This document shows, one piece after another, positions 1-46,156 of a stretch of 46,156 nucleotides of DNA (the stretch's first letter is position 1; the number at the start of each line of letters is the position of its first letter). The stretch is from Deltaproteobacteria bacterium (lineage in GTDB: Bacteria; Desulfobacterota; DSM-4660; Desulfatiglandales; B25-G16): positions 3,705,816 to 3,751,971 of the forward strand of contig CP070673.1 of NCBI GenBank assembly GCA_020351915.1. The letters are read 5' to 3'. Under the pieces are notes generated by a model. It saw only the letters and a list, made by a program, of their open reading frames with translations. It ran no database searches and had not been told where the DNA came from. The position numbers and the translations under genes were made by a program.

Positions 1-204
1 ACCGGTCAGTATGAAGACCTGGTCCAGGCAGGGATCATCGATCCCACCAAGGTGGTACGCTTTGCCCTTCAGAATGCTGCTTCAGTGGCTGCCCTCATGC
101 TCACCACTGAGGCATTGGTAGCTGAGAAGCCGAAGGAGGAACCTCCAATGCCGCCAATGCCGCCTGGAGGTGGATATGGCGGTGGCATGGGTGGAATGAT
201 GTAA
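1..204 (+). CDS. groEL: Chaperonin GroEL, C-terminal fragment (cut by window edge)
   Basis: Only the last 67 residues lie in the window; the gene begins upstream. The reading frame opens at base 1 with [20 protein letters not shown] and ends in the Gly/Met-rich tail [12 protein letters not shown], which is diagnostic of bacterial GroEL. The segment [14 protein letters not shown] is the conserved C-terminal part of the equatorial domain. GroEL forms the double-ring ATP-driven folding chamber in the cytoplasm. A strong hairpin terminator follows 34 bases after the stop, so this is the end of its transcription unit (presumably groES-groEL). Confidence 0.96.
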
Positions 205-238
205 CAACCACAGACCATATTGATATTTATTAAATTTG

Positions 239-270
239 TGGCGACCAAATTTCTTTGGTCGCCATTTTTT
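239..270 (+). terminator. Rho-independent terminator after groEL
   Basis: An 11-bp perfect stem (TGGCGACCAAA / TTTGGTCGCCA, 239-249 with 254-264) with a 4-nt loop is followed at once by six T residues (265-270). It lies just downstream of the groEL stop codon and upstream of comF, so it separates the two units. Confidence 0.93.
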
Positions 271-308
271 ATATTCAAACAGAGGCCTAATAGTCTATAA
301 TAAAATTG

Positions 309-1046
309 ATGAGGTTCCTTTCACAGCTAATCGACATTATCTATCCTCCACGGTGCCATTTCTGCGGTCGCTTTTTTTCCCCGCATGAAGATCGTCCGCC
401 ACCCAAACATTTATGCAGTGATTGTCGAGCTGACCTTTCTCCTGTCACTCACCCCATGTGCACCATCTGCGGCCTCCCGTTCGCTCCCTTAACTGGGCAA
501 AATCACCTGTGCGAGAATTGTCTTCGCAAAACCCCATGGTTTGATCTTGTCAGAGCGCCTTATCTATACACCGGCCGGCTTATGGAAACCATACACAGGT
601 TCAAATATAAGTCGGAAACTCATCTCATTTCCTCACTTGGGCCGCTGCTGTCCACTTTTACGCGAGAATGGATACCTGATTCGAGGGATTCCCTGACCAT
701 TTCCGTACCTCTTCACAGGCGGCGATTACGGGCAAGAGGTTTCAACCAAAGTCTTCTGTTGGCGAGAGTGATCTCCTCAGACCTTGGAACTCGCTTAGAC
801 TACCAGTCCTTTATAAGAAGGGGACATACGAGAGCACAGACAGGTCTCAGCAAAGAAGAACGGAGAAAGAACGTAAAAGATGCCTTTTCCGTGATGAATC
901 CTGAAATCATAGAGGATAAAGAGATACTGTTGGTTGATGACGTCTTTACCACGGGGCACACCTTGAACGAATGTGCCAAGACTCTGAAAAGATCCGGGGC
1001 TAGAGCTGTGATTTGTCTAACGCTGGCCAGGGTTACAGTCGATTGA
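309..1046 (+). CDS. comF: ComF family phosphoribosyltransferase-like protein
   Basis: A 245-residue cytoplasmic protein. The N-terminal quarter has the paired zinc-finger-like cysteines typical of ComF (CHFCG near residue 15, CSDC, CTICG, CENC). The C-terminal half is a type I phosphoribosyltransferase fold with the PRPP-binding loop ILLVDDVFTTGHT near residue 205. ComF proteins are linked to natural competence and late DNA-uptake steps in some bacteria. In Desulfobacterota the gene is usually solitary and its substrate is unknown. A TTG codon at 306 directly precedes the ATG at 309; neither has a clear Shine-Dalgarno sequence, so I used the ATG. It stands alone, with repeat-filled DNA downstream. 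Confidence 0.88.
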   Translation: MRFLSQLIDIIYPPRCHFCGRFFSPHEDRPPPKHLCSDCRADLSPVTHPMCTICGLPFAPLTGQNHLCENCLRKTPWFDLVRAPYLYTGRLMETIHRFKYKSETHLISSLGPLLSTFTREWIPDSRDSLTISVPLHRRRLRARGFNQSLLLARVISSDLGTRLDYQSFIRRGHTRAQTGLSKEERRKNVKDAFSVMNPEIIEDKEILLVDDVFTTGHTLNECAKTLKRSGARAVICLTLARVTVD

Positions 1047-1094
1047 ACGACCAGTCAACAAAAATGAGTTACTACTGAGAGCATCAAATAGTTT

Positions 1095-1404
1095 AGTATC
1101 GTTCAAAGGTGTTTACTCAATGGTATATTGGTTACAGAACGTGTCCATAATTACCTCTATGAGGTCATGCCCATTTTCTCAAGGCGCTATCTATAAGCCT
1201 CAAGGGATGTGGTCACATATGTGGGGTTTAGATGAACCAGGTAAAGAATCCCAGGGCTTCATAGGTGTAAACCCCACATATGTGACCACTGCAAGATCCA
1301 GTGGAATTTTTTTTGAGATATCGCCTTTCAAAAACAGCTATGACCTCCTTTAGAACGTGAGCGATTACTCACTATGCTTCATACCAACACTTTTGAACGA
1401 TACC
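1095..1404 (+). mobile_element. MITE copy 1, 310 bp, with terminal inverted repeats and 8-bp target duplication
   Basis: The left end (GTATCGTTCAAAGGTGTT at 1096) and right end (AACACTTTTGAACGATAC, 1386-1403) are inverted repeats. The element lies between two identical 8-bp direct repeats AATAGTTT (1087-1094 and 1405-1412), the expected target duplication. The whole element is an imperfect palindrome: outer arms GAGGTCATGCCC...TTTTCTCAAGGCG face GAGGTCATAGCTG...TTTTTGAAAGGCG in reverse. The centre holds a perfect 22-bp stem (1209-1230 with 1268-1289) around a 37-nt loop. It has no transposase, so it must be mobilised in trans. A 77-codon open frame inside is not supported as coding: compared with copy 4, the differences do not concentrate at third codon positions. 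Confidence 0.88.
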
Positions 1405-1424
1405 AATAGTTTGCGATGTCGCGA

Positions 1425-1466
1425 TGGTCATGAGGTCTTTTCTGGTGAGAAAAGACCTCATGACCA
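1425..1466. repeat. Perfect 19-bp hairpin beside MITE copy 1
   Basis: TGGTCATGAGGTCTTTTCT (1425-1443), loop GGTG, then its exact complement (1448-1466). It lies just outside the right target duplication of MITE copy 1. No T-run follows on either strand, so it is not a standard intrinsic terminator. It may be a second small palindromic element; part of it (GGTCATGAGGT) resembles the arm of the adjacent MITE. The rest of 1467-1598 shows no gene. Confidence 0.75.
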
Positions 1467-1598
1467 CCCTGGAACCATCTCGGTTATGTCCAGTGCAAAC
1501 AATGAAATGCTCTGCTTAGTAACGTATCGAAGATCCTAAAAAAAAGTTGCAATCACTATAACCAACTGTTAACGTATCAGCGATTAAAATCCCTGTGG

Positions 1599-2561
1599 GT
1601 GGCAATGGTTGAACAAGGGCTAATAAAAAAATCAGCAGCAGAAAACCATATATTTGCCATTGGTGGAGGAAAAGGAGGAACAGGCAAGAGTCTGATTGCC
1701 GCAAGCATAGGGATCTGTTTGGCCGATAGAGGAAGTGAGGTTCTCCTGATAGATGCTGATTTAGGAACTGCCAATCTCCATACCTTTTTTGGCCTAGAGC
1801 CTCCAAAAATAGGCCTATCCGACTTTGTTACCAGGAAAAAACCAACTATTGCTGGTGTTGTGATCAAGACAGGGGTAAATAATCTCAAACTCATTTCTGG
1901 TGCCAAAGATATGATAGGGATTGCCAATCTCTCCTATGGCCAAAAGGCAAAGGTTCTGAATAATATCAAGAGGCTTAAGTATAAGTACATTTTGATAGAT
2001 CTGGGTCCTGGTACCACCTTCAATATCCTCGATTTTTTTTTGATTTCCCACTGCGGTATCCTTATCACATCACCTGAACCAACGTCCATTGAGAATACGT
2101 ACCGTTTTGTTAAGAGTCTCCTTTTTCGCTATTTAAGAAAAACGGTCAACCAAAAATTGGTGAAATCCCTTATAGATAGAGGGGTCAGGCAGACGAGCGG
2201 ACAGAAATTCGACTCAATTTTTGATCTCCTAGAGGCCATTGAACAAATCGAACCGAATCTTGGATATACCATAGCAAGTTATCTCTCAACCTTAGATATT
2301 AAATTAATCATAAACGAGGTAAGAACGGATAGAGACAGAGCCATAGGTGAAAAGATGGCTCTCGTAGCCAGGAAATACTTTGGAATTCGAATTGATTTCT
2401 TGGGAAGTGTCAGCCATGATGCCAATATTAGGAAAGGGTTGCTCCAAATGAAACCCCTCATGGCGTATTTTCCCCATTCTAAGGCATTTAAGGAAATTGA
2501 TGAAATCAGTCAAAAGATAACACCTGCATACCAATTGGACCTGGGTTTCTCCTTTGATTAA
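1599..2561 (+). CDS. MinD/ParA-family P-loop ATPase, FlhG/FleN-like
   Basis: A 320-residue deviant Walker A ATPase. Near residue 22 it reads GGGKGGTGKS, with the signature lysine early in the loop. The switch segment VLLIDADLGTANLHTFFG and the Walker B-like ILIDLGPGTT are those of the FlhG/MinD/Mrp superfamily. No C-terminal membrane-targeting amphipathic helix of the MinD type is evident. The first codon could be GTG (1599) or the in-frame ATG at 1605. It is followed 28 bases later by a J-like/RodZ-HTH protein, a pairing that suggests a role in positioning or assembling a surface structure (inference). No flagellar genes are in view, so a flagellar function should not be assumed. Confidence 0.8.
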   Translation: MAMVEQGLIKKSAAENHIFAIGGGKGGTGKSLIAASIGICLADRGSEVLLIDADLGTANLHTFFGLEPPKIGLSDFVTRKKPTIAGVVIKTGVNNLKLISGAKDMIGIANLSYGQKAKVLNNIKRLKYKYILIDLGPGTTFNILDFFLISHCGILITSPEPTSIENTYRFVKSLLFRYLRKTVNQKLVKSLIDRGVRQTSGQKFDSIFDLLEAIEQIEPNLGYTIASYLSTLDIKLIINEVRTDRDRAIGEKMALVARKYFGIRIDFLGSVSHDANIRKGLLQMKPLMAYFPHSKAFKEIDEISQKITPAYQLDLGFSFD

Positions 2562-2589
2562 CTGTTTTGACCTCAAGCTCCGGTGATTA

Positions 2590-3255
2590 ATGATTAAGCG
2601 ACTGGCTGAGCAAAATTATTATAACTTACTCGGTGTTTCTCCCAAGGCCTCCTTTGAGGAAGTTCAATCTGCATATGATGAAGCTGTGAGCATTTACTCA
2701 AACGATTCGATTCCTACGTATTCACTCTTCACACAAGAGGAAAGGAAACAAATCCTGGCCCGTCTGGTTGACGCTTATAAGATTCTGACCAACAGCCAGC
2801 TTAGAAAAGAATACAATCAGATTCTAATGGAAAAGGGGGAGCTTTCTCCTCAAGAAATCGGGTTTTCATCATCGGAAGAAACCGCTGTGCCCAAGGGGAA
2901 ACTGAAAGAGGTAAGCGTTGAAAGCCTTATCCAGGAAGAAAGATCAGAAGATCTGAACCAAGCCTATGACAGTACCCTCGATCTCTTCAACGGGTATACA
3001 TCCGTAACTGGCAAAAACATTAAGATGGTGAGACTAGCCAGAGAGATGACTCTGGAAGAGGTATACCGAAAGACAAATATACCAAAGCAGACATTAGAAG
3101 ATATTGAGGAGGAACATTTCGAAAAACTCCCTGCCCTTGTGTACTTAAAAGGATTCTTAAAGGCATTCGCTGACGCCCTTGCGGTTAACCAGGCTCAAAT
3201 GGTAGACGGGTATGTGAAAAGGTTTCTCGAATGGAAGACTACCGGTCAAAAATAA
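2590..3255 (+). CDS. Degenerate J-domain plus RodZ-type helix-turn-helix protein
   Basis: 221 residues, soluble. Residues about 8-78 align with a DnaJ J-domain (NYYNLLGVSPKASFEEVQ ... DAYKILTNSQLRKEYN), but the HPD tripeptide that activates Hsp70 is replaced by SND, so DnaK stimulation is unlikely. Residues about 140-215 form a RodZ/HTH_25 helix-turn-helix (MVRLAREMTLEEVYRKT, then LPALVYLKGFLKAFADAL). There is no transmembrane helix, unlike true RodZ. It sits between the MinD-like ATPase and the heptose adenylyltransferase, whose start codon lies inside this gene (25-bp overlap), so the three are probably co-transcribed and translationally coupled. A scaffold or adaptor role is inference. Confidence 0.78.
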   Translation: MIKRLAEQNYYNLLGVSPKASFEEVQSAYDEAVSIYSNDSIPTYSLFTQEERKQILARLVDAYKILTNSQLRKEYNQILMEKGELSPQEIGFSSSEETAVPKGKLKEVSVESLIQEERSEDLNQAYDSTLDLFNGYTSVTGKNIKMVRLAREMTLEEVYRKTNIPKQTLEDIEEEHFEKLPALVYLKGFLKAFADALAVNQAQMVDGYVKRFLEWKTTGQK

Positions 3256-3731
3256 AAGATCAACCGGCAATGCAAGAAGCAGCAGAAAAGGCTAAGGGGG
3301 AAGGTAAAAAGGTGGTTTTTACCAATGGCTGTTTTGACATCCTTCACCTGGGTCATATCCGCTATCTTTCTGAAGCCAAGAAATGCGGAGACTGCCTCAT
3401 AGTTGGCGTAAACAGTGACAGGTCTATGAGAGCCATTAAGGGAGAAGATCGACCAGTGATTCCTGAGCAAGCGAGGGCAGAATTGCTTGCCGCACTCTGT
3501 TTTGTTGATGGTGTGGTAATCTTTGATGAGGAAGACCCCCTGGCCTTAATCCAATGTCTCCAACCTCAGGTTTTGGTTAAAGGTGAAGACTGGGTGGAAG
3601 ATGAAATCGTTGGCGCCGACCTCGTCAAAAAAGCAGGAGGTGAGGTCAGGCGAATACCCCTTGTTCCTCATGCTTCTACATCGGATATAGTTCAGAGGAT
3701 TGTGGATCTTTACTCTGGGAAAAATAACTGA
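3231..3731 (+). CDS. rfaE2: D-glycero-beta-D-manno-heptose 1-phosphate adenylyltransferase
   Basis: 166 residues, corresponding to the C-terminal (adenylyltransferase) half of E. coli HldE, here free-standing. The nucleotidyltransferase fold is clear: FTNGCFDILHLGHIRYL carries the HxGH motif, followed by LIVGVNSDRSMRAIKG and the C-terminal HASTSDIVQRI. It makes ADP-heptose from heptose-1-phosphate and ATP for the lipopolysaccharide inner core, which agrees with a Gram-negative envelope. Two starts are possible: ATG 3231, overlapping the previous gene by 25 bp, or ATG 3270, just after that gene's stop. The partner kinase (HldE1/RfaE1) is not in the window. Confidence 0.92.
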   Translation: MEDYRSKIKDQPAMQEAAEKAKGEGKKVVFTNGCFDILHLGHIRYLSEAKKCGDCLIVGVNSDRSMRAIKGEDRPVIPEQARAELLAALCFVDGVVIFDEEDPLALIQCLQPQVLVKGEDWVEDEIVGADLVKKAGGEVRRIPLVPHASTSDIVQRIVDLYSGKNN

Positions 3732-3779
3732 GCAAAAATGCTTTCTTTTTTGGGGTGGAGCATGTTAGGTTTTATATAT

Positions 3780-3856
3780 GCGCCCATAGCTCAGTTGGAT
3801 AGAGTAACGGACTACGAATCCGTAGGTCGCAGGTTCGAATCCTGCTGGGCGCACCA
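3780..3856 (+). tRNA. tRNA-Arg (ACG)
   Basis: A complete 77-nt cloverleaf. The acceptor stem GCGCCCA (3780-3786) pairs with TGGGCGC (3846-3852), followed by A and an encoded CCA. The D arm AGCTCAGTTGGATAGAGT, anticodon stem-loop GGACTACGAATCC (anticodon ACG) and T arm AGGTTCGAATCCT are all present. The ACG anticodon would be edited to ICG by TadA. Confidence 0.97.
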
Positions 3857-3873
3857 GTAATAAAACCACCGTT

Positions 3874-3911
3874 ACAAGCCCCCCAAAGCCTGAGACCTTT
3901 GGGGGGCTTGT
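3874..3911 (+). terminator. Strong GC-rich hairpin after tRNA-Arg, probable terminator
   Basis: A perfect 15-bp stem (ACAAGCCCCCCAAAG, 3874-3888, with 3897-3911) around an 8-nt loop lies 17 bases after the tRNA and before parS-parA. A short T-tract (ACTTTTTTGG) begins only about eight bases after the stem, so it is a good but not ideal intrinsic terminator. Confidence 0.7.
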
Positions 3912-3942
3912 CAGTGAACTTTTTTGGAGATGCACCTGGAAA

Positions 3943-3958
3943 TGTTTCACGTGAAACA
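3943..3958. promoter_or_regulatory. parS: parS centromere site
   Basis: TGTTTCACGTGAAACA is a perfect 16-bp palindrome identical to the canonical bacterial chromosomal parS sequence bound by ParB. It lies 53 bases upstream of parA. Chromosomal parS sites cluster around the replication origin, so this part of the window is probably origin-proximal. Confidence 0.95.
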
Positions 3959-4011
3959 ATTATTGCTCATGGTAATGAGCTGGCAGCACTTAAGAAAGAT
4001 TCTTTTGATCT

Positions 4012-4794
4012 ATGGGATCAGTAATATCCATTGTTAACCAGAAGGGAGGAGTTGGCAAGACAACAACAGCAGTTAATTTATCTGCTTCTGTGGCTACCGC
4101 TGAAAAAAGGTGCCTCTTAGTGGATTGCGATCCCCAGGGAAATGCTACCACTGCTCTCGGGGTAAACCCAGTAGACCTAAAACCAAGCCTTTACGATCTG
4201 ATATTGGGTGAACATAGCGGGAACCAGGTGATTCTCGATACACACATTCCTCTGCTGAAGCTTATTGGAGCCAATCCTGATCTATTTGGAGCAGAGGTGG
4301 AGATCTTTTCTATGAAGAACAAAGAGTATCTCTTGCACGGTATCTTGAGTGACCTCAGGGATCAATATGACTATATATTTATCGACTGCCCTCCTTCCCT
4401 CGGATTTCTCACACTGAATGCCTTGACTGCCGCTGATTTCTTTCTCGTACCCCTTCAGTGTGAATATTTCGCCATGGAAGGATTAACCCAGTTACTCAAT
4501 ACGGTCCGGCTGGTGAAAAAAACGCTTAATCCGTCATTGATAATGCTCGGCATTCTGTTAACAATGTTTGACAGACGTAACAATCTATCACACCAGGTTA
4601 CCGATGAGGTACGTCAACATTTCAAAGGCTTTGTTTTTCGAACCGTTATTCCCCGCAATGTCACTCTGAGTGAAGCATCAAGCTACGGAAAGCCGATCAT
4701 TCTATATGATATTCGATCAAAAGGGGCCCAGAGCTATTTGGAACTCGCAAGGGAATTAATCATAAAAGGAGAAGGTAAAGGTGGCCAAACGTAA
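4012..4794 (+). CDS. parA: Chromosome-partitioning ATPase ParA (Soj)
   Basis: 260 residues. The deviant Walker A (NQKGGVGKTTTAVNL) starts near residue 9, DCDPQGNATTALG near residue 39 and the Walker B-like FIDCPPSLGFL near residue 123. The lack of an N-terminal HTH extension places it with chromosomal Soj-type ParA rather than plasmid type Ia ParA. It drives segregation of ParB-parS complexes through ATP-dependent binding to nucleoid DNA. parB overlaps its 3' end by 14 bp and parS lies just upstream, so the complete partition cassette is present. No classic Shine-Dalgarno sequence precedes the ATG. Confidence 0.97.
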   Translation: MGSVISIVNQKGGVGKTTTAVNLSASVATAEKRCLLVDCDPQGNATTALGVNPVDLKPSLYDLILGEHSGNQVILDTHIPLLKLIGANPDLFGAEVEIFSMKNKEYLLHGILSDLRDQYDYIFIDCPPSLGFLTLNALTAADFFLVPLQCEYFAMEGLTQLLNTVRLVKKTLNPSLIMLGILLTMFDRRNNLSHQVTDEVRQHFKGFVFRTVIPRNVTLSEASSYGKPIILYDIRSKGAQSYLELARELIIKGEGKGGQT

Positions 4795-5623
4795 GGCTCT
4801 CGGAAGAGGATTGTCAGCTCTATTTCCAGAAACAGTTATCTCAGAAGATGATAGGGGTTTCTTCTACTGTCCCATTGCGTCCATTTCTCCCAATCCGCAT
4901 CAAGCCAGACAGCAATTCAGCGAATCTGAATTGACCGAACTAGCCAATTCGATCAAGGAAAAAGGTGTTATCCAACCCATACTAGTCAGCCAGACAAAGG
5001 ATGGGTTCCAACTGATCGCAGGTGAGCGGCGCTGGCGTGCAGCCCAAAAGGCAGGACTCGACAAGATACCCGCATGGATAAGGGACGTCTCTCCTTCAGA
5101 GGCCTTGGAATTAGCCCTGACCGAAAATATTCAAAGGCAAGATCTGAACCCTATCGAGGAGGCATTTGCTTACCAGGAGCTCGTGCACAGGTTCGACCTC
5201 ACCCAGGAGGCACTTTCAAAAAGGATAGGAAAAAATCGGTCGACAATTGCCAATTTTTTAAGGCTCCTGAAACTCCCCGCTGTGATTCAGCAGGATCTTA
5301 TAGATGGCCGCTTGACTACCGGCCATGCAAGGGTTTTGGTGAGCATTGATTCTCCAGCAGCCCAACGGGTGATGAGGGACCTCATCGTCAAGAACTCCCT
5401 CTCTGTTCGCCAGACAGAGGCCTTGAGGAAAAAGGCTGGAGCTCCCAAAAAATCAAAGGGCCTCAAAAATGAAATAGATACCTACCTGGAATCTTTGGCC
5501 AAAGATCTCCAAGACTCCTTGGGAACCAAGGTAGCGATAAAAAGGAAGGGTAAAAGAGGTAAGATCATTATCGAATTTTACTCCGATGAGGATCTGGGCC
5601 GCTTGGTTGATCGGTTAAGATAG
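4781..5623 (+). CDS. parB: Chromosome-partitioning protein ParB (Spo0J)
   Basis: 280 residues from a GTG start inside the end of parA. The N-terminal KALGRGLSALFPE box interacts with ParA. The CTP-binding/ParB nuclease-like domain shows ISPNPHQARQQF and the LIAGERRWRAAQKAG arginine patch near residues 72-90, and ENIQRQDLNPIEEA follows. A helix-turn-helix (LTQEALSKRIGKNRSTIANF) occupies about residues 134-160. The C-terminal dimerisation segment ends in ALGRLVDRL-like sequence (DLGRLVDRLR). It loads at parS and spreads. Its last 46 bases overlap the convergent plsY. Confidence 0.97.
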   Translation: MAKRKALGRGLSALFPETVISEDDRGFFYCPIASISPNPHQARQQFSESELTELANSIKEKGVIQPILVSQTKDGFQLIAGERRWRAAQKAGLDKIPAWIRDVSPSEALELALTENIQRQDLNPIEEAFAYQELVHRFDLTQEALSKRIGKNRSTIANFLRLLKLPAVIQQDLIDGRLTTGHARVLVSIDSPAAQRVMRDLIVKNSLSVRQTEALRKKAGAPKKSKGLKNEIDTYLESLAKDLQDSLGTKVAIKRKGKRGKIIIEFYSDEDLGRLVDRLR

Positions 5624-6231
5624 CCTCCTTTGTGCCACTTTCTTTCATTTCCTCGGAGCAACCTCTGAATATTTCCTCTATGACGGAATGTGATTAACAG
5701 AGACATGATGAGTGAAAGGAGAATCAAAAAGGTTGAATGACCCACAATATACAACCAGAGCGGTACGGTAAGGGCTGCCAGTATTGACCCCAAGGAGACA
5801 TAACCCCAAAGAGTGACTACCACAACAAATATTATTCCTGAGAACAAACATGAAATTGGGGAAAGAGCCAAAAGGATCCCCAGACCGGTGGCTATTCCCT
5901 TCCCGCCCTTGAAGCGATTGTATATGGGGTATTGGTGTCCTAACAAGGCCAATACACCAACAATTCCCGCGAGACCCTCGGTCGTCTCCGTTGATGACCC
6001 GAACATATACTGGGCTAACGCCACAGGAATGTACCCCTTCAAGGCATCGGCCACAAGGGTAATCACCCCCCATTTGAGACCAACCTCGCGAGCAACGTTT
6101 GTAGCCCCAATGTTTCCACTGCCCACTTTGGTGATATCCAATCGTATCACCGCTCGACTAATTATGACACCAAAGGGAATTGAACCGAGGAGATATGCGC
6201 CTATCAAGAGGATTATGATAACCGTCCACAT
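5578..6231 (-). CDS. plsY: Glycerol-3-phosphate acyltransferase PlsY
   Basis: 217 residues. An integral inner-membrane enzyme that acylates glycerol-3-phosphate from acyl-phosphate, the first step of phospholipid synthesis with PlsX. Conserved PlsY motifs are visible: GSIPFGVIISR near residue 16, GSGNIGATNVAR near residue 38 and the catalytic/acyl-phosphate loop RFKGGKGIATGLGILLAL near residue 107. About five hydrophobic spans are present. The hydrophilic C-terminal tail (residues 190-217) reads into the end of parB on the other strand, so the two genes are tail-to-tail and overlapping. Confidence 0.95.
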   Translation of the reverse strand: MWTVIIILLIGAYLLGSIPFGVIISRAVIRLDITKVGSGNIGATNVAREVGLKWGVITLVADALKGYIPVALAQYMFGSSTETTEGLAGIVGVLALLGHQYPIYNRFKGGKGIATGLGILLALSPISCLFSGIIFVVVVTLWGYVSLGSILAALTVPLWLYIVGHSTFLILLSLIMSLLITFRHRGNIQRLLRGNERKWHKGGYLNRSTKRPRSSSE

Positions 6232-6369
6232 GCCCCTTAATTCCTGGCAAGGATAGAAAAAACACTTTTTAAATCGGGAGATCCTGTTATATAGTTATCA
6301 ACAGTCTTGGATTCTCCCGTGTTTTTAGTACAATAATCGCGTTTTGCCAATGTTGCAATCCAAATATTT

Positions 6370-6501
6370 CGTATCGTTCAGAAATATTGGCGGTCATTCT
6401 CGTCCAAAATAGACTACTGATGTAAATAAAACAGCCATGACCAATTATAGAACGTGAACGAGTACGCAGTATGGTTCATACCAACACTTTTGAACGATAC
6501 C
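6370..6501 (+). mobile_element. MITE copy 2, 132 bp, internally deleted
   Basis: The ends match copy 1: GTATCGTTCAGAAATATTGG at 6371 and CATACCAACACTTTTGAACG near 6478-6497. The right 75 bases (AACAGCCATGACC ... ATAGAACGTGAACGAGTACGC) align with the right arm of copy 1, but the central hairpin and left arm are missing. The flanks AAATATTT (6362-6369) and AAATAGTC (6502-6509) agree at 6 of 8 positions, a decayed 8-bp target duplication. The element occupies much of the 295-bp gap between plsY and the DUF3842 gene and may carry that gene's upstream signals. Confidence 0.82.
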
Positions 6502-6526
6502 AAATAGTCATATAAAGGGGGCTTCT

Positions 6527-6946
6527 TTGAGCTTACTAATGGTTATGGACGGGCAGGGGGGTGGAATAGGAAGGGCTATCATAAAGAGACTAAGAGATGC
6601 ATTTGGCGATGAAATAGAAATACTTGCCTTAGGCACTAACTCGGTAGCTACCTCTCAGATGATGAAGGCGGGCGCGAATCGAGGAGCTACCGGTGTAAAT
6701 GCAATAGTAAGAATGGCTCCTGAGGTTGATATCATAATTGGCCCCTTGGCTATAACCATGGCAAACGCCATGATGGGAGAAGTAACAGCACAGATGGCCG
6801 AAGCCATATCATCAAGCAGGGCTCTAAAGATATTAATCCCCTTGACCCAGGAGCGGGTCAAGATAACAGGGGTATCGGCTGCACCCCTCCCTCACCTTAT
6901 CGATCAAGTTCTTGAAATCATCAAAGGAGGAGAAAAGAATGTGTGA
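6527..6946 (+). CDS. DUF3842 family protein
   Basis: 139 residues from a TTG start with an AAAGGGGG ribosome-binding site about six bases upstream. The N-terminus MVMDGQGGGIGRAIIKRL resembles a dinucleotide-binding Gly-rich turn, followed by ILALGTNSVATSQMMKAGA and IIIGPLAITMANAMMGEVT, the recognisable DUF3842 core. The biochemical function is unknown. The family is commonly followed by a small CooT-type nickel-binding protein gene, and here the remains of one begin inside the last codons of this gene (6939). The original pair was probably a translationally coupled operon. Confidence 0.85.
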   Translation: MSLLMVMDGQGGGIGRAIIKRLRDAFGDEIEILALGTNSVATSQMMKAGANRGATGVNAIVRMAPEVDIIIGPLAITMANAMMGEVTAQMAEAISSSRALKILIPLTQERVKITGVSAAPLPHLIDQVLEIIKGGEKNV

Positions 6947-7060
6947 GGCGACACGATTACTATCATAAACCTCTTTGGAGACCAGAGAATCCTTGAGGCT
7001 CAGATAAAGATGATCTCCTTTGTGGACAACAAAATAGTTCTGGAGAAAGACACCAAATAG
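6939..7060 (+). pseudogene. CooT-family nickel-binding protein remnant
   Basis: ATG at 6939, after an AAAGGAGGAG ribosome-binding site, opens MCEATRLLS and hits TAA at 6966. In another frame, 6968-7060 reads NLFGDQRILEAQIKMISFVD and then NKIVLEKDTK, stop. Together these match the start (MCEA...) and the end (..LFGE..I.A.I....VDHKI.LE) of CooT-like proteins of about 60-66 residues. About 20 central codons are deleted and the frame is shifted. The Cys2 metal ligand of the family is present in the first fragment. Non-functional in this state unless a sequencing error is involved. Confidence 0.72.
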
Positions 7061-7103
7061 CCTCTGACGAGGTCCTTTCGGCAGGGGAAATCTCGCTCAA
7101 GTG

Positions 7104-7958
7104 TCAGACATGTTTCCATGAAATGTTTTCCTTTTCTTTAATCCTCTCAGGCAGTGAGAGGTAAAAGTACCCCTCCTCCCACCTTCCTCTCTTAATGCAT
7201 CCATTGCCAAATATCTTACATTTGATCGACAGCTCCTCCAGGGCTGCTTCTGTTTGATCTGAGGAAAGTATTCCGCTATCGATTAGATTAACAATGGCCC
7301 TGATCCTGAAGCGGTCCATTCCAGCAAATCGTTGCGAGAGCTGATCTGCGTGTCCTCCTTCCTTGACAATCAGCGCCCGGTCAATGAGGTAAACCGGATA
7401 CCTGCACGATATCCTTAACCATAGATCATAGTCTTCGGCAGCCTGGAGGGTTTCGTCAAAAAGACCAACCTCATCAAAAACAGACCTCCTTAAGATGACG
7501 CTTGACGGGCTCACCAGACAAAGCTTGAGAGACTGCTTAAATATATCCCCTGATGGTTTTCTGTGTCTTCTCTTTGGGTTTACTCGTCTACCCCTTCTTA
7601 TCCATATTTCATCAGTCTGACAGGCCATGGTCCCCGGATTTCGATGAACAAACTCCATTTGAACCTGCAATTTGTCCTTGAGCCAATAATCATCAGAGTC
7701 CAGAAAGGCAATCCACGGTGCAAAGGAGCTCTTTGTGCCGCGGTTCCGGGCGGCTGATACTCCCCTGTTATTCAGCTGCCGAATATACTTGATCGAAGAT
7801 CTAAATCTATCCAGATACTGATACGTATCATCTGTTGACCCATCGTCAACTACAATGATTTCCAAGTCTCTGAAGCTCTGGTCAAGAACAGATTGGATTG
7901 CCCTTGCCACTTTTTGAGACCGGTTATATGTTGGGATTATGACGCTAACTTCGGGCAT
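7104..7958 (-). CDS. Family 2 glycosyltransferase
   Basis: 284 residues. The GT-A fold is clear: SVIIPTYNRSQKVARAIQSV at the N-terminus, EIIVVDDGSTDDT near residue 35, the NNRGVSAARNRG helix near residue 65 and the metal-binding WIAFLDSDDYWL (DxD) near residue 83. A further acidic segment AAEDYDLWLRIS near residue 177 is the usual acceptor-side motif. There are no membrane spans. It probably adds a sugar to a surface polysaccharide or lipid; the sugar cannot be told. It starts three bases after the ispH-ubiA stop and is the last gene of the dusB-ispH/ubiA-GT operon. Confidence 0.9.
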   Translation of the reverse strand: MPEVSVIIPTYNRSQKVARAIQSVLDQSFRDLEIIVVDDGSTDDTYQYLDRFRSSIKYIRQLNNRGVSAARNRGTKSSFAPWIAFLDSDDYWLKDKLQVQMEFVHRNPGTMACQTDEIWIRRGRRVNPKRRHRKPSGDIFKQSLKLCLVSPSSVILRRSVFDEVGLFDETLQAAEDYDLWLRISCRYPVYLIDRALIVKEGGHADQLSQRFAGMDRFRIRAIVNLIDSGILSSDQTEAALEELSIKCKIFGNGCIKRGRWEEGYFYLSLPERIKEKENISWKHV

Positions 7959-7961
7959 GTT

Positions 7962-9689
7962 CTAGAGTATATTCCAGGCGAGGGCAAATAACCCCGCTAA
8001 GAGAAGATTGGCTTCGGCAAGAGCTTGCAAGTGAGATCCACCCCTTACCCAATCCTTTTGGTATGCGGTGAGATAAAAAAATGAATTCAGAAAGCAGATA
8101 AGGAGTGGATAACCCAGGTTTGAGACTATTTTAAGAACTGCTGATAGGAGGAGGAGTAAACCAAAAAAAGCGTTCGATGATAACAAAAGCTTGAGCGCCC
8201 TTTCCTCTCCCAAGGCAATGGGAAGGGTCTCCCTGCCCACTATCAAATCTCCTTGGATATTGAGGATATCCAAGAGCCCGCACCGAACGTAACACATGGA
8301 GGAGACAAACAAGAAGGAAGCCAAAACACCAGGCCAAACAGGATGGGGCCATCCGATAATAGGAAGCAGCGAGCTAATGGTACCCCAAGCCAATGCCTCT
8401 GCCATGGTTTTTGATCCAGGAAGGTCCTTTATCTTTGCATACCGCCCAAGATATCCCAATCTCCACGGTATTATTGGAACACTGTAAACTAAGCCAAGGA
8501 CAGTCAAAGCAAGAAAGAGCAAAAACTGGGGCAGCCCCAAATAGAGTGAAATAATGATCCCCCCACCTAATCCTGAAAGAGCCGTACCAATGAGAAACAC
8601 TTTGTGCTGTGCATAGAAAAGGGCGACACCAGGATCGTTGTATCTGCTTGCCTCTTTATCAAGGAACCGATTGAGAACGTGCATGCCGTAAACATACAAC
8701 ATGGTTAGCATGGGATAGATGAGAGGGGAACTTCCTCTATACAGAATAAGTCCAGCATAGGTGAGGGAAAAGGCCCCTACTGCATCAGGGATATTTGTCT
8801 TAACCAAAAATTGGTATCCCTTTGTCAATAAACTGGCAAAGGTCTGCTTCCTCTTGCCCATGGTTCTTAGTCGCTCGATCACCTTCTTTATCATCCAGTT
8901 AGGTGTTGACGCACCTGCTGTAACCCCAACAGTTCCTGCTGAGGAAAACCACGAGTCTTTGAGCTCCCCCTCCGTCTCGATATGAAAAGCAGGTTTGCCT
9001 GTTGACCGTGCTATTTGATACAGGCGCATCGTATTGCCACTGTCGTATCCCCCGACTATCACCATGCTATCAACCTGAGCGGCCAGTGATCTAACTTCTT
9101 TCTGCCTCCTGTATGTTTCATCGCAAATCGTATCAAATATGACAGCCTCTGGAAAACGTGCTTTGATGGCACTACATACCTCCTTATAGGCATCTACATC
9201 CTGCGTTGTTTGGGATACAACGACAAATCTCTTTTCTTCAGGAAGTGCTGTCACGTCTTCAGCGGAGCTGATAACGATACCCTGACCTTGGCTATATCCC
9301 ATCAAACCAATGACCTCTGGGTGATGGGCATCCCCGAAAATAACCGGGGTGTAGCCTTTGGTATTGTATTGTTTTATTATTCTTTGTACCTTTGCTACCC
9401 GGGGGCATGTGGCGTCAATTATCTTGAAATCAGAACTCTGTATCGCCTTTCGCTCAGCGGGTGTAATACCATGGGCCCTGACAACTACCCTTCCTTTGTC
9501 ATGCGCTTCAATATCCTCTTTGACATCAACTCCTTTGGATCGGAGGAGATCGAGCACCTGCCGATTGTGGATGAGCGGTCCATACGTGAATAGCTTTCCA
9601 TCACCTTTGTTGGCTTCTGACAGGGTGATCTCCATTGCCCTTCTGACACCCATGCAAAATCCAGCTGTCTTGGCGAGCCTCACCTTCAC
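7962..9689 (-). CDS. ispH: IspH (LytB) fused to a UbiA-type prenyltransferase
   Basis: 575 residues in two clear domains. Residues 1-285 are 4-hydroxy-3-methylbut-2-enyl diphosphate reductase: AKTAGFCMGVRRAM carries the first 4Fe-4S cysteine, ATCPRVAKVQ the second and DTICDETYRRQKEV the third; HGITP, GDAHHPEV and SQTTQD are also present. It makes IPP and DMAPP. Residues about 290-575 are polytopic and carry UbiA-family aspartate motifs in slightly altered form: NRFLDKEASRYND near residue 337 and DILNIQGDLIVGRETLP near residue 470. Linking precursor synthesis to membrane prenyl transfer suggests channelling toward a quinone or lipid (inference). Its start overlaps the end of dusB by 4 bp. Confidence 0.93.
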   Translation of the reverse strand: MKVRLAKTAGFCMGVRRAMEITLSEANKGDGKLFTYGPLIHNRQVLDLLRSKGVDVKEDIEAHDKGRVVVRAHGITPAERKAIQSSDFKIIDATCPRVAKVQRIIKQYNTKGYTPVIFGDAHHPEVIGLMGYSQGQGIVISSAEDVTALPEEKRFVVVSQTTQDVDAYKEVCSAIKARFPEAVIFDTICDETYRRQKEVRSLAAQVDSMVIVGGYDSGNTMRLYQIARSTGKPAFHIETEGELKDSWFSSAGTVGVTAGASTPNWMIKKVIERLRTMGKRKQTFASLLTKGYQFLVKTNIPDAVGAFSLTYAGLILYRGSSPLIYPMLTMLYVYGMHVLNRFLDKEASRYNDPGVALFYAQHKVFLIGTALSGLGGGIIISLYLGLPQFLLFLALTVLGLVYSVPIIPWRLGYLGRYAKIKDLPGSKTMAEALAWGTISSLLPIIGWPHPVWPGVLASFLFVSSMCYVRCGLLDILNIQGDLIVGRETLPIALGEERALKLLLSSNAFFGLLLLLSAVLKIVSNLGYPLLICFLNSFFYLTAYQKDWVRGGSHLQALAEANLLLAGLFALAWNIL

Positions 9690-10666
9690 GAGCTATCTTC
9701 CTCTCTTATAGATCCAAAATACCGGTCCACCACAGAGATTAGCTTCTCTCTCCCATCTATTTCTGAAATAACCCCCCTAAGAAATCTCCTATGGGGAAGT
9801 CCTTTTGTATACAAAAGCAAATGGCCCCGCATCATATGTGTTGCCCGTTTCTCTCCAAGGTATTCTACGAGAAGAGAGTAATGCTCAATCACTAAACGAT
9901 ACCGTTCATCCAGCCCTGGAACGGTAAAACGCCCCGTTTCTTCCATATCGAGAATTTGCTTGAAAATCCACGGATTAGTTAATGCTGCCCTGCCAATCAT
10001 AACTCCATCGCAGTTTGTGACAGAGCGCATCTTCAAAGCCGAAGAAGGCTCCGTTACATCACCGCAACCGATAACAGGGATTTCGAGGGCCTTCTTTGCG
10101 CTTGCAATGACCGACCAGTCAGCTTTCCCAGAGAATGCCTGACTAGCAAAGCGTGGATGAATCGAGATGCCATCAGCCCCGCTATCTTCGGCTATCTGGG
10201 CAATCTCCTGTGCATTCGCCTCAGCAGGTGACCAACCAGCCCTGATCTTTACGGTCACGGGAAGAGGCGTGCCGCGTCGCACCGCAGAAATAATCTTGCC
10301 TGCCTTTCTCGGATCCCGCATCAGGGCCACCCCAGATCCTGTCTTAACCACCTTTCTTGCCGGACATCCCATGTTGATATCAACAATATCCATCCCTTTT
10401 TCAGCCGCTATACCGGCCGATAGGGCCATAGCCTCAGGTTCAGCTCCAAATAACTGCGCGGCCACAGGCCTCTCAGCGGGATGACTCAGAAAATAGGCAT
10501 GAGTTCTTGCATGCCCCCTGCAAAGACCTGCTGCACTGATCATTTCAGTAACAACGAGGCCAGCCCCCATCTTCTTAATGATCAGGCGAAAGGGAAGATT
10601 CGTTTTCCCTGACATTGGTGCCATCACCAGCCAGTTCTTCAATTGTAATGTACCCAAGGCTACCAT
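9686..10666 (-). CDS. dusB: tRNA-dihydrouridine synthase, DusB type
   Basis: 326 residues, a TIM-barrel flavoenzyme that reduces specific uridines in tRNA D-loops. The FMN-binding start (VMAPMSGKTNLPFR), GMDIVDINMGCPARKVVKTG with the catalytic cysteine near residue 100, VTVKIRAGW, ISIHPRF and GCGDVTEPSSAL are all present. The C-terminal helical tRNA-binding domain extends to the end. It is the first gene of a reverse-strand operon; the stop overlaps the ispH-ubiA start (ATGA). The 177-bp upstream gap holds MITE copy 3. Confidence 0.94.
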   Translation of the reverse strand: MVALGTLQLKNWLVMAPMSGKTNLPFRLIIKKMGAGLVVTEMISAAGLCRGHARTHAYFLSHPAERPVAAQLFGAEPEAMALSAGIAAEKGMDIVDINMGCPARKVVKTGSGVALMRDPRKAGKIISAVRRGTPLPVTVKIRAGWSPAEANAQEIAQIAEDSGADGISIHPRFASQAFSGKADWSVIASAKKALEIPVIGCGDVTEPSSALKMRSVTNCDGVMIGRAALTNPWIFKQILDMEETGRFTVPGLDERYRLVIEHYSLLVEYLGEKRATHMMRGHLLLYTKGLPHRRFLRGVISEIDGREKLISVVDRYFGSIREEDSS

Positions 10667-10755
10667 GGGGCCATTTTAAATAAATCTTAGGCCTATTACA
10701 ATCTAATAAGAGCTCCGCGCTCTTGTTCTTGACTTCACCATGCCTTTAACATATT

Positions 10756-10799
10756 AGTATCATTCAGTATTATTCATGCCAATACCGTTGAACGATAAC
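10756..10799 (+). mobile_element. MITE copy 3, minimal 44-bp form
   Basis: GTATCATTCAGTATTATTCA joined almost directly to GCCAATACCGTTGAACGATA: just the two ends of the MITE family with nothing between. The left part matches the left end of copy 2, the right part the right end of copies 1 and 2. The flanks AACATATT (10748-10755) and AAAATATT (10800-10807) match at 7 of 8 positions. It sits between the dusB and macrodomain promoters. It is short, but the end sequences and duplication make membership convincing. Confidence 0.75.
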
Positions 10800-10843
10800 A
10801 AAATATTTCCAATCAAGAAATGTAAAAAAACTGGGAGGGATCC

Positions 10844-11374
10844 ATGGATAAAACGTTAAAGGATAGAATAGAAATCCTCGAGGCAGATATTACCAAGATG
10901 GAAGTCGATGCCATTGTCAACGCTGCTAACACCTCACTTTTAGGTGGCGGGGGCGTTGATGGCGCCATACACAGGGCTGCTGGTCCAGAGCTTCTAGCTG
11001 AAACGAGAACAATAGGTGGCTGCCCAACGGGTGAGGCCCGCGTTTCAAAGGGGTATCGATTGCCTGCCAAATGGGTTATTCACACTGTAGGTCCAATCTG
11101 GTCTGGCGGGAACAGGGATGAGGATCGGCTGCTGGCAAGCTGCTATAAAAATAGCTTTAAGGCAGCAGCAGAGATCGGTGCAGCGACCCTTGCCTTTCCA
11201 TCCATAAGCACCGGCGCCTACCGTTTTCCACTCGAAAGGGCAGTAAATATTGCATTGACAGAAACAAAATCCTTTCTTCAAACCGACGAGTCAATTAACA
11301 AGGTCTTCTTTGTCTGTTTTGGAAGTGAGGTTTATGAAGAATACCAGGAGATATCTAAAGAGGTATTTGATTAA
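10844..11374 (+). CDS. Macrodomain ADP-ribosyl hydrolase (YmdB/MacroD type)
   Basis: 176 residues, a single macrodomain. ADP-ribose-binding elements are in place: [20 protein letters not shown] near residue 10-30, [16 protein letters not shown] near residue 33, [20 protein letters not shown] near residue 58 and [10 protein letters not shown] near residue 120. Proteins of this class remove O-acetyl-ADP-ribose or mono-ADP-ribose from proteins or nucleic acids. The ATG has a GGGAGGG ribosome-binding site. It is followed by flavodoxin and QueG-like genes on the same strand. No ADP-ribosyltransferase or toxin partner is visible nearby. Confidence 0.93.
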
Positions 11375-11434
11375 AAGGCCCACTCAGCCAAAAGTGGCGT
11401 TACCTTATCAAAATACCTGAAGGGAATTCTTTTT

Positions 11435-11896
11435 GTGGTCACAATCTTGATTGTTTATCACTCTCAAACAGGCAGAACCAAAACAATGGCGCAGGCCGTT
11501 GCCAAAGGGGCAAAGTCCATAGAGAACATAAGTACTATCCTGAAAGAGGCAAGGGAAACCACCCTTGATGATCTCCTTAATAGTGACGGGCTGGCATTTG
11601 GCTCGCCTGAGTATTTCGGCTACATGGCTGGTGCCATAAAGGATCTTTTTGACCGGACATACTACCAGGCCCGGGGAAGGAAGGAAATCTTCAAGAAACC
11701 CTACGTCGTATTCATCTCGGCCGGAAATGACGGTTTGGGGGCCTTGACCAGCATTGAAAGAATCTGTGTAGGCTACCAGTTGAAAAAGATATATGAGCCA
11801 GTCATAGCCAGAGGAGATATTGATGAGGCTATTTTAAGTCGCTGTGAGGAGTTGGGAAAGGTTATCGCTGCTGGTTGTGAGGCTGGTATCTATTGA
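11435..11896 (+). CDS. Flavodoxin-family protein
   Basis: 153 residues beginning at GTG. The FMN phosphate loop HSQTGRTKTMAQAV is at residues 9-22, and SDGLAFGSPEYFGYMAGAIK near residue 50 is the second flavin loop typical of flavodoxin/NADPH-dependent FMN reductase relatives. FISAGNDGLGALTSIERI follows near residue 93. A soluble electron carrier or small quinone or iron reductase; the donor is unknown. The Fe-S protein gene starts 20 bases downstream, so a short redox operon with it is likely. Confidence 0.86.
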   Translation: MVTILIVYHSQTGRTKTMAQAVAKGAKSIENISTILKEARETTLDDLLNSDGLAFGSPEYFGYMAGAIKDLFDRTYYQARGRKEIFKKPYVVFISAGNDGLGALTSIERICVGYQLKKIYEPVIARGDIDEAILSRCEELGKVIAAGCEAGIY

Positions 11897-11916
11897 GCTC
11901 AAAGGAGGTTTCAAAA

Positions 11917-12630
11917 ATGACAAGAAATCAAGAGGTTGATGGCTATACCGAAGAGGTAAAAGGTAAAATCAAAAACTTAGGTGCAGATCTTACGGGTGTG
12001 GCAGATACTGAGCCATTAAAACAACTCAAATTAGATCCGCCAGACCTCCTCAATTCTTTCCAAAGGGCACTTTCTATTGCTCTCAGGCTTCCCAAGGCTG
12101 TGTTTGAACAGATCGGTGACCGACCTACGCCCCTTTACGCTTCTGTTTATCAGTCTGCGAACAGGATGCTTGACGAAATTGCCTTTCACACTGCCAATCT
12201 CCTCAACAGGGATGGGTTTAATAGTTTACCTATTCCTGCATCCCAGGTTTTGGATAGGGAAAATTGGTATGGCGGCATCACCCATAAGGCTGTCGGTCGG
12301 ATGGCTGGGCTGGGGTGGCAAGGCAAAAGCCTGCTTCTGGTGAACCCCGATTATGGTCCTCGTATCAGACTGGCCACGATCCTTACCGATGCCCCACTCA
12401 ACCCAGATGGCCCTATAGAAAATCGTTGTGGAGACTGTACAAAATGCAAGGATGCCTGTCCGGCAGGGGCAATAAAGGGGGTGACGACCAAAGACCACTA
12501 CAGAAGTAGAGACGAGGCCCTTTATTTTTCCCGGTGTGCAGAAAAGCTTGACGGTGAATTCAAAGGCCTTTCCAATGTAGGTGCTCCCATTTGTGGCATT
12601 TGTATCAAGGTCTGCCCCTATGGACGGTAA
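11917..12630 (+). CDS. QueG-like double [4Fe-4S] cluster protein
   Basis: 237 residues from the ATG at 11917, chosen because AAAGGAGG lies 9 bases upstream; an in-frame TTG at 11893 is unlikely. The segment HKAVGRMAGLGWQGKSLLLV resembles the corrinoid/epoxyqueuosine reductase core (GLGWIGKN...). It is followed by two ferredoxin-like clusters: CGDCTKCKDACPAGAI (about residues 171-186) and C-11-17 residues later CGICIKVCPYG at the very C-terminus. It is shorter than true QueG (about 350) and ends right after the second cluster, lacking the HEAT-like tail, so it is a QueG-related redox protein of unknown substrate. Confidence 0.8.
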   Translation: MTRNQEVDGYTEEVKGKIKNLGADLTGVADTEPLKQLKLDPPDLLNSFQRALSIALRLPKAVFEQIGDRPTPLYASVYQSANRMLDEIAFHTANLLNRDGFNSLPIPASQVLDRENWYGGITHKAVGRMAGLGWQGKSLLLVNPDYGPRIRLATILTDAPLNPDGPIENRCGDCTKCKDACPAGAIKGVTTKDHYRSRDEALYFSRCAEKLDGEFKGLSNVGAPICGICIKVCPYGR

Positions 12631-12791
12631 GATCCCGAAATCTGGGATCAAACGAAAAAAACGTGCAGGCTCACCTCCAACCGCCAACCCGTCAGACCCA
12701 TAAAGCCAACTCCTATTTGATTGCTTTGCTCCATCATTTGTATTAAAGATAACCACTCAGGAATAACCCTGTTTAGGGCCAAGAGACCACG
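12631..12791 (+). other. Leader region of the cysK-cysRS-like gene, no clear element
   Basis: A 161-bp gap. It contains a small hairpin GATCCC...GGGATC (12631-12649) without a T-run and a short CCCTGTTTAGGG palindrome (12770-12781) just before the start. I looked for a T-box (no UGGNACCGCG-type antiterminator) and for a riboswitch, and saw neither. Confidence 0.4.
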
Positions 12792-15107
12792 GTGAGCAAA
12801 AAATACAACAACATACTCGATACAATTGGAAACACACCTATTGTTCCTATACGGCATCTTACCAGTAAGGACAAGGTTACCATGGTTGCCAAACTTGAGT
12901 CTTTCAATCCTGGGGGGTCAGTGAAAGATAGAATAGCTCTTTCCATGATTGAAGAGGCAGAGAACAGTGGCAACTTGACCAAGGATAAGGTCATTGTTGA
13001 GGCCACGAGCGGTAACACCGGAATAGGCCTTGCCCTTGTGGCTGCTATTAAGGGTTACCGGGTGTTGCTCACCATGTCTGATTCAGTGAGTGAGGAAAGG
13101 AAGAGAATTCTAAAGGCACTAGGGGCAGATCTCAGGTATACCTCCTCCCGTCTCGGCACCGATGGTGCTATTGAAGAGGTGTATAGTCTGGTCAGAGAAG
13201 AGCCAGACAAATACTGGCTGGCAGACCAGTTCAACAATGAAAGCAACTGGAAGGCCCATTATGACGGAACTGCCCTTGAGATTTGGGAACAGACTGAAGG
13301 AAAAGTGACCATGGTGGTGACTGCTATGGGCACTACCGGCACGGCAATGGGTGTTTCCAGAAAACTCAAGGAACTCAATCCAAGAATCGAGGTAGTCGGG
13401 GTCGAACCATATCTGGGTCACAGTATCCAGGGAATGAAAAATATGAAGGAATCTTATCAACCTGAAATATTCGATAAGAACCTCCTGGATCGCATTGTCT
13501 ATATTGAAGATGCAGAGGCCTTTGAGATGACACGGCGGCTTGCCAAGGAAGAGGGGATATTCGCGGGCATGAGCTCTGGAGCAGCCATGGCCGCTGCTCT
13601 CAAAATAGCCCAGGAAATAGAAGAAGGCCTGCTCGTAGTGATCTTGCCTGACGGTGGAGAACGATACCTGAGTACCACGCTCTTTATGGACAGAAAGAAG
13701 ACTGGCATCATCCTCTTCAATACCATGACCAGGCAAAAAGATGCCTTTATTCCCATCAATGAGAACGCAGTGTCTGTGTATTCATGTGGACCAACCGTAT
13801 CAAGATTCATCGGCCTTGCCGATTGCAGGAGGTACGGGGTCGCTGATCTATTGAGACGGTACCTTGAGTTCAAGGGTTTTACGGTAACCCATATCATGAA
13901 CATAACCGACCTGGATGACAGGACAATTCAGGGAGCTGAGGCTGCAGGTGAGGACGTAAAAACCTTTACCGAGAAATACTACAGAGAATTCTTGAATGAT
14001 ATGGATGCCCTGAGAATCAAAAGGGCAACCAGTTACCCTTTGGTTAGTCAGCATGTTGAGGAAATGATAGATATCACTCAAAGACTCTTAGAAAAGGGCT
14101 TCGCCTATGAGCGGTTACGCTCTGTGTATTTCGACATTTCCCGGTTTCAGCACTATGGTAAACTTTCCAGGGTTGATTTAGATAAAATGAGGGTCGGGAA
14201 AACAGTTGACCTCGATCAATATGAAAAAGACAACCCACGAGACTTTACCCTGCTTAAGAGGTCAAGATTGCATGAACTCAAAAGAGGAATCTTCTTTCCC
14301 ACGAGGTGGGGCAATGTCCGACCCAGCTGGCACATAGAGTGTGCTGCCGTGGCTATGAAATCTTTTGGGGAGACCTTTGACATACAGACCGGAAGCATGG
14401 ATCTCATCTTTCCACACCATGAAAATGATATAGCTATATCAGAGGCCCTTACCGGCAAGCCATTAGCCAACTACTGGGTTCACAGTGAACTGGTAAAAGA
14501 AAAAAACCATCCTGAAATACCCCAAGAAAAGCCACTCACCCTCAGAGACGTCTTCAATAGGGGATATACCGGAAGGGAAGTTCGATTCTGGCTTATCAGT
14601 ATGCACTACCGCAAGGCAATGGATTTTTCCTGGTCAAAGCTTGATGTGGCAAAAAAAACCGTGTCCCGCTTAGACAGGTTCGTTGACAAACTCCGCACCT
14701 GCCATAAAGGGCCGGTCATAGATGAAATCGATCAATTGATCTATGATCTCAAACAGAAGTTTGTAGGGGCAATGGATGACGATCTGAATATCTCGCAGGC
14801 CCTGGCAGCACTCTTTGACTTTATCCACAGCATCAATCGTATCATGGATTTTCAGGGTCTAGATCTCTCGGATCGCACAAAGATCGAGGATATTCTCTCC
14901 GGGCTTAATTCAGTGCTCATGATCATGGATCTAGGAGAACCAGAACCCTCTCAACAAATAGAGGAATTAATAAGGGAAAGGGCCGCCGCTCGGCAGAAAA
15001 AGGATTGGGCACGGGCTGATCACTTGAGAGATGAGCTCAAAAGACTAAGGGTTGAGGTGACTGACACAAGAGATGGGACAACCTGGCGAAGAATTAAAGA
15101 AACGTGA
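12792..15107 (+). CDS. Cysteine synthase fused to a degenerate cysteinyl-tRNA synthetase-like domain
   Basis: 771 residues from a GTG start. Residues 1-300 are O-acetylserine sulfhydrylase-type: PLP lysine in SFNPGGSVKDRIALS, the substrate loop EATSGNTGIG and phosphate loop GTTGTAMG are intact. Residues about 308-771 align end to end with CysRS: IILFNTMTRQKDAF, CGPTV, NITDLDDRTI, WHIECAA and FPHHEND. The cysteine/zinc ligands (C of CGPTV, C of HIEC, H and E of HHEN) are kept, but HIGH is replaced by GLAD and the KMSKS region reads KNHPEIPQEK. A domain without both ATP signatures is unlikely to aminoacylate tRNA, so another CysRS should exist in the genome. A cysteine-binding or regulatory role is inference. 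Confidence 0.93.
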   Translation: MSKKYNNILDTIGNTPIVPIRHLTSKDKVTMVAKLESFNPGGSVKDRIALSMIEEAENSGNLTKDKVIVEATSGNTGIGLALVAAIKGYRVLLTMSDSVSEERKRILKALGADLRYTSSRLGTDGAIEEVYSLVREEPDKYWLADQFNNESNWKAHYDGTALEIWEQTEGKVTMVVTAMGTTGTAMGVSRKLKELNPRIEVVGVEPYLGHSIQGMKNMKESYQPEIFDKNLLDRIVYIEDAEAFEMTRRLAKEEGIFAGMSSGAAMAAALKIAQEIEEGLLVVILPDGGERYLSTTLFMDRKKTGIILFNTMTRQKDAFIPINENAVSVYSCGPTVSRFIGLADCRRYGVADLLRRYLEFKGFTVTHIMNITDLDDRTIQGAEAAGEDVKTFTEKYYREFLNDMDALRIKRATSYPLVSQHVEEMIDITQRLLEKGFAYERLRSVYFDISRFQHYGKLSRVDLDKMRVGKTVDLDQYEKDNPRDFTLLKRSRLHELKRGIFFPTRWGNVRPSWHIECAAVAMKSFGETFDIQTGSMDLIFPHHENDIAISEALTGKPLANYWVHSELVKEKNHPEIPQEKPLTLRDVFNRGYTGREVRFWLISMHYRKAMDFSWSKLDVAKKTVSRLDRFVDKLRTCHKGPVIDEIDQLIYDLKQKFVGAMDDDLNISQALAALFDFIHSINRIMDFQGLDLSDRTKIEDILSGLNSVLMIMDLGEPEPSQQIEELIRERAAARQKKDWARADHLRDELKRLRVEVTDTRDGTTWRRIKET

Positions 15108-15129
15108 TAAAGGAGAATATGAAGTATGG

Positions 15130-15222
15130 TGGCGGAGAGAGAGGGATTCGAACCCTCGGTGGAACTTTCGCCCCACACTCACTTAGCAGGCGAGCGCCTT
15201 CAGCCAACTCGGCCATCTCTCC
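15130..15222 (-). tRNA. tRNA-Ser (GCT)
   Basis: A 93-nt class II tRNA. On the reverse strand it begins GGAGAGATGGCCGAGTTGG, has the anticodon stem-loop CGCCTGCTAAGTG (anticodon GCT), a long variable arm (GTGTGGGGCGAAAGTTCCAC), the T arm GGGTTCGAATCCC and ends TCTCTCC-G-CCA with encoded CCA. Confidence 0.97.
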
Positions 15223-15235
15223 GCAAAATTTTTTT

Positions 15236-15333
15236 GACAGGATTAACAAGATTTACATGATTTCTGTGTATTATTTATGTCCTGACCTTCCCTGCCCGCC
15301 CGCCTCGCCTTGCGGACTCGCATGCCGGGCAGG
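15236..15333. repeat. Two dispersed-repeat ends between the tRNA-Ser genes
   Basis: GACAGGATTAACAAGATTTA (from 15236) resembles the GACAGGAT end of the repeat block at 25583-25831. Next to it, 15291-15333 is a GC-rich inverted repeat bounded by CCTGCCCG and GGGCAGG. Bases 15295-15324 are identical to the complement of 43773-43802 over 30 nt. No gene is in the 175-bp gap between the tRNAs. Confidence 0.7.
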
Positions 15334-15397
15334 TCTTTCCGGTCTAAAGACCTTCTTGCTACGAGCCACTCGTGAAATTTGGCAATGCCAAATTTCC

Positions 15398-15485
15398 TGG
15401 CGGAGGGAGTAGGATTCGAACCCACGGTCCCTTTCGGGACAACGGTTTTCAAGACCGCCTCCTTCGACCACTCGGACATCCCTCC
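15398..15485 (-). tRNA. tRNA-Ser (TGA)
   Basis: An 88-nt class II tRNA. On the reverse strand: GGAGGGATGTCCGAGTGGTC, anticodon stem-loop GCGGTCTTGAAAACCG (anticodon TGA), variable arm TTGTCCCGAAAGGGACCG, T arm GGGTTCGAATCCT and the end CTCCCTCC-G-CCA with encoded CCA. It is on the same strand as the GCT isoacceptor. Confidence 0.97.
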
Positions 15486-15693
15486 AACGTTTTATTCTAT
15501 AACATAACAGGAAAAACCCGTCAAAAAATTTCCTACGCACCAAAGCTTCCCTAATAAATACCCCACGTGCTTTGATCGGTGCCAAATCCTGGGGATTTGT
15601 TTCAAGCAATTCTCCTTGACTTCTAACAGAGATTAATGTTAATAAGTATTAATCAATAGAAATGATACGAAATAATATTGTGGAATCCTGGAA

Positions 15694-15864
15694 ATGGAAG
15701 AACTCATAACCCTTGAAGAACTTTCAAGATATCTGAAAATAAGTAAACCCACTTTATATAAGATGGTGGAAAGGGGTAAAATTCCGGCCCTGAAAATAGC
15801 CAGCCAATGGCGCTTCAAAAAAGAGGATATTAACAGGTGGGTGGAAAAACAGAGAAAAAACTAG
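15694..15864 (+). CDS. Small excisionase/MerR-like helix-turn-helix protein
   Basis: 56 residues. It matches the helix-turn-helix (HTH_17, excisionase family) pattern almost end to end: LITLEELSRYLKISKPTLYK for the two helices, MVERGKIPALKIASQWRF for the wing and KKEDINRWVEKQRK for the last helix. Such proteins are DNA-binding excision factors or BldC-like regulators. There is no integrase nearby, so phage excision is not implied. It is followed 15 bases later by the RadC-like gene, so the two may form a small operon. It has no clear SD sequence; the ATG choice rests on the domain start. Confidence 0.85.
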   Translation: MEELITLEELSRYLKISKPTLYKMVERGKIPALKIASQWRFKKEDINRWVEKQRKN

Positions 15865-15879
15865 GCTTGGGGGTAAAAA

Positions 15880-16167
15880 ATGAATTCGGCAACTCAAACG
15901 TGGCGGCATCCTGGAGGTAAACTCAGGGAACTCGGGCCAGAAAGCCTTTCAGATAGCGAGCTTCTCGCTATTTTGATCTCCTCTGGCATCAAAGGCAGAC
16001 CTGCGGAAAAGATTGCGGAAGAGATCCTCGCCAACTTCGGCTCCTTCAAAGGAATGGCGAACCAGCCTTTGGAAAAATTCTCAGCATTTAAGGGTATCTC
16101 AAATGTAAAGACTATCCGAATTGCCGCTGCTTTTGAAATTGCACGCCGCCTGTCAAAGGAAGGGTGA
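15880..16167 (+). CDS. Stand-alone RadC N-terminal (helix-hairpin-helix) domain protein
   Basis: 95 residues corresponding to the first third of RadC/UPF0758 proteins: GGKLRELGPESLSDSELLAI and LISSGIKGRPAEKIAEEILA, then a helix-hairpin-helix-like end FSAFKGISNVKTIRIAAAFE. Full RadC is about 225 residues with a C-terminal JAB/MPN metalloprotease-like domain (HxHPSGDPTPS). That domain is absent here: the frame stops at 16167 and no MPN motif occurs downstream before the dehydratase. It could be a decayed radC or a genuine short paralogue. The clean start (GGGGG-AAAA-ATG) and intact frame favour a functional small protein. Confidence 0.8.
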   Translation: MNSATQTWRHPGGKLRELGPESLSDSELLAILISSGIKGRPAEKIAEEILANFGSFKGMANQPLEKFSAFKGISNVKTIRIAAAFEIARRLSKEG

Positions 16168-16189
16168 ATCAATAACGATCCAGGGTTGA

Positions 16190-17158
16190 ATGACAAGTGA
16201 ACCAACGATAAAACAGGTGAGAGAGGCTGCTGAAAGAATCAAGCCTTTTGTGCATTGCACCCCTGTTCAGACCTGTGCTAGCCTTAACCAGATGTGCAAA
16301 GCGGAGATATTCTTTAAGTGTGAAAACTTTCAGAAGGCCGGCGCCTTTAAGATTCGGGGGGCAACTAATGCGGTTTTTACCCTCAGAAATGAAGAGGCTC
16401 TGCACGGGGTGGCTACACACTCATCAGGCAACCATGGGGCTGCTTTGGCCCTTGCTGCCCGCTGGCGAGGGATTAAGGCATATGTGGTGATGCCTGAAAA
16501 CGCCCCCCAGGTAAAACAGGATGCCGTAGCTGAGTATGGCGGCGAGATCATTTTCTGCAAACCAACCCTTGCTGCCCGGGAGGAGGGTTTGGCTGAAGTA
16601 GTCGACCGTACCGGTGCCGTGTTTATCCATCCCTATAATGACTATCGGGTGATTTCGGGGCAAGGGACTGCTGCGCTGGAATTCTGCCAAGAGGTTCCAG
16701 AGCTTGATATCGTGATGACCCCGGTGGGCGGAGGTGGGTTGCTGAGTGGAACCGCTCTTACGGTTTCCGCACTTTCACCAAAGACCCAGGTGATCGCTGC
16801 AGAGCCTGAAAGGGCTAATGATGCATATCGTTCTTTTCGCGCTGGCAGAATCATTCCTTCAGATAATCCTGATACCATAGCAGACGGGCTCCGCACATCC
16901 CTTGGTGACCTCACATTTCCTCTCATAAGAAAGCATGTCAGAGATATCGTTACCGTGAGTGAAGAGGATATCGTGACGGCGATGCACCTCATTTGGGAGA
17001 GGATGAAGATAATCGCGGAGCCTTCAGCCGCAGTAACCCTCGGGGCATTGTTGCCCAAATCCCCTCAGTTCTCTGGAAAACGCATCGGGATCATTCTTTC
17101 GGGGGGAAACGTGGACTTAGCGCAGCTTCCTTGGATCGAAAAAACAGGAGAACAATAG
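16190..17158 (+). CDS. PLP-dependent threonine/serine dehydratase or racemase family enzyme
   Basis: 322 residues, fold type II. The Schiff-base lysine is in FQKAGAFKIRGA near residue 53, the phosphate/substrate loop in HSSGNHGAALALAA near residue 80, the glycine-rich cofactor-phosphate loop in TPVGGGGLLSG near residue 180 and the C-terminal ring contact in ILSGGNVDLAQLPW. No ACT domain is present, so it is not the feedback-regulated biosynthetic IlvA type. The GNVD...LPW ending resembles serine racemase, catabolic threonine ammonia-lyase or hydroxyaspartate ammonia-lyase; sequence alone does not choose between them. Confidence 0.87.
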   Translation: MTSEPTIKQVREAAERIKPFVHCTPVQTCASLNQMCKAEIFFKCENFQKAGAFKIRGATNAVFTLRNEEALHGVATHSSGNHGAALALAARWRGIKAYVVMPENAPQVKQDAVAEYGGEIIFCKPTLAAREEGLAEVVDRTGAVFIHPYNDYRVISGQGTAALEFCQEVPELDIVMTPVGGGGLLSGTALTVSALSPKTQVIAAEPERANDAYRSFRAGRIIPSDNPDTIADGLRTSLGDLTFPLIRKHVRDIVTVSEEDIVTAMHLIWERMKIIAEPSAAVTLGALLPKSPQFSGKRIGIILSGGNVDLAQLPWIEKTGEQ

Positions 17159-17193
17159 GAAGGCCCTGCATGTATCGTAACAGGGCAAACCAC

Positions 17194-18171
17194 TTATTTC
17201 TGGTTGCTTAAAATACTTCCCAAACTCAACTGGCTTCCCCTCATATATTCCTGGGCTGGCAGTCGCTTCTTTCCTGGTGTCTGTATCTCTCGAACACTCA
17301 CTACCCCTTTGCCGGTTTCTATCTCCAGGCCTCCCTGAGTCAAACCCCTTATCCGGCCTGGCACCAAACCGGTTTGTGCAGGACTCGCAAGGGAACATCC
17401 GTAGAGTTTCAGCATTGTTTTGTTATGATAAGTAAAGGCCCCTGGCCAGGGATCCAAACCCCTGATTAGCCCGCAGACACGTTCTGCCGGCCATGACCAG
17501 TCTAACATGCCCTGTTCCTTGGTAAGCTTTGAGGCATAGGTTGCAAGCGAATCATCCTGCTTTTTCTTTGTAACGCTTCCGTCCGCCAGCCCCTCCAGGG
17601 TCTTTACGAGCAATCCAGGTGCCAAAGAAGAAAGCCTATCATGCAACTCACCTGCTGTCTCTCCTTCCAGGATATCCACCTTCTGCTGCAAAAGCATGGG
17701 CCCAGTATCCATACCCTCATCCATAAACATGGTGGTAAGTCCTGTCTCCCTCTCGTTGTTAATAACGGCCCACTGAATTGGTGCCGAACCCCTATATCGA
17801 GGCAAAAGCGACGCATGAACATTGATTCCTCCCCACTGTACTGACCTCAGTACCTTACCGGGGATTATCTGCCCAAAGGCAACGACAACCAGAAGTTCTG
17901 GTTTCAGTGAAAGGAGGGCTTCTAGAAAGCTATCATCTAACCTTTCTGGCTGGAGTATTTCAAGGCTGCTCTCTTCGGCGAGCACCTTAACAGGTGAAGG
18001 GGTCAATCTTCGGCCTCTCCCCTTTGGTCTGTCTGGCTGGGTGACTACAGCAACGATTTCGTACCCTTCGTTTATGAGGGCTTCTAAGGTAGGAACAGCG
18101 AACTCAGGTGTTCCCATAAACATTATCTTGGGCCTTGATGAAAATGACTCATAAGAGGCTTCCGTATCCAT
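17194..18171 (-). CDS. fmt: Methionyl-tRNA formyltransferase
   Basis: 325 residues. It formylates Met-tRNAfMet with 10-formyl-THF before initiation. KIMFMGTPEFAVPTLEAL near residue 14 begins the formyltransferase domain; the catalytic region reads INVHASLLPRYRGSAPIQWA near residue 110 (the Asn and His of the active site) and METGLTTMFMDEGMDTGP follows. The C-terminal OB-like domain is present (WPGAFTYHNKTMLKLYG). The first 13 residues before PKIMFMG are an extension that overlaps def by 23 bp, a sign of translational coupling. Confidence 0.96.
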   Translation of the reverse strand: MDTEASYESFSSRPKIMFMGTPEFAVPTLEALINEGYEIVAVVTQPDRPKGRGRRLTPSPVKVLAEESSLEILQPERLDDSFLEALLSLKPELLVVVAFGQIIPGKVLRSVQWGGINVHASLLPRYRGSAPIQWAVINNERETGLTTMFMDEGMDTGPMLLQQKVDILEGETAGELHDRLSSLAPGLLVKTLEGLADGSVTKKKQDDSLATYASKLTKEQGMLDWSWPAERVCGLIRGLDPWPGAFTYHNKTMLKLYGCSLASPAQTGLVPGRIRGLTQGGLEIETGKGVVSVREIQTPGKKRLPAQEYMRGSQLSLGSILSNQK

Positions 18172-18670
18172 TATCGCCCTTTTTCATCAACTTATCTATC
18201 TTTTTCCTATAAAGATTTCTCTTGAGATGACTCACATGGTCAAGTATCAGTTTCCCATTCAGGTGGTCAATCTCATGCTGGATGCAGATGGCGAGCAGAT
18301 CTTCTGCCTCAATATCAATGAGTTTCCCATGCCTGTCCACGCCCTTCACCTTAAGGTATTTTTTCCGGGTAATCTTGTCCTGAAAGTCTGGTACGCTGAG
18401 ACACCCTTCTTCAAACTCTATCTTGTCCTCTGCCAAGACAATGGTAGGATTAATCAATACATTTAGATCCTTGCCTTTCTCTCTATAGTTGATATCAAAA
18501 ACAATAACCCTCTTTGGTACTCCCACCTGATTTGCAGCGAGACCTATGCCTGGTGCATCATACATAACCTTACCCATGTTATCTATGAGATTCTGAATTT
18601 CATCATCGATATTGACAACCGGTTCCGCCTGTTTTTTTAGGATAGGATCTGGATAGGTACATATCTTCAT
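18149..18670 (-). CDS. def: Peptide deformylase
   Basis: 173 residues. All three deformylase motifs are intact: GIGLAANQVGVPKRV near residue 41 (motif I), EEGCLSVPDF near residue 88 (motif II, metal-binding Cys) and CIQHEIDHLNGKLI near residue 130 (motif III, HExxH). It removes the N-formyl group from nascent chains in the cytoplasm. Def and fmt are in the usual def-fmt order and overlap. The lysine-rich C-terminus is a common ribosome-binding tail. Confidence 0.97.
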   Translation of the reverse strand: MKICTYPDPILKKQAEPVVNIDDEIQNLIDNMGKVMYDAPGIGLAANQVGVPKRVIVFDINYREKGKDLNVLINPTIVLAEDKIEFEEGCLSVPDFQDKITRKKYLKVKGVDRHGKLIDIEAEDLLAICIQHEIDHLNGKLILDHVSHLKRNLYRKKIDKLMKKGDNGYGSLL

Positions 18671-18764
18671 GGCACTAACTGTAATAAATGGTTATCTCCA
18701 TGCGCAGAGTTTAATCTAACTGCTTCCCTCACAAAAATCAAGCTGATATAGGCTCGGGTCAGGG

Positions 18765-18810
18765 TAACGTCAAAGTCCAGGGTATGGGTGCCTTTTTTTT
18801 GGTTATGCCC
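18765..18810. repeat. Dispersed repeat B, partial copy
   Basis: TAACGTCAAAGTCCAGGGTA, then TGGGTG, a T-run and GGTTATGCCC. This matches 45926-45972 at nearly every base. The opposite arm seen in the other copy (ACCCATACCC) is not found, so this one is truncated. The remaining 18671-19135 gap contains no supported gene; a 65-codon reverse frame over it shows no family features. Confidence 0.7.
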
Positions 18811-19135
18811 TTCGGGCAAGCTGTGATAGATTTAAACAACTCGCGCAAAGCGTTAGGTCTTTCCTTTTTTGCCCTCTGAGCCGAAAAGAGGAAAACGTTT
18901 TCCTCTGCGATCTCTGTGCCTCTAGCGAAGCAGGCGGTGAGACATGGCATGTTCACGTTACAGTAAAACCTGACATTAATCCGCCCGAAGTCTGGAGGAT
19001 AAATTCTAAGATCTTTGGTTATGAAGACACCTAGTGTCTTATCTTGACAACTGCCCCTCCTAAAACTATTCTGAGAACTAGGTTTGGGCTGATCATCACT
19101 AATTAACTCATTTCATTGAAGATACCCAGAGAACC

Positions 19136-19801
19136 TTGAGCATCGAAGACCTTAAACTACTAAGAGAGGGTGCCCATGAATTTGGGATTGAGCTTTCAGA
19201 AAAACAAGTATCCCTCTTTGCCCTGTTCCTGGATGGGCTATGCTTATGGAACCAGCGCATGAATCTCACAGGCATATCGGAAAGAAGAGAAATGATGATC
19301 AAACTCCTTCTCGATCCCCTCGTTGCACTCCCATATCTTCCGTCAGGTGGAACAGTACTCGATGTAGGATCAGGGGCTGGCATTCCAGGGTTGCCATTAA
19401 AGATCGCAAGAAAGGAGTTGGAGGTCCACCTTCTTGAATCAAAGGCAAAGAAGGTCAGCTTCTTAAGGGATATGATTAGAACCCTGAGCCTCACAGGCAT
19501 TGCAGCATATGAGGGTCGGGCAGAAAAAAGACCTACCCCTTCTGGCCTTTTTCCTTCCTATGATGTCGTAACTGCACGCGCCTTGGCTCCCCTCAGAAAA
19601 ACTGTCAGTATTTGTTCTCCCTATCTTACACAAGGCAGCATTTTAGTGACATTCAAGGGGTCAAAGGTTAACAAAGAAATTCAAGATAGCGAAGGATTAC
19701 TGGAGGGATTACATCTCGGGGTGAGCAAGAAGATTTCCTACCGCTTGCCAGAAACAGGGGGAAGCCGGTATCTCGTCATCCTGAAAAAGGAAACCAATTA
19801 A
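19136..19801 (+). CDS. rsmG: 16S rRNA (guanine527-N7)-methyltransferase RsmG
   Basis: 221 residues from a TTG start. The N-terminal helix pair LDGLCLWNQRMNLTGISERR near residue 31 and LLLDPLVALPYLPSGGTVLD near residue 57, with the SAM loop DVGSGAGIPGLPLKIA near residue 77, VHLLESKAKKVSFLRDMIR near residue 99 and VVTARALAPLRK near residue 142, are diagnostic for RsmG/GidB. It methylates G527 in the decoding-site region of 16S rRNA; loss gives low-level streptomycin resistance. In many bacteria it sits next to parAB; here it is about 14 kb away. UPF0047 follows 16 bases later. Confidence 0.95.
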   Translation: MSIEDLKLLREGAHEFGIELSEKQVSLFALFLDGLCLWNQRMNLTGISERREMMIKLLLDPLVALPYLPSGGTVLDVGSGAGIPGLPLKIARKELEVHLLESKAKKVSFLRDMIRTLSLTGIAAYEGRAEKRPTPSGLFPSYDVVTARALAPLRKTVSICSPYLTQGSILVTFKGSKVNKEIQDSEGLLEGLHLGVSKKISYRLPETGGSRYLVILKKETN

Positions 19802-19817
19802 ATAAGGAGACCGGGTT

Positions 19818-20234
19818 ATGGCAGTAGTTACCAGAGAATGTGAGATAGAGACGAGGGGCTTTAGTGATGTTCATGATATCACCCCGATGGTGACGAATTT
19901 TGTGAAAAAACTACCCTTCTCCGAAGGCTCTGTTACCATATTTGTTCCCGGCTCCACAGCTGGGGTCACGACTATCGAATTTGAATCAGGTGTTATTGAG
20001 GATTTGAAAGGAGCCATTGAAAGACTGATCCCGCAAACCATAGAATATAAGCATGATCAGAGGTGGGGTGATGGAAATGGCTTTTCTCACGTTAGATCAG
20101 CGATATGCAAAGCCTCTCTAACGGTCCCTTTTGTGGCCAATAGGCCGGCTACCGGCACCTGGCAACAGATTGTTTTGATAGATTTTGACAATAGGAAAAG
20201 ACACAGAAGATTTATACTGCAGGCGATCGGCTAA
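19818..20234 (+). CDS. yjbQ: YjbQ/UPF0047 secondary thiamine-phosphate synthase-like protein
   Basis: 138 residues, the full UPF0047 domain. IFVPGSTAGVTTIEFESGVI near residue 41, HDQRWGDGNGFSHVRSAICK near residue 74 with its conserved metal-site histidines, and GTWQQIVLIDFDNRKRHRRF at the C-terminus identify it. Members can show weak thiamine-phosphate synthase activity, but the physiological role is unsettled. The ATG has AAGGAGA upstream and lies 16 bases after rsmG, so they are likely co-transcribed. Confidence 0.92.
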   Translation: MAVVTRECEIETRGFSDVHDITPMVTNFVKKLPFSEGSVTIFVPGSTAGVTTIEFESGVIEDLKGAIERLIPQTIEYKHDQRWGDGNGFSHVRSAICKASLTVPFVANRPATGTWQQIVLIDFDNRKRHRRFILQAIG

Positions 20235-20321
20235 AAATCTCTGCTGCAAGTGATCATACGTCGGGAAGAGATAGGTGCTTCCTAGAAAGGGATAGGATCC
20301 TCTTCCAAAGGGTATGGAAGT

Positions 20322-20564
20322 TTATTTCAGCCGGTAGGTAATCAGGCCATGGTCGGTATCATAAGGGGAGACGCTCACCTGGACCCGGTCTCCAACAATT
20401 ACCTTGATCTTGTGCTTCTTCATTCGACCGGAAAGTACTGCGGTAACCTTGATGTCTTTGTCACACTCGATTTCCATGGTTCCTCCCCCCAACATCCGGG
20501 TGACTACGCCTTCTAAATGTATGAGATCGTCTCTACTCAATTCCTCCTCTTCTCCTCGTTGCAT
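20322..20564 (-). CDS. infA: Translation initiation factor IF-1, divergent form
   Basis: 80 residues, a single S1-type OB fold. IHLEGVVTRMLGGGTMEIEC, LSGRMKKHKIKVIVGDRVQV and SVSPYDTDHGLITYRLK align with the IF-1 core (SGKMR...I.I..GD.V.VE.SPYDL..GRI.YR). Compared with the usual 72-residue IF-1 it has an acidic N-terminal extension (MQRGEEEELSRDDL), and GRITYR is GLITYR. No ribosomal protein genes are nearby, so this may be a second infA copy; the normal copy would be in the spc region elsewhere. It is convergent with yjbQ. Confidence 0.85.
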   Translation of the reverse strand: MQRGEEEELSRDDLIHLEGVVTRMLGGGTMEIECDKDIKVTAVLSGRMKKHKIKVIVGDRVQVSVSPYDTDHGLITYRLK

Positions 20565-20742
20565 TTATTGTCAAATGACATAACCGTATAAGTTTGACAC
20601 AAAACACCTTTGATGTCAATAAGTTAGCTTCAGATATTTTGATACAGTGAAAATACAGTGCCTACCATGTATGTTGAGGCAAGAAATCTCATGAAAAGGT
20701 AGAGTGGTTTGATCCCAGTATTTTGACGAATAACAGAAATTT
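20565..20742. other. Divergent intergenic region infA/mobA, nothing recognised
   Basis: A 178-bp AT-rich gap between the infA start (reverse) and mobA start (forward). It should hold both promoters, but I see no convincing -35/-10 pair, operator palindrome or repeat of the families found elsewhere in the window. Confidence 0.4.
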
Positions 20743-21414
20743 GTGTATAAATCAATGGTAGTAAGAAACGACGTGGCTACTATGGGAAAGAATTCCGAAG
20801 AAAAAGGGCTTTACAGCCACATCACCGGTGTAATACTGGCCGGCGGATTGAGCAAACGGTATGGTCGGAACAAGGCCTTTCTTGAGCTTGACGGGATTCG
20901 ATTGGTCGACCGCGTCACAGCAGAAATGAAAAATATCTTTCGGCAGGTCATTCTGATTACCAATGAAAAGGACCACTATGAATATCTCGGGCTCCCTACC
21001 TTTGAGGACCTCATTAAAGGATTAGGTCCCATAGGAGGAATCTATACGGGGCTGATGAGTATGTCTGATCAGGCAGGGTTCTTTGTTGCCTGTGATATGC
21101 CCTATATCAACAGTCAATTAGTTCGGTATATGGTTGATATTAAAGATAATTACGCAGCCGTGATTCCCTTAGGAGCCTCCGGACCAGAACCACTGCATGC
21201 AATCTACTCCCAGTCCTGTTTGGGTGCCATCAAGGAGCTCATACACGCTCAACGCTATCAGGTCAGACTCTTCTACGAGCAAATATCAGTCAGATATGTT
21301 ACACAAGATGAAATCAGCAAATTTGTTCCCCCTCAGAGGGCCTTTCTGAATATCAACACACCTGATGAATTTGCCAGAATTCAACACGGTAACAAAACTC
21401 GAGTGAAAAGATAA
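20743..21414 (+). CDS. mobA: Molybdenum cofactor guanylyltransferase MobA
   Basis: 223 residues from GTG; in-frame ATGs at 20755 and 20782 are equally possible, since family members usually begin shortly before the nucleotide loop. That loop, VILAGGLSKRYGRNKAFLEL, is near residue 31. EDLIKGLGPIGGIYTGLMSM near residue 88 and FFVACDMPYINSQLV near residue 113, with the metal-binding Asp, complete the MobA signature. It transfers GMP to molybdopterin to form the bis-MGD cofactor of formate dehydrogenases and related anaerobic enzymes. wbqC starts at the base after its stop codon. Confidence 0.9.
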   Translation: MYKSMVVRNDVATMGKNSEEKGLYSHITGVILAGGLSKRYGRNKAFLELDGIRLVDRVTAEMKNIFRQVILITNEKDHYEYLGLPTFEDLIKGLGPIGGIYTGLMSMSDQAGFFVACDMPYINSQLVRYMVDIKDNYAAVIPLGASGPEPLHAIYSQSCLGAIKELIHAQRYQVRLFYEQISVRYVTQDEISKFVPPQRAFLNINTPDEFARIQHGNKTRVKR

Positions 21415-22101
21415 ATGATCCTCTCCACGTACCAACCTTTTTTTGCACCCTTCCCTGCATTCTTCCTAAAAGCTCATCTCGCCGACGTAATGGTCATTTT
21501 GGACGATGTCCAATTCCCCCAGAGAACAACCTGGCTAACCAGAAATCGGTTCAAAAACGAACAGGGAACCCTCTGGCTTTCTATCCCAGTATGGAGGAAG
21601 GGGTTGGGTCTGCAAACGATCAAGAATGTAAAACTATGCCTTGAGGGGAACTGGAGGAAAAAACACTTAACCAGCATAAAAACATCTTATGCCCATGCCC
21701 CGTATCTCGGAGATCATTTGAATTTCGTGAGTGAGATCTTTTCAGAAAGATTTGAGTACCTGATAGATGTAAATATGAGTATCATCCAATACCTGAAAAA
21801 ATGCCTAATGATTGATACGTCGCTGGTTTCGCTCTCTGATCTGGGTATTAGAGGCAAAGGAAATGAACTTCTCATTGAAATCTGCAGGAAAATGGGCTCA
21901 GCCGACTATCTGGCCCAGGTGTGTGCAAAAAAGTATCTGGATCACGGACTTTTCTCAAGGGCAGGGATAAAGTTGCATTTTTTTACTCCTCCCTCTCCTA
22001 TCTATCCCCAGCTCTGGGGTGAATTTATCCATAACCTTTCCGCCTTTGACCTCCTCTTTAACTGTGGCCCAAAAAGTCATGAGATCTTGGGTTTGGAATA
22101 A
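21415..22101 (+). CDS. WbqC-like family protein
   Basis: 228 residues. The WbqC family signature is at the N-terminus: STYQPFFAPFPAFFLKAHLA, then VILDDVQFPQRTTWLTRNRF and GTLWLSIPV. This family is found in O-antigen and other surface-glycan loci, but its activity is unproven. Here it follows mobA without a gap and is convergent with the GGR gene; no polysaccharide cluster surrounds it. There are no signal peptide or membrane spans. Confidence 0.88.
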   Translation: MILSTYQPFFAPFPAFFLKAHLADVMVILDDVQFPQRTTWLTRNRFKNEQGTLWLSIPVWRKGLGLQTIKNVKLCLEGNWRKKHLTSIKTSYAHAPYLGDHLNFVSEIFSERFEYLIDVNMSIIQYLKKCLMIDTSLVSLSDLGIRGKGNELLIEICRKMGSADYLAQVCAKKYLDHGLFSRAGIKLHFFTPPSPIYPQLWGEFIHNLSAFDLLFNCGPKSHEILGLE

Positions 22102-22106
22102 GGCCC

Positions 22107-23291
22107 TTAACGAGGGTACCTCAATGAAACGAAATTTGTCATCACCTCCTTTTTTGTTGCAAAATCTGCATTGAGCATAAAATCAGCTACTATCCTGACA
22201 AGCTTCTTTCTCAATCTTCTCTTCCAGGTCAGATAATCTATGTTACCAACGATCATCTCAGATATTATTTGCCGTATTGCTGTGCTCTTTCCAGCCAGCG
22301 CAGCCATGGCTTCAATGAATCCTGTTTGGTAGATATAGTCAAAGCCCTGAGACGCTTTGAGTAAGTTCCTACCGAAATGTTTCCTGCACAATCCCTGATA
22401 TAGGGGTACCTGGTCTTCTTTGATGCATGCAGCAAGAATTTCAGCTGAGTATATGGCATAATACATACCCTCACCGCTAATAGGGTCCACAAACCGGGCA
22501 GCATCACCAATCAAAGCCCAATTCTTAGAACAAATGCTCTGATCTTGAGGATCCTCGGCGGAAAAGAAGGGAATGTAAGCGCCTCGTATAGCAATTCCCT
22601 TTTTTTGTGTGGGATAATGTGCCTCAACAAAACTTAGCAACTTCTCTTTCACGTCACTGTACTTTTCCCTGGTGCATTCTTTGGCGACAATACCAACGGC
22701 CAGGCTATCAACCCGAGGAAATGCCCATAAATATCCCTCAAGATCAGGATAGAATTTGAAGGCGACAAAATCCCTTTGCACGCGCAGGAAACACTCTACG
22801 GCAAAGAAGTACTCTCCCTTTTCTAAAGGCGATTGCAATTTTTTCCTCGTTCTGCTCAGGGCACCATCTGCTCCAACCAGGATGTCGGCCCGGTACTCAC
22901 CACTTTCTGTAAAGATTCTCCAGCGGTCCCCCTCTAGAGCAAATGATCGGACTCGTTCTTTCCTGAAATGAGCGCCTGACTCTTGTGCCTTTCTGAGCAG
23001 AGCAGAGTCCAGATCAATCCGATTGAATATGGTTAATGGTTTACTTAAGTCTATCGTAACCATCCTGTCTTGTGGGGAAATGATAGCCGATTTCCAGACA
23101 ACCTTTCGAGGACAGGGAAGTTCTTCAAGCACAGGAAACTTTGCCGTGGCCTTATAGGTTATCCCACCGGCGCACAGTTTCTCATGGGGGGCCCTAAAAT
23201 CAAATATTATGGTATCTACACCATTTCTTGCTAAAAGATAAGACAGATAAGACCCACCAACCCCGGCACCTACTATGGCAACCTTATACAC
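22107..23291 (-). CDS. Geranylgeranyl reductase-family FAD oxidoreductase
   Basis: 394 residues. The FAD-binding Rossmann start VAIVGAGVGGSYLSYLLARN, the family's KLCAGGITYKA segment near residue 38, VGADGALSRTRKKL near residue 140 and the second FAD motif ALIGDAARFVDPISGEGMYY near residue 258 are all seen. Members saturate isoprenoid chains of lipids, quinones or pigments. The IspH-UbiA fusion about 13 kb away could be in the same isoprenoid-modifying pathway (inference). The extreme N-terminus supports the ATG at 23291. No transmembrane helix is predicted. Confidence 0.88.
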   Translation of the reverse strand: MYKVAIVGAGVGGSYLSYLLARNGVDTIIFDFRAPHEKLCAGGITYKATAKFPVLEELPCPRKVVWKSAIISPQDRMVTIDLSKPLTIFNRIDLDSALLRKAQESGAHFRKERVRSFALEGDRWRIFTESGEYRADILVGADGALSRTRKKLQSPLEKGEYFFAVECFLRVQRDFVAFKFYPDLEGYLWAFPRVDSLAVGIVAKECTREKYSDVKEKLLSFVEAHYPTQKKGIAIRGAYIPFFSAEDPQDQSICSKNWALIGDAARFVDPISGEGMYYAIYSAEILAACIKEDQVPLYQGLCRKHFGRNLLKASQGFDYIYQTGFIEAMAALAGKSTAIRQIISEMIVGNIDYLTWKRRLRKKLVRIVADFMLNADFATKKEVMTNFVSLRYPR

Positions 23292-23449
23292 GGCCTGTTA
23301 ACTCCCGTAATCGAATATGGGTAACCATCTTTGTTCAACTCATTTCTAAGAATTTATGTGCGCATTTGCAAGAGAAAACAGAAAATTGACCTTTTGTCAG
23401 TTTTTATTAAAATGGTATCTATAAACAACTTAGTTCGCTTCGCTCACAA

Positions 23450-23700
23450 TTGGAATGTTGGAACAATGGAACATTGGAATAGTGGGTTCTGGGAAGCTGC
23501 AGCAGTGGTTTATTGGCAAAACCCTATTGAAAAGGAAGTTAATAAAATGAGAAACTTGCATGTAAGATCATTATCTTTACCCCGTTAAATAAAAATGCCT
23601 GAATAGCCATATCTATAGACAATCTGAGGTTAATAATAATAGCATATTTCAATGATCACACTATTTAACGGGGCGGGCATTCCAGTATTCCATTATTCCA
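23450..23700. repeat. TGGAAT-type repeat pair and inverted repeat in the GGR-rtcA gap
   Basis: 23450-23485 is a short tandem-like array of TTGGAATGTTGGAACAATGG type units. Its inverted counterpart (CATTCCAGTATTCCATTATT) ends at 23700. Inside, CCCCGTTAAATA (23580-23591) and TATTTAACGGGG (23662-23673) form a perfect 12-bp inverted repeat 70 bases apart. The 23292-23805 gap holds no supported gene; an 85-codon frame runs across these repeats. Confidence 0.65.
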
Positions 23701-23805
23701 GGTGAGAGGCAGTACGCAACAGCCTCAAAAAACTCCTTTAATTTTAATATGTTGCAGAAATTCCGAGAAGTTAAGTTAACATGGCTGTTTAGGCAACAGC
23801 CCGTC

Positions 23806-23859
23806 TTGGTATGAACAGTATGGAGTGATCATTCAACTTCTAAGGAGGTCATGGCGGTT
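23806..23859 (-). mobile_element. MITE fragment immediately upstream of rtcA
   Basis: TTGGTATGAACAGTATGGAG ... CTTCTAAGGAGGTCATGGCG matches the reverse complement of the right arm of MITE copy 1 and the left arm of copy 4 (TTGGTATGAAGCATAGTGAG ... GTTCTAAAGGAGGTCATGGC). The outer terminal repeat (GTATCGTTCAAAAG) is missing, as is everything past the GGCGGTT position, so this is a relic. Its TAAGGAGGT lies 15 bases before the likely rtcA start codon. Confidence 0.72.
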
Positions 23860-23863
23860 CCCA

Positions 23864-24907
23864 ATGAAACACGACAAAGCGGTCACCATAGATGGCAGGT
23901 ATGGCGAGGGCGGCGGTCAGATCCTCAGAACTGCCCTCACCCTTTCCGCGCTCTTTGCTGTTCCTCTGCATATTCATCACATCAGAGGTAATAGAAAAAA
24001 GCCGGGACTCAGGCCTCAACACCTGACAGGTGTCCATGCGCTGGCAAGAATTACCGGGGCCAGAGTAGAAGGCGCCACAGTCGACTCTTGCGAGCTCGTG
24101 TTTGAGCCTGGAGTAATAACAGGAGGGAATTACTCCTTTCAGATCGGCACTGCCGGCTCAACCGGATTAGCGCTACACACCATTATCCCTGTTTTACTTT
24201 TTGGAAAGACCCCCTCCCAAATCAAGGTCACCGGGGGTACCCATGTCCCCTGGAGCCCTTCGTTTCACTACCTTGAGGCAATCTTTGCACCTACTCTCAA
24301 AAAAATGGGTGGAGCGGTTTCCTTTGAGATCGAGCAATGGGGGTGGTATCCAAAGGGAGGTGGGAGCGTGATATCCAAAATAGACAATACACAGGGCCTA
24401 ACCGCAATTCACCTCTCCGATCGGGGTAAGCTCTTCGATCTTCATATACTTTCCGCTGTTTCCAATCTCCCGATGAGTATAGCCGAGCGGCAGCGGGACC
24501 ACGCCTTAGGAAGAATTGACCATTTAGGCCTTAGCCCCTGTATCCGAATTGAGGATGCCCCATCTCGTGGTCAAGGAACCGTCCTTTTCCTTGCTGCTCA
24601 ATTTGAAGGGAGTACAGGAGGGTTTACTTCACTGGGGCGAAAGGGAAAAAGGGCCGAAGCAGTGGCTGACGATGCCTGCAATGAGTTCTTGAGCTTCTTG
24701 GATTCAAAGGGCGTTATTGACGTGCACCTGGCTGACCAACTTGTCCTTTATATGGCCCTGGCGCAGGGGCGCTCAACCCTCATAACCGAAACCATAACTG
24801 ACCATCTCCTGACAAATGTGTGGGTAATAGAGCAATTTGCTCCGGTCACCTTCAATGTGGACCAAAAAACCGGAAAGATAGCAGTTAACGGTATGGGATT
24901 TCAATAG
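23864..24907 (+). CDS. rtcA: RNA 3'-terminal phosphate cyclase RtcA
   Basis: 347 residues from ATG 23864, which puts IDGRYGEGGGQILRTAL at the N-terminus as in known RtcA; an in-frame GTG at 23825 would add 13 atypical residues encoded by a MITE relic. HHIRGNRKKPGLRPQHL near residue 40, QIGTAGSTGLALHTI near residue 104, GWYPKGGG near residue 165 and TDHLLTNVWVIEQF near residue 315, with the histidine equivalent to E. coli His309 that is adenylylated, are present. It converts RNA 3'-phosphates to 2',3'-cyclic phosphates with ATP. No rtcB or rtcR is visible beside it. Confidence 0.94.
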   Translation: MKHDKAVTIDGRYGEGGGQILRTALTLSALFAVPLHIHHIRGNRKKPGLRPQHLTGVHALARITGARVEGATVDSCELVFEPGVITGGNYSFQIGTAGSTGLALHTIIPVLLFGKTPSQIKVTGGTHVPWSPSFHYLEAIFAPTLKKMGGAVSFEIEQWGWYPKGGGSVISKIDNTQGLTAIHLSDRGKLFDLHILSAVSNLPMSIAERQRDHALGRIDHLGLSPCIRIEDAPSRGQGTVLFLAAQFEGSTGGFTSLGRKGKRAEAVADDACNEFLSFLDSKGVIDVHLADQLVLYMALAQGRSTLITETITDHLLTNVWVIEQFAPVTFNVDQKTGKIAVNGMGFQ

Positions 24908-24919
24908 AGTGACTATTGG

Positions 24920-25372
24920 TCAGAGAAACGGAAGCTTTTCCTGTTTCCTGTATGCCAGGGCTTGGCATGATGCTATTAGGATATTTTCGTTCTCGGTAAC
25001 CTTAATATCGTAGGTTGCCGTCTTTCTAGACCGATAGACCTCCTTTGATTCCGCCCGTAATATCCCTGCCTTTGTTGGGGGGTTATGATACGTAACGGTC
25101 ATGCTCAGGGCAACAGCTACGGTACCATGAGAGTTGCATGAGATCTCAAAGGCCTCATCAATTAAAGAGAAGATGGCCCCTCCATGGATCATATCAAAGA
25201 TATTTGCCATATCATCCCTAAGATCCATCTCCACCAGTGCATACCCTGGTTCTATTTTGAGCAACCTGAGCCCCATTTTCCTGGCAAAAGGTTCGTTGGC
25301 TACCCTTTCCCAGATAGCATCCATGACTTTTTTATCATCCACTATTCCTGCGCTCCCACAGTTTTGTTTCAC
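24920..25372 (-). CDS. PaaI-type hotdog thioesterase
   Basis: 150 residues. The hotdog core has NIFDMIHGGAIFSLIDEAFE near residue 56, with the HGG and the catalytic acidic residue typical of PaaI/4HBT acyl-CoA thioesterases, followed by SMTVTYHNPPTKAGILRAES. There are no membrane spans. It probably hydrolyses an acyl- or aryl-CoA; the substrate cannot be inferred from neighbours. Convergent with rtcA. Confidence 0.88.
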   Translation of the reverse strand: MKQNCGSAGIVDDKKVMDAIWERVANEPFARKMGLRLLKIEPGYALVEMDLRDDMANIFDMIHGGAIFSLIDEAFEISCNSHGTVAVALSMTVTYHNPPTKAGILRAESKEVYRSRKTATYDIKVTENENILIASCQALAYRKQEKLPFL

Positions 25373-25582
25373 ATAGAGATTGCCTCATGACCACAAAACA
25401 TTGAGATTCAATCTATCCAAGGATACCAGCAAAGTCAATGATAATCCCCCCGGTAGCGTCCGGGTCTATAGAGGGTATGGGCGTGCTGGTGGCCGCCCCA
25501 CCGCCGATGCCCCCGTTCTCAAAACCCATGTACTTCGGAAACACTCCTAAGAAACTTGATTATCAATGGTCTTTTTTTATCT

Positions 25583-25831
25583 GACAGGATTTACTGGATC
25601 TATTGGATTTTTTTTCTTTTTCTCAGTTTCCTGAAGAAACTGAGAAAGAAGAATCCCACTACGCGGGAGAGATGAAATTGGGTTGTGCATTTTCTATGGA
25701 GTGCCATAGTACTCATCTCTGGTTTGTCCCCGGAGCCTTCTCTTGCCGCCTTTGGCGGCATTGGGTTTTTGTCCTTCCGTCCGGGAAGGACAAAAGAACA
25801 AAAAAATCATGTTAATCATGTTTATCCTGTC
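25583..25831. repeat. Composite intergenic repeat block with several hairpins
   Basis: Bounded by GACAGGAT (25583-25590) and ATCCTGTC (25824-25831). Inside are a 12-bp perfect hairpin TTTCTCAGTTTC/GAAACTGAGAAA (25619-25647), GCCGCC-TTT-GGCGGC near 25750, and a TTTTGTCCTTCC/GGAAGGACAAAA hairpin near 25768-25796. It fills most of the 25373-26004 gap. No coding family was recognised; 25436-25548 has a Gly/Pro-rich reverse frame that I could not assign. Confidence 0.62.
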
Positions 25832-26004
25832 TAATACATAAGGAAGATAGATTAGGGTTTCTTTCATGTATAACCCTGAAGCGAAGCGCCGGGGTCATTT
25901 GCTTAAAAGAGATACCCATACCCAATAAGAGGCGGAAAAATCACGAGGTTATGGTATACTATGAGCCGGCTCTGCATCGGTAATGATTAATCAAAGAGGG
26001 TTTA

Positions 26005-27183
26005 ATGGCAAACATTGCAACAGGTTTGGATCAATTCGTGCAAGAATATTGGAAACGATTCAGAGGTCAATCCTTAGGGCTCTTAGCTAACCAAGCCTCT
26101 GTGGACCATAACCTCCAAAATGCAAAGGATGTAATCTCTTCACTCCTCCCTGGACAGCTTAAGATCACTTTCGGTCCCCAACATGGATTCACGGGCGAAG
26201 ATCAGGACAATATGGTTGAGACAGAGGATTACGTTGATCCAGCGTTACATATCCCAGCAATTAGCCTGTACGGGAAAAAAACGGATAGAATATCTCATTT
26301 CCTCGATACAATAGATATTCTTGTCATTGATCTACAAGATGTCGGGACACGGGTATATACGTTTATCTCCACCATGCTCTTCTGTCTCAAAGAAGCTGCC
26401 AAGGCAGGAAAGAGAGTTCTTTTGTTAGACAGGCCCAATCCTTTGGGCGGAGTAATAGTAGAGGGAAATCTTTTGCGCCCTGAGTTTTACTCCCTTGTGG
26501 GCCCTTTCGCACTTCCCATGCGCCACGGAATGACTATGGGGGAGCTGGCAAACCTATTTATAGATGCCTTTCAGATCGACTGCGAACTCACCGTGCTTCC
26601 ACTCAAAGGCTGGTTTCGGCACATGTTATGGAAGGATACCGGACTACGATGGGTCATGCCTTCTCCCAATATGCCCCTTTCAGAAACCGCTCAGGTATAT
26701 CCGGGACAGGTTATCTGGGAAGGCACAAATATCTCAGAAGGGAGGGGCACATGCCGCCCGTTCGAGATATTTGGTGCACCCTTTATCAATCCCTTCGTTA
26801 TCAAGAAACAATTGGCATCTGAAGACATGGAAGGATGCTATCTGCAGGAGTATTACTTTCGGCCTACGTTCAACAAATGGAAGAACGAACGGTGTGGAGG
26901 CTTTATGATTCACGTAATAGATCCTATTACCTATAGACCATACCGCACATCACTTGCCTTACTCACAATCATAAAAAAAACCTATGGGGACGAATTCACC
27001 TGGCGCAAACCACCGTATGAATATGATTTCGAGAGGTTCCCCATAGATCTCATTTCAGGAGATTCTTCAATAAGGCTTGCCTTAGAAGAGGGAAAAGAAA
27101 GCAAAGAACTAATTGCGGATTACATCCAAGAACTGGAAGGCTTCCTTGAGTTCAGAAAGCCATACCTAATCTATAAAGAATAA
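26005..27183 (+). CDS. DUF1343 / NamZ-like exo-beta-N-acetylmuramidase
   Basis: 392 residues with the DUF1343 fold end to end. LLANQASVDHNLQNAKDVI near residue 26, FGPQHGFTGEDQDNMVETED near residue 53, ILVIDLQDVGTRVYTF near residue 108, LDRPNPLGG near residue 141, MRHGMTMGELANLF and EGTNISEGRGTCRPFE near residue 238 are the conserved blocks of the NamZ group, which releases terminal MurNAc from peptidoglycan fragments. Characterised members are often exported, but no signal peptide or lipobox is visible here, so it may act on recycled muropeptides in the cytoplasm. The ATG has AAAGAGGG upstream. Confidence 0.87.
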   Translation: MANIATGLDQFVQEYWKRFRGQSLGLLANQASVDHNLQNAKDVISSLLPGQLKITFGPQHGFTGEDQDNMVETEDYVDPALHIPAISLYGKKTDRISHFLDTIDILVIDLQDVGTRVYTFISTMLFCLKEAAKAGKRVLLLDRPNPLGGVIVEGNLLRPEFYSLVGPFALPMRHGMTMGELANLFIDAFQIDCELTVLPLKGWFRHMLWKDTGLRWVMPSPNMPLSETAQVYPGQVIWEGTNISEGRGTCRPFEIFGAPFINPFVIKKQLASEDMEGCYLQEYYFRPTFNKWKNERCGGFMIHVIDPITYRPYRTSLALLTIIKKTYGDEFTWRKPPYEYDFERFPIDLISGDSSIRLALEEGKESKELIADYIQELEGFLEFRKPYLIYKE

Positions 27184-27195
27184 TGGTACCTAATC

Positions 27196-28098
27196 TTATT
27201 TCAGTCTTTTTTTGGCGAGCTCTGCCTCTCTGGTCTTTGGAAAATTCCTCAGGAGTTTCTTATAGACAAGGGTAGCGGTGGTCTTATCGTCAATCTTTTC
27301 AAAGGCGAGGGCCTGGTGGAGCATAGCTGAGGGAACCTTATTTCCCTGTGGGTAGTCGTTAATGACCTTCTGATAGGCCAGGATCGCCTCCTCGTATTTC
27401 TCTAAAGCGCGGTGACACTCACCGATCCAGAAATAGGCATTATCTGCCAGGTCAGATTTGGGGTACGAGGCAAGAAATTTGTTAAAACCAGCTATAGCCT
27501 CATCATAGCTACCATCCCAATAGTATCCCAATGTCTTTTCATAGAGGGCTGATTCGGTTTGCGGAGCACCACCTTGCGTACCTCCCACTTCCGCCTGAGG
27601 CTTCTTTTTGGGGCGTGCTGTCTCAGAGCTCTCCTGACGCTCAAGACGCTCCATCTTTGCTGCAAGGTCTTCAACCGTAGAGGAAAGCCGTGTCACCTGG
27701 GATACCAGGGCATCCTGCTTGGTCGTGTCCTTCTCTACTGTCCTTTTCAACAAATGCCCGGTCTCTTCAACCCTGCCGGTCAATGTTTGAATAGTATCCC
27801 TCATTTCCACCAGGTCCGCCTCAAGTTGGGCAAGGCTGACCCGCAGAGACTCCTGATCCCCCTTCAGGGTAATTCCTATGCCTTTTTCTATTTCCTTTTG
27901 CTGCGCCTCGCTAGCCTTGATTTGTTCCTCCAGCTTCTGGAGGGCTTTCCCCAAGCTATCTAAATCTTTCTTGGTTTGTCTATTGAGGGCATTGACCTGC
28001 TTGTGAAGATAAACAACATCCTGCTGGGAGGCACAGGCTGTTAGGAAAAAAACAAGGATCGAAAATACCATGAGTAATCTTATGAATCTGCTAGCCAT
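27196..28098 (-). CDS. cpoB: Tol-Pal system protein CpoB (YbgF)
   Basis: 300 residues. A signal sequence ends in a lipobox-like LTACAS near residue 22, so it is probably a periplasmic lipoprotein rather than the soluble E. coli form. Residues about 30-155 are a long coiled coil (LHKQVNALNRQTKKDLDSLG...). Residues about 180-300 hold three TPR-like repeats (YDEAIAGFNKFLASYPKSDL, YEEAILAYQKVINDYPQGNK, TATLVYKKLLRNFPKTREAE). CpoB couples peptidoglycan synthesis to outer-membrane constriction with Tol-Pal. Last gene of the Tol-Pal cluster. Confidence 0.93.
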   Translation of the reverse strand: MASRFIRLLMVFSILVFFLTACASQQDVVYLHKQVNALNRQTKKDLDSLGKALQKLEEQIKASEAQQKEIEKGIGITLKGDQESLRVSLAQLEADLVEMRDTIQTLTGRVEETGHLLKRTVEKDTTKQDALVSQVTRLSSTVEDLAAKMERLERQESSETARPKKKPQAEVGGTQGGAPQTESALYEKTLGYYWDGSYDEAIAGFNKFLASYPKSDLADNAYFWIGECHRALEKYEEAILAYQKVINDYPQGNKVPSAMLHQALAFEKIDDKTTATLVYKKLLRNFPKTREAELAKKRLK

Positions 28099-28257
28099 CC
28101 CTTTGTCCTTCTACCGCCCCTTTGGGCTATAGTGCCTCGTGTTGCATCAAGACTCTCTTGTGCTTTACATGCCTATTGGCAAGTCGGTGGTTGGCAGCAA
28201 AATCCAGTCGTATACCGAAACAGCTTTGCCTCCCAGATGTCTACCTTGCGAGAACTA

Positions 28258-28875
28258 TCAACGAACAAGCACAAAGTCATCACGTCTGTTCTGGGACCAT
28301 GATTCTTCGTTATGTCCCAGGCTGCGGGGCCTCTCTTCACCATAGCTAATCGTTTCTATTCTGTCAGCAGCGATTCCAAGAGAGATGAAAAAGTTTTTGG
28401 CGCTACTGCCCCTTCTCTCTCCGAGGGCAAGATTGTACTCGTTGGTACCCCTTTCATCACAGTTGCCCTCGATCCTTACCCGCATATCTGGATAATCCTT
28501 CAGAAATGCTGCCTTTTCCTGAAGAACAGGCCTATACTCTAGCCTAATGAAAGACTTATCAAAATCAAAGTAGATTGCTTCCGCTTCAAATTTTGCAGCC
28601 CTTCTTTCCATCCAAGCCTTTTCCTCGTCAATTGCAGCCTCCGCTTTCTTGGCCTCTTCCAGTTCCTTGAGCCTTTCAATCTTGGCCTCCTCCACTTTCT
28701 CTTCCTTTGCCGCGGGCACAGCTGGCTTCTCCTCCTCTACCTTTGCAACCTCCGGGGCAGGCGCCTCCACCGCCTTCTCTTCTGTTATCACCTGCTTCTT
28801 AGCACATGAGGACAGTAAGAAAATGGATGAAAATGCAAAAACCACCAGTGTTGCAACTACCAGATTCCTCTTCAT
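28258..28875 (-). CDS. pal: Peptidoglycan-associated lipoprotein Pal
   Basis: 205 residues. Lipoprotein signal with lipobox LLSSCAKK (acylated Cys near residue 24), then an unusually long Ala/Glu/Lys-rich linker (residues about 30-85), and the OmpA-like domain: IYFDFDKSFIRLEYRPVLQE, VRIEGNCDERGTNEYNLALG and the C-terminal RRDDFVLVR. The Asp and Arg that bind meso-DAP (NCDERGTNEYN) are present. A strong AAGGAGGTAAAG ribosome-binding site precedes the ATG. It anchors the outer membrane to peptidoglycan. Confidence 0.96.
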   Translation of the reverse strand: MKRNLVVATLVVFAFSSIFLLSSCAKKQVITEEKAVEAPAPEVAKVEEEKPAVPAAKEEKVEEAKIERLKELEEAKKAEAAIDEEKAWMERRAAKFEAEAIYFDFDKSFIRLEYRPVLQEKAAFLKDYPDMRVRIEGNCDERGTNEYNLALGERRGSSAKNFFISLGIAADRIETISYGEERPRSLGHNEESWSQNRRDDFVLVR

Positions 28876-29009
28876 GAGTCTTTACCTCCTTGTTTTAGGT
28901 TATCTAAGTACATTCTCATTATTCATAAGTGTGATCCTATACCACTTCTCGACCACAATTTCAAGTGTTTAGATGTGCTATGGCATTTTTCCTGAAAAGG
29001 TATTGGTAA

Positions 29010-30374
29010 TCATTTCACCTGTTGAGCCCAAGAAGGTGAGAGTTGGTCATTTGCAAAAAAGGTTACCTGCCTCTGGTTTTCTCCATTGGCATTGGAGATA
29101 AAAATATGGTAATTTCCGTCTGTTCTGTTTGAACTGAACGCAAGGTACCGTCCGTCAGGAGACCAACATGGGTCTTCATTGTTACCCTGACCCTGGGTGA
29201 TTCTCCGCAGATCACCTCCATCTGGCGAAATGGTGTAGATATCAAAGCGCCCATCTGAGGAACCAGCAAAAGCAATCCGGTCGAGCTTTGACCATGCAGG
29301 CGAGGTATTATAGCTTCCTTCAAAGGTTAATCTTTCAACCCGCTCATTTCTGAGATCAAGGATATATATCTGGGGTGAGCCTGATCTATTGGAGACAAAG
29401 GCCATCTTTTCCCCGTCTGGAGAAAATGTTGGAGATACATCGATTCCCCAATTCTTGGTCAGGCGCTTTACTATTTTTCCTGTTGTATCAATCAAATAGA
29501 TATCTGGATTTCCGCTTATGGTAAGGGTCAGGGCAAGCTCTTTTCCATTCGGTCTCCAGGCGGCTGCGATGTTCAGGCCCTCTCGATCAGAGATTTTTTT
29601 CGTCCCTCCCTTGATCATATCATACATGAAAAGCACCGTGCCCGAATCACGGAAGGAGGTATAAATCATCCGATCCCCTGAAGGAGAACACCGGGGTGAG
29701 AGTGTAATCGTACGGTGGGAGGTTATTTGCTTAAGATTGTGCCCATCATAGTCAGCTAGATAAATCTCTTTTTGACCGGTGGAGGTTCCAACAAAGGCAA
29801 TCTTGGTTAGGAATGGCCCGGGATGTCTGGTCAAGGCAAACAGGATGTCATTCGCGAGACGATGCATGAGGTACCGTGATTGCTCGACTAAACCGAGTAT
29901 CCTTTTTCCATAAACTTGGTTGCCAGAGAAGACCTCAAATAATCGCGCCTCTACCTTAAGCTGTTGGCCAATGCATTCATAACCGGCTTTCAGGAGAAGT
30001 TCGGTTCCAATGACAGACCAATCCTTAAAATTTATGCTGTCACGGGTAATCCCAGCCCCAGGCCCTTCAATAAAGGAGCCTTTGTCCAGCGGCCTAAAAT
30101 ACCCACTGAGATCAAAATCGTTGGATATACTTCCGGCAAGTTTACTACCGAGTTCTGGGTGTTCGTTCTTGTGACCTAAGTACTTGAAATCGGGTACAGC
30201 AATCGATATCCTTCTCATTGACGGAGAAGTTATGTCTATGTAGAGCTTGGCCTCGGCATCGCTCGCTTCCAAAATGACACCAACCCCGAGAACCAGAATC
30301 CACATCAGTAGCTGGGAGATTACTCCCCCACTAAACAAGATCTTTGAGACTAAAATTGATTTCAACCTCTTCAT
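29010..30374 (-). CDS. tolB: Tol-Pal system beta-propeller protein TolB
   Basis: 454 residues. N-terminal hydrophobic export signal (residues about 12-40, ending near EASDAEAKL), then the TolB N-domain (ISIAVPDFKYLG...DFDLSGYFRPLD) and a six-bladed WD40-like propeller with repeated SP.WSPDG-type motifs (LSPRCSPSGDRMIYTSFRDS, VSPTFSPDGEKMAFVSNRSG, EDPCWSPDGRYLAFSSNRTD). It is periplasmic and binds Pal. The start codon lies inside the end of tolA (44-bp overlap), which suggests translational coupling. The 134-bp gap to pal shows no element. Confidence 0.96.
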   Translation of the reverse strand: MKRLKSILVSKILFSGGVISQLLMWILVLGVGVILEASDAEAKLYIDITSPSMRRISIAVPDFKYLGHKNEHPELGSKLAGSISNDFDLSGYFRPLDKGSFIEGPGAGITRDSINFKDWSVIGTELLLKAGYECIGQQLKVEARLFEVFSGNQVYGKRILGLVEQSRYLMHRLANDILFALTRHPGPFLTKIAFVGTSTGQKEIYLADYDGHNLKQITSHRTITLSPRCSPSGDRMIYTSFRDSGTVLFMYDMIKGGTKKISDREGLNIAAAWRPNGKELALTLTISGNPDIYLIDTTGKIVKRLTKNWGIDVSPTFSPDGEKMAFVSNRSGSPQIYILDLRNERVERLTFEGSYNTSPAWSKLDRIAFAGSSDGRFDIYTISPDGGDLRRITQGQGNNEDPCWSPDGRYLAFSSNRTDGNYHIFISNANGENQRQVTFFANDQLSPSWAQQVK

Positions 30375-31179
30375 TCCTTTTCTTATACCCAGGCGGAAAT
30401 TGGGGGAGAGGGTCTGATTTCTCTACGGCCTTCAGCACAGAATCATCAAACAGAGGATCATGAGATCGCTTCTTAAACGATTGCTTTAGTATCTTTCCAT
30501 CTTTTCTTACAGTCAAAATAACCACGGCTTCAGGCATTTTCCCTTTTTTTGTATTGATAAGAGCAACCGGATAGGACCAGTTATTCTTGATAGCAGTTTC
30601 AATCTCCATTTGATACAGTGCAATAACCTTGCCTACCTCAGAAGACGTTCCAAAGTGCGCGCCCACTTCCCCCGGAGAGGAAACTCCCGTCTGTCCTTCA
30701 GGTTCGCCCTGGGTTTCAGCGGGCTGTACCGTCTCTTCTTCTTTGGGTTGTTCTGTCTCTTCCCTGAGTACCTTTTTTTCAATTTTGGAGATGGCTTCGT
30801 CTATGAGCCCTGAAGAGGAGGAACCGCTATCCTGAGGTTTTGGCAGAGGTTTCGGAGAAATCCTCTTTGCCACAACGGGCACCCTTTTTTTCTTTCCAAC
30901 GGCAATCCGCTGCGTCCCGGTTTTTGAAATACGAGCTGTTTTCTGCCCTTTTGTTACAGCCCTTCCCTGGGCACTACCCTTTCCCGTGACTTTTGCTGGG
31001 TACCCTACCAGCTCAACATGATATATTCTGTCCTCAATGAATGGATAACGAACAGTATTTTTTGGGACGAACAGGATGGTTGAGAAAATCCCCAGATGAA
31101 ACAGGAGGGAGAGCACCATCATAGGGACCCATTTCTCTTCCTTAAACCCTGAACTACCTATGAGCCGTGTTGCCGTCAT
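30331..31179 (-). CDS. tolA: TolA/TonB-like energy-transducing protein
   Basis: 282 residues. An N-terminal transmembrane helix (MMVLSLLFHLGIFSTILFVP, residues about 18-38) is followed by a basic and Pro/Glu-rich periplasmic spacer (GKKKRVPVVAKRISPKPLP, then EETEQPKEEETVQPAETQGE). The C-terminal TonB/TolA domain reads IETAIKNNWSYPVALINTKK, AVVILTVRKDGKILKQSFKK and the terminal FPPGYKKRNEEVEINFSL. It transmits proton-motive energy from TolQR to TolB/Pal. Its ATG overlaps the tolR stop by 4 bp. Confidence 0.9.
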   Translation of the reverse strand: MTATRLIGSSGFKEEKWVPMMVLSLLFHLGIFSTILFVPKNTVRYPFIEDRIYHVELVGYPAKVTGKGSAQGRAVTKGQKTARISKTGTQRIAVGKKKRVPVVAKRISPKPLPKPQDSGSSSSGLIDEAISKIEKKVLREETEQPKEEETVQPAETQGEPEGQTGVSSPGEVGAHFGTSSEVGKVIALYQMEIETAIKNNWSYPVALINTKKGKMPEAVVILTVRKDGKILKQSFKKRSHDPLFDDSVLKAVEKSDPLPQFPPGYKKRNEEVEINFSLKDLV

Positions 31180-31583
31180 TTACGTAAAGGCTCTGTTATC
31201 ATTCCTACTTTGGTAATTCCAGCCTCTTTAACCTGGGACATCACGGTCATTACAAAACCATAAGGAACATTCTTATCAGCCTGGAGCAAGATCTCCTTTG
31301 TTGCTCTATTTGCGAATATCTTATTCAACTTGCCCTTGAGATCTCCTAATTCAACCTTGTAGTTCTCAATAAAAATGTCCCTTTTATTGGTTATCGATAG
31401 TATGAGAGGGTCTTCTTGGGTCTTTATGCTCTTACTTTCGGTTGTGGGAAGATCTACCTTGACCCCATGTGTCATCATTGGCGCGGTCACCATAAATATG
31501 ATAAGCAATACCAACATGACATCAACCAGGGGTGTCACGTTAATATCTGATATCAGATCTTGTTGACCTTCATTCCCATCCAT
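31176..31583 (-). CDS. tolR: ExbD/TolR proton channel component
   Basis: 135 residues. One transmembrane helix with the essential channel aspartate in DINVTPLVDVMLVLLIIFMV (near residue 22). Periplasmic domain: GVKVDLPTTESKSIKTQEDP, ITNKRDIFIENYKVELGDL and ILLQADKNVPYGFVMTVMSQ, typical of ExbD/TolR. It works with TolQ to harvest the proton gradient. Its ATG overlaps the tolQ stop (TAATG). Confidence 0.95.
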   Translation of the reverse strand: MDGNEGQQDLISDINVTPLVDVMLVLLIIFMVTAPMMTHGVKVDLPTTESKSIKTQEDPLILSITNKRDIFIENYKVELGDLKGKLNKIFANRATKEILLQADKNVPYGFVMTVMSQVKEAGITKVGMITEPLRK

Positions 31584-32338
31584 TACAAATCACCTCGTGC
31601 CCTCTCGCTTGACGCCCTCTTCAGCAACCCTCTCTCGATTAAGTTCGTAAGGTCGGAGATGAAACTTCCCATCTCTATCTGAGATGATCTTATCCGGCGG
31701 TTGAAATAATTGAAGGCTACAACTGCCGGTATGGCTGCAGCTAGCCCTGCTGCGGTAGCAATGAGGGCCTCAGCTATACCGGGCGCCACAACCCCCAAGC
31801 TGGCAGAACCCTTCATGCCGATCGCCCTGAATGAGGTCATAATACCCCAAACCGTACCAAAAAGCCCGATAAAGGGGCAGGTATTGCCGGTAGTGGCTAA
31901 AAAGGTCAGTCCCTTTTCCAGACGTCCGCTCTGGATGGAGAGAGTCTTTCTGGCAGCCCTTTGCACATTCTCCATGATCGGCTGCTGTGACTGAAATGCC
32001 GTACTGTCATCTGGATTCCCCTGAAGTGTCTTTGTTCGGCTAAATTCTGCATAACCGGCCCTGAAAATCTTGGCGAGCGGGCTAAACTTGAATGTCTTAG
32101 TTTCCAAATAAACCCGGCCTATCTCCCTGCTGGAGGAAAAAAGCTCCAAAAATTCTTCATTTTCCTCCCGAAACCTCTTGAGCAATCGTAACTTCATAAA
32201 GACTATGGTCCACGAAGTGACAGAGAAAAAGAGCAGGAGCACAAGAACGAACTTTACCATTGGGCCAGCATTATAAACCATCTGAACAATATCCGTCCCA
32301 AAAACATCTGATCCTAGAAACTGCAAAGCATATGGCAT
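31583..32338 (-). CDS. tolQ: MotA/TolQ/ExbB proton channel component TolQ
   Basis: 251 residues from the ATG at 32338, which has AAGGAAG at proper spacing; a GTG at 32347 is too close to it. Three hydrophobic spans are visible: VKFVLVLLLFFSVTSWTIVF (near residue 28), FLATTGNTCPFIGLFGTVWG (near residue 146) and IAEALIATAAGLAAAIPAVV (near residue 190). The TolQ/ExbB block PFIGLFGTVWGIMTSFRAIG is intact. First gene of tolQRAB-pal-cpoB, whose order equals the E. coli one. The 202-bp upstream gap is AT-rich, with no repeat. Confidence 0.95.
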   Translation of the reverse strand: MPYALQFLGSDVFGTDIVQMVYNAGPMVKFVLVLLLFFSVTSWTIVFMKLRLLKRFREENEEFLELFSSSREIGRVYLETKTFKFSPLAKIFRAGYAEFSRTKTLQGNPDDSTAFQSQQPIMENVQRAARKTLSIQSGRLEKGLTFLATTGNTCPFIGLFGTVWGIMTSFRAIGMKGSASLGVVAPGIAEALIATAAGLAAAIPAVVAFNYFNRRIRSSQIEMGSFISDLTNLIERGLLKRASSERARGDL

Positions 32339-32549
32339 GAAATACACTCTTCCTTTCTCATACAGGGTTATTAATCATACTATACTATCATACACTACGT
32401 AAACAAAATTGCCAAATTCAATTTCAACACAAATACAGAAATACCAGCATTTTTTGCCTTTAATTGTTTTTACTCTTATGATAATCTACATATCTTGTGC
32501 AGAAATTCCCGTACTCGGGTGAAGATAGGCTATTTGCTGAGCCAATATT

Positions 32550-33302
32550 ATGCTGTGTAACCACGAACTGATTTCGAAAAAACCAAGATCCTCCCCTCCA
32601 CCGGAAACACGGACCAGGAGATGTGTTGCCTGTGGAAGTAAGGATATTAAACCAGGAAGACGCTATTGTTCAAAGGAATGCAGACAGAAACTACAGTGGA
32701 CTCTTTCCCTCTCTAAGGGGCTCCTCCAAACCCTCAATACACGATATGCGGCGTTTTCATTTACAGAGCAGTACGTGGCCCTTGATGTAATGCCTACCTG
32801 GTCCAATGAAATATCACGGTTTGTCTATGAAAGGAAATCGGGTTACGCGCCTGCCCATGCCCTGAAAGAGCTTATCTTGGAGGCGGGTAAGGAATGGTAT
32901 AGAAAAAGGAGTCGACGGATTTCCCGCAGTTTCTCATCCCAATCCATTCTTGAAGAAAAGACTGAGAAGGACATCAACCCTGATTCCATCAAACCGAATA
33001 CAAACAAAACCCCCAAACTATCTGCTGATCAGAAAAAGGCCCTCGACCACCTCAACATACCTATTGATACTCTCATCTTCGGAGATTATGTCAAGGAGCT
33101 AAAGAAGGCCTTCAGGCGAATGGCAAAAATTCATCATCCTGATAAAGGTGGTGACGGCGAGAGGTTTAAGGAGATAAAGAAGGCCCACGAATCTATGCTA
33201 GAATGGAGCGAGACCCCCAAATTCCAATCCAATTCCGCACTGCCTGGTTGTTGGTCCTACAATGGGTATAGAAACCGGTGGTCTCCTCCCCTAAGGCAAT
33301 AG
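32550..33302 (+). CDS. Zinc-finger and C-terminal J-domain protein
   Basis: 250 residues, soluble. Residues about 25-45 hold a treble-clef-like zinc motif, CVACGSKDIKPGRRYCSKEC (CxxC-x11-CxxxC). The central part is unassigned (SNEISRFVYERKSGYAPAHA...). Residues about 185-225 hold a J-domain with an intact HPD: YVKELKKAFRRMAKIHHPDK, GGDGERFKEIKKAHES. The zinc motif at the N-terminus and J-domain near the C-terminus invert the order in DnaJ; the substrate is unknown. It is between tolQ (divergent) and tRNA-Thr. No neighbour points to a function. Confidence 0.77.
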   Translation: MLCNHELISKKPRSSPPPETRTRRCVACGSKDIKPGRRYCSKECRQKLQWTLSLSKGLLQTLNTRYAAFSFTEQYVALDVMPTWSNEISRFVYERKSGYAPAHALKELILEAGKEWYRKRSRRISRSFSSQSILEEKTEKDINPDSIKPNTNKTPKLSADQKKALDHLNIPIDTLIFGDYVKELKKAFRRMAKIHHPDKGGDGERFKEIKKAHESMLEWSETPKFQSNSALPGCWSYNGYRNRWSPPLRQ

Positions 33303-33358
33303 CCCTACCCAGAAGGTTTTAGTGGATGTAGCAAACCCTGCACGAAGGGTCATGATTC

Positions 33359-33434
33359 TGGAGCCACCGGGCGGAATCGAACCGTCGACATCCTCATTAC
33401 GAGTGAGGTGCTCTGCCAGCTGAGCTACGGTGGC
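33359..33434 (-). tRNA. tRNA-Thr (CGT)
   Basis: A 76-nt cloverleaf. On the reverse strand: GCCACCGTAGCTCAGCTGGC, anticodon stem-loop CCTCACTCGTAATGAGG (anticodon CGT), T arm CGGTTCGATTCCG, acceptor end CGGTGGC then T and encoded CCA. Confidence 0.96.
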
Positions 33435-33512
33435 CATCTGGGATATTGTTATACTTTTTTTATCACCCTGTCCATTTTTTTTGAAACCCCCCTGATGTGA
33501 GGATGTGAGAAA

Positions 33513-34238
33513 ATGAAACAACCAAAGGACTACCTTGTATTCCCTTTAGATGTCTCAACCTATGAAGAGGCAATCAGATACATAGCACTCTTGAAGGAGC
33601 ATGTAGGTGTTTTCAAAGTCGGTCTGGAACTTTTTGTCAGTATCGGGCCGAAGATTCTCGAGGGGATAAGAGAGCACAGTAACGCGGAAATATTCCTTGA
33701 TCTAAAGTTTCATGACATACCTGCCACGGTCAAAAGTGCCTTTACGGCAGCAAGTGCTTACGGCGTTGCATTTACAACCATACACTGTGATGAGGGAAAG
33801 GGTCTCCTTCGCTCGGTTGTTGAAAATAATCCATCAGGCACCAAAATATTGGCCATTACCGTACTTACCAGCCTTGAAAGCAAAGACTTAAAGGAGCTCG
33901 GCTACGAGGAAAAATACGTTAATGACTTAACGGAATTGGTATTGCTTAAGGCTCGAATGGCCAAAGACGCCGGCTGTTCCGGTGTTGTGTGCTCTGGCCA
34001 CGAGGTTGATAGAGTTAAGAAAGAATTGGGGAAAGATTTTATCGCTGTTACCCCTGGTATTAGGCCTGCATGGTCTCTGAAAGAAACGGATGATCAAAAG
34101 AGGATTATCACTCCCTATGAGGCAGTAAAAAGGGGTGCGGATTACATAGTGGTGGGCAGGCCTATCCGGACAGCTGAAAAACCGATTGAGGCTGCGCAAA
34201 AGGTTTTGGACGAGCTTGAGGGGGCAATCTCACAGTAG
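33513..34238 (+). CDS. pyrF: Orotidine 5'-phosphate decarboxylase
   Basis: 241 residues. A TIM-barrel enzyme for the last step of UMP synthesis. The catalytic lysine/aspartate network is in AEIFLDLKFHDIPATVKSAF (DxKxxD) near residue 62. PLDVSTYEEAIRY, VFKVGLELFVSIGP, ITVLTSLESKDLKELGY, GVVCSGHEVDRVKKELG and the phosphate loop VTPGIRP ... YIVVGRPIRTAE are all present. It is monocistronic and convergent with usp. The ATG has GAGGATGTGAGA upstream. Confidence 0.96.
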   Translation: MKQPKDYLVFPLDVSTYEEAIRYIALLKEHVGVFKVGLELFVSIGPKILEGIREHSNAEIFLDLKFHDIPATVKSAFTAASAYGVAFTTIHCDEGKGLLRSVVENNPSGTKILAITVLTSLESKDLKELGYEEKYVNDLTELVLLKARMAKDAGCSGVVCSGHEVDRVKKELGKDFIAVTPGIRPAWSLKETDDQKRIITPYEAVKRGADYIVVGRPIRTAEKPIEAAQKVLDELEGAISQ

Positions 34239-34255
34239 ATACCCCTCGAATCCGA

Positions 34256-34687
34256 TCAAACGACATAAACGGGTATCTTGGCCTTGGCCAGAACCTTTCT
34301 GGTCACACTTCCCAATAGGTGTCTGTCCCCTGGCTTACCTTTGGCCGCCATAACAATAAAGTCATAATCGCTTTTTTCTGTCTCTCTCAAAATCTCGTCT
34401 GCTATTTCACCTCTTGAGATCTTTCCTGCTGCACTAATCCCGGCATCTTTGAGAATCTCAACACCCTTCTCTGCAAATTTAGAAATATTTTTGGTCACTG
34501 CCCGATCTGTATCAATGGTCACCTCTGACATTCTGAATTCCGCACCGAGTATCTTGCTGATGCTATCATGAGATGGGCCTACGCTCAGTACCGTAGCATC
34601 GGCTTCCAACTGACGGGCCAGGGATGCAGTTGCCCTGATAGCGTTTTCTGATTTTTCGCTACCCCCGGTACAAAAAAGTATTTTCAT
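34256..34687 (-). CDS. Universal stress protein (UspA family)
   Basis: 143 residues from the ATG at 34687, chosen because AGAGGGGGG lies just upstream; the TTG at 34693 is less likely. MKILFCTGGSEKSENAIRAT and the C-terminal FIVMAAKGKPGDRHLLGSVT, then RKVLAKAKIPVYVV, are Usp-typical. In the usual ATP-binding signature, G-x2-G-x9-G-S/T, only five residues separate the second and third glycines (GKPG-DRHLL-GS), so ATP binding may be weakened or altered. Confidence 0.92.
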   Translation of the reverse strand: MKILFCTGGSEKSENAIRATASLARQLEADATVLSVGPSHDSISKILGAEFRMSEVTIDTDRAVTKNISKFAEKGVEILKDAGISAAGKISRGEIADEILRETEKSDYDFIVMAAKGKPGDRHLLGSVTRKVLAKAKIPVYVV

Positions 34688-34866
34688 AAACAATCCCCCC
34701 TCTTTTGTAACTGACCCACCTGTATTGCCTTTAAGCTATTTTTAAACTGTGCCATAGATTGATATTTTGCGCAATAGCTTTTCTGACGGTCTCTGTGTCG
34801 AGATGCTACCTTCTTTAAAGAAGGCTAACCCGGAACTACTGAACGGAAACCTGATGCTTACCTCTG
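34688..34866. other. Gap between usp and nrdG
   Basis: 179 bases. The only structure seen is the 16-bp perfect palindrome CCTTCTTTAAAGAAGG at 34809-34824, downstream of nrdG on its strand. It lacks a T-run, so I do not call it a terminator. Confidence 0.4.
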
Positions 34867-35559
34867 TTATCGTATAGTACATCTTTGGACAAACCCTTCC
34901 ATGATTTGCTTAAAGCAAGCGAGTTCTTCATCGGAGTAGCTATGCATGTCTAAGCATTCATCATCTAACATCTTAGAGGAAACAAATCCTTGCAAGACAT
35001 ATAAGCGGGAGTCTTTTACTAACTGGCCAATCTTAGTAAACTCATCTTTTTCAAAAAGAGGTTTCACCACAGTGGTCCTGAATTCATAATCCAACCCTGA
35101 ATCCATAATCAATCTGATACTTTTCAGAATCTGAGCCGTTTCTACCTTTTTCCTTACCACAGATTCATACTTGTCCAGAGATGTTTTTATATCCATGGCA
35201 ATGTAATCCACGGTCTTAGATTCCAGTATCTTCTCTAACCTTTGAGGAAAACTTCCATTGGTATCCAATTTAGCCAGATATCCCAATCCCTTTACTTTCA
35301 ATAGAAAATCCTCGAGACCAGTTTGCATAAGAGGTTCTCCCCCAGTTATGGTCACAGCTTCAAGCTTTCCCTGCCTTCTCTCTAAAAAAGAGAGTACCTC
35401 TTCCTCTTCTAATCCGTCAGACCGAGACCTCTTCGTATCTATAAGCTCTGGATTGTGGCAATAAGGACATCTGAAATTACACCCTTGAGTAAAGACAATA
35501 GCGCAGATTTTATCTGGATAGTCGATGAGAGAAAAGCCTTGAAAGCCCCCTATGATCAT
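34867..35559 (-). CDS. nrdG: Anaerobic ribonucleotide reductase-activating protein NrdG
   Basis: 230 residues. A radical-SAM enzyme with the cluster motif FTQGCNFRCPYCHNPELID (CxxxCxxC) near residue 29, ITGGEPLMQTGLEDF near residue 69 and YIAMDIKTSL near residue 117. It uses S-adenosylmethionine to install the glycyl radical on NrdD. It is longer than the 154-residue E. coli enzyme and belongs to the long NrdG type found in many anaerobes. It begins 3 bases after the nrdD stop. Confidence 0.94.
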   Translation of the reverse strand: MIIGGFQGFSLIDYPDKICAIVFTQGCNFRCPYCHNPELIDTKRSRSDGLEEEEVLSFLERRQGKLEAVTITGGEPLMQTGLEDFLLKVKGLGYLAKLDTNGSFPQRLEKILESKTVDYIAMDIKTSLDKYESVVRKKVETAQILKSIRLIMDSGLDYEFRTTVVKPLFEKDEFTKIGQLVKDSRLYVLQGFVSSKMLDDECLDMHSYSDEELACFKQIMEGFVQRCTIR

Positions 35560-35562
35560 ACC

Positions 35563-37641
35563 TCAGACCGCAAACATCCTTCTCATTTTGAATTCCGCCT
35601 GCTTTCCCCTGTTCCACTGCTTCAAGGGCCTGAGATAGCCAACAACCCGGGAATAGACCTCACATTCCTCACCACACTTTGAGCACACCTCATGCTCTCC
35701 ATCCAAATATCCATGAACAGGGCAAACGCTGAAGGTAGGGGTAAAGGTAAAATAGGGGAGATGATAATTCTCGCAGATTTTGCGTACCAATGATTTAACA
35801 CTTCCGGGATTTGTGATCCTCTCGCCTGCATAGACATGAAGCACCGTCCCTCCTGTATATCTTTGCTGGATACCGTCCTGCAGATCCAAGGCCTCGAAAA
35901 CATCATCGGTGAAGTTAACCGGGAGATGGGTAGAGTTGGTATAAAAACATCGACTTCCGTCCCCGTTGCCTGCAGAGATTATGTCAGGATACCGTTGCTT
36001 ATCAATCTTTGCCAAACTGTATGAGGTTCCCTCAGCAGGGGTAGCTTCAAGGTTATAATTGTTTCCTGTTTCCTTTTGAAAATCTATCAATAACTCCCTC
36101 ATAAAATCTAAGACCCTCATGGCAAATTCCTTACCCTCTGCATCACCAATAGTCTTACCAAGAAAGTTTTGGCACGCCTCATTCATACCCACAAGCCCAA
36201 TCGTTGAAAAATGATTCTTCCAGTACTCATCAAATCTCTTTTTAACATTCCGTAGATAATACTTCGTATACGGGTAGAGACCCCCATCGGTAAATCTTTC
36301 CAGGATTTTCCTCTTTGTCTCCAGACTCTCTTGACCCAGAATCATCAACCTTTTGAGGCGGCCAAAGAATTCATCCTCACTACCGCTGAGATATCCGATC
36401 CTCGGCATATTGATGGTTACAACCCCGATAGAGCCTGTTAATGGATTAGAACCGAAGAGGCCTCCTCCTCTTTTTTCGAGCTGGCGGTTGTCGATTCTTA
36501 ACCTGCAACACATGCTTCTGGCGTCCTCTGGGTGCATGTCCGAATTTACGAAATTGGAAAAATAGGGAACCCCATACTTTGCTGTCATCTCCCACAGATC
36601 TTCGATAACAGGATTCTGCCAGTCAAATCCTTTGGTAATATTGTATGTCGGAATGGGAAAGGTAAAAACCCTTCCTCGGGCGTCGCCCTCTGCCATGACC
36701 TCCAAGAAGGCCTTGTTAAACAAATCCATCTCTTTTTGAAAATCCTTATAGGTGGCATTTTGTGGCGCACCTCCAATAATTACCGTTTGGTCTGCATAGT
36801 ATTCCGGTACCGTAAGATCGAGCGTAACATTCGTGAAGGGGGTCTGGAATCCGACCCTTGTGGGCACGTTGATATTAAAGACAAACTCCTGCAAGGCCTG
36901 CTTAGTTCCCTTATACGTTAATCCGTCAAATCGTATGAAAGGCGCTAACAAGGTGTCGAAATTGGAGAATGCCTGGGCACCGGCCGCCTCTCCTTGAAGC
37001 GTATAAAAGAAATTTACGATCTGCCCCAATGCACTCCTGAGGTGATTGGCAGGTTTACTTTCTACTTTTCCCCAAACCCCTCTAAATCCCTCGACCAGCA
37101 AATCAAACAGATCCCAACCGACACAGTAAACAGACAGAAGGTTCAAATCATGAATGTGAAAATCACCCTGGAGGTGCGCCTCCCGGATCTTGGGAGAGTA
37201 GATTTCATTCAACCAATAGACCCTGCTCACCTCCGAGGAAACATAGTTGTTCAATCCTTGGAGAGAAAATGCCATATTGCTGTTTTCATTAACCCTCCAA
37301 TCGGTTTTGTTCAGGTATTGATCCACCAAGTCGACACTTGCCTTGTTGGTAATTTCTCTCATTTTTGCGTGCTGATCCCTATAAATGATATAGGCTTTGG
37401 CAGTTTTGCGATAGGTTGAGGAAAGCAGCACCTCCTCTACGATGTCCTGGATCTCTTCCACAGTAGGGATCTTTTCACCAATTGCCTGCTGGGCTAGATT
37501 CAAAACCCTGACAGTAAGTCTCTGAGCAACCTGCTCTTCAAATTCCTCTGTTGCCTTTCCAGCCTTTGCAATGGCATCGGTAATCTTTTGAGCCTCAAAG
37601 GGGACAATCGTGCCGTCTCTTTTTTCTACCTTTGTAAACAT
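35563..37641 (-). CDS. nrdD: Anaerobic (class III) ribonucleoside-triphosphate reductase NrdD
   Basis: 692 residues. An N-terminal ATP-cone (residues about 1-95, VEKRDGTIVPFEAQKITDAI...) is followed by the ten-stranded barrel. SMCCRLRID near residue 388 carries the active-site cysteine region; GTSYSLAKID follows; C-terminal zinc cysteines are in SVCPVHGYL and CSKCGEEC, and the glycyl radical loop is SRVVGYLRPLKQWNRGKQ near residue 668. It reduces NTPs to dNTPs without oxygen. It forms an operon with nrdG. Two NrdR boxes lie 89-135 bases upstream, so the ATP/dATP-sensing repressor NrdR probably controls it. Confidence 0.96.
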   Translation of the reverse strand: MFTKVEKRDGTIVPFEAQKITDAIAKAGKATEEFEEQVAQRLTVRVLNLAQQAIGEKIPTVEEIQDIVEEVLLSSTYRKTAKAYIIYRDQHAKMREITNKASVDLVDQYLNKTDWRVNENSNMAFSLQGLNNYVSSEVSRVYWLNEIYSPKIREAHLQGDFHIHDLNLLSVYCVGWDLFDLLVEGFRGVWGKVESKPANHLRSALGQIVNFFYTLQGEAAGAQAFSNFDTLLAPFIRFDGLTYKGTKQALQEFVFNINVPTRVGFQTPFTNVTLDLTVPEYYADQTVIIGGAPQNATYKDFQKEMDLFNKAFLEVMAEGDARGRVFTFPIPTYNITKGFDWQNPVIEDLWEMTAKYGVPYFSNFVNSDMHPEDARSMCCRLRIDNRQLEKRGGGLFGSNPLTGSIGVVTINMPRIGYLSGSEDEFFGRLKRLMILGQESLETKRKILERFTDGGLYPYTKYYLRNVKKRFDEYWKNHFSTIGLVGMNEACQNFLGKTIGDAEGKEFAMRVLDFMRELLIDFQKETGNNYNLEATPAEGTSYSLAKIDKQRYPDIISAGNGDGSRCFYTNSTHLPVNFTDDVFEALDLQDGIQQRYTGGTVLHVYAGERITNPGSVKSLVRKICENYHLPYFTFTPTFSVCPVHGYLDGEHEVCSKCGEECEVYSRVVGYLRPLKQWNRGKQAEFKMRRMFAV

Positions 37642-37729
37642 GGTATCGTCTCTCCACGCTTTCTTTCATCCGCTCCAAGCGGAATTCACAGATTTCCAAT
37701 CGTCTCAATCCATCCGAACCGCCCGTTTT

Positions 37730-37745
37730 CCACAAGATATTGTGT
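37730..37745. promoter_or_regulatory. NrdR box 1 upstream of nrdD
   Basis: CCACAAGATATTGTGT fits the NrdR consensus ACACwATATATwGTGT at most positions, including the invariant C...AT...G core. It lies 89 bases from the nrdD start codon. Confidence 0.8.
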
Positions 37746-37760
37746 TAAACTATAATTGAC

Positions 37761-37776
37761 CTTCAATATAAAGTCA
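37761..37776. promoter_or_regulatory. NrdR box 2 upstream of nrdD
   Basis: CTTCAATATAAAGTCA is a weaker match (CAATATA.AG core). Its start is exactly 31 bases from box 1, three helical turns, the spacing found for paired NrdR boxes. Confidence 0.7.
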
Positions 37777-37951
37777 ATATTCGAGCAATGAGAAAAAAGC
37801 CACAAAATGCATTTTTCTTTGTACCGGGTTCTTTTCGGGGGTTTCGGATAGGCTCCGGGTGCCAGTATTCCACCAGAAAGCGAATGATCACAAAGACAGA
37901 AAGTGACGATTTCCCTTGACTTTGATTTATGGTTTCATTACACAGATATAA

Positions 37952-38130
37952 AGCGTTCAGGTGCTGGATAAGAGCTTAAAAGGGAACCCCGTTAAAATCG
38001 GGGACGGGCCCGCCGCTGTAATCGGGGACAAAAGCCGCAAGATGCCACTGTGCCGCTGGAAGCGGGATGGGAAGGCGCGGTAAGTAGGATGATCCGAAAG
38101 CCAGAAGACCTGCCTGAATGTTAGGCGTAG
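37952..38130 (+). ncRNA. Adenosylcobalamin (B12) riboswitch
   Basis: The conserved elements occur in order: GGTGC (37960), AGGGAA (37981), AAAATC, CCCGCCGCTGTAATC (the B12 box-type GCNRCTGT core), GATGCCACTGTG (GCCACTG), GGGAAGGCG, and the 3' B12 motif AAAGCCAGAAGACCTGCCTG (38098-38117). It binds adenosylcobalamin and represses the following receptor gene when B12 is abundant. Confidence 0.95.
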
Positions 38131-38178
38131 CCTTCGCGGACTGGGTTTAGCCTAAAGATCTTGCGGATAAAAAGGGAC

Positions 38179-38217
38179 ATCCCCGGATCGATGCTAATCG
38201 GTCCGGGGATTTTTTTC
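38179..38217 (+). terminator. Terminator hairpin of the B12 riboswitch expression platform
   Basis: ATCCCCGGA (38179-38187) pairs with TCCGGGGAT (38202-38210), followed by seven T residues. It sits between the aptamer and the receptor start, so regulation is likely by transcription termination. Confidence 0.88.
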
Positions 38218-38265
38218 TCCAGCCCTCCAAAACCATTTTAGAGTTCAGGAAAGGAGGATGAAAGG

Positions 38266-40305
38266 GTGAAAAAGTTGAAGACCTTTTTTTTGTTTGGAAT
38301 GGTTGGCCTTCTAGGTCTCATGATCAATAGTGTTTATGCGATTGAAAATGAAGAGGATGTGACCTTAAAAACAGTTGTGGTTACTGGAACTAGGATCCAA
38401 CAGAGGATAGAAAAAGTGCCAGCAAATGTCACGGTAATCGACGAGGAAGACATCAAAAACTCAAACGCAAAAACGGTGGTTGATCTTCTCCGCTCTGAAG
38501 AAGGAATCGTTGTGAGAGACCTCTTGGGCCATGGGAAGACTGCTCAGGTAGATCTGCGGGGATTTGGAGAAACTGGCCCATATAATACGTTGGTTTTGGT
38601 GGATGGGCGCCGTGTAAATGAAATCGACCTGAGCGGAGTGGATTGGACACAGATTCCTCTGGAGCAGATCGAGCGTATAGAAATCGTTCGGGGGACCGGT
38701 ACGGTACTCTATGGGGATAATGCCGTGGGCGGCGTAATCAACATCATTACGAAGATTCCAACTGGAAAACTAACCGTTAGGGGGGGAGCACTTGCCGGGA
38801 GTTATTCTCGACACAAAGAACAGGCCTCTATCAGCGGCGGTCATAAGAATTTAGCTGCTTCTCTGTTTGCCAGTTATGATTCCACTGACGGATACAGGGA
38901 TAACGGGGAATTTCGGGCAAAGGATATAGGCGGAAAAATCGTTTTTGATCCTACTGAATTGCTAAGTCTCAACCTTAGCGGGTCGTATCACTCGGATGAC
39001 TACAGTCTTCCGGGTCCCCTTACAGAGGAGGAGGTAAACGTTGATCGAAGAGCAACCAATGAGCCCTTCAATGAAGCTGAAACCCGTGATAAGTACCTAA
39101 AACTTGAATCAAATCTGGACCTAGGACACTTCGGCAATATCCTAGCTGACTTCTCTGTTAGGGACCGCAACAGCGAACTGAAAGACGTAAGCGTCTTCGG
39201 CACTTTCCTTCAGGATATCGAGACAGAAACTTGGGCGATCACACCACGATATGTTTGGAACGGAGAAATCGCCAACCATGAAAACACGCTCATCGTAGGC
39301 GTCGATTTTTACTGGTCCGATCAGGACGTGAAATCATTTTTCGGAACCCCGCCGATACCCTCCGGTCTTGCAAACGTGGAAAAGAACTCTTCCGGCCTTT
39401 ATTTCAGCAATGAGTTTTCTTTATTGAAAAATCTAATTTTCTCTTTCGGGGCTCGCCGTGAACTGGTTGAGTACGACTTGATCAACCGACCTCTCACCGG
39501 TTTCCCGCTTCCGCCGCCACCTCTGTCGGATACAGTCAGTGAGAGACAGAATGCATTCAGCGCAGGACTCACTTTTCTCTACGGTGGTAAATCTTCTTTT
39601 TTTGTGCGCGCCAACCGAAGCTTCCGGTTTCCGCTCACTGACGAATTGGTCGAATTTGATCAGCTTACGGGGCAACCTCGCGTGAATTCAGATCTCAAGC
39701 CACAAAAAGGCCGACACTATGAAGCGGGCTTAAGACATTTCTTTGCCCCAGATCTAGTCGGGAGTGTCACCCTCTTTCGTGCGGAAATGAAAGACGAGAT
39801 CTTCTTGGATCCGACACCGGCACCCTTTTTCGGCACTAACGTGAACCACCCTGAGACCCTTCATCAGGGTGTGGAGATCGGTGCCAAGTCAGAGATTTTC
39901 GGGAAAATCACGCTATTCGGAAACTACACCTATGAAAAGGGAGCCTTCGAAAAAGAACCCTTTAAAGATAACGATATCCCGGCTGTTCCAAATCACAAGG
40001 CAAATCTGGGGATTAGAATCCACGACGTGTTTCCCGGCCTCATCTTCTCGGCCGATTACAAATACGTGGGATCCAGTTTTCTGATCAGCGACCAGGCTAA
40101 CGAGTTTGAGAAACTGGACGACTATGCCACGATCGATGCACGGCTTTCGTATGCCTGGAAGCGACTCAACGCGTTTGTCGGAGTGAATAATCTTACAAAC
40201 GAGAAGTACTCTCAATACGGTGTCATTGGGGGGACTCCCAAGGGTCGCAATTTCTATCCGGCCCCGGAAAGGAACTGGCTAGCCGGCCTCGATATCACCT
40301 TCTAG
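38266..40305 (+). CDS. btuB: TonB-dependent outer-membrane receptor, BtuB-like
   Basis: 679 residues from a GTG after AAAGGAGG. Signal peptide LKTFFLFGMVGLLGLMINSV, cleaved near VYA-IENEE. The TonB box/plug region follows: KTVVVTGTRIQQRI, VTVIDEEDIKNS, LRGFGETGPYNTLVLVDGRR and IERIEIVRGTGTVLYGDNAV, GGVINIITK. The rest is a 22-strand barrel ending in aromatic LAGLDITF, as expected for an outer-membrane protein. The B12 riboswitch directly upstream identifies a corrinoid uptake role. No btuCDF genes follow; a riboswitch-core relic does. Confidence 0.93.
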   Translation: MKKLKTFFLFGMVGLLGLMINSVYAIENEEDVTLKTVVVTGTRIQQRIEKVPANVTVIDEEDIKNSNAKTVVDLLRSEEGIVVRDLLGHGKTAQVDLRGFGETGPYNTLVLVDGRRVNEIDLSGVDWTQIPLEQIERIEIVRGTGTVLYGDNAVGGVINIITKIPTGKLTVRGGALAGSYSRHKEQASISGGHKNLAASLFASYDSTDGYRDNGEFRAKDIGGKIVFDPTELLSLNLSGSYHSDDYSLPGPLTEEEVNVDRRATNEPFNEAETRDKYLKLESNLDLGHFGNILADFSVRDRNSELKDVSVFGTFLQDIETETWAITPRYVWNGEIANHENTLIVGVDFYWSDQDVKSFFGTPPIPSGLANVEKNSSGLYFSNEFSLLKNLIFSFGARRELVEYDLINRPLTGFPLPPPPLSDTVSERQNAFSAGLTFLYGGKSSFFVRANRSFRFPLTDELVEFDQLTGQPRVNSDLKPQKGRHYEAGLRHFFAPDLVGSVTLFRAEMKDEIFLDPTPAPFFGTNVNHPETLHQGVEIGAKSEIFGKITLFGNYTYEKGAFEKEPFKDNDIPAVPNHKANLGIRIHDVFPGLIFSADYKYVGSSFLISDQANEFEKLDDYATIDARLSYAWKRLNAFVGVNNLTNEKYSQYGVIGGTPKGRNFYPAPERNWLAGLDITF

Positions 40306-40384
40306 GGGCAATGGGAAAATTCTCCACCTGCCCATCGGGGGGACAGATCTGACATTCTTCCGCTAAAGAGTTTAGGAAACACGG

Positions 40385-40440
40385 ACGGGTGCTTGATTAC
40401 AGGAGAACACGCATGGTGAGAATCCGGGAGGTTTTCACAG
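40385..40440 (+). ncRNA. Truncated second cobalamin riboswitch core (relic)
   Basis: GGGTGCTTGATTACAGGAGA, ACACGCAT, GGTGAGAATCCGGG read like the 5' half of a B12 aptamer (GGTG..., GGGAA, ..GGTG-aAATCC..). The 3' half (GCCACTG and GAAGACCTGCC motifs) is absent because the convergent CPBP gene begins its coding end at once. It is probably what remains of the switch for a lost B12-transport operon. Based on consensus memory, not a covariance search. Confidence 0.5.
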
Positions 40441-40443
40441 GCT

Positions 40444-41094
40444 CTACCAGCAGGACATCAGCGAAAGGGTAAATATTGCCAGGTTACCCAGGACATGGAT
40501 GGTGATGGGTACCATCAGGCTTCCTTCTATCTCGTAGGCCACGGCAAACACAATCCCTCCCACCGCTTGAGGAAGGGGAATTCCCGGAAAAATGGGGTGG
40601 GCCAGCACAAATATCAGGGTACTCACAACAAGGGCTATCGCGACACCCCACCGCCTCAGGAAACCGTAGAGTATTCCCCTAAAAAAGACCTCTTCTGCCA
40701 GAGGCCCCACCATCCCACCGACCAGGAAAAAAAGAATGATTTCACCATGCTGAGCAGGCAGGCGGACTTCTATCAATTTTAACGCGTCAATGCCGGCAAC
40801 GAGCAATATTACAAATGCCAAAAAAGTAACCACTGCAAAACCGGCTGACCATATCAACCCCTTTCTGAGCCCGGGGACTATCCCGGATCGAGCTAATCCT
40901 ATGGACGGAAACCCCTTCCCCCAGATCAGAACACAAAGGATAATGAGTCCTATATCAAGCAGACGTGCCCCACCCAGAATAATCATAGGGTAACGGAGTC
41001 CTGTTGAAATCACCAACCAGCTAGCCCCTTCAATGGAAACAACTGCTGCAAGGGATATGAACAGGGCCTTTATCTCAATCTGCTTTGCTTCCAT
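40444..41094 (-). CDS. CPBP (CAAX/Abi) family intramembrane glutamic protease
   Basis: 216 residues, six or so hydrophobic spans. The CPBP active-site motifs are present: GPLAEEVFFRGILYGFLRRW (EExxxR) near residue 132, LIFVLAHPIF (FxxxH) near residue 160 and ITIHVLGNLAIF (HxxxN) near residue 198. Such enzymes process prenylated or other membrane substrates, sometimes peptide maturation or immunity. It overlaps the upstream HEAT-repeat membrane protein by 25 bp, so the two are coupled. The substrate is unknown. Confidence 0.9.
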   Translation of the reverse strand: MEAKQIEIKALFISLAAVVSIEGASWLVISTGLRYPMIILGGARLLDIGLIILCVLIWGKGFPSIGLARSGIVPGLRKGLIWSAGFAVVTFLAFVILLVAGIDALKLIEVRLPAQHGEIILFFLVGGMVGPLAEEVFFRGILYGFLRRWGVAIALVVSTLIFVLAHPIFPGIPLPQAVGGIVFAVAYEIEGSLMVPITIHVLGNLAIFTLSLMSCW

Positions 41095-42572
41095 CCGAGA
41101 GCCCTCAAGGCTTTATACGCATACCATTGGTTGTACCAGTCATCGGATGTTTCAATCCTTTCTCTGATTTCCCTAATGGCCCTCATGTCTCCCCTCTGTC
41201 CCAGGGCATTGAAGGCCATGGAAACCACATTGGGATGGGGGTCATCTAGAATGGCCAGGAGATCTTGGTAGGTTTCAGGCCGCCGGCTCACACCTAAACC
41301 CCTCGCCAACCAATACCGCTCAGCAATGTGGGGGCTTTTCAGCATCCCTTTGTAACCCTGAAAATCGGCTAAATCAAGACCATGCTCCCCAATGAATTTC
41401 AGGGCTGCGACCCTCTCCTGCCAGCGTTCGGATTCCAAAGTGTCAGCCAAATCCTTCACCTCTATCTTTTTCTCTCTGCTATGATGTAAGTGGCCCAAGA
41501 GGGCGATGCCCAGCAAAAAACAAAGGAGGGAGGCAATCACTGAGGAAGTCAGAGAGTCCAAAAAAAGGCGCAATACAAAACACAACACGGCATAGAGGAA
41601 AATATACAGGGTGATGGGAAACCCTATCAACAGGGAAAAGAACGTGAACTGACGGAAAAAGGCATACCGGTCGCTCTTTTGAGAGAATTCTTTCAGCACT
41701 GCGCCGGGCCTTGAGACAAAAGCCTTAACCGGGGCCCGGAGAATCGCTCTCTCTTCATTCTCAAAGACCAGAACGTTGTCCTCCTGTGCTATCTTTAGAT
41801 CAATCGTCGCATCTCCTGATACGATGAGGTAGTCATGATTGAGTAAGCCTCTTTCCAGATATGGCATAATGGATTGTTCCCTGATGCTTTCAATGTTGCA
41901 GGTCTTGAGAATCTTCTGATCCAATGATTTGAAGACCTCCGCAGGGTAAAGAGTATACTTATAGTAAAAATAATTGACCTTTTTCCCTATGGAATTGGAC
42001 AAAAGCAGATGGTCTCTAATGTCTGAAAACAGGTGACTGTTCATTTGAGATGTCCACAAAACTGCCAGCAGAGCAATAGGAATAAAATGAACCATTCTGT
42101 TCACCCAAGCTCCTTGCTTGGCCTGTGGAGGCATCCATCGCAGAGCAGCTGACCAGACCACCGGTGGTATTACCAAGAAATAAGAGGTAACCATAGGGCA
42201 AAAACCCCCACGGTTCACTACTACTATACATCCTATCCAGAGCAGCAGAAATACTACCAAAACGATTCTATTTCGGAACAGAATACGATCCCAGATCCAG
42301 GCGGCAGCGAGTGAGAGGATTGAAAGGCCAGCACCGACACTCAAGGTAAAGAAAAGACCTCCAAAAAAGGCAGGGCTGAATTCTTGGAGTCTGTGTATGA
42401 TCCGCTCGTTCGGTATCGGGAGATAACCAGCATCTTTTATGATTATGAGGGTATCGTAGAGATCTGCGTTGGATAGATAAACCTGAATGGTGGCGAGAAC
42501 CTGGGCTGAAACCAGCCCTAAGACAAGCACCTTAGCCGCGTAAGCGCATTTATTCATTTCTAATCTGTTCAT
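41070..42572 (-). CDS. Membrane protein with C-terminal HEAT-like repeats
   Basis: 500 residues, no family recognised. N-terminal half: several transmembrane spans (VLVLGLVSAQVLATIQVYL near residue 13, FFGGLFFTLSVGAGLSILSL near 70, VLVVFLLLWIGCIVVVNRG near 105 and others). A soluble stretch at about residues 190-320 probably faces outward. Two more spans near 325-365 are followed by a cytosolic HEAT-like tail (residues about 380-495, ERWQERVAALKFIGEHGLDL, NVVSMAFNALGQRGDMRAI). Co-translated with a CPBP protease, so it may be its partner or substrate adaptor (inference). Confidence 0.6.
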   Translation of the reverse strand: MNRLEMNKCAYAAKVLVLGLVSAQVLATIQVYLSNADLYDTLIIIKDAGYLPIPNERIIHRLQEFSPAFFGGLFFTLSVGAGLSILSLAAAWIWDRILFRNRIVLVVFLLLWIGCIVVVNRGGFCPMVTSYFLVIPPVVWSAALRWMPPQAKQGAWVNRMVHFIPIALLAVLWTSQMNSHLFSDIRDHLLLSNSIGKKVNYFYYKYTLYPAEVFKSLDQKILKTCNIESIREQSIMPYLERGLLNHDYLIVSGDATIDLKIAQEDNVLVFENEERAILRAPVKAFVSRPGAVLKEFSQKSDRYAFFRQFTFFSLLIGFPITLYIFLYAVLCFVLRLFLDSLTSSVIASLLCFLLGIALLGHLHHSREKKIEVKDLADTLESERWQERVAALKFIGEHGLDLADFQGYKGMLKSPHIAERYWLARGLGVSRRPETYQDLLAILDDPHPNVVSMAFNALGQRGDMRAIREIRERIETSDDWYNQWYAYKALRALGWKQSRLR

Positions 42573-42663
42573 CCGGTATTCATAGGGTTACGGAGTTCAG
42601 CCAGCAACACATACTGCAAATCAACCCTCCTTGTATCTAACAGGGCCGCAGCTTCAGTAGATC

Positions 42664-43110
42664 CTATTGCTTCCTCGTCCAGACAGTGGTTCGACCAAAG
42701 AGGGAAATACCTATATAACCCCTGACCTTCAGTTTGTCCTTCTCGAGATTCATCTCGCAGGAATAGGTTTTACCGTTATCGGGGTCGTAGATACTGCCGT
42801 TGACCCAACGGGTTTCCCCGTCGTACGTAAATCCCCACACTATATTCAGACCGATAATCTTGCGGTTTCTTTTGGATGGATCAGGATTATTAGTATCCAG
42901 TTTATCGGTGCCATCCGGGTTTTTGGGCTCCTTGAGCCCTACTATTTTACCACAGTATCGACCATCGCACAGGTAGATCTCGACAACGGCCTTACCCCCT
43001 TCTGTTAACCAATTCCCGAGAATGGTATCTGCTTCCAATTCTTGACAATCTACATTCACAGCCATGAGCAGGATCATGCAGGCACTGAATATCCAGAGAC
43101 GTTTCATCAT
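42664..43110 (-). CDS. DUF2147 family exported protein
   Basis: 148 residues from the ATG at 43110, which begins a proper signal peptide (MMKRLWIFSACMILLMAVNV, cleaved near DCQELEAD). The upstream in-frame ATG at 43149 would add 13 unrelated residues before it. DUF2147 hallmarks are ILGNWLTEGGKAVVEIYLCD, GRYCGKIVGLKEP, IVWGFTYDGETRWVNGSIYD and GKTYSCEMNLEKDKLKVRGY with its last IGISLFGRTTVW. Function unknown; periplasmic or outer-membrane-associated. Confidence 0.88.
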   Translation of the reverse strand: MMKRLWIFSACMILLMAVNVDCQELEADTILGNWLTEGGKAVVEIYLCDGRYCGKIVGLKEPKNPDGTDKLDTNNPDPSKRNRKIIGLNIVWGFTYDGETRWVNGSIYDPDNGKTYSCEMNLEKDKLKVRGYIGISLFGRTTVWTRKQ

Positions 43111-43219
43111 ATTGCTTTTCTCCAATGGAATATTTCGGGGTGAATACACTGACGTACTTCAACCCTTATGATTCTCTATATACGCATGAAGGCTGCCGAA
43201 CATCTCAGCCCAATCTCTT

Positions 43220-43529
43220 GGTAACGTTCAAAAGTGTTGACATCAACCATAGTGAGTAATCCTTCACGTTCTAAAGGAGGTCATGGCTGTTTTTGAGAGG
43301 CGATATCTCAAAAAGAATTCCACCGGGTCTGGCAGTGGTCACATATGTGGGGTTTACACCTCCGAAGCCCTGGGAGTTTCCGCCTGGTTCATCTAAACCC
43401 CACATATGTGACCATCTCCCGTGAGATCTATAGATATCGCCTTGAGAAAATAGGCATGACCGGATAGGGGCAATTATGTGCACGTTCTCTAATGAATATA
43501 CCATTGAGTAAACACTTTTGAACGATACT
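43220..43529 (-). mobile_element. MITE copy 4, 310 bp, reverse orientation, with target duplication
   Basis: It is the reverse-complement counterpart of copy 1, with identical length. Ends: GTAACGTTCAAAAGTGTT at 43221 and AACACTTTTGAACGATAC to 43528. Flanks AATCTCTT (43212-43219) and AATCGCTT (43530-43537) match at 7 of 8 bases. The central hairpin is kept: 43336-43356 pairs perfectly with 43394-43414 around a 37-nt loop, even though the loop sequence differs from copy 1 at several bases. There are no indels relative to copy 1 in the central 234 bases. Confidence 0.88.
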
Positions 43530-43730
43530 AATCGCTTCTAAAGATACGACCCGGACTTACTATGAGTCAAGACCTGATTTGAACCTTTTCTCCTTCCTCA
43601 TAATTGAGGTGTTTGTCCATACGGCAGTGGACCTGCCAGTGCCATTCAAAACCGCTTCACTGAGTCCGTGCCGATGGAGAAGAGGGTCTCCCTCGTGGAT
43701 TTGCCCGTGATATTAAATTAGGACACAGAC

Positions 43731-43802
43731 CCGCCTGCCGTCCGGCGGGCAGGTTTTCGCCGACATGCCCGCCATGCGAGTCCGCAAGGCGAGGCGGGCG
43801 GG
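43731..43802. repeat. GC-rich dispersed repeat C
   Basis: CCGCCTGCCGTCCGGCGGGC forms a short hairpin. The stretch 43773-43802 (CATGCGAGTCCGCAAGGCGA and onward) is identical to the complement of 15295-15324 over 30 nt. Its GC content is far above its surroundings. The rest of 43530-43969 contains no recognisable gene. Confidence 0.75.
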
Positions 43803-43969
43803 TATCCGCAGATAGTTATTCTAATACCTCTTTATATTTAAAATCTTTAAAATCTGCGTTCATCCCTGGCCCAGACCTGACCTTCGTGAACCTGAGGGCT
43901 CTCTGAACCCGTCGCGCCAGGGCGGGCTGCGTCCAAAAAGGAAATCCCTATTCAATCAAGCTAAGAAAT

Positions 43970-45595
43970 CTAATACCCCAGTGCCAGGCCATCCTTCCTT
44001 CTATCGGATGCTCCCAGCAGCACATTCTGGCTCCGGTCCAGATAAATAGCCTGTCCTCCACCCACCTGGTTTACGGATTGAGCGACTTGTGTAACGTGGT
44101 GGCCTTTTTCTTGAAGCGCCACTCCTGTACGCCTGGAAATGCCCTCCTCTAGATACACCTCTTTATCTTGCATATGCCTTATTCGGGGAGCATCCACCGC
44201 CTCTTGCAGGTTCATTTTGAAATCAATGAGATTTGCCAAGAATTGCACATGACCTTGGGGTTGCATATCCCCTCCCATAACCCCGAAGCTCATCAAAAAA
44301 TCCCCATCTTTAAATACCATTCCCGGAATAATGGTATGCATAGGACGCTTGTGTGGTTCGAGTCTGTTTGGGTGGTTGGGGTCCAAAGAAAAAGATTTCC
44401 CCCTGTTTTGCAGGACAATGCCCGTTCCATCCACGACCATGCCCGAACCAAAGGACTGGTAGATGCTGCTGATAAATGAAACTGCATTCCTGTTCTCATC
44501 CACAGCAGCCACAAATACGGTATCAGAACCTCTTGGGTGGGATGGAGAAACAGGAGCACCCATGGCCTGATTGGGATCAATCTTCTGTCTGCACTCCTCA
44601 GCGTAATCCCTGGACAGAAGATTATCAATGGGCACAGTTTCAAATTCAGGATCAGTCACAAAAAAGTCTCGATCACTGAATGCGATCTTTTTGGCCTCGA
44701 TAAGGCAGTGAAGGTGCTCGGGGCTATTATGCCCCAAATTGCCTATATCAAAACCTTCCATGATATTTAACATTTGCAGGGCGGTGACACCTTGCCCGTT
44801 GGGGGGCAGTTCATAAATCGTATAACCCCGGTAATCGGTGGAGAGTGGTTCTACCCAGGTCGTTGTGTGGGTCTCAAAATCTTTGAAAGAAAGCAACCCA
44901 TCGTTTTTCTGGGAAAAATCTGCAATGGCCTTACCGATTTCCCCTCGGTAAAAGGCCTCGATGCCGCCCTGGGCAATCTTCCGATAGGTCTGTGCCAGGT
45001 CCTTATTTTGAAACACCTGCCCAGGTCGGGGAGCCCTACCATCAATGAGATAGGTTTTTGAAGAGCCTTCATGGGAAAGCAGGACATTTTCCACATCTTT
45101 CCACTCGCCGGCAATCACCTCAGTAACGGGAAACCCATTTTCCGCACAGTCTATGGCGTCTTCAAACAAATGTGCCAGGTCTAGATTTCCATATCGCTCT
45201 GCCGCTTGGGCCCAACCATGCAAGGCTCCTGGCACTGTTACGGTCAGGATGCCCCGCTCGGGCATAGTGTTTATTCCCCTTGCATGGAACCACGCTGTAG
45301 TGGCATCATATGGTGCCCTTCCACTCGCATTCATGCCGATAATCTTGTTTTCTGCGGCTCTGTAGATGAGGGTAAAGGCATCGCCACCGATTCCCACTGA
45401 ATGAGGTTCCACAACACTCAACGTGCTGACCATAGCTATGCAGGCATCCACGGCGTTCCCGCCCCTGGACAAGGCCCTATACCCAGCAAGGGTTGCCAAT
45501 TGTTGGCTTGACGCAACCATACCTCGGCATCCCATGGCCACCGATCTTTGGGCAAAGCTGTTCCACTCTCTTTTCTGATTGTATGAAAATTCCAT
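43970..45595 (-). CDS. ggt: Gamma-glutamyltransferase-type Ntn hydrolase
   Basis: 541 residues. GMVASSQQLATLAGYRALSR and GNAVDACIAMVSTLSVVEPH near the start are Ggt-typical, as are GIGGDAFTLIYRA and ELPPNGQGVTALQMLNIME. The autoprocessing site with the nucleophile Thr is in HPRGSDTVFVAAVDENRN near residue 360, followed by SIYQSFGSGMVV and GGDMQPQGHVQFLANLIDF. No signal peptide is seen, so the protein may be cytoplasmic, unlike the periplasmic E. coli enzyme. It cleaves gamma-glutamyl or related amide bonds; glutathione may not be the substrate in an anaerobe. The ATG has TGGAGGTAGGGG upstream. Confidence 0.92.
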   Translation of the reverse strand: MEFSYNQKREWNSFAQRSVAMGCRGMVASSQQLATLAGYRALSRGGNAVDACIAMVSTLSVVEPHSVGIGGDAFTLIYRAAENKIIGMNASGRAPYDATTAWFHARGINTMPERGILTVTVPGALHGWAQAAERYGNLDLAHLFEDAIDCAENGFPVTEVIAGEWKDVENVLLSHEGSSKTYLIDGRAPRPGQVFQNKDLAQTYRKIAQGGIEAFYRGEIGKAIADFSQKNDGLLSFKDFETHTTTWVEPLSTDYRGYTIYELPPNGQGVTALQMLNIMEGFDIGNLGHNSPEHLHCLIEAKKIAFSDRDFFVTDPEFETVPIDNLLSRDYAEECRQKIDPNQAMGAPVSPSHPRGSDTVFVAAVDENRNAVSFISSIYQSFGSGMVVDGTGIVLQNRGKSFSLDPNHPNRLEPHKRPMHTIIPGMVFKDGDFLMSFGVMGGDMQPQGHVQFLANLIDFKMNLQEAVDAPRIRHMQDKEVYLEEGISRRTGVALQEKGHHVTQVAQSVNQVGGGQAIYLDRSQNVLLGASDRRKDGLALGY

Positions 45596-45925
45596 CCCCT
45601 ACCTCCAAGATTACTTTAGAAATCCGTCAATAACCATCCTTAAAGGGGTCTTTTGATCTCTCACAGAGTTCTCACAGATTAACCCTGTCAAAAAAAGAGT
45701 TTTATGCCCACTGGCATCAATAATATCGACGAGAATAGTTACCCAAGAAATATCCGCTATGGCTCTTTTCTGATATGGCGAGGAGTTTTTGATCTGAATC
45801 CCCCTACGGATATATCATTCCTACCCCCGACAAGGCCTTAGGATAGCCTTCGAGGCAAGCCTGTGTGCCTATAGGCTAGCACAATACTTCACAGACTATG
45901 ATAATTCAAGTCCTACCCCCATTGC
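45596..45925. other. Upstream region of ggt, nothing recognised
   Basis: 330 bases. Presumably the ggt promoter (reverse strand) lies here. The imperfect palindrome around 45836-45882 (GGCCTTAGGATAGCCTTCGA ... GCCTATAGGC) is the only structure seen. No coding frame with family features. Confidence 0.4.
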
Positions 45926-46120
45926 TAACGTCAAAGTCCAGGGTATGGGTGTCTTTTCTTTGGATTATACCCTGTGACATGGCCCATTACCGGGTCGTTT
46001 CAAAATGGTTTATTGCGCCCTAAGCCTTAGAATCATAAGCTCCATCTATATAAACCATTTTGAAACGCCCACGAATCTATACTATGTGGGGGCATAATCA
46101 AAAAAAAGACACCCATACCC
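45926..46120. repeat. Palindromic dispersed repeat B, fuller copy
   Basis: The outer arms GGGTATGGGTGTCTTTTCTT (45941-) and AAAAAAGACACCCATACCC (-46120) are imperfect inverted repeats of about 32 bp that include GGATTATACCC/GGCATAATC. Inside, CGTTTCAAAATGGTTTA (45996-46012) pairs perfectly with 46051-46067. The left arm is shared with 18765-18810. Similar ACCCATACCC ends are often near IS200-type transposases, but no such gene is here. Confidence 0.72.
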
Positions 46121-46156
46121 ACCAATAAGCTCAAGAATCAATAGGTTAGGTTTCAC

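Follow-up and report, generated by a model that had tools for sequence, protein, structure and literature searches.

Non-autonomous elements with ISH6-type ends in a deltaproteobacterial genome, and the conserved hairpin they share with elements bearing other ends

Prokaryotic MITEs may be moved in trans by a transposase that they do not encode; ISH2, for instance, is a MITE moved in trans by ISH8 (PMC10264941). Transcripts of the Correia elements are cut by RNase III (PMC10969869). The ISH6 family of insertion sequences (IS) is almost entirely archaeal; its single bacterial IS is ISDesp5 of an uncultured Desulfobacterium, and the target that the family (p-MULT 2) duplicates is AANATNTT, also at the ISDesp5 sites in Desulfobacterium (Guerillot et al. 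2014, PMC3942029). A survey published in 2022 found ISH6 in 15 genomes only (PMC9208149). No MITE of the ISH6 family is described in the literature searched. The interior of MITEs is usually regarded as filler.

Here, I describe elements found in a 46,156-nt stretch of a deltaproteobacterial genome, the whole of which is called the window. A first-pass annotation had proposed four bounded repeats with GTATCGTTCAAAAGTGTT ends and 8-bp duplications, and all four are found where it had placed them (Table 1). The flank identities that it gave for copies 1 to 4 (8/8, 6/8, 7/8 and 7/8) were reproduced and, when the flanks were read again, every left flank began with AA and three of the four right flanks ended with TT; all four left flanks have the form AA....TT. 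One base beyond GTATCG..., an R at the left end or a Y at the right, belongs to the element as well, as the coordinates of that annotation imply. Searching the window with the 18-bp end and up to 3 mismatches gave 6 matches, against 0.04 expected; the ends of the 44-bp copy are weaker, and it was detected only by a search with the 10-bp core of the end. No ORF of at least 80 aa lies within either full-length copy. Copy 1 sits inside a dispersed repeat, other copies of which run continuously across the position of the junction at many places. This repeat contains a hairpin, GGTCATGAGGTCTTTTCTGGTGAGAAAAGACCTCATGACC, and has dozens of copies in the genus.

Table 1. Coordinates of the elements and associated features in the window
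Feature	Position	Strand	Remarks
MITE copy 1, full length	1095..1404	+	310 bp, including the outermost R/Y base
Copy 1, left target duplication AATAGTTT	1087..1094	.	
Copy 1, right target duplication AATAGTTT	1405..1412	.	8/8
Copy 1, left terminal inverted repeat	1096..1113	+	
Copy 1, right terminal inverted repeat	1386..1403	-	perfect 18-mer, identical to the ends of the L125 IS
MITE copy 2, 132 bp	6370..6501	+	internal-deletion derivative; orthologous G001 site has 308 bp
Copy 2, duplications AAATATTT/AAATAGTC	6362-6369 / 6502-6509		6/8
MITE copy 3, 44-bp remnant	10756..10799	+	
Copy 3, duplications AACATATT/AAAATATT	10748-10755 / 10800-10807		7/8
MITE copy 4, full length	43220..43529	-	opposite in orientation to copy 1, 87% identical to it
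Copy 4, duplications AATCTCTT/AATCGCTT	43212-43219 / 43530-43537		7/8
Dispersed ~125-bp repeat enclosing copy 1	1070..1512	.	pre-insertion target is 1070-1094 + 1413-1512
Conserved hairpin core of copy 1, ~182 nt, model R1	1163..1345	- (modelled strand)	
Conserved hairpin core of copy 4	43279..43461	+	
Apical 22-bp perfect stem of copy 1 core	1209..1289	.	arms 1209-1230 + 1268-1289
Terminator-like sequence CCACTGCAAGATCCAGTGG AATTTTTTTT	1286..1314	+	stem overlaps one arm of the long hairpin

The window holds other repeated or structured sequences as well. The repeat TAACGTCAAAGTCCAGGGTATGGGTGYCTTTTYTTTGG occurs at 18765-18802, 45926-45963 and 46099-46120 (95% identical, partly inverted) and also flanks a MITE in a sister genome (L050). 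A pair of 41-bp GC-rich inverted repeats, CCCGCCCGCCTCGCCTTGCGGACTCGCATG..., at 15295-15335 and 43762-43802 (95% complementary), adjoins tRNA genes and MITE copy 4, and a cobalamin riboswitch (37942-38131, 115.6 bits) lies upstream of a 679-aa ORF at 38266.

Throughout the genome (5.09 Mb) the end was matched 72 times (37 + 35), against 4 + 2 matches for the reversed control pattern. The excess over the 6 control matches, along with that in the window, excludes chance. With blastn, the 308-bp element found 51 pieces in the genome, and the places bearing it number about 40. When all fetched loci were scored consistently (103 end pairs), the duplication was identical at 7/8 positions or better in 65, of which 36 were 8/8, as compared with a mean of 4.3/8 when left and right flanks were re-paired at random. 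The consensus over the same pairs is AANNNNTT (A.89 A.93 NNNN T.93 T.89); each of its fixed positions thus stands at 89-93%, in agreement with the ISH6 target AANATNTT, the inner A and T of which are just weakly enriched here.

The alignment of empty sites, run with the joined flanks as the query, gave exact and uninterrupted empty sites in sister genomes for six insertions. Among the insertions of the window's own genome, those at 2383035 and 3409546 both have an empty site in G002, and that at 3229176 has one in G004; an insertion of G003 is empty in G000 and G004, one of G001 in G000, and one of G004 in G002. An old insertion, at 4920796 of the own genome, is present in four genomes, in which its length differs. 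The family proposed in the first pass, of variable length and with 8-bp AA....TT duplications, is therefore upheld by further copies and exact empty sites: neither a lack of copies elsewhere in the genome nor relatives with the same flanks but no empty site at the orthologous loci was found. Terminal inverted repeats, target duplication, short length with no transposase gene, many copies and empty sites are all present, as befits a genuine MITE family. The serial internal deletion that had been read from the sizes holds for the 132-bp copy, since its ortholog in the sister genome G001 has 308 bp (C145:6711-7018) and this size class hence arose by internal deletion in place; the 44-bp copy, which also has 44 bp in a sister genome, is presumably another such case.

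The first-pass annotation knew of no named family with these ends, a statement that does not survive the finding of complete ISs with an ISH6-family transposase gene between the same ends. When 84,980 species genomes were scanned with the 18-mer, the matches came almost only from deltaproteobacterial (Desulfobacterota) MAGs. One locus, L125, has two perfect ends that span 1,481 bp between their outer edges and enclose a 470-aa ORF, which scores 465.9 bits with the ISH6 transposase model NF041731.2 (cut-off 240 bits). An intact IS in the same genus (G002), 73% identical to the L125 copy, has type-A ends and a transposase of 478.4 bits. A third, in the same-family genome G009, has a transposase of 478.6 bits and type-B ends, GTAACGTTCAAAAGTTGAGG; a second subfamily of MITEs in that of the window has these same ends. 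The duplication is 7/8 at the G009 IS and merely 5/8 at the G002 IS. Five genomes of the order have ISH6 transposase matches above the cut-off, and in the window's genome the transposase is found only as decayed N-terminal fragments beside such ends. No relatives of the transposase were found on plasmids, and neither core nor ends in viral contigs. As the full-length window copies encode no transposase, the element is classed as an ISH6-dependent MITE and not as an ISH6 IS; nor is it a simple deletion derivative of ISH6, since its similarity to the two full-length type-A ISs ends after about 22 bp. The MITE family is a new representative of a kind that is itself known, and the ends that it shares with the ISs suggest that ISH6 transposases mobilise it in trans. 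In the intact G002 IS, a hairpin TTGTTTATAG..GCAGGAAATTTTCCTGTG..CACAGGGAAATTTCCTGC..CTATAAACAA lies upstream of the transposase gene (L172:1300-1436), similar to the MITE core in architecture and different from it in sequence; it might be a nested element, or else serve in regulation.

The first-pass annotation recorded the variable internal length and missed the conserved core of the full-length copies. The centre of the full-length MITE is an imperfect hairpin of about 182 nt (z about -9 for the whole element, folded as DNA or RNA), and homologous cores occur in subfamily B and in other genomes. With ten diverse copies, RNAalifold predicts 50 pairs, 28 of them with compensatory changes. In an alignment of 49 cores from about 26 genomes, fitted to the structure, 94.7% of cells are paired, both partners have changed in 42 of 49 pairs, and covariation scores 0.527, as compared with 0.173 after shuffling and at most 0.10 with the partners slid. 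A structure-blind alignment of the same cores gives essentially the same hairpin, with 37 pairs common to both strands. Of the order's 85 genomes, 32 contain the core (26 at E <=1e-17), in up to 80 or so copies. Elsewhere in the phylum the model found it in none of 285 genomes, and Rfam 15 has no match for it, even with lax filters. Runs of N in the assembly of the window's genome begin at or inside MITE cores (L016, L019, L024, L027-L029), and contigs of G083 and G056 often stop about 130 bp into the element, as if the hairpin broke assemblies.

A rival reading is that the compensatory changes arose without selection. Quasi-palindrome correction, that is, template switching between the arms, can perfect palindromes, and the core would then be an inert stuffer; the arms are indeed long and near-perfect, and many copies are in decay. 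Although the strongest of the rivals, this explanation is unlikely, and several features of the core run against it. Over about 26 genomes, asymmetric internal loops and particular mismatched columns have been retained and not corrected away; the cores hardly vary in length (180-187 nt for the most part, with about 200 nt in a few genomes); a homologous core persists while the surrounding ends and spacers change; and G-U exceeds A-C on one strand. In the fitted alignment there are 113 G-U against 29 A-C cells on the modelled strand, and 56 against 27 on the pairs found in both orientations, the sequences being related. The excess, a modest signal among related copies, speaks for a function of one of the strands in single-stranded form. 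Stems of the A subfamily change at a lower rate than its loops (5.8 vs 9.6%) and double changes number 27 against 7.8 expected, while about half of the single stem changes in individual copies break a pair, from which it follows that many copies are decaying. This is the pattern to be expected if selection acted on active lineages while dead copies decayed, and the hairpin would owe its retention to something that the single strand does when folded.

The same core is carried by MITEs with different ends, and this is the new aspect of the family. In G083, G074 and G056 it lies in elements of about 260 bp with GTAAGTTCTCAATAA ends (113 end matches in G083, none in the control), the 8-bp duplications of which lack the AA....TT form; the core of G067 and G051 lies in elements of about 254 bp with GTAATATTTTAGC ends and 8-bp duplications of their own. 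A fourth end type, GTGTCTCGTAYCATA, is probably that of G018 and, once, of the window's genome (L250). On the tree of the cores the end types cluster, with 3 changes for 4 types, a count in which L250 and L257, whose flanks show other ends, are not taken as ISH6-ended; core and ends have thus mostly travelled together, yet the ends have changed. No autonomous IS was found for the GTAAGTTCTCAATAA ends: ten of the larger ORFs near lone ends were housekeeping genes or had no family, and none was a transposase. Nor were transposases found for the other end types. In G046 (L281-L286) and G040 (L270-L272), cores form part of a longer repeat, ACCCAAGGA..core..GGATTGGGCCTGCCTTTTACGGCAGAG, whose flanks are shared and which lacks clear ISH6 ends.

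Could the core be a separate mobile element, inserted into several unrelated MITEs? Its presence in ISH6-, GTAAGTTCTCAATAA- and GTAATATTTTAGC-type MITEs, and also in places without clear ends, would agree with this, as would a core-less element in G076 (L058), though deletion could explain the latter. But neither a target duplication of the core's own nor a constant border is seen, and the core clades follow the end types, so that co-inheritance with occasional end change fits better than free hopping. Free insertion of the core is on the whole improbable.

The view that the MITE is mainly a portable transcription terminator fares worse, and I consider it very improbable. Both full-length window copies do have a stem and T-tract, pointing to the upstream gene. 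However, insertions show no preferred orientation relative to genes (38/83 vs 32/83 loci), and a terminator-like element is present in at most 22 of the 49 diverse cores, the T-tract being absent from more than half; a terminator on every core is rejected on the latter count. With orientation random and the T-tract missing in most cores, a termination role is not supported, and is refuted as a function of the whole family. Least credible of all, to the point of being almost negligible, is that the ends stem from another 8-bp-duplicating family (e.g. IS66 or IS256) and resemble ISH6 by chance: other IS families do make 8-bp duplications, and core-bearing MITEs with GTAAGTTCTCAATAA ends do exist, for which the transposase search came up empty, but three complete ISH6 ISs bear exactly the present ends, of which the two subtypes, GTATCG..GTGTT and GTAACG..TTGAGG, correspond to the own-genome MITE subfamilies A and B, and the AANNNNTT duplication equals that of ISH6.

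To conclude, these are very probably non-autonomous elements mobilised in trans by ISH6-family transposases, with an older, order-wide hairpin as their full-length interior. An ISH6-family (Mutator-like DDE) transposase would recognise the shared ends of about 18-22 bp (R-GTATCGTTCAAAAGTGTT) and excise or copy the element, which would insert at AT-rich AANNNNTT sites with duplication of 8 bp. The transposase genes are by now decayed in the window's genome, leaving roughly 40 copies stranded or awaiting a new ISH6. Many copies have probably lost their interior by deletion; that of the full-length copies is a structured hairpin and not a deleted transposase gene, its core belonging to a hairpin family that is older, order-wide and carried in MITEs with several different ends.

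That the structure is kept across the order, one of sulfate-reducer-like bacteria, and with different ends, suggests that the hairpin has an importance of its own. What selection maintains is, as a best guess, a structured RNA or single-stranded DNA that helps the element itself to survive. By analogy with Correia, the likeliest function would be that of an RNA hairpin in read-through transcripts, which may render insertions tolerable or processable. More tentatively, and with somewhat less than an even chance of being right, the 182-nt core may be a previously undescribed, order-specific structured element, for which MITEs with exchangeable ends serve as packaging. A large, stranded population of bacterial MITEs is here tied to a transposase family hitherto known from hardly any hosts but haloarchaea, and the retention of long hairpins by bacterial MITEs becomes testable, be it for mobility, host tolerance or RNA function.

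The present case agrees with the ISH6 family in the transposase of the partner IS, a AANATNTT-like 8-bp duplication and the size of the IS, about 1.45-1.6 kb, but the elements themselves lack a transposase gene and their interior is an unrelated hairpin. Like ISH2 and other prokaryotic MITEs moved in trans, they are short and gene-less, carry IS ends and would be cross-mobilised; the IS family involved is a different one, and the interior here is a conserved, covarying structure common to MITEs with other ends. With the Correia/NEMIS elements of Neisseria they share the nature of intergenic hairpin MITEs in many copies; in Correia, however, it is the terminal repeats that are cut, whereas in the present elements the hairpin, better conserved across genera than any other part, forms an internal core and persists while the ends differ.

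Follow-up and report, generated by a model that had tools for sequence, protein, structure and literature searches.

A probable MITE relic in the rtcA leader carries a Shine-Dalgarno-like motif at an unfavorable distance from the start codon

RESULTS

The rtcA locus and the genomes compared

We analyzed a stretch of 46,156 nucleotides, hereafter the window, from the 5.09-Mb genome of a deltaproteobacterium. It contains the RNA 3'-terminal phosphate cyclase gene rtcA, which scores above the NCBIfam cutoff for TIGR03399, and upstream of it a composite leader. The features considered here, in window coordinates, are as follows.

1095 to 1404, minus strand: full MITE copy with 310 bp from end to end and the 8-bp duplication AATAGTTT
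6371 to 6501 (about), minus strand: short MITE copy that shares this outer arm
23386 to 23413, plus strand: putative promoter-like site, TTGACC-N16-TAAAAT, identified by sequence comparison
23427 to 23774 (about), no strand assigned: second repeat of about 348 bp, unrelated to the MITE, its limits estimated from the points at which other copies break off
23787 to 23805, plus strand: hairpin GGCTGTTTAGGCAACAGCC, on the relic's 5' edge and in the position expected for the outer terminal repeat of a MITE
23803 to 23859, plus strand: MITE relic, a diverged version of the outer arm within the leader of rtcA, defined by arm alignment
23842 to 23848, plus strand: AAGGAGG, the relic-borne Shine-Dalgarno (SD)-like motif
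23851 to 23991, plus strand: out-of-frame ATG and overlapping open reading frame (ORF) of 46 amino acids, not conserved among relatives
23864 to 24907, plus strand: rtcA, with start ATG 23864
43220 to 43529, plus strand: full MITE copy, 310 bp, flanked by AATCTCTT and AATCGCTT

The same-genus sample was small: four genomes of a single genus have an rtcA match, namely that of the window (G000) and those of loci L026 (G003), L027 (G004), and L028 (G002). No rtcA match was found in one more genome of the genus (G001), which is 55% complete. These four were compared with four relatives of the same family in which the leader is readable (L011, L030, L031, and L032). Two other genomes of the family were excluded, with matches that include no leader: a partial match (residues 249 to 347) in G011 and, in G016, a match that starts from residue 26 at the edge of a contig. 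The alignment row of L029 had the wrong orientation and was disregarded, its genome being represented by L011, whose contig is equally long (7905). Matches at the order level (G037, G042, G044, G052, and G060) and the distant loci L013 to L024 were kept outside the comparison. Where close rtcA relatives have public names, these are MAG entries under Deltaproteobacteria, Proteobacteria/Pseudomonadota, or Desulfobacteraceae.

A mobile MITE family in the genus

The repeat family to which the leader was compared is short, noncoding, and multicopy, with 54 matching pieces at about 50 places in the genome. We scanned 38 sources for terminal repeats, comprising the window, 29 loci of the same genome, and 8 loci of sister genomes. 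In 26 copies, RGTATCGTTCAAAAGTGTT and its complement were found at both ends with no more than three mismatches, and the distance between the ends ranged from 181 to 357 bp. The 8-bp flanks, of the form AANNNNTT, were identical at six or more positions in 22 of these 26 copies. When the same comparison was made 12 bases further out, none of the 26 reached this level. Because of this difference between flanks and control, and with terminal inverted repeats at both ends, the repeat is a true mobile MITE. The family is abundant across the genus, and further genera and families within the order also have its inner part, without these ends.

A search of the genome recovered no autonomous parent transposon for the family. 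Among terminal repeats 0.6 to 4 kb apart, the list held one loose pair only (3183986/3186452), and most of that pair falls within L077, in whose ORFs inspection by eye, rather than by family search, revealed no transposase. A comparison of seven loci with Rfam returned just three matches, all to microRNA models and far under the cutoffs, which we read as chance.

Several other copies and repeats were recorded along the way. At 10743 to 10801, a further diverged MITE arm (about 72%) lies upstream of an ORF that by eye resembles a tRNA-dihydrouridine synthase. On the minus strand of L062 (337 to 425), a minimal MITE of about 90 bp has an arm with AAAGGAGGTCATGGC that joins the opposite terminal repeat directly. 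The SD-like AAAGGAGGTCATGG is well kept among the MITE arms of the genome, as if a gene of the parent element had once begun there. Other dispersed repeats (D2, D4, and I5) occupy 18765 to 18810, 25891 to 25951, and 45926 to 46148 of the window, with GGGTATGGGTGYCTTTT in common.

Homology of the rtcA leader to the MITE arm

The original prediction held that positions 23806 to 23859 match the outer arm of the MITE. When the genome was searched with 23760 to 23880, we recovered this match as 23803 to 23859, with 81% identity over 57 nt to the best MITE copy (E = 2.4e-8) and weaker matches to other copies. Against the consensus of the 26 arms, the window's leader scored 65, while the highest of 2,000 dinucleotide shuffles scored 34. 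The sequence CTAAGGAGGTCATGGCG is located at 23840 to 23856, and in L027 the similarity extends up to the base preceding the rtcA ATG. Taken together, the alignments give good support to a MITE arm as the source of the leader. All four relic leaders lack the arm's outer end (TATCGTTCAAAAGTGTT), and with it the terminal inverted repeat of an intact copy. Neither an outer repeat nor a target duplication is left at rtcA. With junctions this unclean, insertion followed by decay looks the same as recombination that copied the arm in. As a separate observation, the hairpin sequence GGCTGTTTAGGCAACAGCC occurs with up to three mismatches at 10 sites in the genome compared to 3 for its reversed control (loci L079 and L080 are concerned), and one of these sites lies shortly upstream of a gene that by eye is phosphomannomutase-like.

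The relic was present in 4/4 same-genus genomes with an rtcA match and in 0/4 same-family relatives. Arm-consensus scores were 63, 71, and 53 in L026, L027, and L028, respectively (largest shuffle score, 35), and at chance level in the relic-free leaders (19 in L011, 14 in L030, 14 in L031, and 12 in L032). In L030, rtcA is preceded by the same divergent neighbor gene, as judged by eye, and the relic is absent; because this neighbor is kept, L030 makes a fair relic-free comparison. The AAGGAGG-bearing stretch was thus absent upstream of rtcA in the related genera, as the original prediction would expect, and the MITE family occurs in every one of the four genomes that carry the relic, so that no relative had this sequence without the family, which would have counted against the prediction. 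Across the aligned relic stretch, 61 of 80 columns are invariant and 19 are variable, two of the latter being edge gaps. At the junction, L026 and L027 have the MITE-like GGTTTTCGA, and L025 and L028 have CCCA; either may be the older form. When gaps are counted, sites that divide the four sequences two against two group L026 with L027 (against L025 with L028) 11 times, L025 with L027 7 times, and L025 with L026 5 times.

Leader length and a second repeat

All eight rtcA leaders contain a -10-like box, and the complete pair, with TTGACC 16 nt upstream, was found in five of them. The box starts 57 to 59 nt before the rtcA ATG in the four relic-free leaders; where the relic is present, this distance is 111 to 113 nt in three genomes and 457 nt in the window. 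Relic leaders are therefore about 54 nt longer, the window's second repeat aside, and their 3' part has no likeness to the native leader. Based on the different distances and this dissimilarity, the relic and the small hairpin before it replaced the 3' half of the native leader. No terminators were found in the region near rtcA.

Among the four relic genomes, it is only in the window that the second repeat (ends AACTTA...TAAGTT), which the original prediction overlooked, stands between promoter-like site and relic, adding about 345 nt. The repeat is absent at the corresponding place in L009, L010, and L012. Its family has many copies in the genus and the wider family, and its RNA is not unusually structured (z = -1.34). 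This insertion is probably a larger change than the relic, and it would be the likelier cause if rtcA expression has been rewired.

A strong SD-like motif and the start codon of rtcA

In each of the eight leaders compared, a start codon corresponds to the ATG at 23864. We think that rtcA still initiates at this ancestral codon, as it does in relatives with a weak SD or none. The upstream GTG at 23825 was considered as a start and rejected. Its frame meets an in-frame TAA (L026 and L027) or TAG (L028) before the ATG and is open in the window only; the stops in three of the four relic genomes exclude it as a conserved start, and the initiation at this GTG that would have counted against the original prediction is not what the relatives indicate.

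Pairing with the anti-SD sequence was evaluated on the usual 16S 3' end, since a search by sequence pattern did not find the 16S 3' end in this genome; on that assumption, AAGGAGG is complementary to it. Predicted pairing in the relic leaders was -11.1 to -11.2 kcal/mol (-11.2 kcal/mol in the window), at 14 to 15 nt from the ATG. Relic-free leaders ranged from -3.9 to +2.2 kcal/mol, equivalent to a weak SD or none, showing that in these relatives rtcA needs no strong SD. AAGGAGG itself lies 15 nt from the rtcA ATG in the window and L028 and 16 nt from it in L026 and L027, outside the range of approximately 4 to 11 nt for a canonical SD. For a genomic norm, we used 328 long ORFs from the window and 20 genome stretches, whose starts were picked by SD score, making the resulting distribution approximate. 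An SD match of at least 6 nt was found in 118 of the 328, with a spacing of 5 to 8 nt in 59 and of 4 to 11 nt in 85. Spacings of 15 nt were seen in 3 of these 118 starts. On these predictions, AAGGAGG combines strong SD-like pairing with a position unsuited to a normal ribosome-binding site.

According to the original prediction, the AAGGAGG used by, or available to, rtcA came from the MITE. Its origin from the element stood up; its role as a working SD did not gain support, given 15 to 16 nt in place of the optimum of 5 to 8 nt. We consider it unlikely that the MITE-derived motif is the working SD of rtcA and that its insertion rewired translation. The motif is unchanged in 4/4 relic genomes and the relic-free leaders have no comparable SD, as such a role would lead one to expect. 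However, the invariance says little about use because 61 of the 80 aligned columns of this stretch are invariant too, the spacing departs from the genomic optimum, and no in-frame start lies at a suitable distance from the motif.

The out-of-frame ATG

The arm also carries the ATG at 23851, which had been described as perfectly spaced and as competing with rtcA through an overlapping frame. The frame exists in the window, and it is not conserved. In L026 and L027, it is a mini-frame of five codons (M-A-V-F-E-stop) whose TGA overlaps the rtcA ATG, and in L028 it is lost through a change of ATG to ATA. The spacing was misjudged: the codon begins 2 nt after AAGGAGG, a distance found in 4 of the 118 starts.

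The exact ATGA overlap in two of the four genomes, together with the derivation of SD, ATG, and first codons from the MITE arm, would fit translational coupling, in which a ribosome loads at AAGGAGG, starts at the MITE ATG, reads the mini-frame, and restarts at rtcA. We give this arrangement little chance of being correct. The mini-frame ATG is just 2 nt from the SD, the arrangement is disrupted in both remaining genomes (by a one-base difference that creates the 46-amino-acid overlap in the window and by ATA in L028), and of 27 arm sites, rtcA alone has a host gene start within 45 nt. When other arms were considered as SD donors, the remaining frames of at least 60 codons (L043, L053, and L057) were rejected, as they start within the MITE; the L057 frame also crosses masked bases. 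A broader version, highly improbable in our estimation, would make the MITE arm a mobile start cassette of SD, ATG, and a few codons that at rtcA founded a coupling through the M-A-V-F-E-TGA leader peptide, kept by two species, broken in the window's species by one base, and lost in the fourth by mutation of the ATG. It is very improbable that the arm was instead copied out of the rtcA leader in the first place: the two are alike and rtcA has no insertion duplication, but relic-free rtcA leaders lack arm similarity, and repeats in other genera and families, including relatives without the relic, also contain the arm's inner part.

DISCUSSION

The history that we favor, and regard as likely, is one of MITE insertion and decay with rtcA still starting at its ancestral codon. 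We infer the order of events, the start in use, and the effect on expression as follows. In the ancestor of the genus, a MITE copy of about 310 bp or shorter would have inserted into the rtcA leader between promoter and start codon. Later losses may have removed the outer repeat, the remaining MITE body, and about 35 nt of native leader, leaving one arm of about 57 nt that ends directly before the rtcA ATG. The arm would have delivered a strong SD-like AAGGAGG at 15 to 16 nt from the start, with initiation staying at ATG 23864 as in relatives with a weak SD or none, and for ribosomes the motif could be no more than a remote docking site. In the window's species, the second repeat would subsequently have moved the promoter-like site another 345 nt upstream.

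Rewired rtcA expression, as originally proposed, is possible. The effect of the relic on rtcA is probably small, making this a modest example of a gene leader formed from MITE debris. Even so, the rtcA leader provides a well-documented replacement of a conserved gene's leader by mobile-repeat debris, with relic-free relatives for comparison, and it illustrates that a perfect-looking SD can exist without the spacing needed to work. If AAGGAGG is active, the locus would amount to a natural experiment in the acquisition of ribosome-binding sites by bacteria.

Our literature search, which covered open-license papers, found no previous example in which an SD came from a MITE relic. Debris of MITEs in gene leaders is nevertheless an expected kind of event, judging from three publications (PMC2229807, PMC3049150, PMC6382973). 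The Delihas review proposes that past recruitment of MITEs could be traced by looking in related species for partial remnants upstream of orthologous genes, and the rtcA relic is a case of that kind (PMC2229807). The review considers an IHF site carried by Neisseria elements; at rtcA, the motif is SD-like, with apparently poor spacing. MITEAba12 of Acinetobacter can give a neighboring gene its first four residues and a promoter (PMC6382973). It resembles the family described here as a short MITE with terminal repeats and a possible position at the 5' ends of genes. However, the MITEAba12 copies are complete and their promoter is backed by transcripts, whereas the rtcA relic is an eroded arm in a leader and adds no codons. 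The BOX, RUP, and SPRITE repeats of pneumococcus are likewise nonautonomous, and they are described as 5' or 3' adducts of host transcripts that can form small frames (PMC3049150). These repeats differ from the MITE at rtcA in sequence and host, and the BOX-derived frames discussed in that account have no good SD candidates, in contrast to the MITE arm at rtcA with its strong SD-like motif.
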